Below, one piece after another: positions 1 through 44,403 of a stretch of DNA of 44,403 nucleotides. The DNA is from Deltaproteobacteria bacterium (lineage in GTDB: Bacteria > Desulfobacterota > DSM-4660 > Desulfatiglandales > Desulfatiglandaceae). The DNA lies in contig JAIPDI010000044.1 of NCBI GenBank assembly GCA_021737785.1, positions 1 to 44,403 of the forward strand, read 5' to 3'. Positions within the stretch are counted from its first letter, which is position 1. Each line of letters opens with the position of its first letter. Below the pieces are notes generated by a model. That model had not been told where the DNA came from. It ran no database searches and saw only the letters and a program-made list of their open reading frames with translations. The position numbers and the translations under genes are program-made.

Positions 1-164
1 TGAAAACAAAATACCGGGTGGTACTGCCGGATTTTCTCATGATGGTGGATTTAAAACGAAAGAATGGGGTGATCCTCCGCCAGGGCCAGGAAATTTCCGT
101 AAGGGTCACAAAGGCGGATCCGTGGGAGGACAGCCTTACGCTTGAATACATTGAAGATGCTTGA
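1..164 (+). CDS. C-terminal end of an RNB-family (RNase II/R-like) exoribonuclease, partial
   Basis: The window opens inside a reading frame (phase: first full codon at base 3) that runs 53 codons to a TGA at 162-164. The visible tail reads like the S1/OB-type end of RNB-domain ribonucleases, with basic patches (DLKRKNG) and alternating hydrophobic strands (EISVRVTKADPW). The family degrades RNA 3' to 5' in the cytoplasm. No catalytic residues lie inside the window, so the family call rests on tail similarity only and could be another S1-like domain. It converges with the next gene on the minus strand; about 120 bases separate them. Confidence 0.45.
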   Translation, partial: KTKYRVVLPDFLMMVDLKRKNGVILRQGQEISVRVTKADPWEDSLTLEYIEDA

Positions 165-287
165 AGATTGAAATCGCAGGTTGCCGGATACTGGACGCCT
201 GGCGGCGCTATTCCGAACGGCTCAACAACTCCACAGGTTCACAGCGTACATTCTGCACTCGGCGCTTGCGCCCTCCTCGCCACCCAA

Positions 288-1082
288 TCATAGTGTCTCG
301 TCTATGGCGAAGGCCTCGTCCAGGATCAGATTTCCGGTGGTGTCGTACGCCAGGATGCTCAAAAGAGGGGGGGACTCGGTTCCCGAACCAATCAAGAGGC
401 TCCGCTGTATGATCCTGTAGTTCCTTACCTTGAAGGTTTGTCCGAGGGTATGGTCGACCGGGACGCCGTCCTTGAGATCCACCTTGGGGTAGGTCCAGAA
501 CCGATGCGGATGAGATGCAGTATTGGCAGCAATGATAAAGAGATGCCCACAGAGTTGACTCCCGTCGGGCGTTGTCCTGGTTAGCCTGAAATTCACAGAA
601 AATCTCTCGCCGTTTCTTTTCACCCTCAGTCGCTGAATACTGACAAGAGGCTCAGGAGATGCTTCTCCTTCGGGGCTGTTCCGGACCTTTTCCTCGGATA
701 CGGATACGGTTGAGGCCCCATGTGAGTCTTCTGTGTTTGGGGCGCCAACCTCTTTCTTCTCCTTACCCTGCAGCGTGTAGAGGGTATCTTCCAGAAGCTT
801 CAACCGCTGTCTGGCCTGATAAAGTTCCCGCCGGGTCTCCTCGGTTTCATTCGCCAGTTGCTTTACCCGCTCGGACTGATCCATATCATCTCTGAGGCCA
901 CTAAAATAGAGGGAAGTCCCCATGGCCGACCCGATGATGTAAAGGACAAAAATAACGGACCCCCACAACAGAAAACGAGAGGAAAAGCTGAAACTCCGGA
1001 CCTTTCCCAGACCTCGCGAGATCATCACCGTAAAGACGGACAGCTCGGGACTTTTTTTATTCGGTTGCTGCTTAATCTGCAT
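288..1082 (-). CDS. Membrane-anchored coiled-coil protein of unknown function
   Basis: About 264 residues. A short basic cytoplasmic N-terminus is followed by one transmembrane helix (roughly residues 40-60), then a heptad-like, Glu/Arg-rich stretch that should form a coiled coil, a low-complexity acidic/Ser linker, and a C-terminal globular domain rich in beta-type sequence. The topology is that of a bitopic inner-membrane protein with a large periplasmic domain. I do not recognise the family. The ATG at 1082 is preferred over the ATG at 1091 because a GCAGGA ribosome-binding site lies 8 bases upstream. The gene lies downstream of menA on the same strand with about 90 bases between them, so they may be cotranscribed. 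Confidence 0.6.
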   Translation of the reverse strand: MQIKQQPNKKSPELSVFTVMISRGLGKVRSFSFSSRFLLWGSVIFVLYIIGSAMGTSLYFSGLRDDMDQSERVKQLANETEETRRELYQARQRLKLLEDTLYTLQGKEKKEVGAPNTEDSHGASTVSVSEEKVRNSPEGEASPEPLVSIQRLRVKRNGERFSVNFRLTRTTPDGSQLCGHLFIIAANTASHPHRFWTYPKVDLKDGVPVDHTLGQTFKVRNYRIIQRSLLIGSGTESPPLLSILAYDTTGNLILDEAFAIDETL

Positions 1083-1174
1083 AGATGGCATCCTGCAATA
1101 ATAACGTCTCGGAGATCCTATCCCCTTTTGGGGTGATCCGGCATCCCCTTTGTGAACAAAATGCAGCGACTACA

Positions 1175-2080
1175 TCAGGCTCCCTGAATATATCCTCCCA
1201 GGATTATGCCGACAGCAAGAAGGAGCCCATGGGCGATCAGGGTCTGAATGGTCAGGGCCTGAGCAGGTATGATCCCTGTATACAGGAGGTATTCACGCCA
1301 CAGAATCCGCATGGCCTTGAATGCCAGGGGAAACGCAATAAAAGAGATCAGAATCAACCGGGTAACGCCCATCACCGGAATCAGAAACAAGACACAGACA
1401 AAACCCATCAGCATAATCGCGCAATATAGATATCTGGAGAGAGCCGGCCCCAATCTCACCACCAGGTTTTTCTTGTTTGTCCTGCGATCCGCCTCGTAGT
1501 CGGGGAATTGATTGATCCAGATGACGGCGGTGATGAAGAAGCCCTGAGGCGCGCCGATGAAAAAGGCAGGCCAGCTCAGGGATTCGGTCATGACATAATA
1601 GGTCCCCAGGGTGACCAGGGGCCCGAAGGCAAAAAAGATCGCCACCTCCCCCCACCCCCGGGACATGAGCTGCAGGGGAGGCGTGGAATAGGCCCATGCG
1701 GCCCCCAGACCCAGAAGCCCGAAGAGAATGACCAGAGGACGCCCCCACCAGACCAGCCAAACGCCCACCCCGAGACCGACGGCAAAACAGAAGAGGGCCA
1801 TGGCGAGGACGACCCGGGGGGAGAGGTTGTCATCTTGAATCACCCGGCTGCCGCCGCTGAAAGGGGTGATGTGCACATTGACCGGATCGCTCCCCCGGTT
1901 GTCAAAATAATCGTTAAGCAGGTTAGCGCCCAGGTGGAGACCGGCAATTCCCGCGGCGCATATGACAAACAGTAGGATAGAAAAGCTGTTTATCGTGAGG
2001 GCCAGTGCAGCGCCCAGGATGACCGGAATAATGGAACCTGCAAGAAAGGGCAATCGAAGGGCCTTCAAATATGCATTCAT
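1175..2080 (-). CDS. menA: MenA-like UbiA-family prenyltransferase (1,4-dihydroxy-2-naphthoate polyprenyltransferase)
   Basis: An integral membrane protein of about 300 residues with eight or nine hydrophobic helices. It carries the two Asp-rich motifs of UbiA enzymes: NDYFDNRGSD in the first third, and NQFPDYEADRR in the second half, which bind the Mg-diphosphate of the isoprenoid donor. The form NDYxDxxxGSD, together with GGSRVIQ shortly after, is characteristic of MenA, which attaches a polyprenyl chain to DHNA to make demethylmenaquinone. Related UbiA members with other acceptors cannot be fully excluded. The frame is open upstream to a GTG at 2116, but that codon lies in a 14-base repeat; the ATG at 2080 places MNAYLKALRLPF at the start as in other MenA proteins. 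A menaquinone pool would suit the quinol-linked cytochromes further along. Confidence 0.85.
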   Translation of the reverse strand: MNAYLKALRLPFLAGSIIPVILGAALALTINSFSILLFVICAAGIAGLHLGANLLNDYFDNRGSDPVNVHITPFSGGSRVIQDDNLSPRVVLAMALFCFAVGLGVGVWLVWWGRPLVILFGLLGLGAAWAYSTPPLQLMSRGWGEVAIFFAFGPLVTLGTYYVMTESLSWPAFFIGAPQGFFITAVIWINQFPDYEADRRTNKKNLVVRLGPALSRYLYCAIMLMGFVCVLFLIPVMGVTRLILISFIAFPLAFKAMRILWREYLLYTGIIPAQALTIQTLIAHGLLLAVGIILGGYIQGA

Positions 2081-2110
2081 GGTTGCAAAAAGCTCGCTTT
2101 TATAGTTTAT

Positions 2111-2160
2111 AGGCACAAGGCGTTAGGCACAAGGCATTAGGCGCAAGGCGTTCAACGCCT
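2111..2160. repeat. Three tandem 14-bp repeats ending in a small palindrome
   Basis: Units AGGCACAAGGCGTT, AGGCACAAGGCATT and AGGCGCAAGGCGTT follow each other without gaps (2111-2152). The last unit continues into AGGCGTTcAACGCCT (2146-2160), a perfect 7-bp inverted repeat around one base. It sits between the divergent menA and MFS genes. A related AGGCACAAGGC word recurs near 15217. Confidence 0.7.
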
Positions 2161-2414
2161 AATGGGGAGTCAATATCAAAAAAACCAGAGTGTTTCAAGC
2201 GGCTCGTGAGTTGCATTGGCATTTCACTGAAAAAGTGTCAGCCTTGAACCCTGGAACCCCTGGTCCAGACCTGGAGAATCATGGTGCATGCCTCGAATCA
2301 TACTGCACCGGAACAAACTGGATTACAGGTCCAAATTCGGTCAGTCGCGCCAGGGCGGGTTCTGAACCCGTAAACGGTTACAACATATGTAAACAAAGGC
2401 ACATTGATCAGATC

Positions 2415-3626
2415 ATGGATCGAACTCGCAAAAATGGTGACAGACCGGCCTCCCGTGGTGACGAGGATGTCCCTTTTGTCTCACAACTGGCCCCCATTCT
2501 CTTTCTGACGACCATTTTCTTTTTGAATTTCATCGGAAGGATCGTGTTTGCGCCCCTGTTGTCGAGTATTGAAACCGATCTGGGCCTTGTCCATGCAGAG
2601 GCCGCTTCCTTCTTCTTCCTGACTTCCGTCGGATATTTCATCTCACTTCTTTGCTCGGGATTTCTTTCCTCCCGTCTTAATCACCGCAAGACCATCCTCC
2701 TGTCCGCCCTCTCGGTCGGAATGGCCCTGCTGGGCCTCTCCATATGCAACAGCTTATGGACCGTCCGCGTCACCCTATTCCTTCTCGGATTGTCGGCAGG
2801 GATCTATCTCCCCTCAGGCATCGCCACCCTCACCTCCCTGGTCGGCCCCAGGCACTGGGGCAAGGCAATTGCGGTTCACGAGCTGGCCCCCAATCTCGGG
2901 TTCGTTGCGGCCCCGCTCCTGGCCGAAGCCTTCATGTACTGGTTTCCATGGCGGGGCGTGATCGTCTTCCTGGGCATCGGTTCCATTATGGCCGCTGCGG
3001 CCTTTTATCTCTTCGGAAAGGGAGGCGAGTTTCCCGGACAGGCGCCGAATTTCGGATCCCTGAAAAACCTCTTCGCAGAACCTTCCTTCTGGATAATGGC
3101 GCTCCTTTTCTCTTTCGGCATCTGTGGGACCCTGGGCATTTACACCATGCTGCCCCTCTATCTGGTGGCCGATCAGGGACTTCACCGCAACTGGGCCAAC
3201 ATGCTGGTGGCCCTCTCGCGGATTCCCAGTGTATTTATGGCATTTGTGGCCGGCTGGCTGAGTGACCGCATCGGGCCGAAGTTGACCATCAGCGGCGTAT
3301 TTCTGATCACAGGCCTGCTGACCATACTCCTTGGCACGGTCTCGGACGCTTGGATCGTGGCCCTCGTTTTTCTCCAGCCGGTTATTGCCGGATGTTTTTT
3401 TCCGCCCGGATTTGCCGCCCTCTCCGCCATCGGTCCCCCCGATGCACGGAACGTGGCTGTCTCGCTCACTGTCCCTGCGGCCTTTGTTTTTGGAGGCGGG
3501 GCCATCCCCATCGGAATCGGGATGATGGCTGATACCGGGTTTTTTGATTTGGGGATCGCCCTGACCGGCGGGCTCATCCTTACCGGATCCGTCCTTGCCC
3601 TCTTTCTGAAATCCCCCCGTCCCTGA
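2415..3626 (+). CDS. Major facilitator superfamily transporter
   Basis: About 403 residues with some twelve hydrophobic helices and the MFS loop signature after helix 2 (SSRLNHRKTILLSAL) and its second-half echo (AGWLSDRIGPKLTISG). It is an inner-membrane secondary transporter; the substrate cannot be told from the sequence. The frame is open from 2190, but the first 75 codons are polar, unlike coding sequence of the family, and overlap the repeat-bearing intergenic DNA. The ATG at 2415 starts a normal short cytoplasmic N-terminus ahead of helix 1. Its ribosome-binding site is weak (AAAGG about 15 bases upstream). It is transcribed divergently from menA. Confidence 0.75.
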   Translation: MDRTRKNGDRPASRGDEDVPFVSQLAPILFLTTIFFLNFIGRIVFAPLLSSIETDLGLVHAEAASFFFLTSVGYFISLLCSGFLSSRLNHRKTILLSALSVGMALLGLSICNSLWTVRVTLFLLGLSAGIYLPSGIATLTSLVGPRHWGKAIAVHELAPNLGFVAAPLLAEAFMYWFPWRGVIVFLGIGSIMAAAAFYLFGKGGEFPGQAPNFGSLKNLFAEPSFWIMALLFSFGICGTLGIYTMLPLYLVADQGLHRNWANMLVALSRIPSVFMAFVAGWLSDRIGPKLTISGVFLITGLLTILLGTVSDAWIVALVFLQPVIAGCFFPPGFAALSAIGPPDARNVAVSLTVPAAFVFGGGAIPIGIGMMADTGFFDLGIALTGGLILTGSVLALFLKSPRP

Positions 3627-3674
3627 TAGTCGCTCGGCAATCCTTATTGTGAAGGGGTCTCGACGCAATACCGC

Positions 3675-3750
3675 TGTGTGAGCGGCATCTTGCCACGACG
3701 TTTGCGGCTGGTCGCAGATCCCGTCTTTGGCGGGGAAAGCCGCTCTCACA
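3675..3750. repeat. REP-like palindromic element
   Basis: TGTGTGAGCGGC (3675-3686) pairs with GCCGCTCTCACA (3739-3750) with 11 of 12 bases complementary. The 52 bases between contain smaller hairpins such as CCCG..CGGG. This form (TGTGAGAGCGGCTTT at one end, mirrored at the other) is typical of dispersed REP/BIME-like elements. It follows the MFS stop and could also end its transcript. The rest of 3627-3926 holds only the repeat listed next. Confidence 0.6.
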
Positions 3751-3854
3751 AAGTCATCTTTGCAAATTGAGAATTGCCGTGTCCGGTTTTTGCGCTTGAC
3801 CCCGACTCGCTTTTTTTCTATATTTCAAAATCTTGACTTTAACCAATTTGTGCA

Positions 3855-3900
3855 TTTCAGCTCACTTTAGACACTTTAAATTTCAGCTCATTTTAGTCAC
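3855..3900. repeat. Short intergenic repeat, two 20-base units
   Basis: TTTCAGCTCACTTTAGACAC (3855-3874) and TTTCAGCTCATTTTAGTCAC (3881-3900) differ at two positions and are 26 bases apart. The same words recur at 15106-15155, so this is a dispersed low-complexity family placed just upstream of genes. It lies between an AT-rich stretch with a possible TTGACT -35 box (about 3832) and the thiolase start. Confidence 0.65.
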
Positions 3901-3926
3901 ATTCAACTTATAGTCTGGAGGGTATT

Positions 3927-5093
3927 ATGGCGAAAGTAGGAATTATCGGCGTGGGTCAGTCCGCCTTTGTGCGGGGATATCCCGGCTCTATTCGGGAACT
4001 GGCCTTTGAGGGATTCAGGGACGCCATGCAGGATGCGCAGATATCCGCAAAAGATATTGATGCATCCATCATCTGTTCGGCCCCGGAATATGACAAGCAG
4101 CGATCGCCGGCCGGGGTCTTTGCCGAGTATTTGGGGCTCGTTCCCCAACCGACCTGTTACCTGGAGAGCCTCTGCTCATCCAGCAGTATGGGGCTGCGGG
4201 TGGCTTATTCACTCGTGAAGTCAGGCCTGCACGATGTGGTGGCCGTAATCGGATTTCAGAAGATGTCGGAGATCTCATCCGCGGAATCCCAGGAGAGGAT
4301 GGGGCGGGGCGCCGACATCCAGTGGGAGAGCCCCTTCGGGACCATGATGCCCGCATATTATGCCATGTATGCCAGGGCCCACATGGAACGCTACGGGACC
4401 ACTCCCGAGGACCTGGCCCGGATTCGGGTAAAAGCGGCAACTTACGGCCAGATCAATGAAAAGGCCGTCTATCGAAAGCCCGTCACCTTCGAGATGTTTT
4501 CAGACCCGGAGAGCCCCATGTCCAACCCGGTGGCCAGCCCGCTCAGGGTCGGGGACTGCTGTGCCAATGCGGATGGCAGCTCCTGCGTGATCGTTGCCAG
4601 CGAGGAAAAGGCCAGGGCGTTCTCCAAAAAGCCGGTATGGGTCCTGGGCCTGGGAGCCGCATCCACGGCCGTGAATCTGGCGGGGAGAGATCTCTTTACC
4701 GGGTTGACCGTGGCCCAGCAGGCCGGGGAGCAGGCCTACAAGATGGCCGGCATTACGGCCAAGGATATCGATGTGGCCGAGGTCCATGACTGCTTCACCA
4801 TTGCCGAGATGATGGCCTACGAAAACTTGGGCTTTGCCAAACCCGGAGAAGGTAAGGAGCTGATCAAGGCGAAGGAAACCTACAAAGAAGGGAGCATCCC
4901 GGTGAATGTGGACGGGGGGCTTCTTTCAAAGGGCCACCCCATCGGCGCAACCGGTGGGTCCCAGATCCGGACCATTGTGTTACAGCTCCGCGGCGAGGCG
5001 GGAGATATGCAGGTGAAGGATCCGGAGATCGGTCTGATTCATAACATCGGCGGCGTGGGCCTTTATGGAAACGTCAGCATTTTGGGGAGGTAA
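3927..5093 (+). CDS. SCP2-type thiolase (acetyl-CoA acetyltransferase family)
   Basis: 388 residues, a full-length thiolase of the lipid-transfer/SCP2 group. The likely nucleophile is Cys83 in ESLCSSSSMGL. The C-terminal half carries VHDCFTIAE and GHPIGATG, the histidine loops of the thiolase active site, and the family end INHIGG-like segment LIHNIGGVG. Enzymes of this group cleave or form 3-ketoacyl-CoA thioesters. The next gene, three bases after the stop, encodes a DUF35 zinc-ribbon/OB-fold partner; such pairs act as one heteromeric thiolase, as in BbsAB of anaerobic toluene degradation. The substrate here is unknown. TGGAGGG lies 8 bases before the ATG. Confidence 0.88.
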   Translation: MAKVGIIGVGQSAFVRGYPGSIRELAFEGFRDAMQDAQISAKDIDASIICSAPEYDKQRSPAGVFAEYLGLVPQPTCYLESLCSSSSMGLRVAYSLVKSGLHDVVAVIGFQKMSEISSAESQERMGRGADIQWESPFGTMMPAYYAMYARAHMERYGTTPEDLARIRVKAATYGQINEKAVYRKPVTFEMFSDPESPMSNPVASPLRVGDCCANADGSSCVIVASEEKARAFSKKPVWVLGLGAASTAVNLAGRDLFTGLTVAQQAGEQAYKMAGITAKDIDVAEVHDCFTIAEMMAYENLGFAKPGEGKELIKAKETYKEGSIPVNVDGGLLSKGHPIGATGGSQIRTIVLQLRGEAGDMQVKDPEIGLIHNIGGVGLYGNVSILGR

Positions 5094-5096
5094 GAG

Positions 5097-5534
5097 ATGG
5101 CCAAACAGAAAAAAGAGATAGATGATCGCTTCAAGAGATTCGGAACCGTAAGCTTTACCTCCATCACCAAGGTCAATGACTTTATCGACTATCTGGATCA
5201 GGGCAAGGTCATGGGGACGCGGTGCAAGGTGTGCGGCCGGGTCTTTTTCCCACCCAGGGCCGACTGCTATGCCTGCCTCTCCAGCGATATGGAATGGTTC
5301 GACGTCTCCGGCAAAGGCAGACTCGTGAGCTACAGCAAACTGGAGTTCGCCCCCATCGGATTCGGCGACGACCTCCCCTATGCCATCGCGCTGTTGGATT
5401 ACGGAAATTACAAGGTGTTCGGCCGTATCGCCGATGATGTGCCGGAGGACGAGATCCAGGTGGGTATGGAGATGACCACCCGGGTGAACCAGCTCCCCAA
5501 CGGCCAGTTAAACTATGTATTTCAAAAGGCCTGA
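5097..5534 (+). CDS. Zn-ribbon OB-fold protein (DUF35), thiolase partner
   Basis: 145 residues. Four cysteines in two CxxC pairs (Cys43/46 and Cys57/60) form the rubredoxin-like zinc ribbon, and the rest (residues 65-145) is the OB-fold that contacts CoA in known complexes. In the family this subunit is required for activity or CoA access of its SCP2-type thiolase. It follows the thiolase stop after three bases, with AAGAG upstream, so the two are almost certainly cotranslated from one mRNA. Confidence 0.88.
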   Translation: MAKQKKEIDDRFKRFGTVSFTSITKVNDFIDYLDQGKVMGTRCKVCGRVFFPPRADCYACLSSDMEWFDVSGKGRLVSYSKLEFAPIGFGDDLPYAIALLDYGNYKVFGRIADDVPEDEIQVGMEMTTRVNQLPNGQLNYVFQKA

Positions 5535-5543
5535 GCCTGTTTG

Positions 5544-5568
5544 GGCCCCTGCCCATCCGGCGGGGGCC
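5544..5568 (+). terminator. GC-rich hairpin after the DUF35 gene
   Basis: GGCCCCTGCC (5544-5553) pairs with GGCGGGGGCC (5559-5568), a 10-bp stem with one G-T pair and a CATCC loop. It begins nine bases after the DUF35 stop. No T-tract follows, so it may be an inefficient terminator or a processing or attenuation signal ahead of prmA. Confidence 0.5.
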
Positions 5569-5585
5569 TGGACCGGGAAAAAGCC

Positions 5586-6497
5586 ATGGCCCGTTCGAGC
5601 AATACCCAACCCACATCATGGCTGGAGATTTCCATTCAGGCAGACCCTGTCCTGCAGGACCCGCTGAGTTCCTTTCTCTTTGATATGGGCTGCACCGGCG
5701 TGGTATCGGAAGACTTCCAGGACCGCACATTGAAGGCCTATCTCCCCTTCCAGCCGGACCTGGAGGAGATCAGTGCCCGAATCGGGCTGTACGTCCACGA
5801 TCTGAAAGAGATACTCCCCGACGTGCCCTCCCCGGTGATCCAACTCAAAGAGGTGCAAAACCAGGACTGGGGCCTCACCTGGCGCCGGTTTTTCCGTCCA
5901 ACCCGGGTGACGCCCGGGCTCCTCATCCTCCCTGCCTGGGAACCTCTCCCGGAGACGACGGATGTTGTGCATATCATCCGCATGGACCCCGGCCCTGCCT
6001 TCGGGACCGGCCAGCACCCCACCACCCGGATGTGCCTCGAGGCCATGGAGCGGGTGCCGCTCAGGAGACCCTGGTCCCTCCTTGACGTGGGCACCGGGAG
6101 CGGCATCCTGGCCATATACGGGGTACAGTTGGGCGCAGAAAATGTCCTGGCCCTGGATACGGACCCGGAGGCCATCCGCTGGGCCGGGCGGAATATCCGG
6201 CTGAATAAGGCCTCCGAACTCATCGAGCTTTCTCCCCTTCCTGTTGAAGAATTAAAAAAGGAATTCTCTCTTGTCTGCGCCAATCTGATCTTGGGAGAGA
6301 TCCTGAGGCTGATGCCCTTTTTTCCGGGTCTCATGGGCCCCGGGGGAAGGCTGATCCTTTCCGGGATTCTAAAGGACCAGGTCCGGGAGGTCGTTGTTTC
6401 ACTCTCAGAAAATAGCCTACAGGCGCACGAGCCGCTGCACCAGGGCGAGTGGGCCTGCATCATCGCTGCAAGAACGGATGAGAAGGACGCATGTTGA
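5586..6497 (+). CDS. prmA: Ribosomal protein L11 methyltransferase PrmA
   Basis: 303 residues from the ATG at 5586 (upstream TTG at 5541 would overlap the hairpin). The N-terminal substrate-recognition domain begins WLEISIQ and ends near NQDWGLTWRRFF. It is followed by the family linker DPGPAFGTGQHPTTRMCLEAM and the SAM-binding Rossmann motif LLDVGTGSGILAI. The acidic tip LALDTDP and the NLILGEIL strand complete the methyltransferase fold. PrmA trimethylates lysines of L11 in the cytoplasm. The gene overlaps rsmE by seven bases (ATGTTGA), an arrangement common in bacteria. Confidence 0.93.
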   Translation: MARSSNTQPTSWLEISIQADPVLQDPLSSFLFDMGCTGVVSEDFQDRTLKAYLPFQPDLEEISARIGLYVHDLKEILPDVPSPVIQLKEVQNQDWGLTWRRFFRPTRVTPGLLILPAWEPLPETTDVVHIIRMDPGPAFGTGQHPTTRMCLEAMERVPLRRPWSLLDVGTGSGILAIYGVQLGAENVLALDTDPEAIRWAGRNIRLNKASELIELSPLPVEELKKEFSLVCANLILGEILRLMPFFPGLMGPGGRLILSGILKDQVREVVVSLSENSLQAHEPLHQGEWACIIAARTDEKDAC

Positions 6498-7243
6498 GGC
6501 GCTTTTTTGTGGAAGCATCCATTGAACCGGACCGACCATGTGTTATCACAGGATCCGAGGCTCGCCACATGGTGAAGGTGCTGAGGATGGCGCCGGGAGA
6601 TCGATTGATGCTCATGGACGGTGGCGGCGCCCGCTTTGAGGCCGTCATTCAGTCGGCAACTCGAAGAGAGGTGACGGTCAGACCGGAAAAGCCCCTCCCC
6701 TCCCTTCCCCCGTCGCCTGTCGAAATCATCCTCTGCCAGGCCCTGCTGAAATCCGACCCGATGGATTATCTGATTCAGAAGACATCCGAACTGGGTGTGG
6801 ATGCCATCTTTCCATTCTTTTCTCAACGGACCATTGTCCGGCTTGAAGAGGAGAGATTCGCCCACCGGTTAAGGCACTGGAATGAAGTCGGTAGGAGCGC
6901 TGCAAAGCAGTCAGGAAGGATAGCCCCGCCCCTGATCGCCGCCCCGTCCGGCCTTGAAGCACTGACAGCAAAATGGCGGACGGAAAGCGGTCTGAAAGCA
7001 ATTCTGTGGGAAGGCGAAGGAAAACGGGATCTGAAAGCGCTGCTGAGGGATTCTTCCCGAACAGACAGATTCATAGGGATCATCGGACCTGAAGGCGGTT
7101 TTGCGAGGGAAGAGGTTATAACGGCTGAGGAGGCCGGCTTTATTTCGGTCTCCCTTGGAAGCAGGATCCTGAGGGCAGAGACCGCTGCCATGGCCATGGT
7201 GGCCGTTGTTCAGTATGAATGGGGGGACTTGGCTTTTCAGTAA
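6491..7243 (+). CDS. rsmE: 16S rRNA m3U1498 methyltransferase RsmE
   Basis: 250 residues with the RsmE layout: an N-terminal PUA-like domain (MLRRFFVE, GSEARHMVKVLRM, then GDRLMLMDGGG) and a C-terminal SPOUT domain. The SPOUT knot is visible as IGPEGGFAREEV and LGSRILRAETAAMAMV, the SAM-binding loops. A middle block, SDPMDYLIQKTSELGV, is conserved in the family. It methylates N3 of U1498 in 16S rRNA. It starts inside the end of prmA, so translation is coupled. Confidence 0.95.
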   Translation: MLRRFFVEASIEPDRPCVITGSEARHMVKVLRMAPGDRLMLMDGGGARFEAVIQSATRREVTVRPEKPLPSLPPSPVEIILCQALLKSDPMDYLIQKTSELGVDAIFPFFSQRTIVRLEEERFAHRLRHWNEVGRSAAKQSGRIAPPLIAAPSGLEALTAKWRTESGLKAILWEGEGKRDLKALLRDSSRTDRFIGIIGPEGGFAREEVITAEEAGFISVSLGSRILRAETAAMAMVAVVQYEWGDLAFQ

Positions 7244-7262
7244 TAGCTTCTGTAGAAGACCC

Positions 7263-7291
7263 TTGACGAAAATATGATTAAAAGATATATT
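7263..7291 (+). promoter_or_regulatory. Sigma-70-type promoter
   Basis: TTGACG (7263-7268), a 17-base AT-rich spacer and TATATT (7286-7291) form a near-consensus promoter. Transcription would start near 7298, giving a leader of about 340 bases before the rhodanese ATG. Confidence 0.65.
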
Positions 7292-7297
7292 ATTGCT

Positions 7298-7420
7298 GAT
7301 TTCATCATCCCAGCGTTGCAAAAGTCGAGGATCCTGCAGACACAAGGCGTCCGTGTAAAGCTGTAGTAACGCACCGCAAAGCTCGAAGACCCGATAGATG
7401 CGGTATCCTCGACTTTCCCC
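7298..7420 (+). ncRNA. Structured 5' leader, candidate riboswitch or small RNA of unknown class
   Basis: A perfect 12-bp inverted repeat, AAAGTCGAGGAT (7321-7332) with ATCCTCGACTTT (7405-7416), closes a region that can hold at least two internal helices. One is ACAC/GTGT around 7350. The other is ACCGC with GCGGT (about 7372 and 7400), separated by a loop containing GCAAAGCTCGAAG. The whole could be a multi-branched RNA starting just downstream of the promoter. I compared it by eye with cobalamin, SAM, c-di-GMP-I (GEMM), fluoride and guanidine riboswitches and could not assign it. The stretch from 7421 to 7620 shows no gene. Confidence 0.4.
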
Positions 7421-7636
7421 TCGGGTAAATAATAATGGCTGCTTTTTCCTAATTATGGGGATGTCACAGTGGTGCTTTTCACGAAAGCATTACGGATGGA
7501 GATGTCACCGTTATTTGCAGTTTATTTATGCAACCCAGGGAGTTTACTCAGACACGGAAAGGGGGTGGGTACATATTCCAACGGTTTTGAAGATTCATTC
7601 GAACAATTGAACTAATTCCTAAAGGAGGTTTTTTTG

Positions 7637-8185
7637 ATGAAAAGACTAGTTGTACTGGCGCTTGCCATCGTTTTTGTCATCGGTACCGCGGGCTTTGCCC
7701 TTTCACAAGATTTGGGTGCTAATGAAAAGGCATTTAACAACGAAATTGGAAGCCTGGTTCCCAAGGATCGCATCGTCAATGCCGAGCAGTTCCATAAGGT
7801 CTGGGAAGACGTCATGGCCGGGAAAAGCAATGCCTGGCTCATCGATGTGAGGACCGATACGGAATTTGAGGCCTTTCATATCGAGGGAACGAACCATGTT
7901 CAGGCCGGACACTGGTATACGATTCCCAAGAAGATCACCGACCCGAACGCGGAGATATATATCTGGTGCCGCACCAAGCATCGGGCAAAGTATATCGCCG
8001 GCTTCCTGACCAAGATCGGCTATAAGAACGTCTACCTGTTTGACGGCGGTGTAGTCGGCTGGGCCGCGGCAGGATATCCCTTTGTCAATGCCGTTACCGG
8101 CGAATTCACGATCAACAAATATAGAAAGAGCCCCTCCGACGCGGAAAAATCATTTAAGTGGCGTTTCTGGAACGCTTTTAAATAA
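7637..8185 (+). CDS. Exported single-domain rhodanese-like protein
   Basis: 182 residues. An N-terminal signal peptide (basic MKRL, hydrophobic core, likely cleavage after FALS) is followed by one rhodanese domain. The domain has the fold landmark WLIDVRTDTEFEAFHIEGTNH and the active-site loop IWCRTKHRAKYI, in which Cys111 would carry a persulfide (or selenide). It should act in the periplasm; it has no lipobox. The ATG at 7637 has an ideal AAAGGAGGT seven bases upstream, whereas a TTG at 7634 would not. It has its own promoter and leader and ends in a strong terminator. Secreted rhodaneses accompany extracellular cytochrome genes in the Geobacter ext clusters, and a pentaheme cytochrome lies 700 bases on. 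Confidence 0.9.
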   Translation: MKRLVVLALAIVFVIGTAGFALSQDLGANEKAFNNEIGSLVPKDRIVNAEQFHKVWEDVMAGKSNAWLIDVRTDTEFEAFHIEGTNHVQAGHWYTIPKKITDPNAEIYIWCRTKHRAKYIAGFLTKIGYKNVYLFDGGVVGWAAAGYPFVNAVTGEFTINKYRKSPSDAEKSFKWRFWNAFK

Positions 8186-8200
8186 AGCCTGATATGCTGC

Positions 8201-8241
8201 CGCACCCCCCGGACACCCTTTGCTGGTGTCCGGGGGGTGCG
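8201..8241 (+). terminator. Very stable transcription terminator
   Basis: CGCACCCCCCGGACACC (8201-8217) and GGTGTCCGGGGGGTGCG (8225-8241) pair perfectly over 17 bp around a 7-base loop, shortly after the rhodanese stop. The tail is only TGTTTA. Part of this hairpin resembles the terminator found after the helicase gene at 12609-12635 and belongs to the same duplicated segment. Confidence 0.8.
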
Positions 8242-8263
8242 TGTTTAGGGCCTATGCATCCAG

Positions 8264-8343
8264 TTAATACCCGATATTTCTGTATCCCGCACGCCGCCTC
8301 CCAAACATCTTGGCCAGCATAGGGAAATTCAGGTCGGCATAGG
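8264..8343 (-). pseudogene. Stray 3' end of a TOTE-type helicase gene
   Basis: Read on the minus strand, this piece encodes YADLNFPMLAKMF, a short divergent stretch, then AGYRNIGY followed by TAA. It matches the last codons of the intact helicase gene at 12653-15112 (YADLNIPMLAKMY ... VGYRNIGYELDV). By eye the two differ at about 8 of 79 bases. The similarity extends past the stop through the terminator (about 8207-8262 against 12605-12662). Beyond 8343 the match ends. It is a fragment of a second helicase copy in the same orientation, not a gene. Confidence 0.8.
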
Positions 8344-8430
8344 GCCCGCTTCGGCATCCGGGCGAAGCGGGCATTGACCGGGTCTTTAAGCAAATGGGCG
8401 TAAGCTGACCCATATTGAAATGGAGGGATC

Positions 8431-8592
8431 ATGCTCCTGAACGGCTATCGAAAAGAGATTTTTCGACCCAAATGCAATCCGGGATTCGAGTCGGTTCACT
8501 GCATCGCCCATCTGGACCAGGATATCGGGGAGGCCTTTCCCTATCAGAACGAGGAACTGGGGGGCTTACAAGGACAAGAAGATGACACTTAG
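8431..8592 (+). pseudogene. Truncated N-terminus of a deltaproteobacterial Fe-S protein
   Basis: 53 codons from an ATG with GGAGG five bases upstream to TAG. The opening MLLNGYRKEIFRPKCNP and VHCIAHLDQDI resemble the start of a protein of about 170 residues, common in sulfate reducers, that ends in a four-cysteine iron-sulfur motif (this is from memory of the family). The match stops around NEELGG, after which only a dozen foreign residues follow, and the Fe-S part is absent. The TAG overlaps the start of the next gene by 11 bases. Most likely an internal deletion joined this 5' end to the 3' part of the next gene; a genuine small protein is possible. Confidence 0.5.
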
Positions 8593-8830
8593 TGTTTCGA
8601 TATCTGAAACCATTTGTTACTGCTTCGGTTATACCACCGAAGACATCCGGAACGATCTCCTGCAACATGGCCGCTCCACCATCCTGGAGCGGATTGAAAA
8701 GGAAAAGAAGGCCAACGGATGCAATTGCGCCGCCAATAACCCCAAGGGGAGGTGATGCCTTCCGGATGTTCACCGGGTGGTGAACGAAATCAGGGGTGAC
8801 CGACAACCTATTGCCGGGAGGGTGTCGTGA
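8582..8830 (+). CDS. BFD-like [2Fe-2S] protein (CopZ C-terminal type), candidate selenoprotein
   Basis: From the ATG at 8582 (AAGGA seven bases upstream) the frame runs 57 codons to a TGA at 8753-8755 and then 24 codons to TGA at 8828. The first part, ICYCFGYTTEDI ... GCNCAANNPKGR, is the BFD-like [2Fe-2S] domain found at the end of CopZ-type proteins. In relatives the next residues are Cys-Cys-Leu; here TGA-Cys-Leu-Pro-Asp-Val follows, so TGA stands where a ligand cysteine is expected. A 7-bp hairpin 12 bases after the TGA has the features of a bacterial SECIS. The parsimonious reading is selenocysteine at residue 58 of 82. The usual N-terminal half of CopZ-like proteins is absent, so the gene may be a deletion derivative. 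Confidence 0.65.
8768..8785 (+). promoter_or_regulatory. Bacterial SECIS element (selenocysteine insertion)
   Basis: GUUCACC (8768-8774), loop GGGU (8775-8778) and GGUGAAC (8779-8785) form a perfect 7-bp hairpin inside the coding sequence. The loop begins 19 bases after the TGA at 8753-8755 and starts with G, in line with the known bacterial rule (apical loop 16-37 bases after UGA with a G among its first two bases). Confidence 0.7.
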
Positions 8831-8879
8831 ACAGGAAAAACCGATGCCAAAGGGTCGGCAACTCTACGGAGACAGGGTG

Positions 8880-10112
8880 ATGAAGCTTGTACAGTCCTTT
8901 TGCATGGCGATGCTTCGCAGCAAGTGCTTCGCAGGGGTGTGTTGCCTCGCATTCTTCGGTATCGTCTTATTGATGAACTCCCCTCTGGGCGCCTCGGATA
9001 ACCAGGCCCAATCCTTGAAAGAACTGCTTACATGGTACGATACCTCTCGGTGCAAAGAGTGCCACGAAGAAATCTATGCCCAGTGGGAGAAATCCCACCA
9101 TGCCAGGTCCATCATGGATATTTTTATGGATGGGTATCTCAAGAAAGGGGTCCTTGCCGTCAAGAACCCGAATGAGGCTACGCGAAAGAACTTCCCCTGC
9201 TTTAAGTGCCATTTTCCTCATCTCGACCATGCCTCTGACAAAGTGGCCTCCGAAATCGCTGCAGCAATCCTAAACCAGGATCAGGCAACCATGAAGAAGC
9301 TGAACATCAACTGTCTGGTCTGTCACCGGGACATGGGTATTGTCCACGGATTTCCGAAAGCGGACGTCCTTTATGGCAAGACGGATGTGGAGGACCATCC
9401 TGACGACGGTTTTAAGGAGGTGCACAAGAGCCCTGTCATGACCCAATCGGCCATGTGCGGTCAGTGTCATGGACTGGGCCCGGTTTTCGATTTCGAGTAT
9501 CCGGTTCAGTGCGCCACGCTGTATGGAAGCTACCTCCACGCCTACGTCCCTGCAGGAGGGACACAGACCTGCCAGGAATGTCACATGGAAAAGGCCGACC
9601 ATACCTGCCCGCCCAACTTCAAGGATCGCACGGACACGTCCAGACGGCTGGCCGAGGCCCTCCCCATGGACGTGACGGCCATGTTCTACCGGCCCCAGAT
9701 CGACCCCGGCAAACTGGTTCCCACCGTGCTTGTGGAGACCCGAATTACCAGCAGGGCCGGCCATCGCATTCCGGACGGGTGACCGTCCAAAAACCGCCTG
9801 GTCCTGGATGTGACCATCAAAGACGATACAGACCGGACGCTCTATGCAAAGCGCAAGGTCTACATGCCCCAGTCCACCGATTCCCTGAATAACGCCATGG
9901 TCTATGGCCCCACGCATAAGCTCGGAATTATTCGAGACACGAGCATCCAGCCCTTTGCCCCGAAGACAGAGACCTTCGAGGCCTCCATACCCGAGGGCAT
10001 CGGCCAGGTGCGGGTCATTGTGGAGTTGAGTTATCAGCCCCGCCCGGGCGACGTGTATCCCATCCATCACCAAACCATGGAACTTGAGTCAGGCAAGGAG
10101 AGCACACCATGA
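8880..10112 (+). CDS. Pentaheme c-type cytochrome with in-frame TGA, candidate selenoprotein
   Basis: The frame runs from the ATG at 8880 (GGAG eight bases upstream) through a TGA at 9780-9782 to the TGA at 10110, 410 residues in all. After a signal peptide come five CXXCH heme sites: Cys58, 107, 145, 193 and 231. A C-terminal beta-rich domain follows. The TGA is codon 301 in AGHRIPDG-TGA-PSKNRLVLDV; the frame stays open with sensible coding for 109 codons on the far side, so both halves belong to one protein. Selenocysteine is the best explanation because the gene directly before it also has a TGA with a good SECIS. A recent nonsense mutation is the alternative. It should be a periplasmic or cell-surface electron carrier. 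An upstream in-frame ATG (8844) is a possible start. Confidence 0.7.
9799..9816 (+). promoter_or_regulatory. Weak candidate SECIS hairpin
   Basis: TGGTC (9799-9803) pairs with GACCA (9812-9816) around an 8-base loop that starts 21 bases after the TGA at 9780-9782. Allowing a C-U mismatch and a U-G pair, the apical loop becomes GGAU, which has the required G. The spacing suits a bacterial SECIS but the stem is short. Confidence 0.35.
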
Positions 10113-10225
10113 AGACAGAACGACTCGACGGAAACATATGGCGGGCCGTCTGGCAGTCCGGAGCAATGGTTGCCCTGGCCATCTTCATCCCTTTGACCCT
10201 GGCCCCGCATCATCGCATCGAATAG
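10109..10225 (+). pseudogene. Truncated membrane protein N-terminus
   Basis: 38 codons starting in the ATGA overlap with the cytochrome stop. The sequence has a short charged start (MKTERLDGNIWRAVW) and one hydrophobic helix (GAMVALAIFIPLTLAP), then stops at HHRIE. Translational coupling to the cytochrome suggests that the intact gene was part of the same operon. What is left looks like the signal-anchor of a longer periplasmic protein whose remainder was deleted. The bases from 10226 to 10376 hold no gene. Confidence 0.4.
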
Positions 10226-10376
10226 TCATTTGGCATCAGCTTTAAAGAAAATGCCTTGGGGTGATGAGGTGGATATTGCACAGTCCAAAATTTTCATAAT
10301 GTATTGCTTTTCCAGGGCGTGTCAATGCGGGCGCTGCGCGGCGCGGCAAAAGACTTCCGGCCTGAAACCGATGGGC

Positions 10377-10799
10377 TTAGTGAGAGGCGAGAAAATCGAG
10401 GATTTCGGCTGCGAATTTTCTCAGATCATTAACGTCGTGGCCAAGAATGCCAATGACGATTTCCGGGTCAATCCGGGCATAGTCGTGAACCACGATATTC
10501 CGGAACTGGGCCATCTTCTTCATAGCCGCCCCCACTGGACCCGAAATGATACGGTTTTCATGCAGGACGCTAAAGAGATCCTTGTTGTCTTTCGGGACTC
10601 GCAACGCCTTGCGTGAGACGAGATGGGCAGCGATATCAATGCAACACTCGCAAGCCAGGTGAAGCGTGCGTTCGACGAAGCGCTGGTCTTTCTTGCTGGC
10701 CGTGTAGTTCGACAGCGTGATGTCGCGGTATTCGGCAAGATCTTGGAGATACTCCTGAAGATGGCGCAACTTCGATTGGATCACGTCCTTGTCAATCAT
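10377..10799 (-). CDS. hepT: HepT-like HEPN ribonuclease toxin
   Basis: 140 residues, a helical HEPN protein of the DUF86 group. The catalytic RNase motif Rx4HxY is present as RNIVVHDY in the last third. In characterised systems HepT is inactivated when the partner MntA adds AMP to the tyrosine of this motif. The gene follows and overlaps its nucleotidyltransferase partner by eight bases, the normal arrangement. Length is normal and the frame intact. Confidence 0.9.
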   Translation of the reverse strand: MIDKDVIQSKLRHLQEYLQDLAEYRDITLSNYTASKKDQRFVERTLHLACECCIDIAAHLVSRKALRVPKDNKDLFSVLHENRIISGPVGAAMKKMAQFRNIVVHDYARIDPEIVIGILGHDVNDLRKFAAEILDFLASH

Positions 10800-11247
10800 G
10801 GGCGGTTGCTCCGAAATAGCACTTCATCTGATCGAAATCTCTTTCAAGGTAATGCCTAAAATCAAAATATTCTTTCTGTTTCAGCAACTTGAAGTTATCT
10901 TCGTCTTCGATGTCCCGGATAAATACGGGTATACCATAGGAAAATATCTGATTAAGCATAATGAGTGCGACATCGTTAATCAAAACAACGTCCACGGCAC
11001 GATCAACCAGTTTCTCGATTCGGTCAATCAGTTCAAGCCGTATCTGAAAGCGCTTTTCTGCGGAGAGGTCCGGGACAAGCCGCACGGCAATGTCCATGTC
11101 GCTCCCCTTACGGGCGTGGCCGGTGACCGTCGAGCCGAACAGGTAGCCCGAGAGGACCTCAGGATAGGACTCGATGACTCGGGCCAGCTTTGAAAGCAGG
11201 GGCGCTGTCAGGGTTATGTTTTTGTTATCAAGTGTCATGCTTGTCAT
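10792..11247 (-). CDS. mntA: MntA-like nucleotidyltransferase antitoxin
   Basis: 151 residues. The minimal nucleotidyltransferase signature is GYLFGSTVTGHARKGSDMDI, that is GS-x10-DxD, with the two metal-binding aspartates in SDMDI and a third acidic residue expected in AVDVVLI. Such proteins are the antitoxins of HepT and act by AMPylating it. The first gene of the pair; its stop overlaps the hepT start. Start codon choice among the early ATGs (MTSMTL) is open by three residues. Confidence 0.9.
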   Translation of the reverse strand: MTSMTLDNKNITLTAPLLSKLARVIESYPEVLSGYLFGSTVTGHARKGSDMDIAVRLVPDLSAEKRFQIRLELIDRIEKLVDRAVDVVLINDVALIMLNQIFSYGIPVFIRDIEDEDNFKLLKQKEYFDFRHYLERDFDQMKCYFGATAHD

Positions 11248-11348
11248 CCGACAACATCATGGATGCGTGAACCAACAGGATGTGGTAAGAATACCACGAT
11301 TTGGGTTTAAGATAAACTTTAAAAATGCTTTGAAAAGGGAGCGGATGA

Positions 11349-11738
11349 ATGGCCATGAAAGATTTCATTAAGGTCATGAAGGCATTGCGGGACCCCAACC
11401 GGGTCAAGATCGTCAAGATGCTCCAGCATGGCGAGCTATGCGTCTGTGAGATTCAGGAGGCCCTGGGGGTTGCCCAGCCCACGGTATCCAAGCACCTCAA
11501 GATACTGGAGACGGCGGGGCTTTTGAGGTGCCGAAAAGAGGGGCTGTGGGCCTATTATCGGCTGGATGATGGGAATAACAGCCCTTATGCCGCGACAGTG
11601 CTGGGAAATCTCAAACACTGGCTGGAAGACACGCCGGAGATCAGGGAAATGGTGGAGAAGCTCCCTGCCATTCAACAGGCGGACCTGTGCAGGACATCTG
11701 TGAGAAGATGCTCCTGTACAAGTGAAACAAGCAAATAG
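11349..11738 (+). CDS. ArsR-family winged-helix repressor
   Basis: 129 residues. The ArsR fold is clear: MKALRDPNRVKIVKML, then the ELCVCEI motif with Cys31 and Cys33 on helix 3, which is the arsenite/metal site of many ArsR sensors, and the recognition helix AQPTVSKHLKIL. The C-terminal tail adds a cluster of cysteines (LCRTSVRRCSC) that could take part in sensing metals or sulfur species. It is followed after nine bases by the TauE/SafE permease and so probably controls it. GGGAG lies about eight bases upstream of the ATG. Confidence 0.9.
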   Translation: MAMKDFIKVMKALRDPNRVKIVKMLQHGELCVCEIQEALGVAQPTVSKHLKILETAGLLRCRKEGLWAYYRLDDGNNSPYAATVLGNLKHWLEDTPEIREMVEKLPAIQQADLCRTSVRRCSCTSETSK

Positions 11739-11747
11739 GGGGGAAAA

Positions 11748-12578
11748 ATGGAAATCCACGCTGCACAAATCATTGCCCTGCTGATCACAGGGGTGGGCGT
11801 AGGATTCGCCTCGGGGATGTTGGGGGTGGGAGGATGTTTTATCATGGTCCCGGTCCAGTTCTGGGCCTTGACATCCATTGGCATTGATCCCACCATTGCC
11901 ATCCGCATCGCATTCGGCACCAACCTCCTGGTAGTCCTGCCCACGGCCTTCAGCGGCGCCATGACCCACCACAAGAAGGGGGCTGTCCTGTGGAGGGCAG
12001 GGGTGACCTTCGGCATGGCCGGGGCCGTCGGCGCCTTTTTCGGGGCACTTATCGCCTCGCACCTTCCGGGGAAGGTCCTGACGGTCGCCTTCGGCGTTGC
12101 CGTCATCCTCGGCGCACTGCGGATGCTCACAGCCAAGCCGCCCCAAATCACCGATGAACCATCGAACAGCATTGTCGCATTTATATTGTGGGGGATCCCC
12201 CTGGGCATTGTCTCGGGTATTGTCGGGATCGGCGGGGGCGTGCTCATGATCCCCATCATGGTCTATTTCCTCAAATTCAAGATGCACCAGGCAGTGGGCA
12301 CCTCGACGGCCCTCATGATCTTCACCGCCTTTGGCGGGTCCCTCTCCTTTCTGATCAACGGGCTTGGGGTCGAGGGGCTTCCCCCCTACTCAACGGGGTA
12401 TCTCAACTGGCTACAGTGGGTCCTCCTGGCAGGGTGCAGTGTCCCCCTGGCCATTGTCGGAGCCAAGGTGGCCCACCTGTTGCCGGCCAAACAGCTCAAG
12501 TACATCTTTATTGCAGTGATGTTCTACATGGGCCTCAAGATGATCGGGGTCTTTACTTGGCTTCATCTGCCGATATAG
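11748..12578 (+). CDS. TauE/SafE-family sulfite or organosulfur permease
   Basis: 276 residues with about eight membrane helices. The repeated family motif appears twice: GVGFASGMLGVGGCFIMVP near the start and GIVSGIVGIGGGVLMIP in the middle, as expected for the duplicated half-transporter. Members export sulfite, sulfoacetate or thiosulfate-type anions, or import them. A run of G (GGGGGG) before the ATG serves as the ribosome-binding site. The upstream ArsR with vicinal cysteines suggests control by a thiol-reactive ligand. Confidence 0.9.
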   Translation: MEIHAAQIIALLITGVGVGFASGMLGVGGCFIMVPVQFWALTSIGIDPTIAIRIAFGTNLLVVLPTAFSGAMTHHKKGAVLWRAGVTFGMAGAVGAFFGALIASHLPGKVLTVAFGVAVILGALRMLTAKPPQITDEPSNSIVAFILWGIPLGIVSGIVGIGGGVLMIPIMVYFLKFKMHQAVGTSTALMIFTAFGGSLSFLINGLGVEGLPPYSTGYLNWLQWVLLAGCSVPLAIVGAKVAHLLPAKQLKYIFIAVMFYMGLKMIGVFTWLHLPI

Positions 12579-12608
12579 CCTGAAAAGAGGGGCTGAAAGG
12601 GGAGGAAT

Positions 12609-12635
12609 CCCGGACGAACAGCATTTGTGTCCGGG
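12609..12635. terminator. Bidirectional terminator between converging genes
   Basis: CCCGGAC (12609-12615) pairs with GTCCGGG (12629-12635), and ACA/TGT can extend the helix across a bulge. It lies between the TauE/SafE stop and the helicase stop, which converge, and is the parent form of the hairpin also found at 8201-8241. Confidence 0.6.
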
Positions 12636-12652
12636 AGGTGCCCGTTTAAAAT

Positions 12653-15112
12653 CTACACATCCAGTTCATACCCGATATTCCTGTATCCCACACGCCGGCG
12701 CTCATACATCTTGGCCAGCATAGGGATATTCAGGTCGGCATAATCGAAAATAATCACTTCACTCTTGCCTTCGTGGTTCCGGTGGAGACGACCGGCGTAC
12801 TGGGCCAGTGTCCCCCGCCAGGAAACCGGTAATGCCAGAAAGAGGGTGTCCAGCCGGGCATCGTCGAATCCCTCGCCCAGATACCTGCCGGTGGCGATAA
12901 TCAGCCTCTCTTCTCCATCCTGAATGCGGGCCAGCTCCTCCGAAGCGACACTCCTCTGCCTGACGCCCATGCCGCCTTTAAGGACGATCATGTTCCTGAC
13001 AAGAGACCCGAGCCGGCCTGCAAGAAGCTCCAGATGATCCCGTCGTTCCGTCAGCAGGACCGGAGATCGACCCTGAGCAACCGTCCTCACCACGTCCTGA
13101 ATAATCATGTCGTTCCGGGCCTCGTCTCCGATGAGGGCCTTGTAGAGTTCATGAATAGGCAGGTCTGGTCTCTCCGCCAAGACCTTCGGCAGCATAAATC
13201 CGGTCCTCCGGAGGATAACCCTGTGCCCGAAGGGCCGTTTTTCCGCCTGCTTCCGGTCATCCACCCGGAACCTGACAGGTCCGCACTGCATGAAGATAAT
13301 CGGATGGTGGCCGTCTTTCCGGGTCACCGTGGCCGAGAGCCCGGTGACATACCTGGCCTTGCTCTGTCTGGCCACCAGTTCAAAGCTCCTGGCCGCGATC
13401 CCGTGGCACTCGTCAACCATCAGATACCCGTATTCCCCCACAATATCATCCACCACCCCTTTTGTGCCAAGGCTCTGAATGATCCCCACGTCGATGCGGC
13501 CCGACGGCTCGCGCCTTCCCCCGCCGATCCGGCCGATCTCTCGAGGTTCGATACCCAGAAACCGGCTCAGCCGATCCACCCACATATCCAGCAAATGCTT
13601 GCGGTGCACCAGGACAAGGGTGTTTACCCCTCTCGCCGCCATGAGATAGGCAGCCACAACGGTCTTTCCAAAGGCTGTTGACGCGGAAAGGACCCCGGTG
13701 TCGTGGTGCAACAGTGCCTCTGCCGCGGATTGCTGCTCAGGTCTGAGCCTTCCATGAAAAGAAAGATCTACAGGGTTGCCCCCGAAGCGTTTGTCCACGA
13801 CGGTCGTCTGAATCTTCAGGGAATGGAGCAGATCGAGGACCTCCTCCAGACACCCCCGGGGGATTCCGATATGCCTGGAGAATTCCTCACAGCAACTGAT
13901 GATATGTGGCTTGTCATAGGTGGGGAAGCGCATGGCCTGGGCCTTGTAAAACTCAGGGTTTTGAAAGGCGGCAAGGCGAATCATCCGATTTCTCAACGGG
14001 GCTGTCAGGGCCTCTTTTGCCACGTAGATCTGGTTTTCCAGGACCAGCTCGATCGCTTCCGGCAAAGGGCCGGAAATGGGCGCCCGCTCCCGCCGTCTGG
14101 AGGGAGGGAGGGTCCATGGCTCGTCATCCTCCTCATCGGTAACCGCCATCCGCACCCCCACCACGCGGCCTCGCCGCATGGCCTCGTCAACAAGGGCCCG
14201 GACCGCATCAAGATCCATCCGCCGGATCGACGACAGAAAGGCCCACTGGTCCGGGTGGGGTTCAAAACGATCATCCACAAAGAGGCTGTTTCCCTGTTCC
14301 CGGGCCCTTTTCTGCAGCGGAAGCGCAATGAGATTTCCAAAGCCCCCCTTTGGCAGGGTATCCTGACTGGGGAACAGCCGGTCATAGGAACGAAGGCCCA
14401 GTTCCGAACGCCGGTCCATGGTCTCGGTCAGGATAAAAGAGTACATCTTTCGCGCCACAGCAGCAGGCACGGGCCCGGAGAAAAAGGTCCATACATGCCC
14501 GCCGTTGCCGGATCGGGAACGCTCCGCAGCGGCCGGCACATCAAACCGCCTGCACGTCTCCACAAACTGGAACACGTCCGCGGTCCAGTCCGCTTGATCG
14601 AAGTCCGACGCGATGAACCAGCAGGTCTCATCCGGCAAGAGCGGGTACACCCCGATGGTAAAATCCCGATCACTCTTCTTTTCAGGATCACGGCCCAGGA
14701 GGTGGTTCCTGACAACCTCATCCGTAAGCGGAGAGAATTTCTGGTTGGGACAATTGCCGCATCGGACCGCAGGCTTCCGGCATATTCCCCTGATCCATTC
14801 ATTGCGGCACACCGGCTGGTAGCCGCTCTTCCCTGTCTTTTTGCTCTCGAACCGCCTCGGGTAGACATCCTCCCGGCCCCTGAAAAGCGCCCGGAACAAC
14901 CGGATCTTGTCCGCCTCCGAAGACTGGTTCGTCACGAATGGCTGGCCCTCCACCGGCGCATATCCGGGAGGGGCCTCTGCCACGCACAACCTGTTCTTTT
15001 CCGCCCTCAGGGTCTTGAGCCGCTCCAAGGCCTCGGCCCGGCGCTGATCCAAATCCGCCAGTCCCCTTTCAATGGCCTCAATCTCCCGGTCGATATCTCC
15101 AATTTTAGGCAC
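12653..15112 (-). CDS. TOTE-type archaeo-eukaryotic primase fused to an SF2 helicase
   Basis: 819 residues. Order of parts: coiled coil (1-45); a Cys cluster (102, 111, 118, 121) likely to bind zinc; an AEP primase domain with ASDFD (Asp170, Asp172) and NGGHVWTFF (His206); and a C-terminal SF2 helicase with Walker A STAFGKT (about 477-483), DECH box (567-570), SATVTRKDG, and a C-terminal half with GRLHRN. This architecture is the central protein of the so-called TOTE conflict systems and of related mobile elements; it is thought to act on DNA or RNA of invaders or in copying an element. No other TOTE partner is next to it. The start is GTG inside a repeat. A second copy left its 3' end at 8264-8343. 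Confidence 0.85.
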   Translation of the reverse strand: MPKIGDIDREIEAIERGLADLDQRRAEALERLKTLRAEKNRLCVAEAPPGYAPVEGQPFVTNQSSEADKIRLFRALFRGREDVYPRRFESKKTGKSGYQPVCRNEWIRGICRKPAVRCGNCPNQKFSPLTDEVVRNHLLGRDPEKKSDRDFTIGVYPLLPDETCWFIASDFDQADWTADVFQFVETCRRFDVPAAAERSRSGNGGHVWTFFSGPVPAAVARKMYSFILTETMDRRSELGLRSYDRLFPSQDTLPKGGFGNLIALPLQKRAREQGNSLFVDDRFEPHPDQWAFLSSIRRMDLDAVRALVDEAMRRGRVVGVRMAVTDEEDDEPWTLPPSRRRERAPISGPLPEAIELVLENQIYVAKEALTAPLRNRMIRLAAFQNPEFYKAQAMRFPTYDKPHIISCCEEFSRHIGIPRGCLEEVLDLLHSLKIQTTVVDKRFGGNPVDLSFHGRLRPEQQSAAEALLHHDTGVLSASTAFGKTVVAAYLMAARGVNTLVLVHRKHLLDMWVDRLSRFLGIEPREIGRIGGGRREPSGRIDVGIIQSLGTKGVVDDIVGEYGYLMVDECHGIAARSFELVARQSKARYVTGLSATVTRKDGHHPIIFMQCGPVRFRVDDRKQAEKRPFGHRVILRRTGFMLPKVLAERPDLPIHELYKALIGDEARNDMIIQDVVRTVAQGRSPVLLTERRDHLELLAGRLGSLVRNMIVLKGGMGVRQRSVASEELARIQDGEERLIIATGRYLGEGFDDARLDTLFLALPVSWRGTLAQYAGRLHRNHEGKSEVIIFDYADLNIPMLAKMYERRRVGYRNIGYELDV

Positions 15113-15155
15113 TTCAGCTCACTTTAGGCACTTTAGGCACTTTAGCTCACTTTAC
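15106..15155. repeat. Short tandem repeat, 9-base word family
   Basis: On the minus strand the words AGTGCCTAA and AGTGAGCTAA alternate about five times across the helicase start codon, which is itself one of the AGTGCC units. The same family is at 3855-3900. Another low-complexity stretch of repeated CTTTCAGC words follows at about 15257-15280. The interval 15113-15333 has no gene. Confidence 0.65.
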
Positions 15156-15333
15156 TCCCTTATTTCCAATTTTTAGGTCAGAAAAAAAGGGAATTTTGAT
15201 CGACTCGAAAGCAATAGGCACAAGGCAGAAAGATCAAAGGATAAGTTCAACCCGCTTTCAACTTTCAGCTTTCAGCTTCGAGCCGAGGGACGAGACCGGG
15301 CGCCGGCACGTCCCGTCTCAGGCACTCCAGACA

Positions 15334-15795
15334 TCACCCTATCTCCGGCATCAGGGTCCACTTGATGATCCAGCCCTTTCCCTCAGGTCCTTGATCCAGG
15401 CAGACGATGCCGCCGTTCTGGAATTTAAAGACCGGACGCTCCATGTCGCCGGTGATGAGAAACGACGTCAGTCTCTCCATGAAGGGGAGATGCCCCACCA
15501 TCATGAGACGGGTGTGGGCGTTCAGGCCCTCGGCAAAGGAGGCGACATCGTCTAAGGGCTTCAATCCGTCCATTTGTTTCACGCCCCCCGCAGGACTGAG
15601 GGCGGCCGCGAAGATCTCTGCGGTCTCACGGGCCCTCTTCTTGCCGCTGTGCACAATGGATCCCACCTGTACGCCGTACCCCCGGGCCGTGGCCGCAATA
15701 CGCTCTGCATCCTCCCTGCCCTGGGGCGACAGGCCCTGCTCCGGGTCCTGATCCTTGGACAGGCTCTTGCCGTGTTGAACCAGAAAAATCGCCAT
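15334..15795 (-). CDS. sixA: SixA-like phosphohistidine phosphatase
   Basis: 153 residues from an ATG with a strong AGGAGGT site eight bases upstream; the frame is open further upstream but without a start signal. It is a small histidine-phosphatase-superfamily protein: the RHG-like motif is QHGKS (His8), and the second catalytic histidine is in MMVGHLPFM. SixA proteins remove phosphate from His-containing phosphotransfer domains or phosphohistidine carriers. Stand-alone gene, transcribed toward the helicase. Confidence 0.85.
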   Translation of the reverse strand: MAIFLVQHGKSLSKDQDPEQGLSPQGREDAERIAATARGYGVQVGSIVHSGKKRARETAEIFAAALSPAGGVKQMDGLKPLDDVASFAEGLNAHTRLMMVGHLPFMERLTSFLITGDMERPVFKFQNGGIVCLDQGPEGKGWIIKWTLMPEIG

Positions 15796-16206
15796 GATTT
15801 TACCTCCTGGAGGGGTTAATGAAGCGGCGCTGAAAATCCTTTTTGAAGAGTGCCCTAGGCCACTATAGATGTAGATCCCCGGTTTCCTTAACATTCCAGC
15901 CGCCAAATGTTACTCCTCATATAGTACTTACAATTAGAGGGTCGGGATGTCAATCCGGGAGTTAGTGGAGAAAGGTATGGGCGACTCTTCAGGCATTCGT
16001 CAGATTCGTTCTATCCGTGGTCAGAGCGCCTTTGAAATGGGATATCAATTAAATTGACCCTCAGGTAGGAAGCAAGTCGGTCCTTTGAGATTGACCGACA
16101 GGATATGGCGGTATAGTCTCCAGTTATTCCGGCAAGGTAGTGCGTAGGGATATCTCTCGCCCGCTTCGCTAGAGCCCGCAGAGATCGCAGAGATGACACA
16201 TTATTC

Positions 16207-16241
16207 TTTGCCTGATTTTTTGAGAGGAAAAATCAGGCAAA
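16207..16241 (+). repeat. Hairpin element A, 14-bp stem with TGAGAGG loop
   Basis: TTTGCCTGATTTTT (16207-16220) and AAAAATCAGGCAAA (16228-16241) pair perfectly around the loop TGAGAGG. A CGCAGAG-rich tract (about 16168-16192) lies on its left. No gene is found between 15796 and 16428; this element and element B are the only clear structures in it. Confidence 0.8.
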
Positions 16242-16327
16242 ACAACCAGCTATCGCATTGGGTAATCCAGCATAGGTCCCAACAACACATCAGATGAGTA
16301 ATTGCCTTTATCAAGGGATGTCAGGGT

Positions 16328-16362
16328 TTGATCAGAATCCTCCTCTCAAGGATTCTGATCAA
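16328..16362 (-). repeat. Hairpin element B, 14-bp stem with the same loop on the other strand
   Basis: TTGATCAGAATCCT (16328-16341) and AGGATTCTGATCAA (16349-16362) pair perfectly around CCTCTCA, the reverse complement of the loop of element A. A CTCTGTG-rich tract (16366-16392) lies on its right, mirroring the tract next to A. The two elements are thus inverted copies of one architecture with unrelated stem sequences. Confidence 0.8.
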
Positions 16363-16428
16363 GAAACTCTGTGGTCCCTGTGAGCTCTGTGAGAGACACA
16401 AAAATCTATGGGAGACCAATAGCGCGTT

Positions 16429-17471
16429 GTGAAACCGACCCAAGAACAACAGGCCATACTGGATTTGACAGGGAGGGTCCTTCTGCTCAACGCAAGGGCG
16501 GGGACCGGGAAGACCACCACCCTTCAAATGATCGCCTCCGCCCATCCGGATCTGAAGATCCTTTACCTGGTCTTCAACCGGAAGGCCAGAGAGGAGGCGC
16601 GTGGAAAGTTTCCAAGGAATGTGGAGGTCCGTACGGTCCATTCCCTAGCCTTCTCCAAGAATGTCGGTCAGATTGGCAACTTCACTATCGCCGACATGCT
16701 CCAGGCCTTCAAGGGACGACAGAATGCCCAGCAGCTCGCCGCGGTAAGCCATGATCTGGTCGAATTCTTTATGAATTCGCCGTTCCCCAAGATCGAGGAG
16801 GCCATGGACCTGTTTCAGGCAGAGCACCTCGGCCATCTCAGCGATGAAATGAAGGCGTCCGTTCAAGACCACCGGGATCGGATCGTTGAGGCAGGCAGGG
16901 AGATCTTGGGGCAATGGTACCGGACATCACGGCTTCCCTGTCGAAACCGGAGGCCCTCTTGACCCACGCATTCGGCGACGAGGCCAACATCGCCTATGTG
17001 GCCTTCACCCGCGCAATCCAGGACCTCTATCTCCCCCCGGACTTCAAAGACATTCTCACCCCCGCGTGGCAGGCGGCCATGAAGCAATATGAACCATCCC
17101 CACCTCCCAAGATCTCCCATGCCCCTCAGCCCAAACGTTCACGGACAGAATTCCGTGCCTTTTCAAGTACCCGATCCGGCCCCTCGACACCCAAGGCCCC
17201 CGAGCCCAACGCGCCACGCAAGAAACGCTTCAAGGTCGGGGACAGGCCCGCCCTGGCGCGACTTACCTCACCTTGAATTCAGGATTTCGGCTTGTGTCGC
17301 GTATTAGATTGGCCTCTGCAACTGACAAAGGAAATCAGGTCTGGGCCAGGGGTGAAAACGAGTCACGGAACAGGGACCGTCGTAGAGATTGATGGCGAGA
17401 AATATCTGGTGGATCTGCATGGGCAGAGAGCTAAGCTTTGGACAAAGGAATGGGCGCTTCGAAAAGCCTGA
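16429..17471 (+). pseudogene. UvrD/PcrA-type helicase gene with a deleted middle
   Basis: The first 160 or so codons are a normal UvrD N-terminus with the Q-motif TQEQQAIL, Walker A NARAGTGKTTTL and motif Ia. Near 16905 the frame changes and jumps directly to the C-terminal helicase motif IAYVAFTRAIQDLYLP (frame of 16914), so motifs II to V are missing (several hundred residues in the family). A TGA at 17274 and about 80 non-family bases interrupt the linker, and the last piece (17352-17471) encodes a Tudor-like tail, GTVVEIDGEKYLVDLHGQ. At least one large deletion and one stop make the gene non-functional. The 180 bases after it contain nothing recognisable. Confidence 0.8.
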
Positions 17472-17654
17472 GGCGGGTATCTCACGGCCGAGGGACATCC
17501 GGGATGAGGGGTGCCTGCATCATCAAGCAAGAGGTGGTCGCATTGTCGAGTCCAGAAGAAGCCTCTTCAACGAGGTCCAACCGCTCCGAGACAGGGTTGC
17601 ACCTTGGGGATGTCCCTTGTTTCTGTCCATCCCGTGTTTCAAATCAATCTCTGA

Positions 17655-17930
17655 TCATTCCAAATTCGCGGATTGTTCACCTTCATGGATCACGTGAGGG
17701 AGGATAAACAGATCATATTCATCCTCCACCTTGATACATTCCTTGTGGCACGCCTCAAGAACCTCATCCACAGACAAATTCTTGGGAACTGCCACTTCAA
17801 AGGTAAAGTCTTCATCCTCAAAACTGGCAATAGGCCTCACATTGATGCCAGGATAGAGGCGGTGAACCGCATCTACGAACTTGGCAGCCGCCTCAGCCAG
17901 GCTCTTATTCCTGGTTTTCAATTCCGGCAT
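17655..17930 (-). CDS. Small acidic protein paired with a HEPN protein
   Basis: 91 residues starting MPELKTRNKSLAEAAAKF, with GAGGTGAG just upstream. It is acidic, with a predicted alpha-beta pattern (VDAVHRLYPGINVRPIASF, then DFTFEVAVPKNLSVDEVLEACHKE). I do not recognise a family. It starts four bases after the HEPN stop, so the two are one translational unit. A role as an antitoxin or accessory to the HEPN protein is an inference from that arrangement only. Confidence 0.6.
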   Translation of the reverse strand: MPELKTRNKSLAEAAAKFVDAVHRLYPGINVRPIASFEDEDFTFEVAVPKNLSVDEVLEACHKECIKVEDEYDLFILPHVIHEGEQSANLE

Positions 17931-17934
17931 TTGC

Positions 17935-18321
17935 TCACCTCGCTTTTTCCTCAATGGATTGGATAACCTGTTGCACCGTTTCCAGAAGATCGCCCAACTG
18001 ATTTTCGTCAACAGGCCTTGCTTCATAATCGCTCTTGATACGATACGAATAGAGTCTCCTCAATAACAGCCGTTTCTCTTCCAGTAAGCCAGGTCCTGTA
18101 CGCCTTGGTGACGGGTCAAACCAATACCCCGCCACGAAGTGCTTGATGATGCCAAGGTGCCGCCAGACTTTTCCCTCTTCCGGTTCTCCGAGGGCCGCCC
18201 ACATGGCCTGGTAGGATGCATAATAGGCCCTTGACGAAGCGCTGTTGAACCGCTTGTCTTTGAACAGTATCCTCGCATCGTCCAGATAACGCCTTGCAAT
18301 CTCTAAACGAAATTCGATCAC
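17935..18321 (-). CDS. HEPN-domain protein
   Basis: 128 residues, all helical. It has the HEPN features SASSRAYYASYQAMWAAL in helix 2 and RLYSYRIKSDYEARPV near the C-terminus, where Arg and the following SDY correspond to the R-x-x-x-D-Y form seen in stand-alone HEPN proteins. Many HEPN proteins are RNases in toxin-antitoxin or defence modules, but this subgroup (PF05168-like) includes members without proven activity. It lies upstream of, and four bases from, the small acidic gene. Confidence 0.8.
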   Translation of the reverse strand: MIEFRLEIARRYLDDARILFKDKRFNSASSRAYYASYQAMWAALGEPEEGKVWRHLGIIKHFVAGYWFDPSPRRTGPGLLEEKRLLLRRLYSYRIKSDYEARPVDENQLGDLLETVQQVIQSIEEKAR

Positions 18322-18423
18322 GTTTCACAGTCCCCTTACAAGTATGAAATCGTTCCCCTGGCCTCATAACCCTTCAGGATTGCAAATAAATGTAAAGATG
18401 TAACTGGCGTCCTATACCTCTCA

Positions 18424-18660
18424 TCATAGATCATCCCAGACTTCCTTCCAGGGCCTTGTCCTGCCTGCCCCAATATCATCCAACCCTTTTTTGACGAGCT
18501 TCTTGAATTCCGAGGATTGAGACAGAATCCTGCTTTCTCTATGATCTTCGACTTCGTCCATGATGGAAAGCATTCTCCGGTATTCCTTTATCGGTAGGAT
18601 AACCGCAGTCGGGTTTCCCTTTTCGTCGACGATGTACTGTTCACTCACCGAAGGCGCCAT
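18424..18660 (-). CDS. Phd/YefM-type antitoxin, orphan
   Basis: 78 residues: SEQYIVDEKGNPTAVILPIKEY is the N-terminal DNA-binding fold of Phd/YefM antitoxins, followed by a charged tail (ILSQSSEFKKLVKKGLDDI) that would wrap a RelE- or Doc-type toxin. No toxin gene follows: only 100 bases separate it from the HEPN gene. Either the toxin was lost or the protein acts alone. Confidence 0.75.
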   Translation of the reverse strand: MAPSVSEQYIVDEKGNPTAVILPIKEYRRMLSIMDEVEDHRESRILSQSSEFKKLVKKGLDDIGAGRTRPWKEVWDDL

Positions 18661-18833
18661 GACGAAACTCTCCTCTCTAACGACTATTGGCAGCGAGATT
18701 CATTTGGTGGATCTTCTAAAGATACCCTTCACATGATCAAAATGCAATGAGATATCAGCCACCACTCCCTACTTACCCATATTGATTGCCCTGATTTCCA
18801 GTGATTACAAGGGGTTTCTAACAGGGTCCGGCG

Positions 18834-19057
18834 CTAGTGCATTCCTAAACTGGGGCGATCCGATCCGGCAACGGCATACGCCACTGCCCTCGGGTTTTCC
18901 ATCCGCTTGGATGCGTCCAAGATTTCCATTCCCACGATATTTCCGATTTTGTGAAGTCGAGAATGATGCCCGCTTTCTCCTCATCGCTATCCTCAATCGC
19001 TGCATTGCTGAAGAGGCTGCGAAGGACATCCACCTGAGCGTCGCAGATTATCTTCAT
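18834..19057 (-). pseudogene. DUF2283 protein with a frameshift
   Basis: The ATG lies in an ATGA overlap with the nucleotidyltransferase stop. The first 38 codons (MKIICDAQVDVLRSLF ... EKAGIILDF) are a DUF2283 domain. The frame then changes by one base near 18945, after which the expected remainder continues as KIGNIVGMEILDASKRMENP and runs to a TAG at 18834. One missing base restores the whole family length. It could be a sequencing error or a recent mutation. DUF2283 proteins often sit next to toxin-antitoxin genes. Confidence 0.75.
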
Positions 19058-19362
19058 AATGGTCTGGCCTCCTTGAGTATTCGACGCCGCAGCAGCCAAT
19101 AGAGTCCATCTTCAGAAACCACATCGACTTTGACACCGAGTAACTCCTGAAGGTCCAAGACCAGGGCGCTCAGATCGAGCAGGCTTCGTCCTTCATCCAT
19201 TCTTACAAGGAGATCGATGTCGCTTTCCAGACCTGCCTCACCCCTGACCACCGAGCCAAAGACCCTTGGCTCCCGGGCGCCATGCTTTGCAGCCAGGGCG
19301 ATTACCGCATCACGATGTTCTTTCAAACGTTCTTCGATGTCCATTGCAGTCACCTCAATCAA
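19054..19362 (-). CDS. MntA-like minimal nucleotidyltransferase
   Basis: 102 residues with RVFGSVVRGEAGLESDIDLLV, the GS-x9-DxD signature with both metal-binding aspartates, and a further acidic strand VKVDVVSEDG. The family normally partners a HEPN (HepT or DUF86) toxin; here the next gene is a DUF2283 frame instead, and the closest HEPN gene is 700 bases downstream on the same strand. It may be the remaining half of a dissolved pair. Confidence 0.8.
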   Translation of the reverse strand: MIEVTAMDIEERLKEHRDAVIALAAKHGAREPRVFGSVVRGEAGLESDIDLLVRMDEGRSLLDLSALVLDLQELLGVKVDVVSEDGLYWLLRRRILKEARPL

Positions 19363-19405
19363 CCCAACGACTGATTCTAAGGTGTATTCATGCCCATGGG
19401 CTGGA

Positions 19406-20749
19406 TTAGCGTGACGGAGGCATTAACATCCAGACATAGGCAGGCTGAGCCGCCACGCCGGTCGGCGTTTCAGGGGGCATGCCATCCATCGTGAGCGTCA
19501 GGAGTACTCTGCGTGCTTTCGGGAAAAGGCTCCCCGCCTCCACAAGCGAGCGCAGTTCGCGCCGGGTTGTTTCCGGGTCTCCTGCATCGGCGCAGACCTG
19601 GATCAGCTCCATCTCGCCAGAAGGATATCGTGCCAGGAAATCCACTTCAAATCCTCCCGGTGTCTTGACATAGGTGATTTCGGCCTTTCGGCGCTCCAAT
19701 TCCACCAATACAGCCGTCTCCAGCGCGTGCCCCGTGTTGGAACGTCCCGTGCGATCGAAAACCGGAATGAGTCCTGGATCAACCGGGTAAACCTTTCGGG
19801 GATTGACCATGCGTTGCCTTTCGGAGGCCGCCTCCATCCACACCGTGCGAATGAGAAAACAGTCGTTCAAATATCCCAGAAACTGGTGCACAGAGTCCTT
19901 GGAGATGGCGATCCCCTGAGATTTAAGCGCCCAATAGAATTTCTCCACACTGAAAAGTCCGGCGGCATTGCTCAGCAGGTGCCGCACCAGCCAGCGCAAA
20001 CCGGTCACATTGCTCACAGCGTGCCGCTCAACCACATCACGAAGCATGGCCACATCCACATAGTCCCGCAGCAGTTGATACCGCGTGGCCGTGTCCAGGC
20101 CCTGGATCTCTGGAAAACCTCCCCTGACCAGGTAGTCCAAAAAAGATTTTTCCAAAGACGAACGGGATGGGTTATCCAGGAAATCGGGCTGGGCCGGTAT
20201 CGGTTCTCCGTTGTGCCGCAATGCCTCTTCCAGGCTGAAAGGGTGCAAGACCACCTCCCATGCCCGGCCACGCAGGGCGGTGGCGATCTCCCGTGAGAGG
20301 AGGGCCGCGGAGGATCCGGATACAAACAGTTCGACCCTCTCCGAATCCAGGAGTCGGCGAACGAACCGCTCCCAGCCCGGCACGGTCTGTATCTCGTCAA
20401 AGCACCACAACACGGTTTCGCGGTTGCGAAATCCGGGATAGCGGCGATAGTATTCCTCTACCAGCGTATGTAGATGCTCTGCTGTTACACCTGCCAGCCG
20501 CTCATCCTCAAAATTGATGTACGGCATGCGTTCCCGGTCCATGCCCTCTGATAGTAGTTCACGCTGCACCTGATGCACAAACATGGTTTTTCCGGCCCTG
20601 CGAATCCCTACCACTGCGGAAATCTTCCCGGGAAGAACTATCGCTCCATAGATACGTCTTCGGGTGCCGACTGGAATTGACGAAGTCAGAGATTCAGCCA
20701 GTTTTTCTTTGAGCCGATTCTGAAATGGGTTGGGGGAATTTATTTCCAT
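19406..20749 (-). CDS. AAA ATPase with DUF4143 C-terminal domain
   Basis: 447 residues from ATG 20749 (an in-frame TTG lies six bases upstream). N-terminal AAA_14 domain with Walker A VVGIRRAGKTMF and Walker B VLWCFDEIQ, sensor-like FVSGSSAALLSREI, then a winged-helix linker and the DUF4143 domain with its nuclease-like signature EVDFLARYPSGEMELIQVC near the C-terminus. This is a very common family of unknown cellular role, often in accessory regions. A 21-base palindrome lies directly upstream of the start. Confidence 0.88.
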   Translation of the reverse strand: MEINSPNPFQNRLKEKLAESLTSSIPVGTRRRIYGAIVLPGKISAVVGIRRAGKTMFVHQVQRELLSEGMDRERMPYINFEDERLAGVTAEHLHTLVEEYYRRYPGFRNRETVLWCFDEIQTVPGWERFVRRLLDSERVELFVSGSSAALLSREIATALRGRAWEVVLHPFSLEEALRHNGEPIPAQPDFLDNPSRSSLEKSFLDYLVRGGFPEIQGLDTATRYQLLRDYVDVAMLRDVVERHAVSNVTGLRWLVRHLLSNAAGLFSVEKFYWALKSQGIAISKDSVHQFLGYLNDCFLIRTVWMEAASERQRMVNPRKVYPVDPGLIPVFDRTGRSNTGHALETAVLVELERRKAEITYVKTPGGFEVDFLARYPSGEMELIQVCADAGDPETTRRELRSLVEAGSLFPKARRVLLTLTMDGMPPETPTGVAAQPAYVWMLMPPSR

Positions 20750-20758
20750 GAGCAAATA

Positions 20759-20779
20759 TTATCCTTTTTAAAAGGATAA
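20759..20779 (-). promoter_or_regulatory. Perfect palindrome covering the ribosome-binding site of the DUF4143 gene
   Basis: TTATCCTTTT, one central base and AAAAGGATAA form a perfect 10-bp inverted repeat ending nine bases before the ATG at 20749. On the transcript the right arm holds AAGGA, so a hairpin would hide the ribosome-binding site. It could also be a protein operator. Confidence 0.55.
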
Positions 20780-20798
20780 ATAAAGCCAAAAATCACCT

Positions 20799-20888
20799 TT
20801 AAGGAAGGAGAAATCTTTTTCTTTCTGCGGCCCATTCTTTGAGCCACGTTTCCGGATCAACCTCATCCAAAAGCCTGACAGTTGTCAC
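20799..20888 (-). CDS. Possible small ORF after a frameshifted gene
   Basis: 29 codons from a GTG that overlaps the stop of the preceding frame (GTGA): MTTVRLLDEVDPETWLKEW and a basic tail ending FLLP. The spacing suggests translational coupling. Not recognised; it may be only the tail of a decayed gene. Confidence 0.25.
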   Translation of the reverse strand: MTTVRLLDEVDPETWLKEWAAERKRFLLP

Positions 20889-21408
20889 CCAGCCTCGTCT
20901 TGTTTTGGCAGCGTCGTTGCCACTTCGAGAAACAATTGATCTCCCTTATCCTTCATGATCCAATCCGCGACCATCCTCATATTGTGAGGGTACAGTTCCT
21001 GCTTTCGGTTCAGCATGAATTCCAGCACTTCCTGAGTGCCGGAGTCCTCCATATCCCCGTTCCAGCAAAGGCCTCCGCGAGTATCCGACCCCGGTCTTCT
21101 CCGGTAAGCAAAGACGCATTCCAGCAGATAATGGCCATAGCGATCGCCTTGTGTTGCTGCTCCACATTCTCAGCATGCTCCATCAGCGGTGCAGCGTATT
21201 TCAGGATGACTTCCGACATCTTTTTTCTGCCCGGAGGATTCCGAATCAGTTTGCCCGCGAACCGGGGCTTCTCCTTCAGCACTTTTTCCATGAGGTCGCG
21301 AGGCTCGATTCTACGGGCCTGGCGGCGCAGTTTCTTTTTGGATGTTGTGGGTTTTTTTTGGATTTCTTTTGCGGCATGCCCTTTCCTCTCAAAATCGGCA
21401 CCGTTCAT
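20885..21408 (-). pseudogene. Unknown helical protein with a frameshift
   Basis: A Lys-rich N-terminus (SKKKLRRQARRI) leads into a helical body (KYAAPLMEHAENVEQQHKAIAMAIICWNASLLT). The frame ends at a TGA near 21010, but the neighbouring frame continues with coding-like sequence from about 21060 (DMEDSGTQEVLEFMLNRKQE) to TGA at 20885. One frameshift around 21050-21070 therefore splits a gene of about 173 codons. The family is unknown to me. It may share an operon with the DUF4143 gene that follows. Confidence 0.55.
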
Positions 21409-21574
21409 CCCTATATATCAGCAAATTCATACCCCATCCCGACCCAATAACGCCAATCTTTGAACGCTTTCCTGGTTTGTTCAGGCGTTGTACTGATCCG
21501 CGTCAGCGGGGAGAGCGGCGCAATGAACAGTGAAGAATCATTCGTTATCAGCATTCCGGAAGTCAGGGTAGGAA

Positions 21575-21904
21575 TTAAACAGGAAGTCTTCGTTTACCAT
21601 TCGCCGGCCAGCCCCAGGATGCGGCGCCGATATCCTCTGAAACCCACATGCCGGTCTTCTCCAGACGATGGATCACCGGCTTGACGCTTTCGATCAAACC
21701 GAATGATTTGGCTTCCAGCAGGACCCGCAACGTTCCCCAAACCGTGAGTCCCGCTGCGATGGCCGTTCTTCTGGCAAGCGCATCATCCAGCAAGAGGATG
21801 TAATCGGGGTGTTCAAGAGCTAGAGACATGGCGGCAATCTCCCCCGCGCCGAGATCCGTGGCAAACCACTCGGAAGGCGTCGTTTGGGGATCCGTGATTT
21901 TCAT
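21575..21904 (-). pseudogene. DUF3368 (PIN-like) protein lacking its N-terminus
   Basis: From residue 18 on the sequence is a DUF3368 protein: GAGEIAAMSLALEHPDYILLLDDALARR, then TVWGTLRVLLEAKSFGLI and VKPVIHRLEKTGMWVS. Intact family members have about 60 more residues in front, with the first PIN-like Asp (SNTSPL-type motif), which are absent; DNA of another gene (a Res-like start) is joined there instead. DUF3368 proteins are VapC-like toxins usually paired with UPF0175 antitoxins; no antitoxin is visible. Probably a fusion scar of a deletion. Confidence 0.65.
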
Positions 21905-21941
21905 CCAGGAATAATCTTGGGGATTGGGGACGTCGAATCCC

Positions 21942-21989
21942 CGGCCGCAGGCTCAGACGGCCCGATATGGCGTTGACGTGTCGGTTCAT
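21942..21989 (-). pseudogene. First codons of a Res-like (type III restriction) helicase
   Basis: ATG at 21989 with GGGGGA upstream begins MNRHVNAISGRLSLRP, which resembles the conserved opening of DEAD/DEAH helicases of Res/type III restriction loci (recalled from family alignments). After about 16 codons the similarity ends and the sequence passes into the DUF3368 fragment. Its place, 14 bases after the RhuM-like stop, fits the usual order mod-rhuM-res. Confidence 0.4.
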
Positions 21990-22003
21990 TCCAGTATCCC
22001 CCA

Positions 22004-22249
22004 TTACACGTTGGCGCGATTGATCAGGCTCAGGAACACTTTGTTTTGAACTACCGAGGATTCCTCGGTAGTTCCTTTGCGGAGCAACTCACCTTCGTTA
22101 TAGATGTTACGAACGTGCAGTCCGATGGTGTCTGTGTCTTTGTCAAAAAGTTCCGCCATTTGACGTTGATTCAACCAGACGGTTTCACGGTCCAACTGAA
22201 CATCCAACTGCACTGTTCCGTCATCGGAGTGGTAAAGAATAACATCCAT
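22004..22249 (-). pseudogene. RhuM-family N-terminal fragment
   Basis: 82 codons beginning in a TGATG overlap with the methyltransferase end. VQLDRETVWLNQRQMAELFDKDTDTIGLHVRNIYNEGEL and TTEESSVVQ are the N-terminal DNA-binding-like domain of RhuM proteins, which normally exceed 300 residues. After SSVVQ only 13 residues follow. The middle and most of the C-terminus are missing. Confidence 0.75.
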
Positions 22250-22545
22250 CAATCCGGTTCCTCGTCAAACAATCCCATCTGACCCTTGGGCAGCGGCGCC
22301 TGGGGCAGGTTTTCCACCCGCAGGCTGTAATCGTCATGCCCCCACTCGCACCGCGCAAGCACGGCCCTGGGGATCTTCTTTACCGTCAAATTGGAATAGC
22401 GATCCGCCCGGGCGCGGAATGCGGTGCAGAGCACCAGGAGCGATCGATACGGTCCCACCGACCCTTGTTCGGCGACAGGCTCTGTTTCCGGTCCAGCTCA
22501 TTAGATTCCTGGGCTATCGGACCAAGGCTGATTTTGAGCGAATTC
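22249..22545 (-). pseudogene. C-terminal remnant of a DNA methyltransferase of the mod-rhuM-res type
   Basis: The end of the frame, NLTVKKIPRAVLARCEWGHDDYSLRVENLP, followed by QMGLFDEE, is the distinctive tail of adenine methyltransferases found in such restriction loci. Just upstream ELDRKQSLSPNKGRWDR lies in another frame, so there is a frameshift near 22455. Nothing of the catalytic DPPY or SAM-binding region remains. Confidence 0.65.
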
Positions 22546-22624
22546 ACGGCTGGGGCGATCCAGTGTTTCATGGCTGTGAAGAAGCAACTATTTGTATTCA
22601 TTGTTTATAGCCCTTTTCCGTTTT

Positions 22625-22777
22625 CTAATGAAGTAAAAGGGCGGCATCGATCTGGTGCGGATTCAGATCCACCTGCGCATCCATCAGTGCGGCAGTCAAC
22701 TTCTCGACACTGTCGGGCGGAAAGCGCCGCGTCAATTCGTAGAAGATATATTTTGCCTGATGGTCGGTTAGGCTCAA
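22625..22777 (-). pseudogene. N-terminal remnant of a SNF2-type helicase
   Basis: From a TTG at 22777 the frame reads MSLTDHQAKYIFYELTRR, then DSVEKLTAALMDAQVDLNPHQIDAALLL, and stops. This is the characteristic opening of SNF2/Rad54-like helicases that precede a methyltransferase in defence islands; the next expected residues (the Walker A region) are absent. The frame is open further upstream to 22972 without similarity. Confidence 0.65.
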
Positions 22778-23160
22778 CTTCTGGATTTTCCTTTTATCCC
22801 TTAATTCCTGTATAAAGCAACCGGCATGCCGGAGGCTCCACCACACACTTTTTCCAGAAACCCCGCCTATTTCAGAATGGCCAGACCCCATTAAAAAACA
22901 AAACCCCGATTCTCTCGAAAGATGGAGATCGGAGTTTATGGGCGAATATGACCATTTCCATTCCTCTTTCACTTTTGTGGTTGAAAAAGGCCAGTTGGTA
23001 ACAAATTCTGCTTATTCTCTCATAGTCCGCCATGTTGCAGATGTCAACGGAAACATCTCCGATCCATATCCGGATGTCTTAGAGAAGATGGACGTTCAGC
23101 TTGGCCGGCGTCTCCGCCCGCGGCCGATGACGTAAACTTACACATTGGACGACGTCATAT
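22778..23160. other. Intergenic, no gene seen
   Basis: The only clear structure is an imperfect hairpin at 22902-22936 (CCGAT..CTC paired with GAG..ATCGG), a possible terminator at the edge of the defence-island remnants. An open frame covers 22938-23135 but lacks coding character. Confidence 0.4.
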
Positions 23161-23163
23161 TTA

Positions 23164-23229
23164 TGAGCATATGCTCAAAAAAAATCTTGACAGGGATTTA
23201 GGAGGAATTATATTATGAACGCACGCTCA
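23164..23229 (+). promoter_or_regulatory. Promoter of the DUF134 operon with two operator-like palindromes
   Basis: TGAGCATATGCTCA (23164-23177) is a perfect palindrome. It is followed by TTGACA (23187-23192) and, after 16 bases, TATATT (23209-23214). A second, imperfect copy, TGAACGCACGCTCA (23216-23229), covers the likely start of transcription. The spacing fits a repressor that binds on both sides of the promoter, most simply the DUF134 protein encoded next. Confidence 0.7.
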
Positions 23230-23244
23230 TAACAGGAGGGAACC

Positions 23245-23583
23245 ATGCCGAGGCCCAGAAAACTCAGATTTGTGCAGGGACATCCCATTGTGGACGCCTT
23301 TATTCCGAACAGCGTGCCGCCCTGGGGACGAGAGGAAGTGACCCTTTCCATAGAGGGCCTCGAGGCCATCCGGTTAGTCGATCTTCAAAGGATGGACCAG
23401 GAGACGGCAGCGCAAATGATGAATGTCTCGCGTCCGACATTCGGGAGGATCCTGGCCGAGGCGAGGGCCATAGTGGCCGACGCCCTGGTTATGGGAAAAA
23501 TGCTCAGAATCGAGGGCGGGCATTATGACATGCCGCCCAGGGGAAGAGGACGACACCGCAGGGGAAGAGGCGGTGCATTTTAG
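23245..23583 (+). CDS. DUF134-family HTH regulator
   Basis: 112 residues. It opens with the family signature PRPRKLRFV and has the helix-turn-helix ETAAQMMNVSRPTFGRILAEAR, followed by the basic tail PRGRGRHRRGRG. In sulfate reducers such regulators lie with Mrp/NifX-type metal-cofactor proteins and DUF5320 proteins. Ribosome-binding site AGGAGGG six bases before the ATG. Probably autoregulated through the palindromes directly upstream. Confidence 0.88.
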   Translation: MPRPRKLRFVQGHPIVDAFIPNSVPPWGREEVTLSIEGLEAIRLVDLQRMDQETAAQMMNVSRPTFGRILAEARAIVADALVMGKMLRIEGGHYDMPPRGRGRHRRGRGGAF

Positions 23584-23602
23584 AAGAGAGGAGGTGACCA
23601 CA

Positions 23603-23848
23603 ATGCCAAGATTCAATGGAACAGGCCCGAATGGTATGGGCCCGATGACAGGACGGGGCCGAGGGCCCTGCAATCCTTCCCAGGCCGGTTTGGGTCCGGG
23701 CACGTCATCCGGTTTCCAGACTCCGGTAACCGGTTATGGACGGGGACTCGGTAACGGCCGGGGTCAGGGACAGGGCCGAGGCCTTGGAAGAGGCCGCGGC
23801 AGAGCCTCCGGCCAGAGAGGAAATTTTCCTATGCGAGGGAACCGCTAA
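23603..23848 (+). CDS. Gly/Arg-rich DUF5320 protein
   Basis: 81 residues starting MPRFNGTGPNGMGPMTGRG, with GAGAGGAGG upstream, 19 bases after the DUF134 stop. After the conserved opening the chain is almost entirely Gly, Arg and Gln repeats (GRGQGQGRGLGRGRG). Proteins of this type are found in anaerobes next to NifX/Mrp genes; function unknown. A frame open from 23525 is not used, as its start lies inside the regulator gene. Confidence 0.8.
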   Translation: MPRFNGTGPNGMGPMTGRGRGPCNPSQAGLGPGTSSGFQTPVTGYGRGLGNGRGQGQGRGLGRGRGRASGQRGNFPMRGNR

Positions 23849-24018
23849 ACCGCGCTTGCACCCGATGACCGGTTGGTCTGAGTCATCAACCGGCCTGCGG
23901 CGGGATAATAGACACCAAGGACTGCGGTATGAGATGGGGGTGATCACGCCCTGTGTGACTGCCGCCATCTCACCCGCAAAACAGATTAACCCTTTATTTA
24001 CCAAAGGAGGTGTTCGAT

Positions 24019-24387
24019 ATGCCGGGATTCGATGGAACAGGACCCATGGGCGCAGGACCCATGACCGGAGGAGGCTGGGGCAACTGCAATCCTTCCGGAA
24101 GGTATTATGGAGCGCCGCGATACGGCCTGGGCCGTGGTTTCAGAGGCGGCTTTGGCCGTGGCAGAGGCGCATGGGGATATGGGAGAGGCTTTGGCCGGCA
24201 GGGGGCGTATGCCCCTGCAGCAGGATGGTACGGACCTGCTTATGCTGCGCCTTATGGGAATCCGTATTGCATGACCCCTGATGACGAGATGAACATGCTC
24301 AGAGATGAGGCGAACGGCATCAAGAATGAACTGGATGCCATTAATAAGCGAATTGAAGAGCTTGAGTCGAAATCCTCGGCATCATAA
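24019..24387 (+). CDS. DUF5320 protein with C-terminal coiled coil
   Basis: 122 residues from ATG 24019, with AAAGGAGG eight bases upstream. It opens MPGFDGTGPMGAGPMTGGG, like the preceding gene, continues with Gly/Arg/Tyr-rich repeats (GRGFRGGFGRGRG), and ends in a helix of heptad type (DEMNMLRDEANGIKNELDAI). The shared N-terminus shows that the two genes are paralogues. The coiled coil suggests oligomerisation. The 170 bases between the two genes hold no further frame. Confidence 0.85.
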   Translation: MPGFDGTGPMGAGPMTGGGWGNCNPSGRYYGAPRYGLGRGFRGGFGRGRGAWGYGRGFGRQGAYAPAAGWYGPAYAAPYGNPYCMTPDDEMNMLRDEANGIKNELDAINKRIEELESKSSAS

Positions 24388-24465
24388 CAAAACGCAACAA
24401 GAGGCTCCCGCGTTTCCGACGCTTCACAGGATTCAATTTTCCCGGAGGCGCGGGGGACATAAGGG

Positions 24466-25335
24466 TTGAATCTTAGTCATCGAATATTTTGTGTAAGACA
24501 TGGAACAATGGGAGTTGCGGCCGGATGGATATGCCGGGCCGCGATTCCCATCCTATCGATCGCCATGTCATTTCAGACCGCTTACGGAGGGAGGCTTCCA
24601 GTGAATGAACCTGCCAATCAGCTCTTGATCCTCTATGACAACTACACATTGAAAAAATCTCTGACGCCCGCATGGGGCTTTTCCTGTCTCATCACGCTCC
24701 CGAAGTATCAAATCCTCTTCGATACGGGCGGAGACCCTTCGATACTCACCCGGAATATGCAGGAACTCGACCTGGATTGCCGAAAGATAGACGCCGTGGC
24801 CCTCTCCCATGTCCATGGGGACCATGTGGGGGGACTGTCGGGATTCCTTCAGCAGCGGCAGGACATTACCGTCTATCTCCCAAAATCCTTTCCGGAAGAC
24901 TTCAAGCAAGCCCTCCGCCGGATGGGGACGTCTGTCGAGGAGATCGCCGGTCCCCGGATGATCCATCCCGGCGTCTACACCACCGGAGAACTCGGCCATG
25001 GGCTGAAGGAGCAGTCGCTCGTCCTGAAAACCCGTCGCGGCCTGGTCATTATCACGGGCTGCGCCCATCCCGGCATTGTGGAGATCGTGGAGCATGCCAC
25101 AGCGGTTTTCAAAGACAAGGTGTACCTCCTTGCCGGGGGCTTTCACCTGATGGGGTATTCTCTGTCTGAGTTGAAGAAAATTGCCAAGCGGCTGGATGCC
25201 CTCAAGGTGGAAAAGATCGCCCCCTGTCATTGCAGCGGCGATGAGACCAGGAACTTCTTCAAGGAGTACTACAAAGACAATTATATCACCTGTGCAACGG
25301 GGCTCCTCCTGAGCCTGCCGGAGCTTGAACAATGA
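24466..25335 (+). CDS. Metallo-beta-lactamase-fold hydrolase with signal peptide
   Basis: 289 residues from TTG 24466, or 275 from ATG 24508. A hydrophobic N-terminus (AAIPILSIAMSFQTAYG) looks like a signal peptide. The metal-binding motif is SHVHGDHVGGL, with further ligands in TGCAHPGI and the end motif CHCSGDE. The layout is that of the group that includes the DHPMP-type phosphate synthases; such hydrolases are frequent next to DUF5320/Mrp genes. The natural substrate is unknown, and an exported member would be unusual for a pterin enzyme. Confidence 0.8.
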   Translation: MNLSHRIFCVRHGTMGVAAGWICRAAIPILSIAMSFQTAYGGRLPVNEPANQLLILYDNYTLKKSLTPAWGFSCLITLPKYQILFDTGGDPSILTRNMQELDLDCRKIDAVALSHVHGDHVGGLSGFLQQRQDITVYLPKSFPEDFKQALRRMGTSVEEIAGPRMIHPGVYTTGELGHGLKEQSLVLKTRRGLVIITGCAHPGIVEIVEHATAVFKDKVYLLAGGFHLMGYSLSELKKIAKRLDALKVEKIAPCHCSGDETRNFFKEYYKDNYITCATGLLLSLPELEQ

Positions 25336-25374
25336 GCTGATTCGCTCCTGTTTTCACGAGTCGTCCGACCTTCC

Positions 25375-26046
25375 CTATTCCGTGGAGAGCGTTCTCACCG
25401 AATTGGGAAGGCTGACCTCATCCTCCCTTTTGAGCCACGGCCGCTTGTCCGGCCCTACGATCCGCGCAATCCTCTCGACAATCCAGTCAAAGGGAAAGTC
25501 GTCTGCAGGGGGGAACTTTTCGATATACTCGATATAAGGCTCTCCTCGAAGGTCCTTTTCAGGCAATATGGCATCGTGTTTTCCATCGAATTCCACCACA
25601 GGGAGACCGTTGTTGTCGCACAGGGTTTTGTCGAATGTGGCAGCGGCGTTCACCCATCGGCCATTCAGGAAAAATTGGTTGTATCCGTGCCGGGGAAAGG
25701 TATTGACGCCCAGCTTCTCATATATGTGAGGAGGCACCCGGTGGTTGGTGATCTTGGCAAAGGCCATCCGGCTCGGGATGCCGGCAGCCCTTCCAAGCGC
25801 TGTCAGGAGAACGGCCTTTTGTACGCAGTAGCCCTTGCCCCATTCCAGCACCCTGGACGCCTTGAAATCCTCCTTGAACACGGAAATCATGAAGACATTA
25901 TAATGGATCGAATCCCTGACAAAATGAAAGAGCGCGACGGCCTTGTCCGCATTGCCGGAACACCCGCTTGTGACACGCTGTGCCGTTTCCGCAATGCTCC
26001 CGTGGTCGGAATCAATGGCATATGTCGGACGCAGATAGATTTTCAT
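25375..26046 (-). CDS. Transglutaminase-like (papain-fold) protein
   Basis: About 223 residues from ATG 26046, preceded by GAAGGTG; the frame extends eight codons further. Catalytic Cys in GKGYCVQKAVLLTALGR, His in RHGYNQFFLNGRWVNA and Asp in ATFDK, the order of the transglutaminase-core triad. It has no signal peptide. Members act as cysteine proteases or amidases; the target is unknown. It converges with the hydrolase gene, 40 bases away. Confidence 0.85.
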   Translation of the reverse strand: MKIYLRPTYAIDSDHGSIAETAQRVTSGCSGNADKAVALFHFVRDSIHYNVFMISVFKEDFKASRVLEWGKGYCVQKAVLLTALGRAAGIPSRMAFAKITNHRVPPHIYEKLGVNTFPRHGYNQFFLNGRWVNAAATFDKTLCDNNGLPVVEFDGKHDAILPEKDLRGEPYIEYIEKFPPADDFPFDWIVERIARIVGPDKRPWLKREDEVSLPNSVRTLSTE

Positions 26047-26070
26047 TTCACCTTCATTCTCCATTTCCAC

Positions 26071-26377
26071 TCGGGACTTCCTTTCTGTTCGCTTACATGC
26101 AGGAAATTGGCATATTATTGGTTAACACATGGTAAATACGGGAAATCTCTTAGTGGATTGCGTAAGACATTCCTGGTTGTGACTATGCCGTGGCGGAAAT
26201 ACTTCCGGCCCGGTTCCTCTTTTTAATGGTGGCACTAACCATAAAGGGCATCATGGTTGCCACACCTTTAAATGAATGTCAAGGGTATCCCAAACCGAAA
26301 TTCGTGGCCAATTTCATTTTCAAGGCCGAAATCAGGCTAATCTTAGAATTCAAAGCATCCCGTCATAGGTTTCATGC
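26071..26377. other. Intergenic, probably decayed
   Basis: No gene is apparent. The stretch lies behind the broken CopB frame and may contain unrecognisable remains of its 3' part. Confidence 0.3.
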
Positions 26378-26614
26378 TCATTGTGCTGTCCCGGTCTGCC
26401 GGATGAATCGTGCGTCCCCGCCGACCCAGGCCTGCACATCCCAAAGCATCAGGTCTTTTCCTTCTCCGGTCTGGTATTCCAGGCGGTCTGCGCGAAAAAC
26501 GGCGAAGATCTCGTTGTCGTGAACAGGCTGCACACCGAAGTTTTCCTGGGCCCCTGATTGTGCATCGTCGGCGTATTTTCGAATCGCTTCACCTTTCTCC
26601 GGGTGGGTATCCAT
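26378..26614 (-). pseudogene. CopB-like copper-resistance protein fragment
   Basis: 78 codons. DNEIFAVFRADRLEYQT followed by LMLWDVQAWVGGD matches the start of the CopB outer-membrane domain, where WDAQAWIGGD is a hallmark. The next expected strand is missing; the frame ends 12 codons later, and the remaining part of the barrel is not found. The signal peptide and Met-rich N-terminus are also absent. It follows the Cus-type operon on the same strand, so the intact gene was probably its last member. Confidence 0.6.
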
Positions 26615-26670
26615 CTCGTGATAGTCTACTGGAAAGCCCCTGCAAATGCCTTGCTTCCATCGTCAGCGAA

Positions 26671-27681
26671 TTACTCCTTCAGCGGCAGCCGTACCGAAAA
26701 GGTGACGCCTGCATCCGGATTCGGACGCAGGGAAATGCTGCCACCATGGGCCTCCACGATTTTTTTCACGATCGGCAGCCCTAGTCCGGTTCCATCTTTT
26801 TTGGTGGAAAAAAAAGGTTCAAAAATTTTGTCCAGATCCTTCTCATTGATACCGTATCCGGTGTCGCAGCATTCCAGGACCGCATTATTTGCCGCCTTAT
26901 GCGTTCGAATCCATACGGCCTGTTGGGGAGCGGATGCCTGGACGGCGTTCGTAATCAGGTTCATCATGACCTGCTCCATTCGGTTCCTGTCCAGCGGCTG
27001 CGGAGGCAGATCGGGATCGAATGCAGTCTTTAACTCCACATTGTGTGCCTCTCCGATGGGCCGGCACATTTCGACGCAGTCCTCTGCCAGTCTGTTGAGA
27101 CTCTCCATGCTGATCTGCAGTTGAACAGCACGGCTGAAATCGAGCATTTCCCTGACCATGGATTCCAGCCGGGAGGTCTCTTTGACCACCAGGTCGAGTT
27201 TCTTCCTCTTGGGGTCGTCTGCAGACAGCTTTCTGGAAACCTGGGTCGTGAATCCGCCGATGGCCATAAGCGGTGATTTCATATCGTGGGCAATCTCTGA
27301 TACGGCTTTCCCGATGGCCGCAAGCCGTTCCGACTCAACCCTTTTCGTGTGTTCCTTACGTTCCCTTTCGGCCAAGAACCCCAGTATAAGGGCGATAAAG
27401 ATGTAGAGCGATCCTTCCAGAACCTTGTCGAAGTCCTGAGCAAACCCCTGCCACCGAAAGATCGCATAGGGGAGATAAAATACAGCCACGGCCATGGAGA
27501 TATAGAGCGCTCCCTTAAAGCCGAACCAGAAACTTCCCAGGACCAGGGGCATATAAAACAGCATCCGGTACAGGGCGTGCTGGACGGTCTTCTCGTGGAG
27601 CGTAACATAGTGGAGAATCAGAATCCCGGTGACCAGTGCACAGATGAGTGCTATTTTGGCGTTTTTATGCAGGGGCGTCAT
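26671..27681 (-). CDS. Membrane-bound sensor histidine kinase
   Basis: 336 residues from ATG 27681, with TAAGG upstream. About four N-terminal membrane helices without a sizeable periplasmic loop, then HisKA with EIAHDMKSPLMAIGG (phosphorylated His), and HATPase_c with N-box NLITNAVQA, DTGYGI, FEPFFSTK and GTGLGLPIVKKIVEAHGG. It begins 16 bases after the CusA-like gene, so it is part of the efflux operon. No response regulator gene is adjacent or elsewhere in the window; the partner must be encoded elsewhere. The membrane-embedded sensor suggests detection of membrane or quinone state or a metal within the bilayer. Confidence 0.9.
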   Translation of the reverse strand: MTPLHKNAKIALICALVTGILILHYVTLHEKTVQHALYRMLFYMPLVLGSFWFGFKGALYISMAVAVFYLPYAIFRWQGFAQDFDKVLEGSLYIFIALILGFLAERERKEHTKRVESERLAAIGKAVSEIAHDMKSPLMAIGGFTTQVSRKLSADDPKRKKLDLVVKETSRLESMVREMLDFSRAVQLQISMESLNRLAEDCVEMCRPIGEAHNVELKTAFDPDLPPQPLDRNRMEQVMMNLITNAVQASAPQQAVWIRTHKAANNAVLECCDTGYGINEKDLDKIFEPFFSTKKDGTGLGLPIVKKIVEAHGGSISLRPNPDAGVTFSVRLPLKE

Positions 27682-27697
27682 GTCTGAATCCTTAGGG

Positions 27698-30600
27698 TCA
27701 TAAACCCTGCTCGTCTTTCTTAAGCCTGGGCCGTTTCCAGATGTCATATATGACCGGAAGAATGACCAATGTCAGCAGGAGGGCGGAAAACAGTCCGCCG
27801 ACCATGGGCGCCGCGATCCTTTTCATTACCTGGGAACCGGTAGCAGTGCCCAGCATCACCGGCATCAGTCCCATAATGGTTGTGGATACGGTCATCAGAA
27901 CCGGTCGTACCCTTTCTGCAGCCCCTTCGACAATGGCTGCATGAAGGTCATCCGGGGTATGCATCCCTTCTTCAGCACTTCGCCTGGAAAATGCTTCATC
28001 CAAATAGGTCATCATCACCACCCCTGTTTCCGCAGCAAGGCCGGCGAGGGCAATGAAGCCGACCATCACAGCCACGGAAATATTATACCCCAGAAGGTAG
28101 AGAAGCCAGATGCCGCCGACGAGGGAAAAGGGGAGGCCCAGCATCACGATGCAGGACTCACTGACGCTGTTGAAGTGGAGGTAGAGAAGGACGAACACGA
28201 TGATCAAGGTGAGTGGAAGGATAATCTTCAACCGCTGCCGCGCCTTTTCCATGTATTCATACTGTCCGGACCAGATGATGGAATACCCCGGCGGAAGCTG
28301 TATTTCCTGTGAAAGAACACTCTTTGCCCGGTTTACGTAGGAGCCCACATCCACGCCTTTGAGATCCACATAGATCCAGGCATTCATGCGCGCGTTTTCT
28401 GTTTTGATGCCGGGCGGTCCCTTGTGAATGGAAATGTCCGCAAGCTGGGCCAGCGGCACGTGGGCGCCAGTAGGCGCGGCGACCAGGACCCGGTTCAGCC
28501 GTTCGATGTTGTCGCGAAGCTCGCGGCTGTAACGGACATTCACCGGATACCGTTCGAGCCCTTCCACGGTCGTGGTCACGTTCATCCCTCCGATGGCGGA
28601 CATGATGACGTCCTGAACATCCCCCACGGTCAGCCCGTAACGGGCAATCTCATAGCGGTTGATATCAAAGTCAAAATAGTTCCCGCCTGCCACCCGTTCC
28701 GAGTATACTGAAAGGGTCCCCGGTATGCCGCGTATGACGGATTCAATCCGGGCGCCGATGTCGGAGAGGGTCTCCAGCTCCGGACCGATCACCTTGATGC
28801 CCACGGGGGTCTTGATGCCCGTTGAGAGCATGTCGATGCGTGCCTTGATCGGCATGGTCCAGGCATTGGTAACGCCGGGAAATTTGACCGCGGCATCGAG
28901 ATCTTCGACCAACTCTTCCATGGTGACATATCGTTTTTCAGGCCAGATCCAGGCGAGGGGCTTCTTGAGATATTCAGGCCAGCCGGAAAAGAACCGGTCG
29001 ACGTCCTTCTTCCGCCATTCCTGCAGGATACGTCCCTTTTTCTCCTCGGGCCAGATCCAGGTAAGCGGTTTCTTCAGCCATCCGCGCCAGGAAGAAAAAT
29101 ACCGTTTCACGGCGATTTTCTCATAATGGACCTGAGGCCGAAGTTCTACGAGGGTCTCGATCATGGAAAGGGGGGCCGGATCCGTGGCCGTCTCGGCCCG
29201 TCCGATTTTCCCCAGGGTATGGAGGACTTCAGGAAAGCGCTGGATGATCTTGTCCGTCTGCTGGATCAATTCCCGGGCCTTTGTGATGGAAATCCCCGGG
29301 AGGGTCGTGGGCATGTAAAAGATGGTCCCTTCCATTAGAGGCGGCATGAATTCGCTTCCCAGCCGGCTCAAGGGGTAAACGGTTAAACAGAGGATCAGGA
29401 GGAACAGGAGTAACGTCATTTTGGGCCATTTCAGGACCCGCCGGATCACCGGTATATAGGTACGAACGAAAAACCGGCCGAGAGGGTTTTTGGCTTCGGG
29501 GATCATTTTTTGAGGCAGGAGGCAGAACACAAGGAAAACAGAGACTCCCAGGGCCGCTACAAGGCTCCAGTCGGGAAGATTCATTCCTCCCAGCCCGGCG
29601 ATGACCACCAGGAGCGGAGGCCCCGCCGTCGCCAGAATCCAGGTTCCGAGGCGCCGGCGACGGCTTGTATGGGAAGAGAACACGTTGTCCATTACAAAAA
29701 AACTCATCAAGACCGGAATAAACGTAATCGCAAGGAGGGAAGAGGCCAGCAGGGCAAAAACCCAGGTGTAGGCGAGCGGTTTGAAGAGACGGCCAGACTG
29801 GGCCTGGAGTGCGAAGACCGGCAGAAAGGAGACCGTGATGATCAGCAGGCTGCTGAACAGTGCCGGTCCCACTTCTTTCGCGGCTTCCTGGATAACCTCG
29901 ATATGGGGTTTTTGGCCCTGATTTCGTTCGAGATGTTTGTGGGCGTTTTCCACCATGACCACCGAAGCGTCCACCATCACGCCGATGGCGATGGCAATCC
30001 CGCCCAGGCTCATGATGTTGGCGTTGACCTTTATGGCATACATAATCAGAAGTGAGATCAGGATTCCTACCGGCAATGTGATGATGGCTACGAAAGCGGA
30101 ACGGAAATGGATCAAGAAGACCATGCAGACCACTGCCACGATGATCATTTGGAGGGTCAGAGCCCCAGTCAAGGTATCAATGGATCGCTGGATGAGTGCC
30201 GATCGATCGTAGGCCCATTCAATCTCAACGCCTTCGGGCAGGGAGTTTTCGAGCTCCCGGAGCCTCTTTTTCACATTCCTTATGACTTCCATGGCATTTT
30301 CACCGAACCGCATGACGATAATGCCGCCGACGGTTTCCCCCTCCCCCTTCCATTCCAGAATGCCCCGGCGAAGCTCCGGCCCCAATTTTACATTAGCGAC
30401 GTTTTTCAGCAGGATGGGGGTGCCGTAACGGTCCGTACCCAACGTAATGGACTCAAGATCTTCCTTCGACTGAATATAACCGAGCCCCCGGACCATGAAT
30501 TCGGTTTCCGCCATCTCAATGAGCCTGCCGCCGACATCGTTGTTGGAGCGCTGAATGGCGTGCCGAAGGTTTTGAATGGACAGATCATAGGCCAGCAGCT

Positions 30601-31183
30601 TGTTGGGATCCACTTCCACCTGGTACTGCTTGACAAAACCGCCGACACTTGCCACCTCGGATATCCCCGGGACAGCGGCTAATTCGTAACGAAGGAACCA
30701 GTCCTGGATGCTTCGAAGCTGCTGGAGATCGTGTGTGCCCGTGGGATCCGTTAAAATATACTCGTACACCCACCCTACGCCCGTGGCGTCCGGGCCGAGA
30801 GTGGGAGTCACCCCTTTCGGCAGCCGGCCTGCCACGAAGTTCAGATACTCCAGAACGCGCGAACGGGCCCAATACATGTCGGTACCGTCTTCAAAGATAA
30901 TGTAGACAAATGAAAATCCGAAAAAAGAGTATCCCCGGACCACCTGGGCGTAGGGCACCGCCAGCATGGCCGTGGTCAGGGGATAGGTCACCTGGTCTTC
31001 CACCACCTGGGGGGCTTGTCCCGAAAATTCGGTAAAGATAATCACCTGCACATCGGAGAGATCGGGGATCGCATCTATGGGAATATTCAACATGGCCAGT
31101 GTGCCGCCGACGGTTGCGAACAGCACAGCCAGCACGACCATAAAGCGGTTTCTGATTGAATATTCTATGATCTTTTCAATCAT
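27698..31183 (-). CDS. cusA: CusA/CzcA-type heavy-metal RND efflux pump
   Basis: 1161 residues, longer than E. coli CusA (about 1047). All RND landmarks are present: the first helix, the PN/PC porter repeats, and the proton-relay helix IAIGVMVDASVVMVENAH. Met-containing segments typical of Cu/Ag pumps (YMPTTLPGIS and ARIDMLSTGIKTPVGIK) argue for a monovalent metal. The extra length comes partly from a duplicated Trp-rich segment at 28932-29118. It exports metal from periplasm or cytoplasm through CusB and a TolC-like channel using proton flow. The gene starts seven bases after the adaptor stop. Confidence 0.92.
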   Translation of the reverse strand: MIEKIIEYSIRNRFMVVLAVLFATVGGTLAMLNIPIDAIPDLSDVQVIIFTEFSGQAPQVVEDQVTYPLTTAMLAVPYAQVVRGYSFFGFSFVYIIFEDGTDMYWARSRVLEYLNFVAGRLPKGVTPTLGPDATGVGWVYEYILTDPTGTHDLQQLRSIQDWFLRYELAAVPGISEVASVGGFVKQYQVEVDPNKLLAYDLSIQNLRHAIQRSNNDVGGRLIEMAETEFMVRGLGYIQSKEDLESITLGTDRYGTPILLKNVANVKLGPELRRGILEWKGEGETVGGIIVMRFGENAMEVIRNVKKRLRELENSLPEGVEIEWAYDRSALIQRSIDTLTGALTLQMIIVAVVCMVFLIHFRSAFVAIITLPVGILISLLIMYAIKVNANIMSLGGIAIAIGVMVDASVVMVENAHKHLERNQGQKPHIEVIQEAAKEVGPALFSSLLIITVSFLPVFALQAQSGRLFKPLAYTWVFALLASSLLAITFIPVLMSFFVMDNVFSSHTSRRRRLGTWILATAGPPLLVVIAGLGGMNLPDWSLVAALGVSVFLVFCLLPQKMIPEAKNPLGRFFVRTYIPVIRRVLKWPKMTLLLFLLILCLTVYPLSRLGSEFMPPLMEGTIFYMPTTLPGISITKARELIQQTDKIIQRFPEVLHTLGKIGRAETATDPAPLSMIETLVELRPQVHYEKIAVKRYFSSWRGWLKKPLTWIWPEEKKGRILQEWRKKDVDRFFSGWPEYLKKPLAWIWPEKRYVTMEELVEDLDAAVKFPGVTNAWTMPIKARIDMLSTGIKTPVGIKVIGPELETLSDIGARIESVIRGIPGTLSVYSERVAGGNYFDFDINRYEIARYGLTVGDVQDVIMSAIGGMNVTTTVEGLERYPVNVRYSRELRDNIERLNRVLVAAPTGAHVPLAQLADISIHKGPPGIKTENARMNAWIYVDLKGVDVGSYVNRAKSVLSQEIQLPPGYSIIWSGQYEYMEKARQRLKIILPLTLIIVFVLLYLHFNSVSESCIVMLGLPFSLVGGIWLLYLLGYNISVAVMVGFIALAGLAAETGVVMMTYLDEAFSRRSAEEGMHTPDDLHAAIVEGAAERVRPVLMTVSTTIMGLMPVMLGTATGSQVMKRIAAPMVGGLFSALLLTLVILPVIYDIWKRPRLKKDEQGL
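28932..29118 (-). repeat. Internal duplication within the CusA-like gene
   Basis: Two copies of a segment encoding W..(L)KKPL(T/A)WIWPE, with the upstream YFSSW/RFFSGW part, lie in tandem (about 29042-29118 and 28932-29003 on the minus strand). Relatives have one such segment. It falls in the periplasmic porter domain. Confidence 0.75.
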
Positions 31184-31190
31184 GGGCCTG

Positions 31191-32621
31191 TCAATGACCT
31201 GGATGGGGGGTCTCTTTGCCTTCTATTGGCGTCTTAGTTTCCCCCTCCATTGATTTTCCATTATTCATATCCGCGCGTTTGGGTTCCATCATCTGCTGCA
31301 CCGCCTCTGTGAGGTCGGACTCCGAATCGATCAGGAACTGGCCCGAAGTGACAATCACCTCCCCCGGGGCAAGTCCGGATAAAACCTGAAACTCTGTGTT
31401 CATCTGAAGGCCCAGGGTCAGGTCCCGGGGTTCGAATTTGTTGTTTTCCCTTACCACAAAGGCGACGTTGCGTTCTCCGGAGCGGATGACCGCCTCCGAA
31501 GGAACCACAATCCCTTCTCCTTGATCGCTTTTTATGATGATGTCGCAGTACATGTCGGGTTTGAGTGTAAAATTCGGATTGTCGAATTCCAGCCGCACCA
31601 CCACATCGCGTGTTTTCTGCTGAAGGTACGGGTAAACAAAAGAAACCTTGCCGGAATAGGTCCTTCCCGGAAAGTAGGGAAGGGTCATTTCCGCTTCCTG
31701 GCCCTGTGACACCCACGGCAGTTCGTATTCGTAGATGTGGGCTTCGACCCAGATCCGCGAGAGATCTGCGATCCGATAGACCGTGGTGCCGGTCCTTATA
31801 TAAGTGCCCGCCTCAGCGTTTTTTTGGATCACCACGCCGTTGAACGGGGAGCGGAGAGTGAGGGTCTTTTTGAGCTTTCCGGATTTCTCCATGGCACGTA
31901 TTGCGCTTTCCGGTATGTCGAAATACCGGAGCCTCTCGCGGGCGGATTCCAGCAGATCCAGGTTCTTCCTGCCGTGGCGGGTAAAATTTAGATAAGCGGC
32001 AAGATACTCCTGTTGGGCGGAGAAAAGCTCCGGCGAATACAGGTCAAAAAGCGGCTGGCTCTTTTCCACAAATTTTCCGGTAAAATCCACATGTATTTTC
32101 TCAATCCAGCCGCTGACCTTGGGACTGATCTCGGCGGTTCGCGTTTCATCGTAAGTGATATTCCCGTATGTCCGTATGGTTCGAACCAGCGGCGCCTTCT
32201 CCACCCGGGCAGTTCTAATGCCCATATTCTGCTGAACGACCGGGTCGATGCGCACATCAACACCATCCACCAGTTCGTCCTCGTAGACGGGCACCAGATC
32301 CATCCCCATGACACTTTTTCCGGGTTGGTCGTAGACCTCCGTGGGATTCATCGGAGAACGCCAGTAGGCCACCTTTCTTTCCTCTTTTTCTGGGATTGTC
32401 TTTTCCGCGGTTTCATGAGAAATCTCCAGATATCCCAACAGATAAGCGCCGCCGCCCCCGATCAGAAGGGTAAGCGCTGCGGTGATGAGTACCACCCAAA
32501 ATGATGGGATGCCTTTTTTATCCGGTGTTTTTGTCGTCAAATTCAAACTCCCAGCAGCTTTCTCATGGTTCCTTCTATCGGAGGGTCGTTCCCACCACCT
32601 GCTCCAGATTTGCCCAGGCAA
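31191..32621 (-). CDS. cusB: CusB-like periplasmic adaptor (membrane fusion protein)
   Basis: Up to 476 residues. One N-terminal anchor helix (FWVVLITAALTLLIGGGGAY), a heavy-metal-binding segment (KVAYWRSPMNPTEVYDQPGKS with VMGMDLVPVY; relatives have YxCPMHP, here the Cys and His are Trp-Arg and Asn), then barrel-sandwich and alpha-hairpin domains and the C-terminal beta-barrel. The loss of Cys and His leaves Met residues as possible Cu(I) ligands. The ATG at 32621 would overlap the previous gene by 47 bases; TTG codons at 32546 or 32540, after GGGAG, are likelier starts. Confidence 0.85.
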   Translation of the reverse strand: MPGQIWSRWWERPSDRRNHEKAAGSLNLTTKTPDKKGIPSFWVVLITAALTLLIGGGGAYLLGYLEISHETAEKTIPEKEERKVAYWRSPMNPTEVYDQPGKSVMGMDLVPVYEDELVDGVDVRIDPVVQQNMGIRTARVEKAPLVRTIRTYGNITYDETRTAEISPKVSGWIEKIHVDFTGKFVEKSQPLFDLYSPELFSAQQEYLAAYLNFTRHGRKNLDLLESARERLRYFDIPESAIRAMEKSGKLKKTLTLRSPFNGVVIQKNAEAGTYIRTGTTVYRIADLSRIWVEAHIYEYELPWVSQGQEAEMTLPYFPGRTYSGKVSFVYPYLQQKTRDVVVRLEFDNPNFTLKPDMYCDIIIKSDQGEGIVVPSEAVIRSGERNVAFVVRENNKFEPRDLTLGLQMNTEFQVLSGLAPGEVIVTSGQFLIDSESDLTEAVQQMMEPKRADMNNGKSMEGETKTPIEGKETPHPGH

Positions 32622-34113
32622 TGCCGAAATCGCTACGCTTTCTCTCGAGGGTCAGGGTTGCCTTCAACCACGTGGTATAAGCATCGATCACATCGGCGAA
32701 CGCAACGTTTCCGGCGACGTAACTGCGTGTGGAGACATCCAATGCCGATCTCGAGAGCTGTACCACGTCGTCGTAATAAAGCGCTCTTTCACGCCGTGCC
32801 AGGTCCAGTTGAAACCAGGCGTATCGGACCCTGGTACGGGTCGCCGCTTCGGTTTTCGCCAGATCTTCCCTAAGCGCGTGAAGTTGTTGCCGGGTTTCGC
32901 GAATATATGCATCTTCGATCCCGTACCAGGGCATCTTGGGAAGTCCCGCTCCCCTTGAGGCTTCTGTTTTGATCGGGAAGGTATTCTGTTGGGCAAAAGA
33001 GCCGACTTGGTTGACCGCCTCGTCCTCATAAAGAGAAGAGTTCAAGGTATAGGGTGGAAGGATCATGGTTTCGGCCATCTCAATCATCAACTCCATCTTG
33101 CTGATCCGGTCCCGCAGACGTCGAAGTTCCTGACGGTGCTGTTGAGCGATCCCATAGAGATCCTTGAGCATGGGGATCTCTGCGGAAGGTGTTCGAATTT
33201 CCGGGGTCCCGAGTTTGACGCCGGGAGGAAGGTTTAAGATTTCCCGGATCTTCGAATCAAAATTGTGTTGCTGCTCTCCGAGCGTGTTCAGATCCTCATG
33301 CAGGGTTTCCCGGTGGATGCGGACCTTGATCACGTCCTGGTAGCTGGTTTTTCCCGCTTCGTATCGACTCTGGACGACCGCATCCAATTGTTCGAGAAGC
33401 TCGAGCATCTCGGAGGTGATCCCCATGCCTTTAATGACATATATCAGGTTCCAGTATGCTTTCCGAATCGCCGTGACAGCATCCCTGCGAACCGCTTCCA
33501 GGCTCTCCCTTTCGGCTCTGATCTCCCGGTCCACGATTTCACCCTTTAACGCCATCACACCCGGAAAAGGGAATTTAAGTTTCATCGGCTCTTTTCCTCT
33601 CATGGGACCGACTCCCGGCATAAGATCTTCCGTAAACGCGGTATACTTGCGAAGGATTTCATCCAGGGCGCCTACCTGGGTAAACGCTTCAATTGCGCCT
33701 CGCAGCCGATCCTCTGCCGCTTTCACCCCGGGGTTTCGCAGCACTGTCAGTGTTTCAAGTTGTTTTAACGAATAGGTGCCCTTTATGGCAGCTGCCGCTG
33801 CATCTGTGTGGGTTTGAGCCGGTTTAAGAAATTCAACGAGTTTAGGGTCGGGAACCAGAAAACTGCCCTCATCGCTTCCGGTCTTCAGTGCCTTTTCCCA
33901 TCCGGCTTTCATCTCCTCAAGCCGTTTTTGTTGGGCGTCAAATGCGCTGTCGGTGACCGGATGTTCCGGTTCAGGTCCAGATCCGAATTGATCCACGAAA
34001 TAGGCAGGGGGCCGATACGATTCATATTCGTTTTTCAGCTCACGGTACCCGGCGCAGACCGGATTTGTCATCGAAAAGGCCAGGCAGAAAATGACAATGC
34101 TCTTTCTGTTCAT
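32575..34113 (-). CDS. TolC-family outer-membrane protein 1
   Basis: 512 residues with a cleavable signal peptide (NRKSIVIFCLAFSMTNPVCAG). Two OEP repeats, each with long helices (RGAIEAFTQV to RKAYWNLIYV, and the second LRDRISKMELM to RVRYAWFQLDLARRE), are the TolC pattern. It would provide the exit duct for the RND pump. Starts in an ATGA overlap with the second TolC-like gene, so both are made from the same mRNA. Confidence 0.85.
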   Translation of the reverse strand: MNRKSIVIFCLAFSMTNPVCAGYRELKNEYESYRPPAYFVDQFGSGPEPEHPVTDSAFDAQQKRLEEMKAGWEKALKTGSDEGSFLVPDPKLVEFLKPAQTHTDAAAAAIKGTYSLKQLETLTVLRNPGVKAAEDRLRGAIEAFTQVGALDEILRKYTAFTEDLMPGVGPMRGKEPMKLKFPFPGVMALKGEIVDREIRAERESLEAVRRDAVTAIRKAYWNLIYVIKGMGITSEMLELLEQLDAVVQSRYEAGKTSYQDVIKVRIHRETLHEDLNTLGEQQHNFDSKIREILNLPPGVKLGTPEIRTPSAEIPMLKDLYGIAQQHRQELRRLRDRISKMELMIEMAETMILPPYTLNSSLYEDEAVNQVGSFAQQNTFPIKTEASRGAGLPKMPWYGIEDAYIRETRQQLHALREDLAKTEAATRTRVRYAWFQLDLARRERALYYDDVVQLSRSALDVSTRSYVAGNVAFADVIDAYTTWLKATLTLERKRSDFGIAWANLEQVVGTTLR

Positions 34114-35447
34114 TTCTCCTCCTTTTCCATATCCCGGCCGGGTGGATTTCCGGGCGCCGCAATGCTCTGACCGACGAGCGGTTCAAGCCGGGCAAGATAT
34201 TTTCCGTAATCGGCCCGGGCCCTGGCCAATGCAAGGTTAAAGTTGTACCACACGGCCTGGGCCTCGATAAAATCCGAGAAGGTGGATTGTTTTTCCCGAA
34301 ACCACGTTTCGGCGATTTCCATGGCCTTCGCCGCCTGCGGAAGCAGGTCGTTTTGATAGAGCGAAATCAGCCTTTTGGCATTTTCCAGACGGAAAAAGGT
34401 CGAGCGAATTCCCTCCCGGGCCCGGTTGACCATGACCTGCCTCTCCTCCCTGGCCATCCCCATTTCCGCAAAGGCGCGTTCCACGCGGCCTCTGTTTTTC
34501 CCTAACCAGAGGGGGATAGTCACCCCGAACTGGACACCGAGGGCGTCGCGTCCGGCATCGCTGGGCCGCTGGGGAATATTCGGGTTTCCGATTGACCCGT
34601 AAAAGACGCCGACATTGAAATCCGGTCGATTCTCCAGACGGGCCAGATCCACCTTCGCCTCGGCCTTCTCGATCCGGCTCTCGGCCACAAGGATGTCTTC
34701 CTGGTTTTTCTCTGCCATCTGGTACAACTGATCGAGATTATAGGGGAGGGGCTGGACAGGGATGGAGCGCAACGGGCCGATCCGGGCGCCTGGAGATCGA
34801 TTCAGAAGGGAGTTGAGCCGGGTGATTTCAGTCTCCTCGAGATCGCTCAACAGCACCATGTCGTACCGGATCTGGCCCAACTGTGACTGGGCCTTGACCA
34901 TATCCAGCAGTGCGGTCCGGTCGTTCGCATAGCCGGTTTCTCCTACTTTTCTCAGGTGCTGCAGCAGTCTGAGGTTTTCATCGGCGATCTTCTTAGCCTC
35001 GCGTATATACCTCAATTCATAGTAGGATTCCTTGACGGCCTTCACGACCTCCCGCACGGTTTTGTCGAGCTTAAGTTTGACGATATGTGCTTCTGATTCC
35101 ACCACCTCTCCGGCCTTGGAAAGCTTACCCGGAAAGGGAATTCTTTGAGAAAGGCTAACATTCCAGTCCTGCGGGCCGAGGCGGGTTTCTATGGGGTCCG
35201 GGTAATAGGAAACGTTGAGCTGAGGATCGGGGTATCCGGTAACGACCCTGTAATCCTCGAGAGTGGCTCTCCATGTCTGACGCGCCGCCCGAATCGACGG
35301 ATTGTCTTCGCAGGCATAATGGATGAGATCCTCAAGCTTGACCTTGTGTTCAGACAACTTGTCCGGCGACCCTGCACAAAGAGGGGTCGCTGTGCTGACT
35401 CCCCAAATAATTGAAATAGCCATTATTAGCCTCTTACGGCCTTTCAT
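34110..35447 (-). CDS. TolC-family outer-membrane protein 2
   Basis: 445 residues from ATG 35447, which has GGAGGTAAG directly upstream; the frame extends 26 codons further without reason. Signal peptide (LIMAISIIWGVSTATPLCAG), then two OEP repeats with CusC/CzcC-like motifs (QRIPFPGKLSKAGEV, VTIPLWLGKNRGRVE). This one resembles CzcC/CusC more than its neighbour. Two tandem outer-membrane factors in one Cus operon is unusual. Confidence 0.87.
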   Translation of the reverse strand: MKGRKRLIMAISIIWGVSTATPLCAGSPDKLSEHKVKLEDLIHYACEDNPSIRAARQTWRATLEDYRVVTGYPDPQLNVSYYPDPIETRLGPQDWNVSLSQRIPFPGKLSKAGEVVESEAHIVKLKLDKTVREVVKAVKESYYELRYIREAKKIADENLRLLQHLRKVGETGYANDRTALLDMVKAQSQLGQIRYDMVLLSDLEETEITRLNSLLNRSPGARIGPLRSIPVQPLPYNLDQLYQMAEKNQEDILVAESRIEKAEAKVDLARLENRPDFNVGVFYGSIGNPNIPQRPSDAGRDALGVQFGVTIPLWLGKNRGRVERAFAEMGMAREERQVMVNRAREGIRSTFFRLENAKRLISLYQNDLLPQAAKAMEIAETWFREKQSTFSDFIEAQAVWYNFNLALARARADYGKYLARLEPLVGQSIAAPGNPPGRDMEKEEK

Positions 35448-35596
35448 CTTACCTCCACTCAGCGGTGGCGTTTCTGCGGGTCGTCCTTCCGGAATTTGGA
35501 GTACTCGCAGATACGGGGCGAACAAGGTGGCTGAGATGCTTCTCGGCGGATAATGCCTTTTTGGAACGTGATGGAAATTCCACGGCTGTCTTTATT

Positions 35597-37609
35597 TTAA
35601 AAAATGATCTCAAGACCTACTCCCAAGACGTGGGCCGTATAGTCATCAGACCCGCCGTTGCTCTCTTCGTCATATTTATAAAAACCATACCCGAATCGTG
35701 CTCGAATCGTGTCATTCAATTTATGGGTGCAGGAGAGGGAGAGTCCGTGGCGGGTATTATCAAGACCCAAAGGAAGTCCTACTGCTGAGTTGTCTTGAAA
35801 GTTGTCCGACCAGCTTAAAAGGTATTGCAGCGTCAAATCGGTTTTTTTTCCGACGGCCCATCCCGCGGTTCCGATGAAGGTGTAGACATCACCGTCATAG
35901 CCGGTGACGGTAGGGCTCCCATTGGCAAAGCTTTCCGAATTCACATCCCTGTAAGAAAATTGACCGGTTAGGTACAGGCTGGCTATCGGGGTGGACGTTA
36001 CATTGAGGCTGTATATGTCGGCGACGTAATCGCCCGATTCCACATTGCTTGGCGGTGTCGTCTGGGAAAGGGTATCTATCTCTGTTTTAACGCGTTGATA
36101 CTGAAAGCTCGTTTTGAACGTTCCGGTCAGTCGGGCGGTCACCTTGGCCTGGATTTCCTCGGTATCCAGCTCCTGGCTGTTGATAAAGGCTGAATAGCCC
36201 GGATCGGTATCTATCTTGTGATCATAATCGTTGTCGTGACAGCGTCTCCGGTAACGGCCTGATAGGGTCAGCCGGCGAATGGGTGAACTGCTGAAGCCAA
36301 AAGTATATCTGCTCCGGTCGACATCGGTATCGGTCAGGCGCTCGAACACCGTGACGGCATCCTCCACCTCTTTTTCATACAGATCGATACCTTGCTGGGT
36401 CCATTTTCCCTCCGCGTATAAGGAGGTGTGGGGGATGCCTGAATAACGGACTCCTACGGTTTCCATAAACCCTTTCTTGTCTGTGCGGCTTTGGCTTCGG
36501 GCCTCAGGTGAGACAGGGCCTTGACCCGGAAGAGTCTCTGTGAGGATGGCATCGCTATCTCCTTCGGTGTTTGTAATCTCGGCCTGAATTCCGCCGTGAA
36601 AACTCAATTGGCGGTATGGACCGAATCGGGCATTCAAATTCAGCACATGGCTTTTCTGATCGAGTATAATTGAGTTTGTGCGCCAGTTCTTGTCAAAAGG
36701 GTCGGGACCAAAGGGTGTTGTAAGCATGTTGAACGAGGCATCGCCATCCACATCGTTCAAAAGATACCCAAAGGAAAAGTAGATGGTTTCGCTAATTTGA
36801 CTGTCCAGGTGGAAGGTATTATAGAGGGCGTCATGATCGTATCTCTCGGAAACATTCACTGTTTCCGAAGTACCCGCATCAAGATTTCGATCCTGCTCGA
36901 ATCGCGTCGTATCGGTCTTGTATTTTTCATATCGAAACCGGTCTTCCAGGTGCACTTTTCCGATATGGTGGGCCACATCCACCTTGAAAATATCCACTTG
37001 CTCGTCTATTTCTTGGAACGAAGGGAATATTTTCCTGGTTACCGCCCCCTCTGTTACACTTCCCCATTCAAGGAGGGATTTCTCCCCTTCCTTGAACTTC
37101 CGTTCATATCCTATCACAATTTTCGGCAGGTCCGGGATGGTGATCCCGGCTTCCAGGGAAAAGCTGCCGATATCAAGGTGCATATCTTTGTCCAAATGGA
37201 ATACCGGGATGGCAAAAGGGCGAAAATAGCCCCCTGTATCGTCAAAATATTTACGATACTGGGTGAAATGCGCATGAAAAAAGCCAAGATCTTTTTTTCC
37301 GAGATCCAAAAGGAATCGATAGTCTTCCTCCGGAACGATGGCGCGGCCTTCCATGTGTAACATCCAACCGCCTCTGATCGATTTTTCCAGAAGGAAATTT
37401 TCCACGCCTTCCGCCCAACCCTCTTGAATCCACTGATCTTCACGAAACTTGTTTTCATCCCCATCAACACTCCTGTACTGTAAGGTGGGACTCAGTTCAA
37501 AAGTCAGGGGAACCGCTTCATCGTTTTCTTGAGGATGGGCGAGGCCGACCGGCAACAAAACCAGTCCGATCGGTACAAAAATGATGACGGTTCTTATCAG
37601 GGCCTTCAT
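35597..37609 (-). CDS. Outer-membrane beta-barrel of a porin-cytochrome electron conduit
   Basis: 670 residues: signal peptide, then alternating strands with aromatic girdles throughout and a C-terminal phenylalanine (GVGLEIIF), the signal for barrel insertion. The size and lack of plug domain fit a large barrel like MtrB/PioB or the Geobacter GSU2204-type proteins, which hold a multiheme cytochrome inside the outer membrane. The gene before it (one base between) encodes an octaheme lipoprotein, which supports this. No CXXC near the N-terminus as in MtrB. Confidence 0.75.
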   Translation of the reverse strand: MKALIRTVIIFVPIGLVLLPVGLAHPQENDEAVPLTFELSPTLQYRSVDGDENKFREDQWIQEGWAEGVENFLLEKSIRGGWMLHMEGRAIVPEEDYRFLLDLGKKDLGFFHAHFTQYRKYFDDTGGYFRPFAIPVFHLDKDMHLDIGSFSLEAGITIPDLPKIVIGYERKFKEGEKSLLEWGSVTEGAVTRKIFPSFQEIDEQVDIFKVDVAHHIGKVHLEDRFRYEKYKTDTTRFEQDRNLDAGTSETVNVSERYDHDALYNTFHLDSQISETIYFSFGYLLNDVDGDASFNMLTTPFGPDPFDKNWRTNSIILDQKSHVLNLNARFGPYRQLSFHGGIQAEITNTEGDSDAILTETLPGQGPVSPEARSQSRTDKKGFMETVGVRYSGIPHTSLYAEGKWTQQGIDLYEKEVEDAVTVFERLTDTDVDRSRYTFGFSSSPIRRLTLSGRYRRRCHDNDYDHKIDTDPGYSAFINSQELDTEEIQAKVTARLTGTFKTSFQYQRVKTEIDTLSQTTPPSNVESGDYVADIYSLNVTSTPIASLYLTGQFSYRDVNSESFANGSPTVTGYDGDVYTFIGTAGWAVGKKTDLTLQYLLSWSDNFQDNSAVGLPLGLDNTRHGLSLSCTHKLNDTIRARFGYGFYKYDEESNGGSDDYTAHVLGVGLEIIF

Positions 37610-37610
37610 C

Positions 37611-38378
37611 TTAATACCTCAGATGCGGATTGATGTCGGAACCATGAACGGCGGTATGGCAGCCCGCGCTCCAGCATGTTCCCTGGGCAAGACGCGTGGT
37701 GTGGGAAACAGTGCCGATGGTGATCGAATTGCGCAACCCGATCTGAGCATGGCATTTCAGGCATAGGTTGTTATCATTTTCCACCAGCATTTTGTCGTTG
37801 ATGGATCCATGAGCCCTATGGCAAATGGTGCAGCCCTCCCGAAGGGCCTCGTGCTCAAACACTCGGGGTCTGGATTTGTCGCGATGGCACTGCACGCAGA
37901 CGTCATTCTCCCTGCCTGCCCTCATCCCTTTCGCTTTATAGATATCTTCTCCGTGAGGGTCATGGCAGTTTATACAATTCATCCGGCGCTCTCTTACCGG
38001 ATGGTGATACTGGAGATTAAAGGCCATTTTGACCCCCAGATGACATGGGTAGCAGGCATCCGGATTCCTTCCCGGGTTGATGATATATTGTCCTTTGCCT
38101 CCGCCCCCTTCCATATGGAGGCTGCCTTGCCCGTGGCAGGCCTCGCAGCCCAATACTTCCCTGTTATCTGTCGAGATATGGAGGCGCGCATGCGCCGTAT
38201 ATTTGAAACGCTTCACGATATCTTCGTGACATAAAGCGCAGGTTTCAGTACCCACCGGCTCAGCTCCCTTTATGGCAACGGGCCGTTCCAGAAAACGGTT
38301 TGAAGGGGTGGCGCAGGAGAAAATGCAGATCACAAATACGTATGCTGACAGAATCACTGAAAATAATGTCCTTTTCAT
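37611..38378 (-). CDS. Octaheme c-type cytochrome lipoprotein (MtrA/DmsE-like role)
   Basis: 255 residues. Signal peptide with lipobox IFSC, so a lipoprotein is likely. Heme sites: CALCH, CEACH, CYPCH, CINCH, CVQCH, CTICH and CLKCH, plus one CWSAGCH near the end, a CX4CH site; eight in total. The repeated REN(D)DVCVQCH-type blocks resemble decaheme cytochromes of the MtrA/DmsE group. It ends one base before the barrel gene and probably sits in the barrel as the transmembrane wire. AGGTAAAGG lies upstream of the ATG. Confidence 0.9.
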   Translation of the reverse strand: MKRTLFSVILSAYVFVICIFSCATPSNRFLERPVAIKGAEPVGTETCALCHEDIVKRFKYTAHARLHISTDNREVLGCEACHGQGSLHMEGGGGKGQYIINPGRNPDACYPCHLGVKMAFNLQYHHPVRERRMNCINCHDPHGEDIYKAKGMRAGRENDVCVQCHRDKSRPRVFEHEALREGCTICHRAHGSINDKMLVENDNNLCLKCHAQIGLRNSITIGTVSHTTRLAQGTCWSAGCHTAVHGSDINPHLRY

Positions 38379-38442
38379 AAGGCACCTTTACCTGCTTGAT
38401 GATTGCCGTCCACACACAATTCCATATGGGAATGATTTCCCT

Positions 38443-38931
38443 TTACTCTTCAGCCAGGTAAACAGGTCCGCAGATGTTGCCCCGGGCATGTGTTCGCGTA
38501 TGGATATTGACATAGACGTTCCCTGCACGTATCTCTGCAATGAGCGCCGGCAGGCGTTTTCCGCGCATGGGTCCAATCAAATTCTTCTGGGTAATGGTTC
38601 CCTCGGCCAGGACTCCTTTAAACAGACCGGGGATAAGTTTAGGAGGAGGTGCGTCCGGATAAAGCCACACTACGGGCGTGCCGATTTTCCCGGCCTTTCC
38701 AAGGTGTAAATGCGCCATGGTGATATCTTCAACATTATGAACCTCAAGCTTATATTGAAGGGCTGAACCGTCTTCAGAAAGAACCAACTCTCCCCTAGCC
38801 ATGGCTCGGCCGTCAAGACCCAGAGAACAATGAAAGGCGGTCCGATCTCCCGCCAAGCCTCCCGGTATGAGACCGAAAATTGAGAAGATCCCAGCGACCA
38901 GTACGAAAATCGATTTTTTATTCTTGAACAT
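38443..38931 (-). CDS. Exported CHRD-domain protein
   Basis: 162 residues from ATG 38931, behind GGAGAGGAAAAGG. Signal peptide (SIFVLVAGIFSIFGLIPGGLAG), then one CHRD domain with its landmarks AHLHLGKAGKIGTPVVWLY and GNVYVNIHTRTHARGNICGPV. The conserved histidines suggest a metal site. The role of CHRD domains in bacteria is not known. Its place between two cytochrome genes suggests a part in the conduit or its assembly. The 140 bases upstream hold no gene. Confidence 0.85.
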   Translation of the reverse strand: MFKNKKSIFVLVAGIFSIFGLIPGGLAGDRTAFHCSLGLDGRAMARGELVLSEDGSALQYKLEVHNVEDITMAHLHLGKAGKIGTPVVWLYPDAPPPKLIPGLFKGVLAEGTITQKNLIGPMRGKRLPALIAEIRAGNVYVNIHTRTHARGNICGPVYLAEE

Positions 38932-39071
38932 ATCCTTTTCCTCTCCTTTCAAAACCGCTCCGAAAATCCACAGGCCGATATACGTCGGCACCTCGTGCTC
39001 AAACTGTTGCCATGCCTTTAGATTTTGAGTGCTCCAACTCCTGGATATGTTTTTCGAAAATTCGACCCGCA

Positions 39072-39710
39072 TCACTCCACAACATCGAGTCCTTGGATAT
39101 CTTCAATGGAATGCGGCATGATGAGGTGTTGCCAATTTCGGGTCGTGTGACAGCGCCAACAGTCTTCTCGGGAGATGTCTTCCAATGTTTCGCCGTGAGT
39201 CATTTCGATTTTCTGCCAGAATGCGTTATCCTGGTGGGAATAGGGAGCCTTGTGACAAAGATCGCAGTTCAGCCTATCTTCCGGCGGATGCCGGAAACCC
39301 GGCACATCCCAGGTCTTTATCCCATGACATTCCCTGCACTTGCTGCCAAAGAGACCTCCGTGTATGTCCGTATGACATCGGGTGCATTGGAATTCACCGT
39401 TGAAAAGCGTGTGATCGACCCTGGATATGTTCCCGCTCGACCCCTGATGTTCCACATGGCACTTCAGGCAATGTTTTTCAGCCTCATGGAAGCGAATCTC
39501 CGGGCTCAACAGGGAAACGTCATTGAAGTCATGGCATTCCAGACACACCCGATCCGACACACCCCGCCATGGCAGGTGGCAGAAGTCGCATCGGTCATTC
39601 TCTTGGTGGAATATACTCAGGGACCCGGGTTCTGCGGCTCTTTCATTCAGAAAGAGCCATACGCACAGAGTCACAGACACGAGAATTGCTGCGCCGTAAA
39701 CAATCTTCAT
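39072..39710 (-). CDS. Membrane-anchored heptaheme c-type cytochrome
   Basis: 212 residues from the ATG overlapping the upstream stop (ATGA). One N-terminal signal anchor (GAAILVSVTLCVWLFL), then seven CXXCH sites: CDFCH, CLECH, CLKCH, CTRCH, CRECH, CDLCH and CWRCH. The periplasmic domain would receive electrons from the b-type cytochrome encoded just before it and pass them toward the outer membrane. The pattern resembles NapC/cytochrome c3-type carriers but no close family is evident. Confidence 0.9.
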   Translation of the reverse strand: MKIVYGAAILVSVTLCVWLFLNERAAEPGSLSIFHQENDRCDFCHLPWRGVSDRVCLECHDFNDVSLLSPEIRFHEAEKHCLKCHVEHQGSSGNISRVDHTLFNGEFQCTRCHTDIHGGLFGSKCRECHGIKTWDVPGFRHPPEDRLNCDLCHKAPYSHQDNAFWQKIEMTHGETLEDISREDCWRCHTTRNWQHLIMPHSIEDIQGLDVVE

Positions 39711-40429
39711 GATGGGATCCACCTCAGGCCATAGTAAAGGACTGTGAGGATGTGTAAAAAAACAAATGAAAAAAGAAACAACGTAAGCACATGATGCACA
39801 ATCATCCACTTGGAAAACAGGGATTTTGTAGAATCGAAGATGGTTGTGGTGTACTCCAGCTCGCTCATGGACTGTGCAATATCCAAAAGCTCTTCGCATT
39901 GATCCCTCTGCGCTCCCTCGTATCGTCCGTTTTCCGTCTCAGCCCTATTTTCATTTTCTTCAGCATGATCCAGACCAAAATATGCTTCACATGCAGCAAC
40001 CATTTTTCTCCGTTTTCGGAACTCCTCTTTAAGCACGGCAAGTTGGCGTTGCTGATCCTTTAATGTTCGGCTGATCCTTCTGAAAAAAAACCTCCCTGTG
40101 ATGCCGCTCAATACCACGATCAACATGGACAAAAAGACCAGCAAACCGATCAGGCTGTCCAACTTATGAGCGGAGTGGATGACCACCAACGAAGGCCCCA
40201 TAAGACCATAGAAGATATGCTTACTGAGAGGATTTTGTCTGCCGCGTTGATGGCGTACCCGTTTTCTGTACGGATAGATGAGGGTCAGGAAAATCATCGT
40301 CGTGCCCACGATCCCGATGGAATGACCCAACAGGCTTCCGGCAAATGTCTCGCTCTCATGAAACAGTAACCCCGCCACCAGGACAATGAAAAATATGGCG
40401 AGGAGCGCGTTAATATTTTTTTCTGTCAT
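39707..40429 (-). CDS. Inner-membrane b-type cytochrome-like protein
   Basis: 240 residues with about five helices. Histidines placed inside helices (IHSAHKLDS; MIVHHVLTLFLFSFVFLHIL) are good candidates for two b hemes. A charged cytoplasmic insertion of about 80 residues (KDQQRQLAVLKEEF to DIAQSMSELEY) separates helices. It lies between the ferredoxin gene (six bases) and the heptaheme gene (overlap). Likely job: electron exchange between quinol or ferredoxin and the periplasmic cytochrome. Confidence 0.75.
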   Translation of the reverse strand: MTEKNINALLAIFFIVLVAGLLFHESETFAGSLLGHSIGIVGTTMIFLTLIYPYRKRVRHQRGRQNPLSKHIFYGLMGPSLVVIHSAHKLDSLIGLLVFLSMLIVVLSGITGRFFFRRISRTLKDQQRQLAVLKEEFRKRRKMVAACEAYFGLDHAEENENRAETENGRYEGAQRDQCEELLDIAQSMSELEYTTTIFDSTKSLFSKWMIVHHVLTLFLFSFVFLHILTVLYYGLRWIPS

Positions 40430-40435
40430 GGTCTG

Positions 40436-40702
40436 TCAGACGTTAATCACAATGTCTGTGGTGGGTCTGGCCACGCACGGGAGGATCATATTTTGTTTCA
40501 TATCTTCGGCCTCCAGGCCGTCGGTTACTTCCATGTGAACGTCTCCAGAGAGAAGTTCTATCTTGCAAGTGCCGCAGAATCCCTGCTGGCAATCGCTGTC
40601 GATTTCTATGCCATGATGTTCGGCAAGCTCCAGGATATTTTCGAACCGATCTTGCCATTCTGCTGTTTTTTGGGATCTTTTGAATTCAACTGTCAGTGCC
40701 AT
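40436..40702 (-). CDS. Plant-type [2Fe-2S] ferredoxin
   Basis: 88 residues. Cys motif CQQGFCGTCK with a fourth cysteine in ILPCVARP, the plant-type [2Fe-2S] pattern. No signal peptide, so cytoplasmic. AGGAGAAGG precedes the ATG. It overlaps the membrane-protein gene before it by 17 bases and is followed after six bases by the b-type cytochrome, which makes it a likely soluble electron partner of that membrane protein. Confidence 0.92.
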   Translation of the reverse strand: MALTVEFKRSQKTAEWQDRFENILELAEHHGIEIDSDCQQGFCGTCKIELLSGDVHMEVTDGLEAEDMKQNMILPCVARPTTDIVINV

Positions 40703-41060
40703 GTTCCTTCTCCTGTAATAATTGATTCAAGAGTTGTTTGGTCCGTCTGTGCCGTATGACAAGCGCCGTCACAGCGGCAACAGAGAAAAATACAAGGAAC
40801 AGCATGGTAAAAAAATGGGTCCATGACATCCCTAAAATCCCTTCGGCTTTGTCCAGGTATTTGGGGCTGATTTTCATTTCGTCGCGAAACCACCGGATGT
40901 CCCTTTCCTGGTGATTTTCCGGAGTTTCAGGTTTGTCTTGCCCGAAGCAAATACTGGTGAGACCCTGCTTTTGCGTCTCAGTGCCTCTCGAAGACGTGTA
41001 CCCCCATACAAGGAAGATCAGCAATATGAAGAATCCCAACTTTGTCCAGAATTTAATCAT
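40686..41060 (-). CDS. Small membrane protein, first gene of the conduit operon
   Basis: 124 residues with two hydrophobic helices (LGFFILLIFLVWGY and WTHFFTMLFLVFFSVAAVTALVI), joined by a periplasmic stretch of about 60 polar residues containing one Cys. GGGAG nine bases before the ATG. Not recognised as a family. Its place ahead of the ferredoxin and cytochrome genes suggests a subunit of the same inner-membrane complex. Confidence 0.75.
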   Translation of the reverse strand: MIKFWTKLGFFILLIFLVWGYTSSRGTETQKQGLTSICFGQDKPETPENHQERDIRWFRDEMKISPKYLDKAEGILGMSWTHFFTMLFLVFFSVAAVTALVIRHRRTKQLLNQLLQEKEHGTDS

Positions 41061-41099
41061 CCGCGTTCTCCCATTTGCGCTTTAATGCCGGCAATGAAC

Positions 41100-41166
41100 T
41101 ACCCCGCCGCAAGAAGCGGGGTATCAAAAGCATAAATTCTCTTGAAACGCCCCAAAGGGCGGGGAA
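41100..41166. repeat. REP-like double hairpin
   Basis: TACCCCGC (41100-41107) pairs with GCGGGGTA (41116-41123), followed by GCCC-CAAA-GGGC (about 41150). The layout (CCCCGC hairpin, GGTATCAAA, CGCCCC hairpin, GGGGAATTCAACCC) is that of REP-like elements associated with RAYT-type transposases. No transposase is near. Confidence 0.6.
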
Positions 41167-41894
41167 TTCAACCCCAAGGGATTAAAATGATGGTGAAAAT
41201 TGAAGCCTGTTTTCCGATATCGAGTTTAGACAGTCGTGCTTCAGTTCCTGAGGATCAGCAGGCGATTGAATAATCTATGTGGATTCAAGTTGGATTCAGA
41301 GCATACAAGCTGTATTTGAAAAGAGTTGATGCCCGGCTATGGGATCAATCTGGTATTCCTGATTAACTATGAACAAATCTCAGGGGATGTGAATGGGGTT
41401 CATCCTGTATTCCTCTTTGATACTCACAGTACATAATCATAAAACTCTTTGGAGTGTCTTTCCTGTGTAACGAAACATTTCAGGGACATATTGATCTAAG
41501 ATGAACCTGGGAGACCGTCTGCCAGACCGGTCCACCAGGATTCGGTGAGAAGAAATCCCATTTGAAGGACGTGTCTCTTAAATGCTGGACGGGGTAGCTG
41601 GTGCTCTCATGTGTCTTGTGGTTGAGAATGGGGCGAAAGGAGTGGTCGGCGGCGATTTTTCTTTTCTGCCGGATGCAGAGGGTTTGCCCATCAAGGGCGG
41701 AGTCATTGGAGGCCGGAATACCTGAAATGACATTCGATACACTGCCGGATCAGAAGTTCATCATTGATGAAATCGCAAGAGTGGCAAACCAGGGGGATTA
41801 ATTTTTGTATTAGAGCACATGAACCGATATTATTGCGAAGCCATCGGCCGGTTCCGCACTTCCGGTTGGCAGATTCTGAGGATATCGCCCCGGT
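41167..41894. other. Long intergenic region with possible gene remains
   Basis: No intact gene. A frame at 41582-41725 (47 codons, ending KGGVIGGRNT) and a following one at 41728-41802 (TFDTLPDQKFIIDEIARV) have coding-like composition and could be one gene split by a frameshift, but I recognise neither. Confidence 0.3.
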
Positions 41895-43235
41895 TCACAT
41901 CTTTTTCAAGAGCTGGGTTGCGGCCGTGAGCATCGGGTCCCACACCGGACTGAAAGGCGGGGCATAGGCCAGATCGCACTCGCTGAAGGCCTCGACGGTC
42001 AGTCTCGCATGAAGGGCCACTGCAGGGGCGTCGATCCGATGGGCAACCCCTTCCCTTCCCACCATCTGCACCCCCAGGAGGAGGCCGGATCGTTTGTCGC
42101 CCACCATCTGTACACCGATAGGAGAGGATCCCGGATGGGCATGGGCCCGGGATCTTGCCTGGATCACAATCTCTGCCGGATCAAAACCCGCATCCTCGGC
42201 CTCCTTTACGGAAAGGCCTGTCCGGGCCACCTGAAGATCGAAGACCTTGAACACGGCCGTCCCAGCCACGCCCTGAAGAGAGACCGCTTTGCCGGTGACG
42301 ATATCGGCCACGGCCCACCCGCCCCTGCTGGCCCGAAGGGCCAGCGGGATCCAGGTCTTTTTTCCGGTTACCACATGATAGGCGTCCGCGCAGTCGCCCA
42401 CAGAGTAGATGTCCTCCACGGACGTTCGCAGGCTCCGGTCAACGGCGATGGACTTCTCAAGACCCAGCGCGATCCCCGCCGCTTCCGCGATCCGGCTGTT
42501 GGGCGTCACCCCGATGGCCACCACGACCATCTGGCCATCCAGTTCCAGATCCGAACAGATCACCTTCAGGCCACCCTGCGCCTTTTCAACGGCCTTCACC
42601 TCATGACCCGGATACATCTGTGCTCCGTGGCGATCGATCTCCTCCCTGATCATTTCGGAGAGGGTTGGGTTCATCCAGGGAAGGAGAATCGGCCGGGGCT
42701 TGACCATCGCCACCTCGATGTCCCTTGCACGGAGGGCCTCGGCCATCTCCAGGGCGATGTATCCCATCCCCATAATGACCACCTTTTTGACCTGATGGTC
42801 CGCGATGAACTGCTTGAGTTTCCGCCCGTCCTCCAGGCTCTTGAGGCCGAATACCCCGTCTTGATCGAACCCGGGCAGAGGGGGGATGATGGGGGACGCA
42901 CCCGTAGCGATCAGGAGTTTGTCATAAGACAGATGAAATGGATCCCCCCCGGATGTCCGGCCGCTCACGGTCTTGGCCGAAGGGTCGATAGCCTCGGCAC
43001 GATGCCCGGTCCTCAGGTCGATCCCCTGCTTTTCCCTGAACACATGCGCCTGTCTGACCACAAGGTCGTCTATTTTCCGATCCGCTTCAGCAATATTATA
43101 GGGCATGCCGCATGCGCTGTAAGAGACGTCGGCCGTCTGCTCTAGGACAATGACCTCCATATCGGGCCGGGTTCTCTTGGCCCGACTGGCCGCGCTCATG
43201 CCTGCCGCATCTCCGCCGATGATGACAAATCTCAT
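41895..43235 (-). CDS. FAD-dependent pyridine nucleotide-disulfide oxidoreductase (CoA-disulfide reductase/NADH oxidase type)
   Basis: 446 residues from ATG 43235, with AAGGAGG upstream. FAD motif VIIGGDAAGMSAAS, single redox Cys42 in YSACGMPY, NAD motif VIMGMGYIALEMAEAL, and second FAD motif IYSVGDCAD. The single-cysteine active site places it with CoA-disulfide reductases, NADH oxidases and NAD(P)H sulfur or polysulfide reductases. It lacks the extra rhodanese domain found in some. In an anaerobe a sulfur-linked role is likely. The DUF364 gene upstream is 190 bases away. Confidence 0.9.
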   Translation of the reverse strand: MRFVIIGGDAAGMSAASRAKRTRPDMEVIVLEQTADVSYSACGMPYNIAEADRKIDDLVVRQAHVFREKQGIDLRTGHRAEAIDPSAKTVSGRTSGGDPFHLSYDKLLIATGASPIIPPLPGFDQDGVFGLKSLEDGRKLKQFIADHQVKKVVIMGMGYIALEMAEALRARDIEVAMVKPRPILLPWMNPTLSEMIREEIDRHGAQMYPGHEVKAVEKAQGGLKVICSDLELDGQMVVVAIGVTPNSRIAEAAGIALGLEKSIAVDRSLRTSVEDIYSVGDCADAYHVVTGKKTWIPLALRASRGGWAVADIVTGKAVSLQGVAGTAVFKVFDLQVARTGLSVKEAEDAGFDPAEIVIQARSRAHAHPGSSPIGVQMVGDKRSGLLLGVQMVGREGVAHRIDAPAVALHARLTVEAFSECDLAYAPPFSPVWDPMLTAATQLLKKM

Positions 43236-43426
43236 GATATTTTCCTCCTTAGGTATCTGACGAGAGCGCCCTCCCCGCTCTTGAGCGGAATCAGACCAGG
43301 CCAAAACCCTTTCAAGGGACAAACGTCCAACATCGAACGTCCAACACCCAATAAAAACCCGATGCTGAAGATGCCCTCAGTCCGTCTATCCCTCAATTCC
43401 AGAATCCTTCAATTCCTGAATTCCCA

Positions 43427-44188
43427 TCATCTCATCAGCGTCAACCGCCGGGTGCCCCGTATCTGTCTGAAATTGGCCCCCTCGCTGACACAGCGCATTG
43501 CAAGGAGAGGATCCACCACCCGAGTCCCGGAAACCGCATCCACGCCATAGTCGAAGAAAACAGGACACAAGGGTGCGGTATCGCCGAGCAGGATCACATA
43601 GGCGTCCGGCCGGCAGAGTCCGAGCAGATGATCCATAGTATGCGTGGTCAGGGCGGTCCCGGTTATGGCCACCACGTCCGCCTGAGGAATGACGCGATCC
43701 GCCTCCTCTTCACCAAGATCACCTGTGCGCGGGTTTCTCTCAACGACCTGAAGTTGCGCTGCGATCTCACGGACCCTGGGGATAAACGGGAAATGTCCCA
43801 CAATAACGACCTTTCTTCCCCTCCCCTCTTCCATGATCAGTTCTGCGGCGTTCAACTCCACACAGGCATCCGCATCGACTTCGAGGAGGGAGTTGACGGC
43901 AGCCATGCCCATTGCCGCCTCCAGAATGCTGGAAGAGTAGGCGAGCCGGGCCAGGTCCTGTGCGCTCTTTTCGATCAGGCTGCCGGGGTCTTTCACCATG
44001 GGGGGGGTCTGCTGGAGGGCGTCCTTGGGAAGGGTTGCCGCCAGCCCGCAGTACCGGGTCAGGACCGCGGTGTGAAACACCCCCTGGCGGATATCTTGAA
44101 CTGCCGCATCAAAATTCAACAGAGACATCACATCATCGAGGATCTTCGTGCAACCTTGGCTCTGCTTCTCATTCACGGTTGTTCCCAA
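43427..44188 (-). CDS. DUF364/DUF4213 protein (putative heavy-metal chelation)
   Basis: 253 residues from TTG 44188, or 249 from GTG. The N-terminal DUF4213 part (DIRQGVFHTAVLTRYCGLAATL) precedes the Rossmann-like DUF364 domain with VVIVGHFPFIPRV and VVAITGTALTTHTMDHLL. Such proteins are linked to transition-metal cofactor handling, but no activity is proven. It overlaps the end of the frame listed next, which suggests translational coupling. Confidence 0.85.
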   Translation of the reverse strand: MGTTVNEKQSQGCTKILDDVMSLLNFDAAVQDIRQGVFHTAVLTRYCGLAATLPKDALQQTPPMVKDPGSLIEKSAQDLARLAYSSSILEAAMGMAAVNSLLEVDADACVELNAAELIMEEGRGRKVVIVGHFPFIPRVREIAAQLQVVERNPRTGDLGEEEADRVIPQADVVAITGTALTTHTMDHLLGLCRPDAYVILLGDTAPLCPVFFDYGVDAVSGTRVVDPLLAMRCVSEGANFRQIRGTRRLTLMR

Positions 44189-44402
44189 GGCGGCCTAACA
44201 GCCGCAACCAAAAGGTTTCACCCAAGTCCCGGAAGCGTTCTGGGCACCCGTGGGGGTCTCTGCTCAAGAGCTGCAATAAAATGCGGTCGTATCGTTCGGC
44301 GGCCGCCCCCGGGCTCCGAATAATGTTTACGGAAAGGCAGCAAGGACATACCGTCCCATGAAAGGCTGTACTTGGGGCTGGAACAGACTGTATTGTAAAG
44401 CC
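44169..44402 (-). CDS. Possible partial gene at the window edge
   Basis: An open frame of about 77 codons without start enters from the right edge and ends at TGA 44169-44171, overlapping the DUF364 start by some bases. The last part (AAERYDRILLQLLSRDPHGC, LGETFWLRLLGRLG) has coding-like composition. I do not recognise it; a chance open frame is possible. Confidence 0.3.
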   Translation of the reverse strand, partial: GFTIQSVPAPSTAFHGTVCPCCLSVNIIRSPGAAAERYDRILLQLLSRDPHGCPERFRDLGETFWLRLLGRLGNNRE

Positions 44403-44403
44403 C

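Follow-up and report, generated by a model that had tools for sequence, protein, structure and literature searches.

Introduction

The earliest proposal that we found of the selenoprotein family discussed here dates from 2007, when an unknown readthrough cluster, 'cytochrome c family protein', was assembled from GSU2937 and GSU2936 of Geobacter sulfurreducens; neither a SECIS element nor a homologue without selenocysteine (Sec) was found, and the lack of a SECIS kept open the option of two separate genes (PMC1914089). The name ExtKL came later (PMC6148476, PMC5877670), and a 2026 review of prokaryotic selenoproteins includes the family (PMC13188914). ExtKL has been put forward for selenite reduction, within a cluster for selenite and tellurite reduction (PMC5877670), with which the NCBIfam names agree; in Geobacter, loss of extI impairs the reduction of both oxyanions, the involvement of ExtKL being quoted only as preliminary (PMC5877670). 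The structure of a selenoprotein homologue, MccSep ('Multiheme cytochrome c selenoprotein'), has been solved (PDB 9wt8; further entries 9wta and 9wtb, with the U325A mutant as 9wt9 and 9wtc); no open-access paper on MccSep was found.

Here we compare with these systems a gene and its surroundings in a stretch of 44,403 nucleotides of deltaproteobacterial DNA, referred to as the window.

Results

A pentaheme cytochrome gene with a single in-frame TGA

The gene and its elements are as follows.

8880 to 10112, + strand: predicted ExtKL/MccSep-family pentaheme c-type cytochrome selenoprotein, 410 aa with TGA read as Sec
9051 to 9065, + strand: heme motif 1, CKECH, residue 58
9198 to 9212, + strand: heme motif 2, CFKCH, residue 107
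9312 to 9326, + strand: heme motif 3, CLVCH, residue 145
9456 to 9470, + strand: heme motif 4, CGQCH, residue 193
9570 to 9584, + strand: heme motif 5, CQECH, residue 231
9780 to 9782, + strand: in-frame TGA, predicted codon of Sec301, motif GHRIPDG-U-PSKNR
9799 to 9816, + strand: SECIS-type hairpin UGGUC-CUGGAUGU-GACCA, beginning 16 nt after the UGA, apical loop CUGGAUGU

A single TGA interrupts an otherwise open frame which, when this codon is read as U, encodes 410 residues and terminates at a second TGA (10110-10112). The first-pass annotation had described two halves in one frame split by a TGA at 9780, and both its coordinates and its residue number, 301, are correct. In-frame GTG codons provide an alternative start for the gene at 8796 and a second one, past the TGA, at 9810. 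The protein begins with a hydrophobic segment and carries five CXXCH motifs, as do nearly all complete homologues; in each of the five, both Cys and the His are invariant in alignment A2. Residues from about 263 to 405 are beta-rich in an AlphaFold2 model that is weak overall (pLDDT 63), and Foldseek matches of this domain are of the Ig-like/ApaG type only, so that the initial description of a five-heme protein with a C-terminal beta domain holds. Near the hemes and in the Sec loop, the model is not reliable enough for Sec to be placed relative to heme, and it was set aside for that purpose; the geometry proposed below is conjectural.

The protein matches the NCBIfam family NF040886, 'multiheme c-type cytochrome (seleno)protein ExtKL', with 429.6 bits (curated cut-off, 250 bits) over residues 32-402. 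Among solved structures, MccSep 9wt8 is the nearest in sequence (E = 1e-64, window residues 36-371), and its Sec325, shown as X in the PDB sequence, aligns with the TGA of the window gene; MccSep has insertions that the window protein does not have, between window residues 79 and 140. With ExtKL of G. sulfurreducens (GSU2937-GSU2936) the window protein has in common the five CXXCH motifs, the in-frame TGA and the domain that follows it, and its identity to most of the Desulfuromonadales and Desulfobulbaceae members that were read is 35-40%. Thus, the window protein is a member of a named and structurally solved selenoprotein family, not a new kind of protein, and the mention, in the first-pass annotation, of a class of CXXCH-containing (seleno)proteins in Geobacter-type genomes was right.

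When the window gene was compared with that of a same-genus relative (L047), dN/dS was 0.145 for the part before the TGA and 0.194 for the part that follows. The ratio stays low past the TGA, which argues that the second half is selected as protein; because, in addition, one family profile spans residues 32-402, the two open halves are not a chance arrangement.

Conservation of the TGA and its exchange with cysteine codons

The genome from which the window comes encodes the Sec machinery, with selA (617 bits), selB (397 bits) and tRNA-Sec (73.6 bits) all above the cut-offs. In the first two homologue searches, the site was TGA in 37 of 37 ExtKL homologues, several of which are overlapping records of one genome, and Ile or Cys in four distant relatives; the peptide patterns used to scan these 37 homologues did not span the Sec site. 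Among 395 genomes of the phylum, 42 of the 49 ExtKL copies over the cut-off contain exactly one TGA. The site itself was read in 36 cases of the phylum-wide sample: 29 have TGA, four have a Cys codon (TGT) and read straight through the site, and three have Val or Ile, the last being tandem or divergent copies, one of them a repeat reading of the same place. Selenoproteins are typically recognized by such an exchange of Sec and Cys within one alignment column. GHxIPDGUP, the segment that contains the stop, ranks among the best conserved parts of the C-terminal half, and the Sec loop GHxxPDG-U is invariant. Hence, the comparison that the first-pass annotation called for, of Cys or U at the site and of the TGA in related strains, came out in favor of Sec, the same codon being shared by the same-genus relative and dozens of other genomes.

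Cys (TGT) stands in place of Sec in the homologues L156, L157, L158 and L159. Tandem ExtKL copies, with Ile or Val in a degraded PDS[IV]SSN loop, occur in L157 and L160/L146. The Cys-site copies and the Ile/Val copies (L156-L159, L160/L146) are possibly subfunctionalised paralogues.

A SECIS-type hairpin supported by comparison

A SECIS-type hairpin with a G in its apical loop lies just 3' of the UGA, and comparison across the family supports it. The family consensus, UGGUC-CUGGAWGU-GACCR, corresponds to window positions 9799-9816. Among 31 distinct sequences, 92.9% of the hairpin cells pair, with compensatory changes from G-C to A-U (three sequences) and from C-G to G-C or U-A, and pairing drops to 23-67% when one arm is slid as a control. 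The observed pairing was reached in none of 2000 synonymous-codon randomisations (34 sequences, with the kinship of the sequences ignored). In an additional set, all five pairs are complete in 24 of 29 TGA copies and in none of 6 non-TGA copies. The named helix is incomplete in some TGA copies (e.g. L140, L132 and L139), and the Desulfuromonas/Desulfuromusa-type group has a shifted stem, CCGAC/GUCGG, with the loop UGGUUCU.

The SECIS had been called weak in the first-pass annotation, which is a fair description of the single-sequence fold (z about −1, unremarkable; stem expected by chance in the window sequence with p of about 0.16) but not of the comparison among homologues, where the support is strong. 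Folding, suggested there as a check for the 40 bases past the TGA and carried out on 40-60, gave an ambiguous minimum free energy (MFE) result with a rival hairpin closer to the TGA; this rival was set aside in favor of the hairpin at 9799-9816, which is conserved across the family and covaries. An Rfam search of the region returned nothing meaningful.

An upstream CopZ-like selenoprotein

The gene immediately upstream has the same feature.

8582 to 8830, + strand: predicted short 2Fe-2S CopZ/BFD-like selenoprotein, 82 aa, with Sec58 at TGA 8753-8755 (NPKGR-U-CLPDV)
8768 to 8785, + strand: SECIS-type hairpin of this gene, GUUCACC-GGGU-GGUGAAC

The open reading frame reads MTLSVSISETICYCFGYTTEDI...GCNCAANNPKGR-U-CLPDVHRVVNEIRG, and its product resembles CopZ N-terminal/BFD 2Fe-2S proteins; in a weak match to CopZ of A. 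fulgidus (2hu9), the U aligns with the first of the two Cys in the NPSGRCC motif. A homologue was found in 22 of 85 genomes of the class, and every matched stretch contains one or more TGA codons; TGA occupies the Sec site in all the homologues read there (20 distinct sequences from the class were aligned). The 7-bp hairpin, 12 nt past the TGA, is well conserved and shows a C-G/U-A double change, in keeping with the good SECIS that the first-pass annotation had noted in the adjacent gene. Being a short form of 82 aa, the protein scores below the curated cut-offs of both NF047645 and NF045877. A (2Fe-2S)-binding CopZ-family selenoprotein, form 1, with the motif GxUC, has been tabulated (PMC13188914), and the window protein has G-R-U-C at the corresponding place; the CopZ-like selenoprotein is, accordingly, also known in kind.

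Genomic setting

The features around the two genes are as follows.

7634 to 8185, + strand: exported rhodanese-domain protein, upstream, with no match to ExtH reported
8226 to 8341, + strand: 116-bp direct repeat, left copy, upstream of the CopZ-ExtKL block
8431 to 8589, + strand: remnant of an Fe-S (PF04060-type) gene, about 412 bp lost, intact in relatives
10109 to 10225, + strand: remnant of an exported rhodanese gene, downstream, 38 codons, intact in L047
11349 to 11738, + strand: ArsR/SmtB-type metalloregulator, with a homologue near the start of the relative's operon
12627 to 12742, + strand: 116-bp direct repeat, right copy, forming the 3' end of the TOTE primase-helicase gene

The ExtKL gene of the window lies outside an extHIJKLMNOPQS cluster, the usual location in Geobacteraceae, and has none of the extHIJ...MNOPQS neighbors found in G. 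sulfurreducens; this is a matter of context and does not define the protein family. In Desulfuromusa (L059), ExtKL lies inside a full ext cluster (ExtH, I, M, N, P, Q and S), whereas neither ExtI nor ExtM was found over the cut-off in the genome of the window.

In the same-genus relative L047, the operon comprises ArsR, a permease, an ArsE-type thioredoxin, ArsM with a TGA, a fusion ending in a thioredoxin domain, a thioredoxin lipoprotein-like gene, a CcdA-like gene, the Fe-S protein, CopZ-Sec, ExtKL, an exported rhodanese and a DoxX-like gene. The first part of such an operon is present elsewhere in the genome of the window, at C1, with CcdA 94% identical; the C1 operon is without the 3' part of the Fe-S gene, CopZ and nearly all of ExtKL, and the window carries the missing block. 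This C1 region (L126, C1:119000-133500) is colinear with L047 and of the arsenic/thiol-redox type, and a deletion in it joins the N-terminus of the Fe-S protein to the last codons of ExtKL. The arsenite methyltransferase ArsM of L047 (4212-5021) has its in-frame TGA where a Cys codon is usual (YTG-U-VAGA), and the ArsM copy at C1:128647-129429 also has one TGA.

The two 116-bp repeats are 85% identical and flank the CopZ-ExtKL-ArsR-TauE block, which looks like a moved segment. No further copy of the repeat was found elsewhere in the genome, suggesting that the end of the TOTE gene (12653-15112, − strand) was the insertion site of the block. The setting in the window, remnants of an arsenic/thiol-redox-type operon between direct repeats, is unusual.

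Other genes in the window

Inside the repeat-bracketed block, two overlapping open reading frames on the − strand (10377-10799 and 10792-11247) look, as judged by eye, like a HEPN/MNT nucleotidyltransferase toxin-antitoxin pair. At 27698-34113 (− strand), there are CusA/CusB-like heavy-metal RND efflux genes (ACR_tran, HlyD_D23) with adjoining outer-membrane-factor-like frames. A helicase fragment (AAA_19) at 16429-16962 (+ strand), in a gene-poor stretch with broken frames, is probably pseudogene debris.

Discussion

The first-pass suggestion of selenocysteine at residue 301 is supported because several lines of evidence bear on it: membership in the family, the alignment with the solved Sec homologue MccSep, the selA, selB and tRNA-Sec genes, the TGA/Cys exchange, the constraint past the TGA and the hairpin that tracks the TGA. 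From these comparisons, the gene almost certainly yields one protein with Sec at this residue. The first Geobacter annotation would instead make it two, an extK ending at the TGA and an extL after it in a conserved operon, and the in-frame GTG at 9810, like the option left open in 2007 when no SECIS had been found (PMC1914089), would suit such an arrangement. However, few residues of the C-terminal half are as well conserved as those flanking the stop, four Cys homologues continue through the site, the presence of the hairpin follows the TGA, and a selenoprotein homologue has been solved; separate genes were thus rejected, given also the low dN/dS past the TGA and the conservation of the TGA across the phylum, and we consider them highly improbable. 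A nonsense mutation or a decaying pseudogene confined to this genome might be imagined from the truncated genes of the same cluster next to ExtKL in the window, but its likelihood is negligible: it is refuted by the presence of this TGA in dozens of other genomes as well as in the same-genus relative, and dN/dS is low both before and after the codon.

Taken as a whole, the observations are best explained, with high confidence, by an exported pentaheme Sec cytochrome of the ExtKL/MccSep family, the UGA of which is decoded via the hairpin. In such a scheme, strongly suggested by the sequence features, SelB would bring Sec-tRNA to the UGA, aided by the hairpin 16 nt downstream, and the two halves would be translated as one protein. 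This would be exported to the periplasm and have five hemes attached at the CXXCH sites, followed by the C-terminal immunoglobulin-like beta domain. The invariant His295, six residues before Sec301 in the GHxxPDG-U loop, may be a distal heme ligand, and Sec301 may act as a redox or substrate-binding group. By analogy with the family, Sec301 would most likely act as the reactive group in a periplasmic reductase supplied with electrons by the heme chain; judging from the Geobacter work, a chalcogen or metalloid oxyanion, for instance selenite, may be the substrate. ExtKL of Geobacter was described as periplasmic (PMC6148476) and has been detected in outer- and inner-membrane fractions, as cited in PMC5877670; the cell-surface location first proposed for the Sec residue is, therefore, not supported.

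For the protein in the window, we put an oxyanion-reductase role, carried over by analogy, at about an even chance. The function in Geobacter may not carry over because ExtI and ExtM were not found over the cut-off, and this copy of ExtKL could be losing its role because the neighboring operon genes are truncated. A Sec cytochrome with a different job in this lineage, in periplasmic thiol or arsenic redox chemistry and not selenite reduction, is unlikely; it would accord with the ArsR-permease-thioredoxin-ArsM(Sec)-CcdA-rhodanese operon around the relative's copy (gene order in L047 and L048), the ACR3-like transporter in L048, the ArsM with an in-frame TGA at C1, the ArsR gene near ExtKL in the window and the lack of ExtI and ExtM matches over the cut-off, whereas the protein shares its heme motifs and Sec loop with Geobacter-type members, and the gene neighborhood, known here from sequence, is no more than suggestive. 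It is quite doubtful that the cytochrome of this lineage belongs functionally to an ArsR-associated operon with ArsM-Sec and CopZ-Sec, where it would serve arsenic or thiol chemistry as a periplasmic redox partner dependent on Sec, apart from the selenite-type ext system.

Standard gene callers cut such genes at the TGA, and the protein and its Sec are, consequently, easily missed. The 2007 cluster rests on the same TGA (PMC1914089); the SECIS that could not be found at that time, and the Cys homologues that were not available, are supplied here by comparison and, together with the divergent genomic setting, are what the present analysis adds. The ExtKL family is seen here outside the ext cluster, beside arsenic-type genes, and its substrate is thus a testable question that is not settled by the Geobacter name; given the arsenic/thiol-type neighborhood, another substrate in this lineage is possible.
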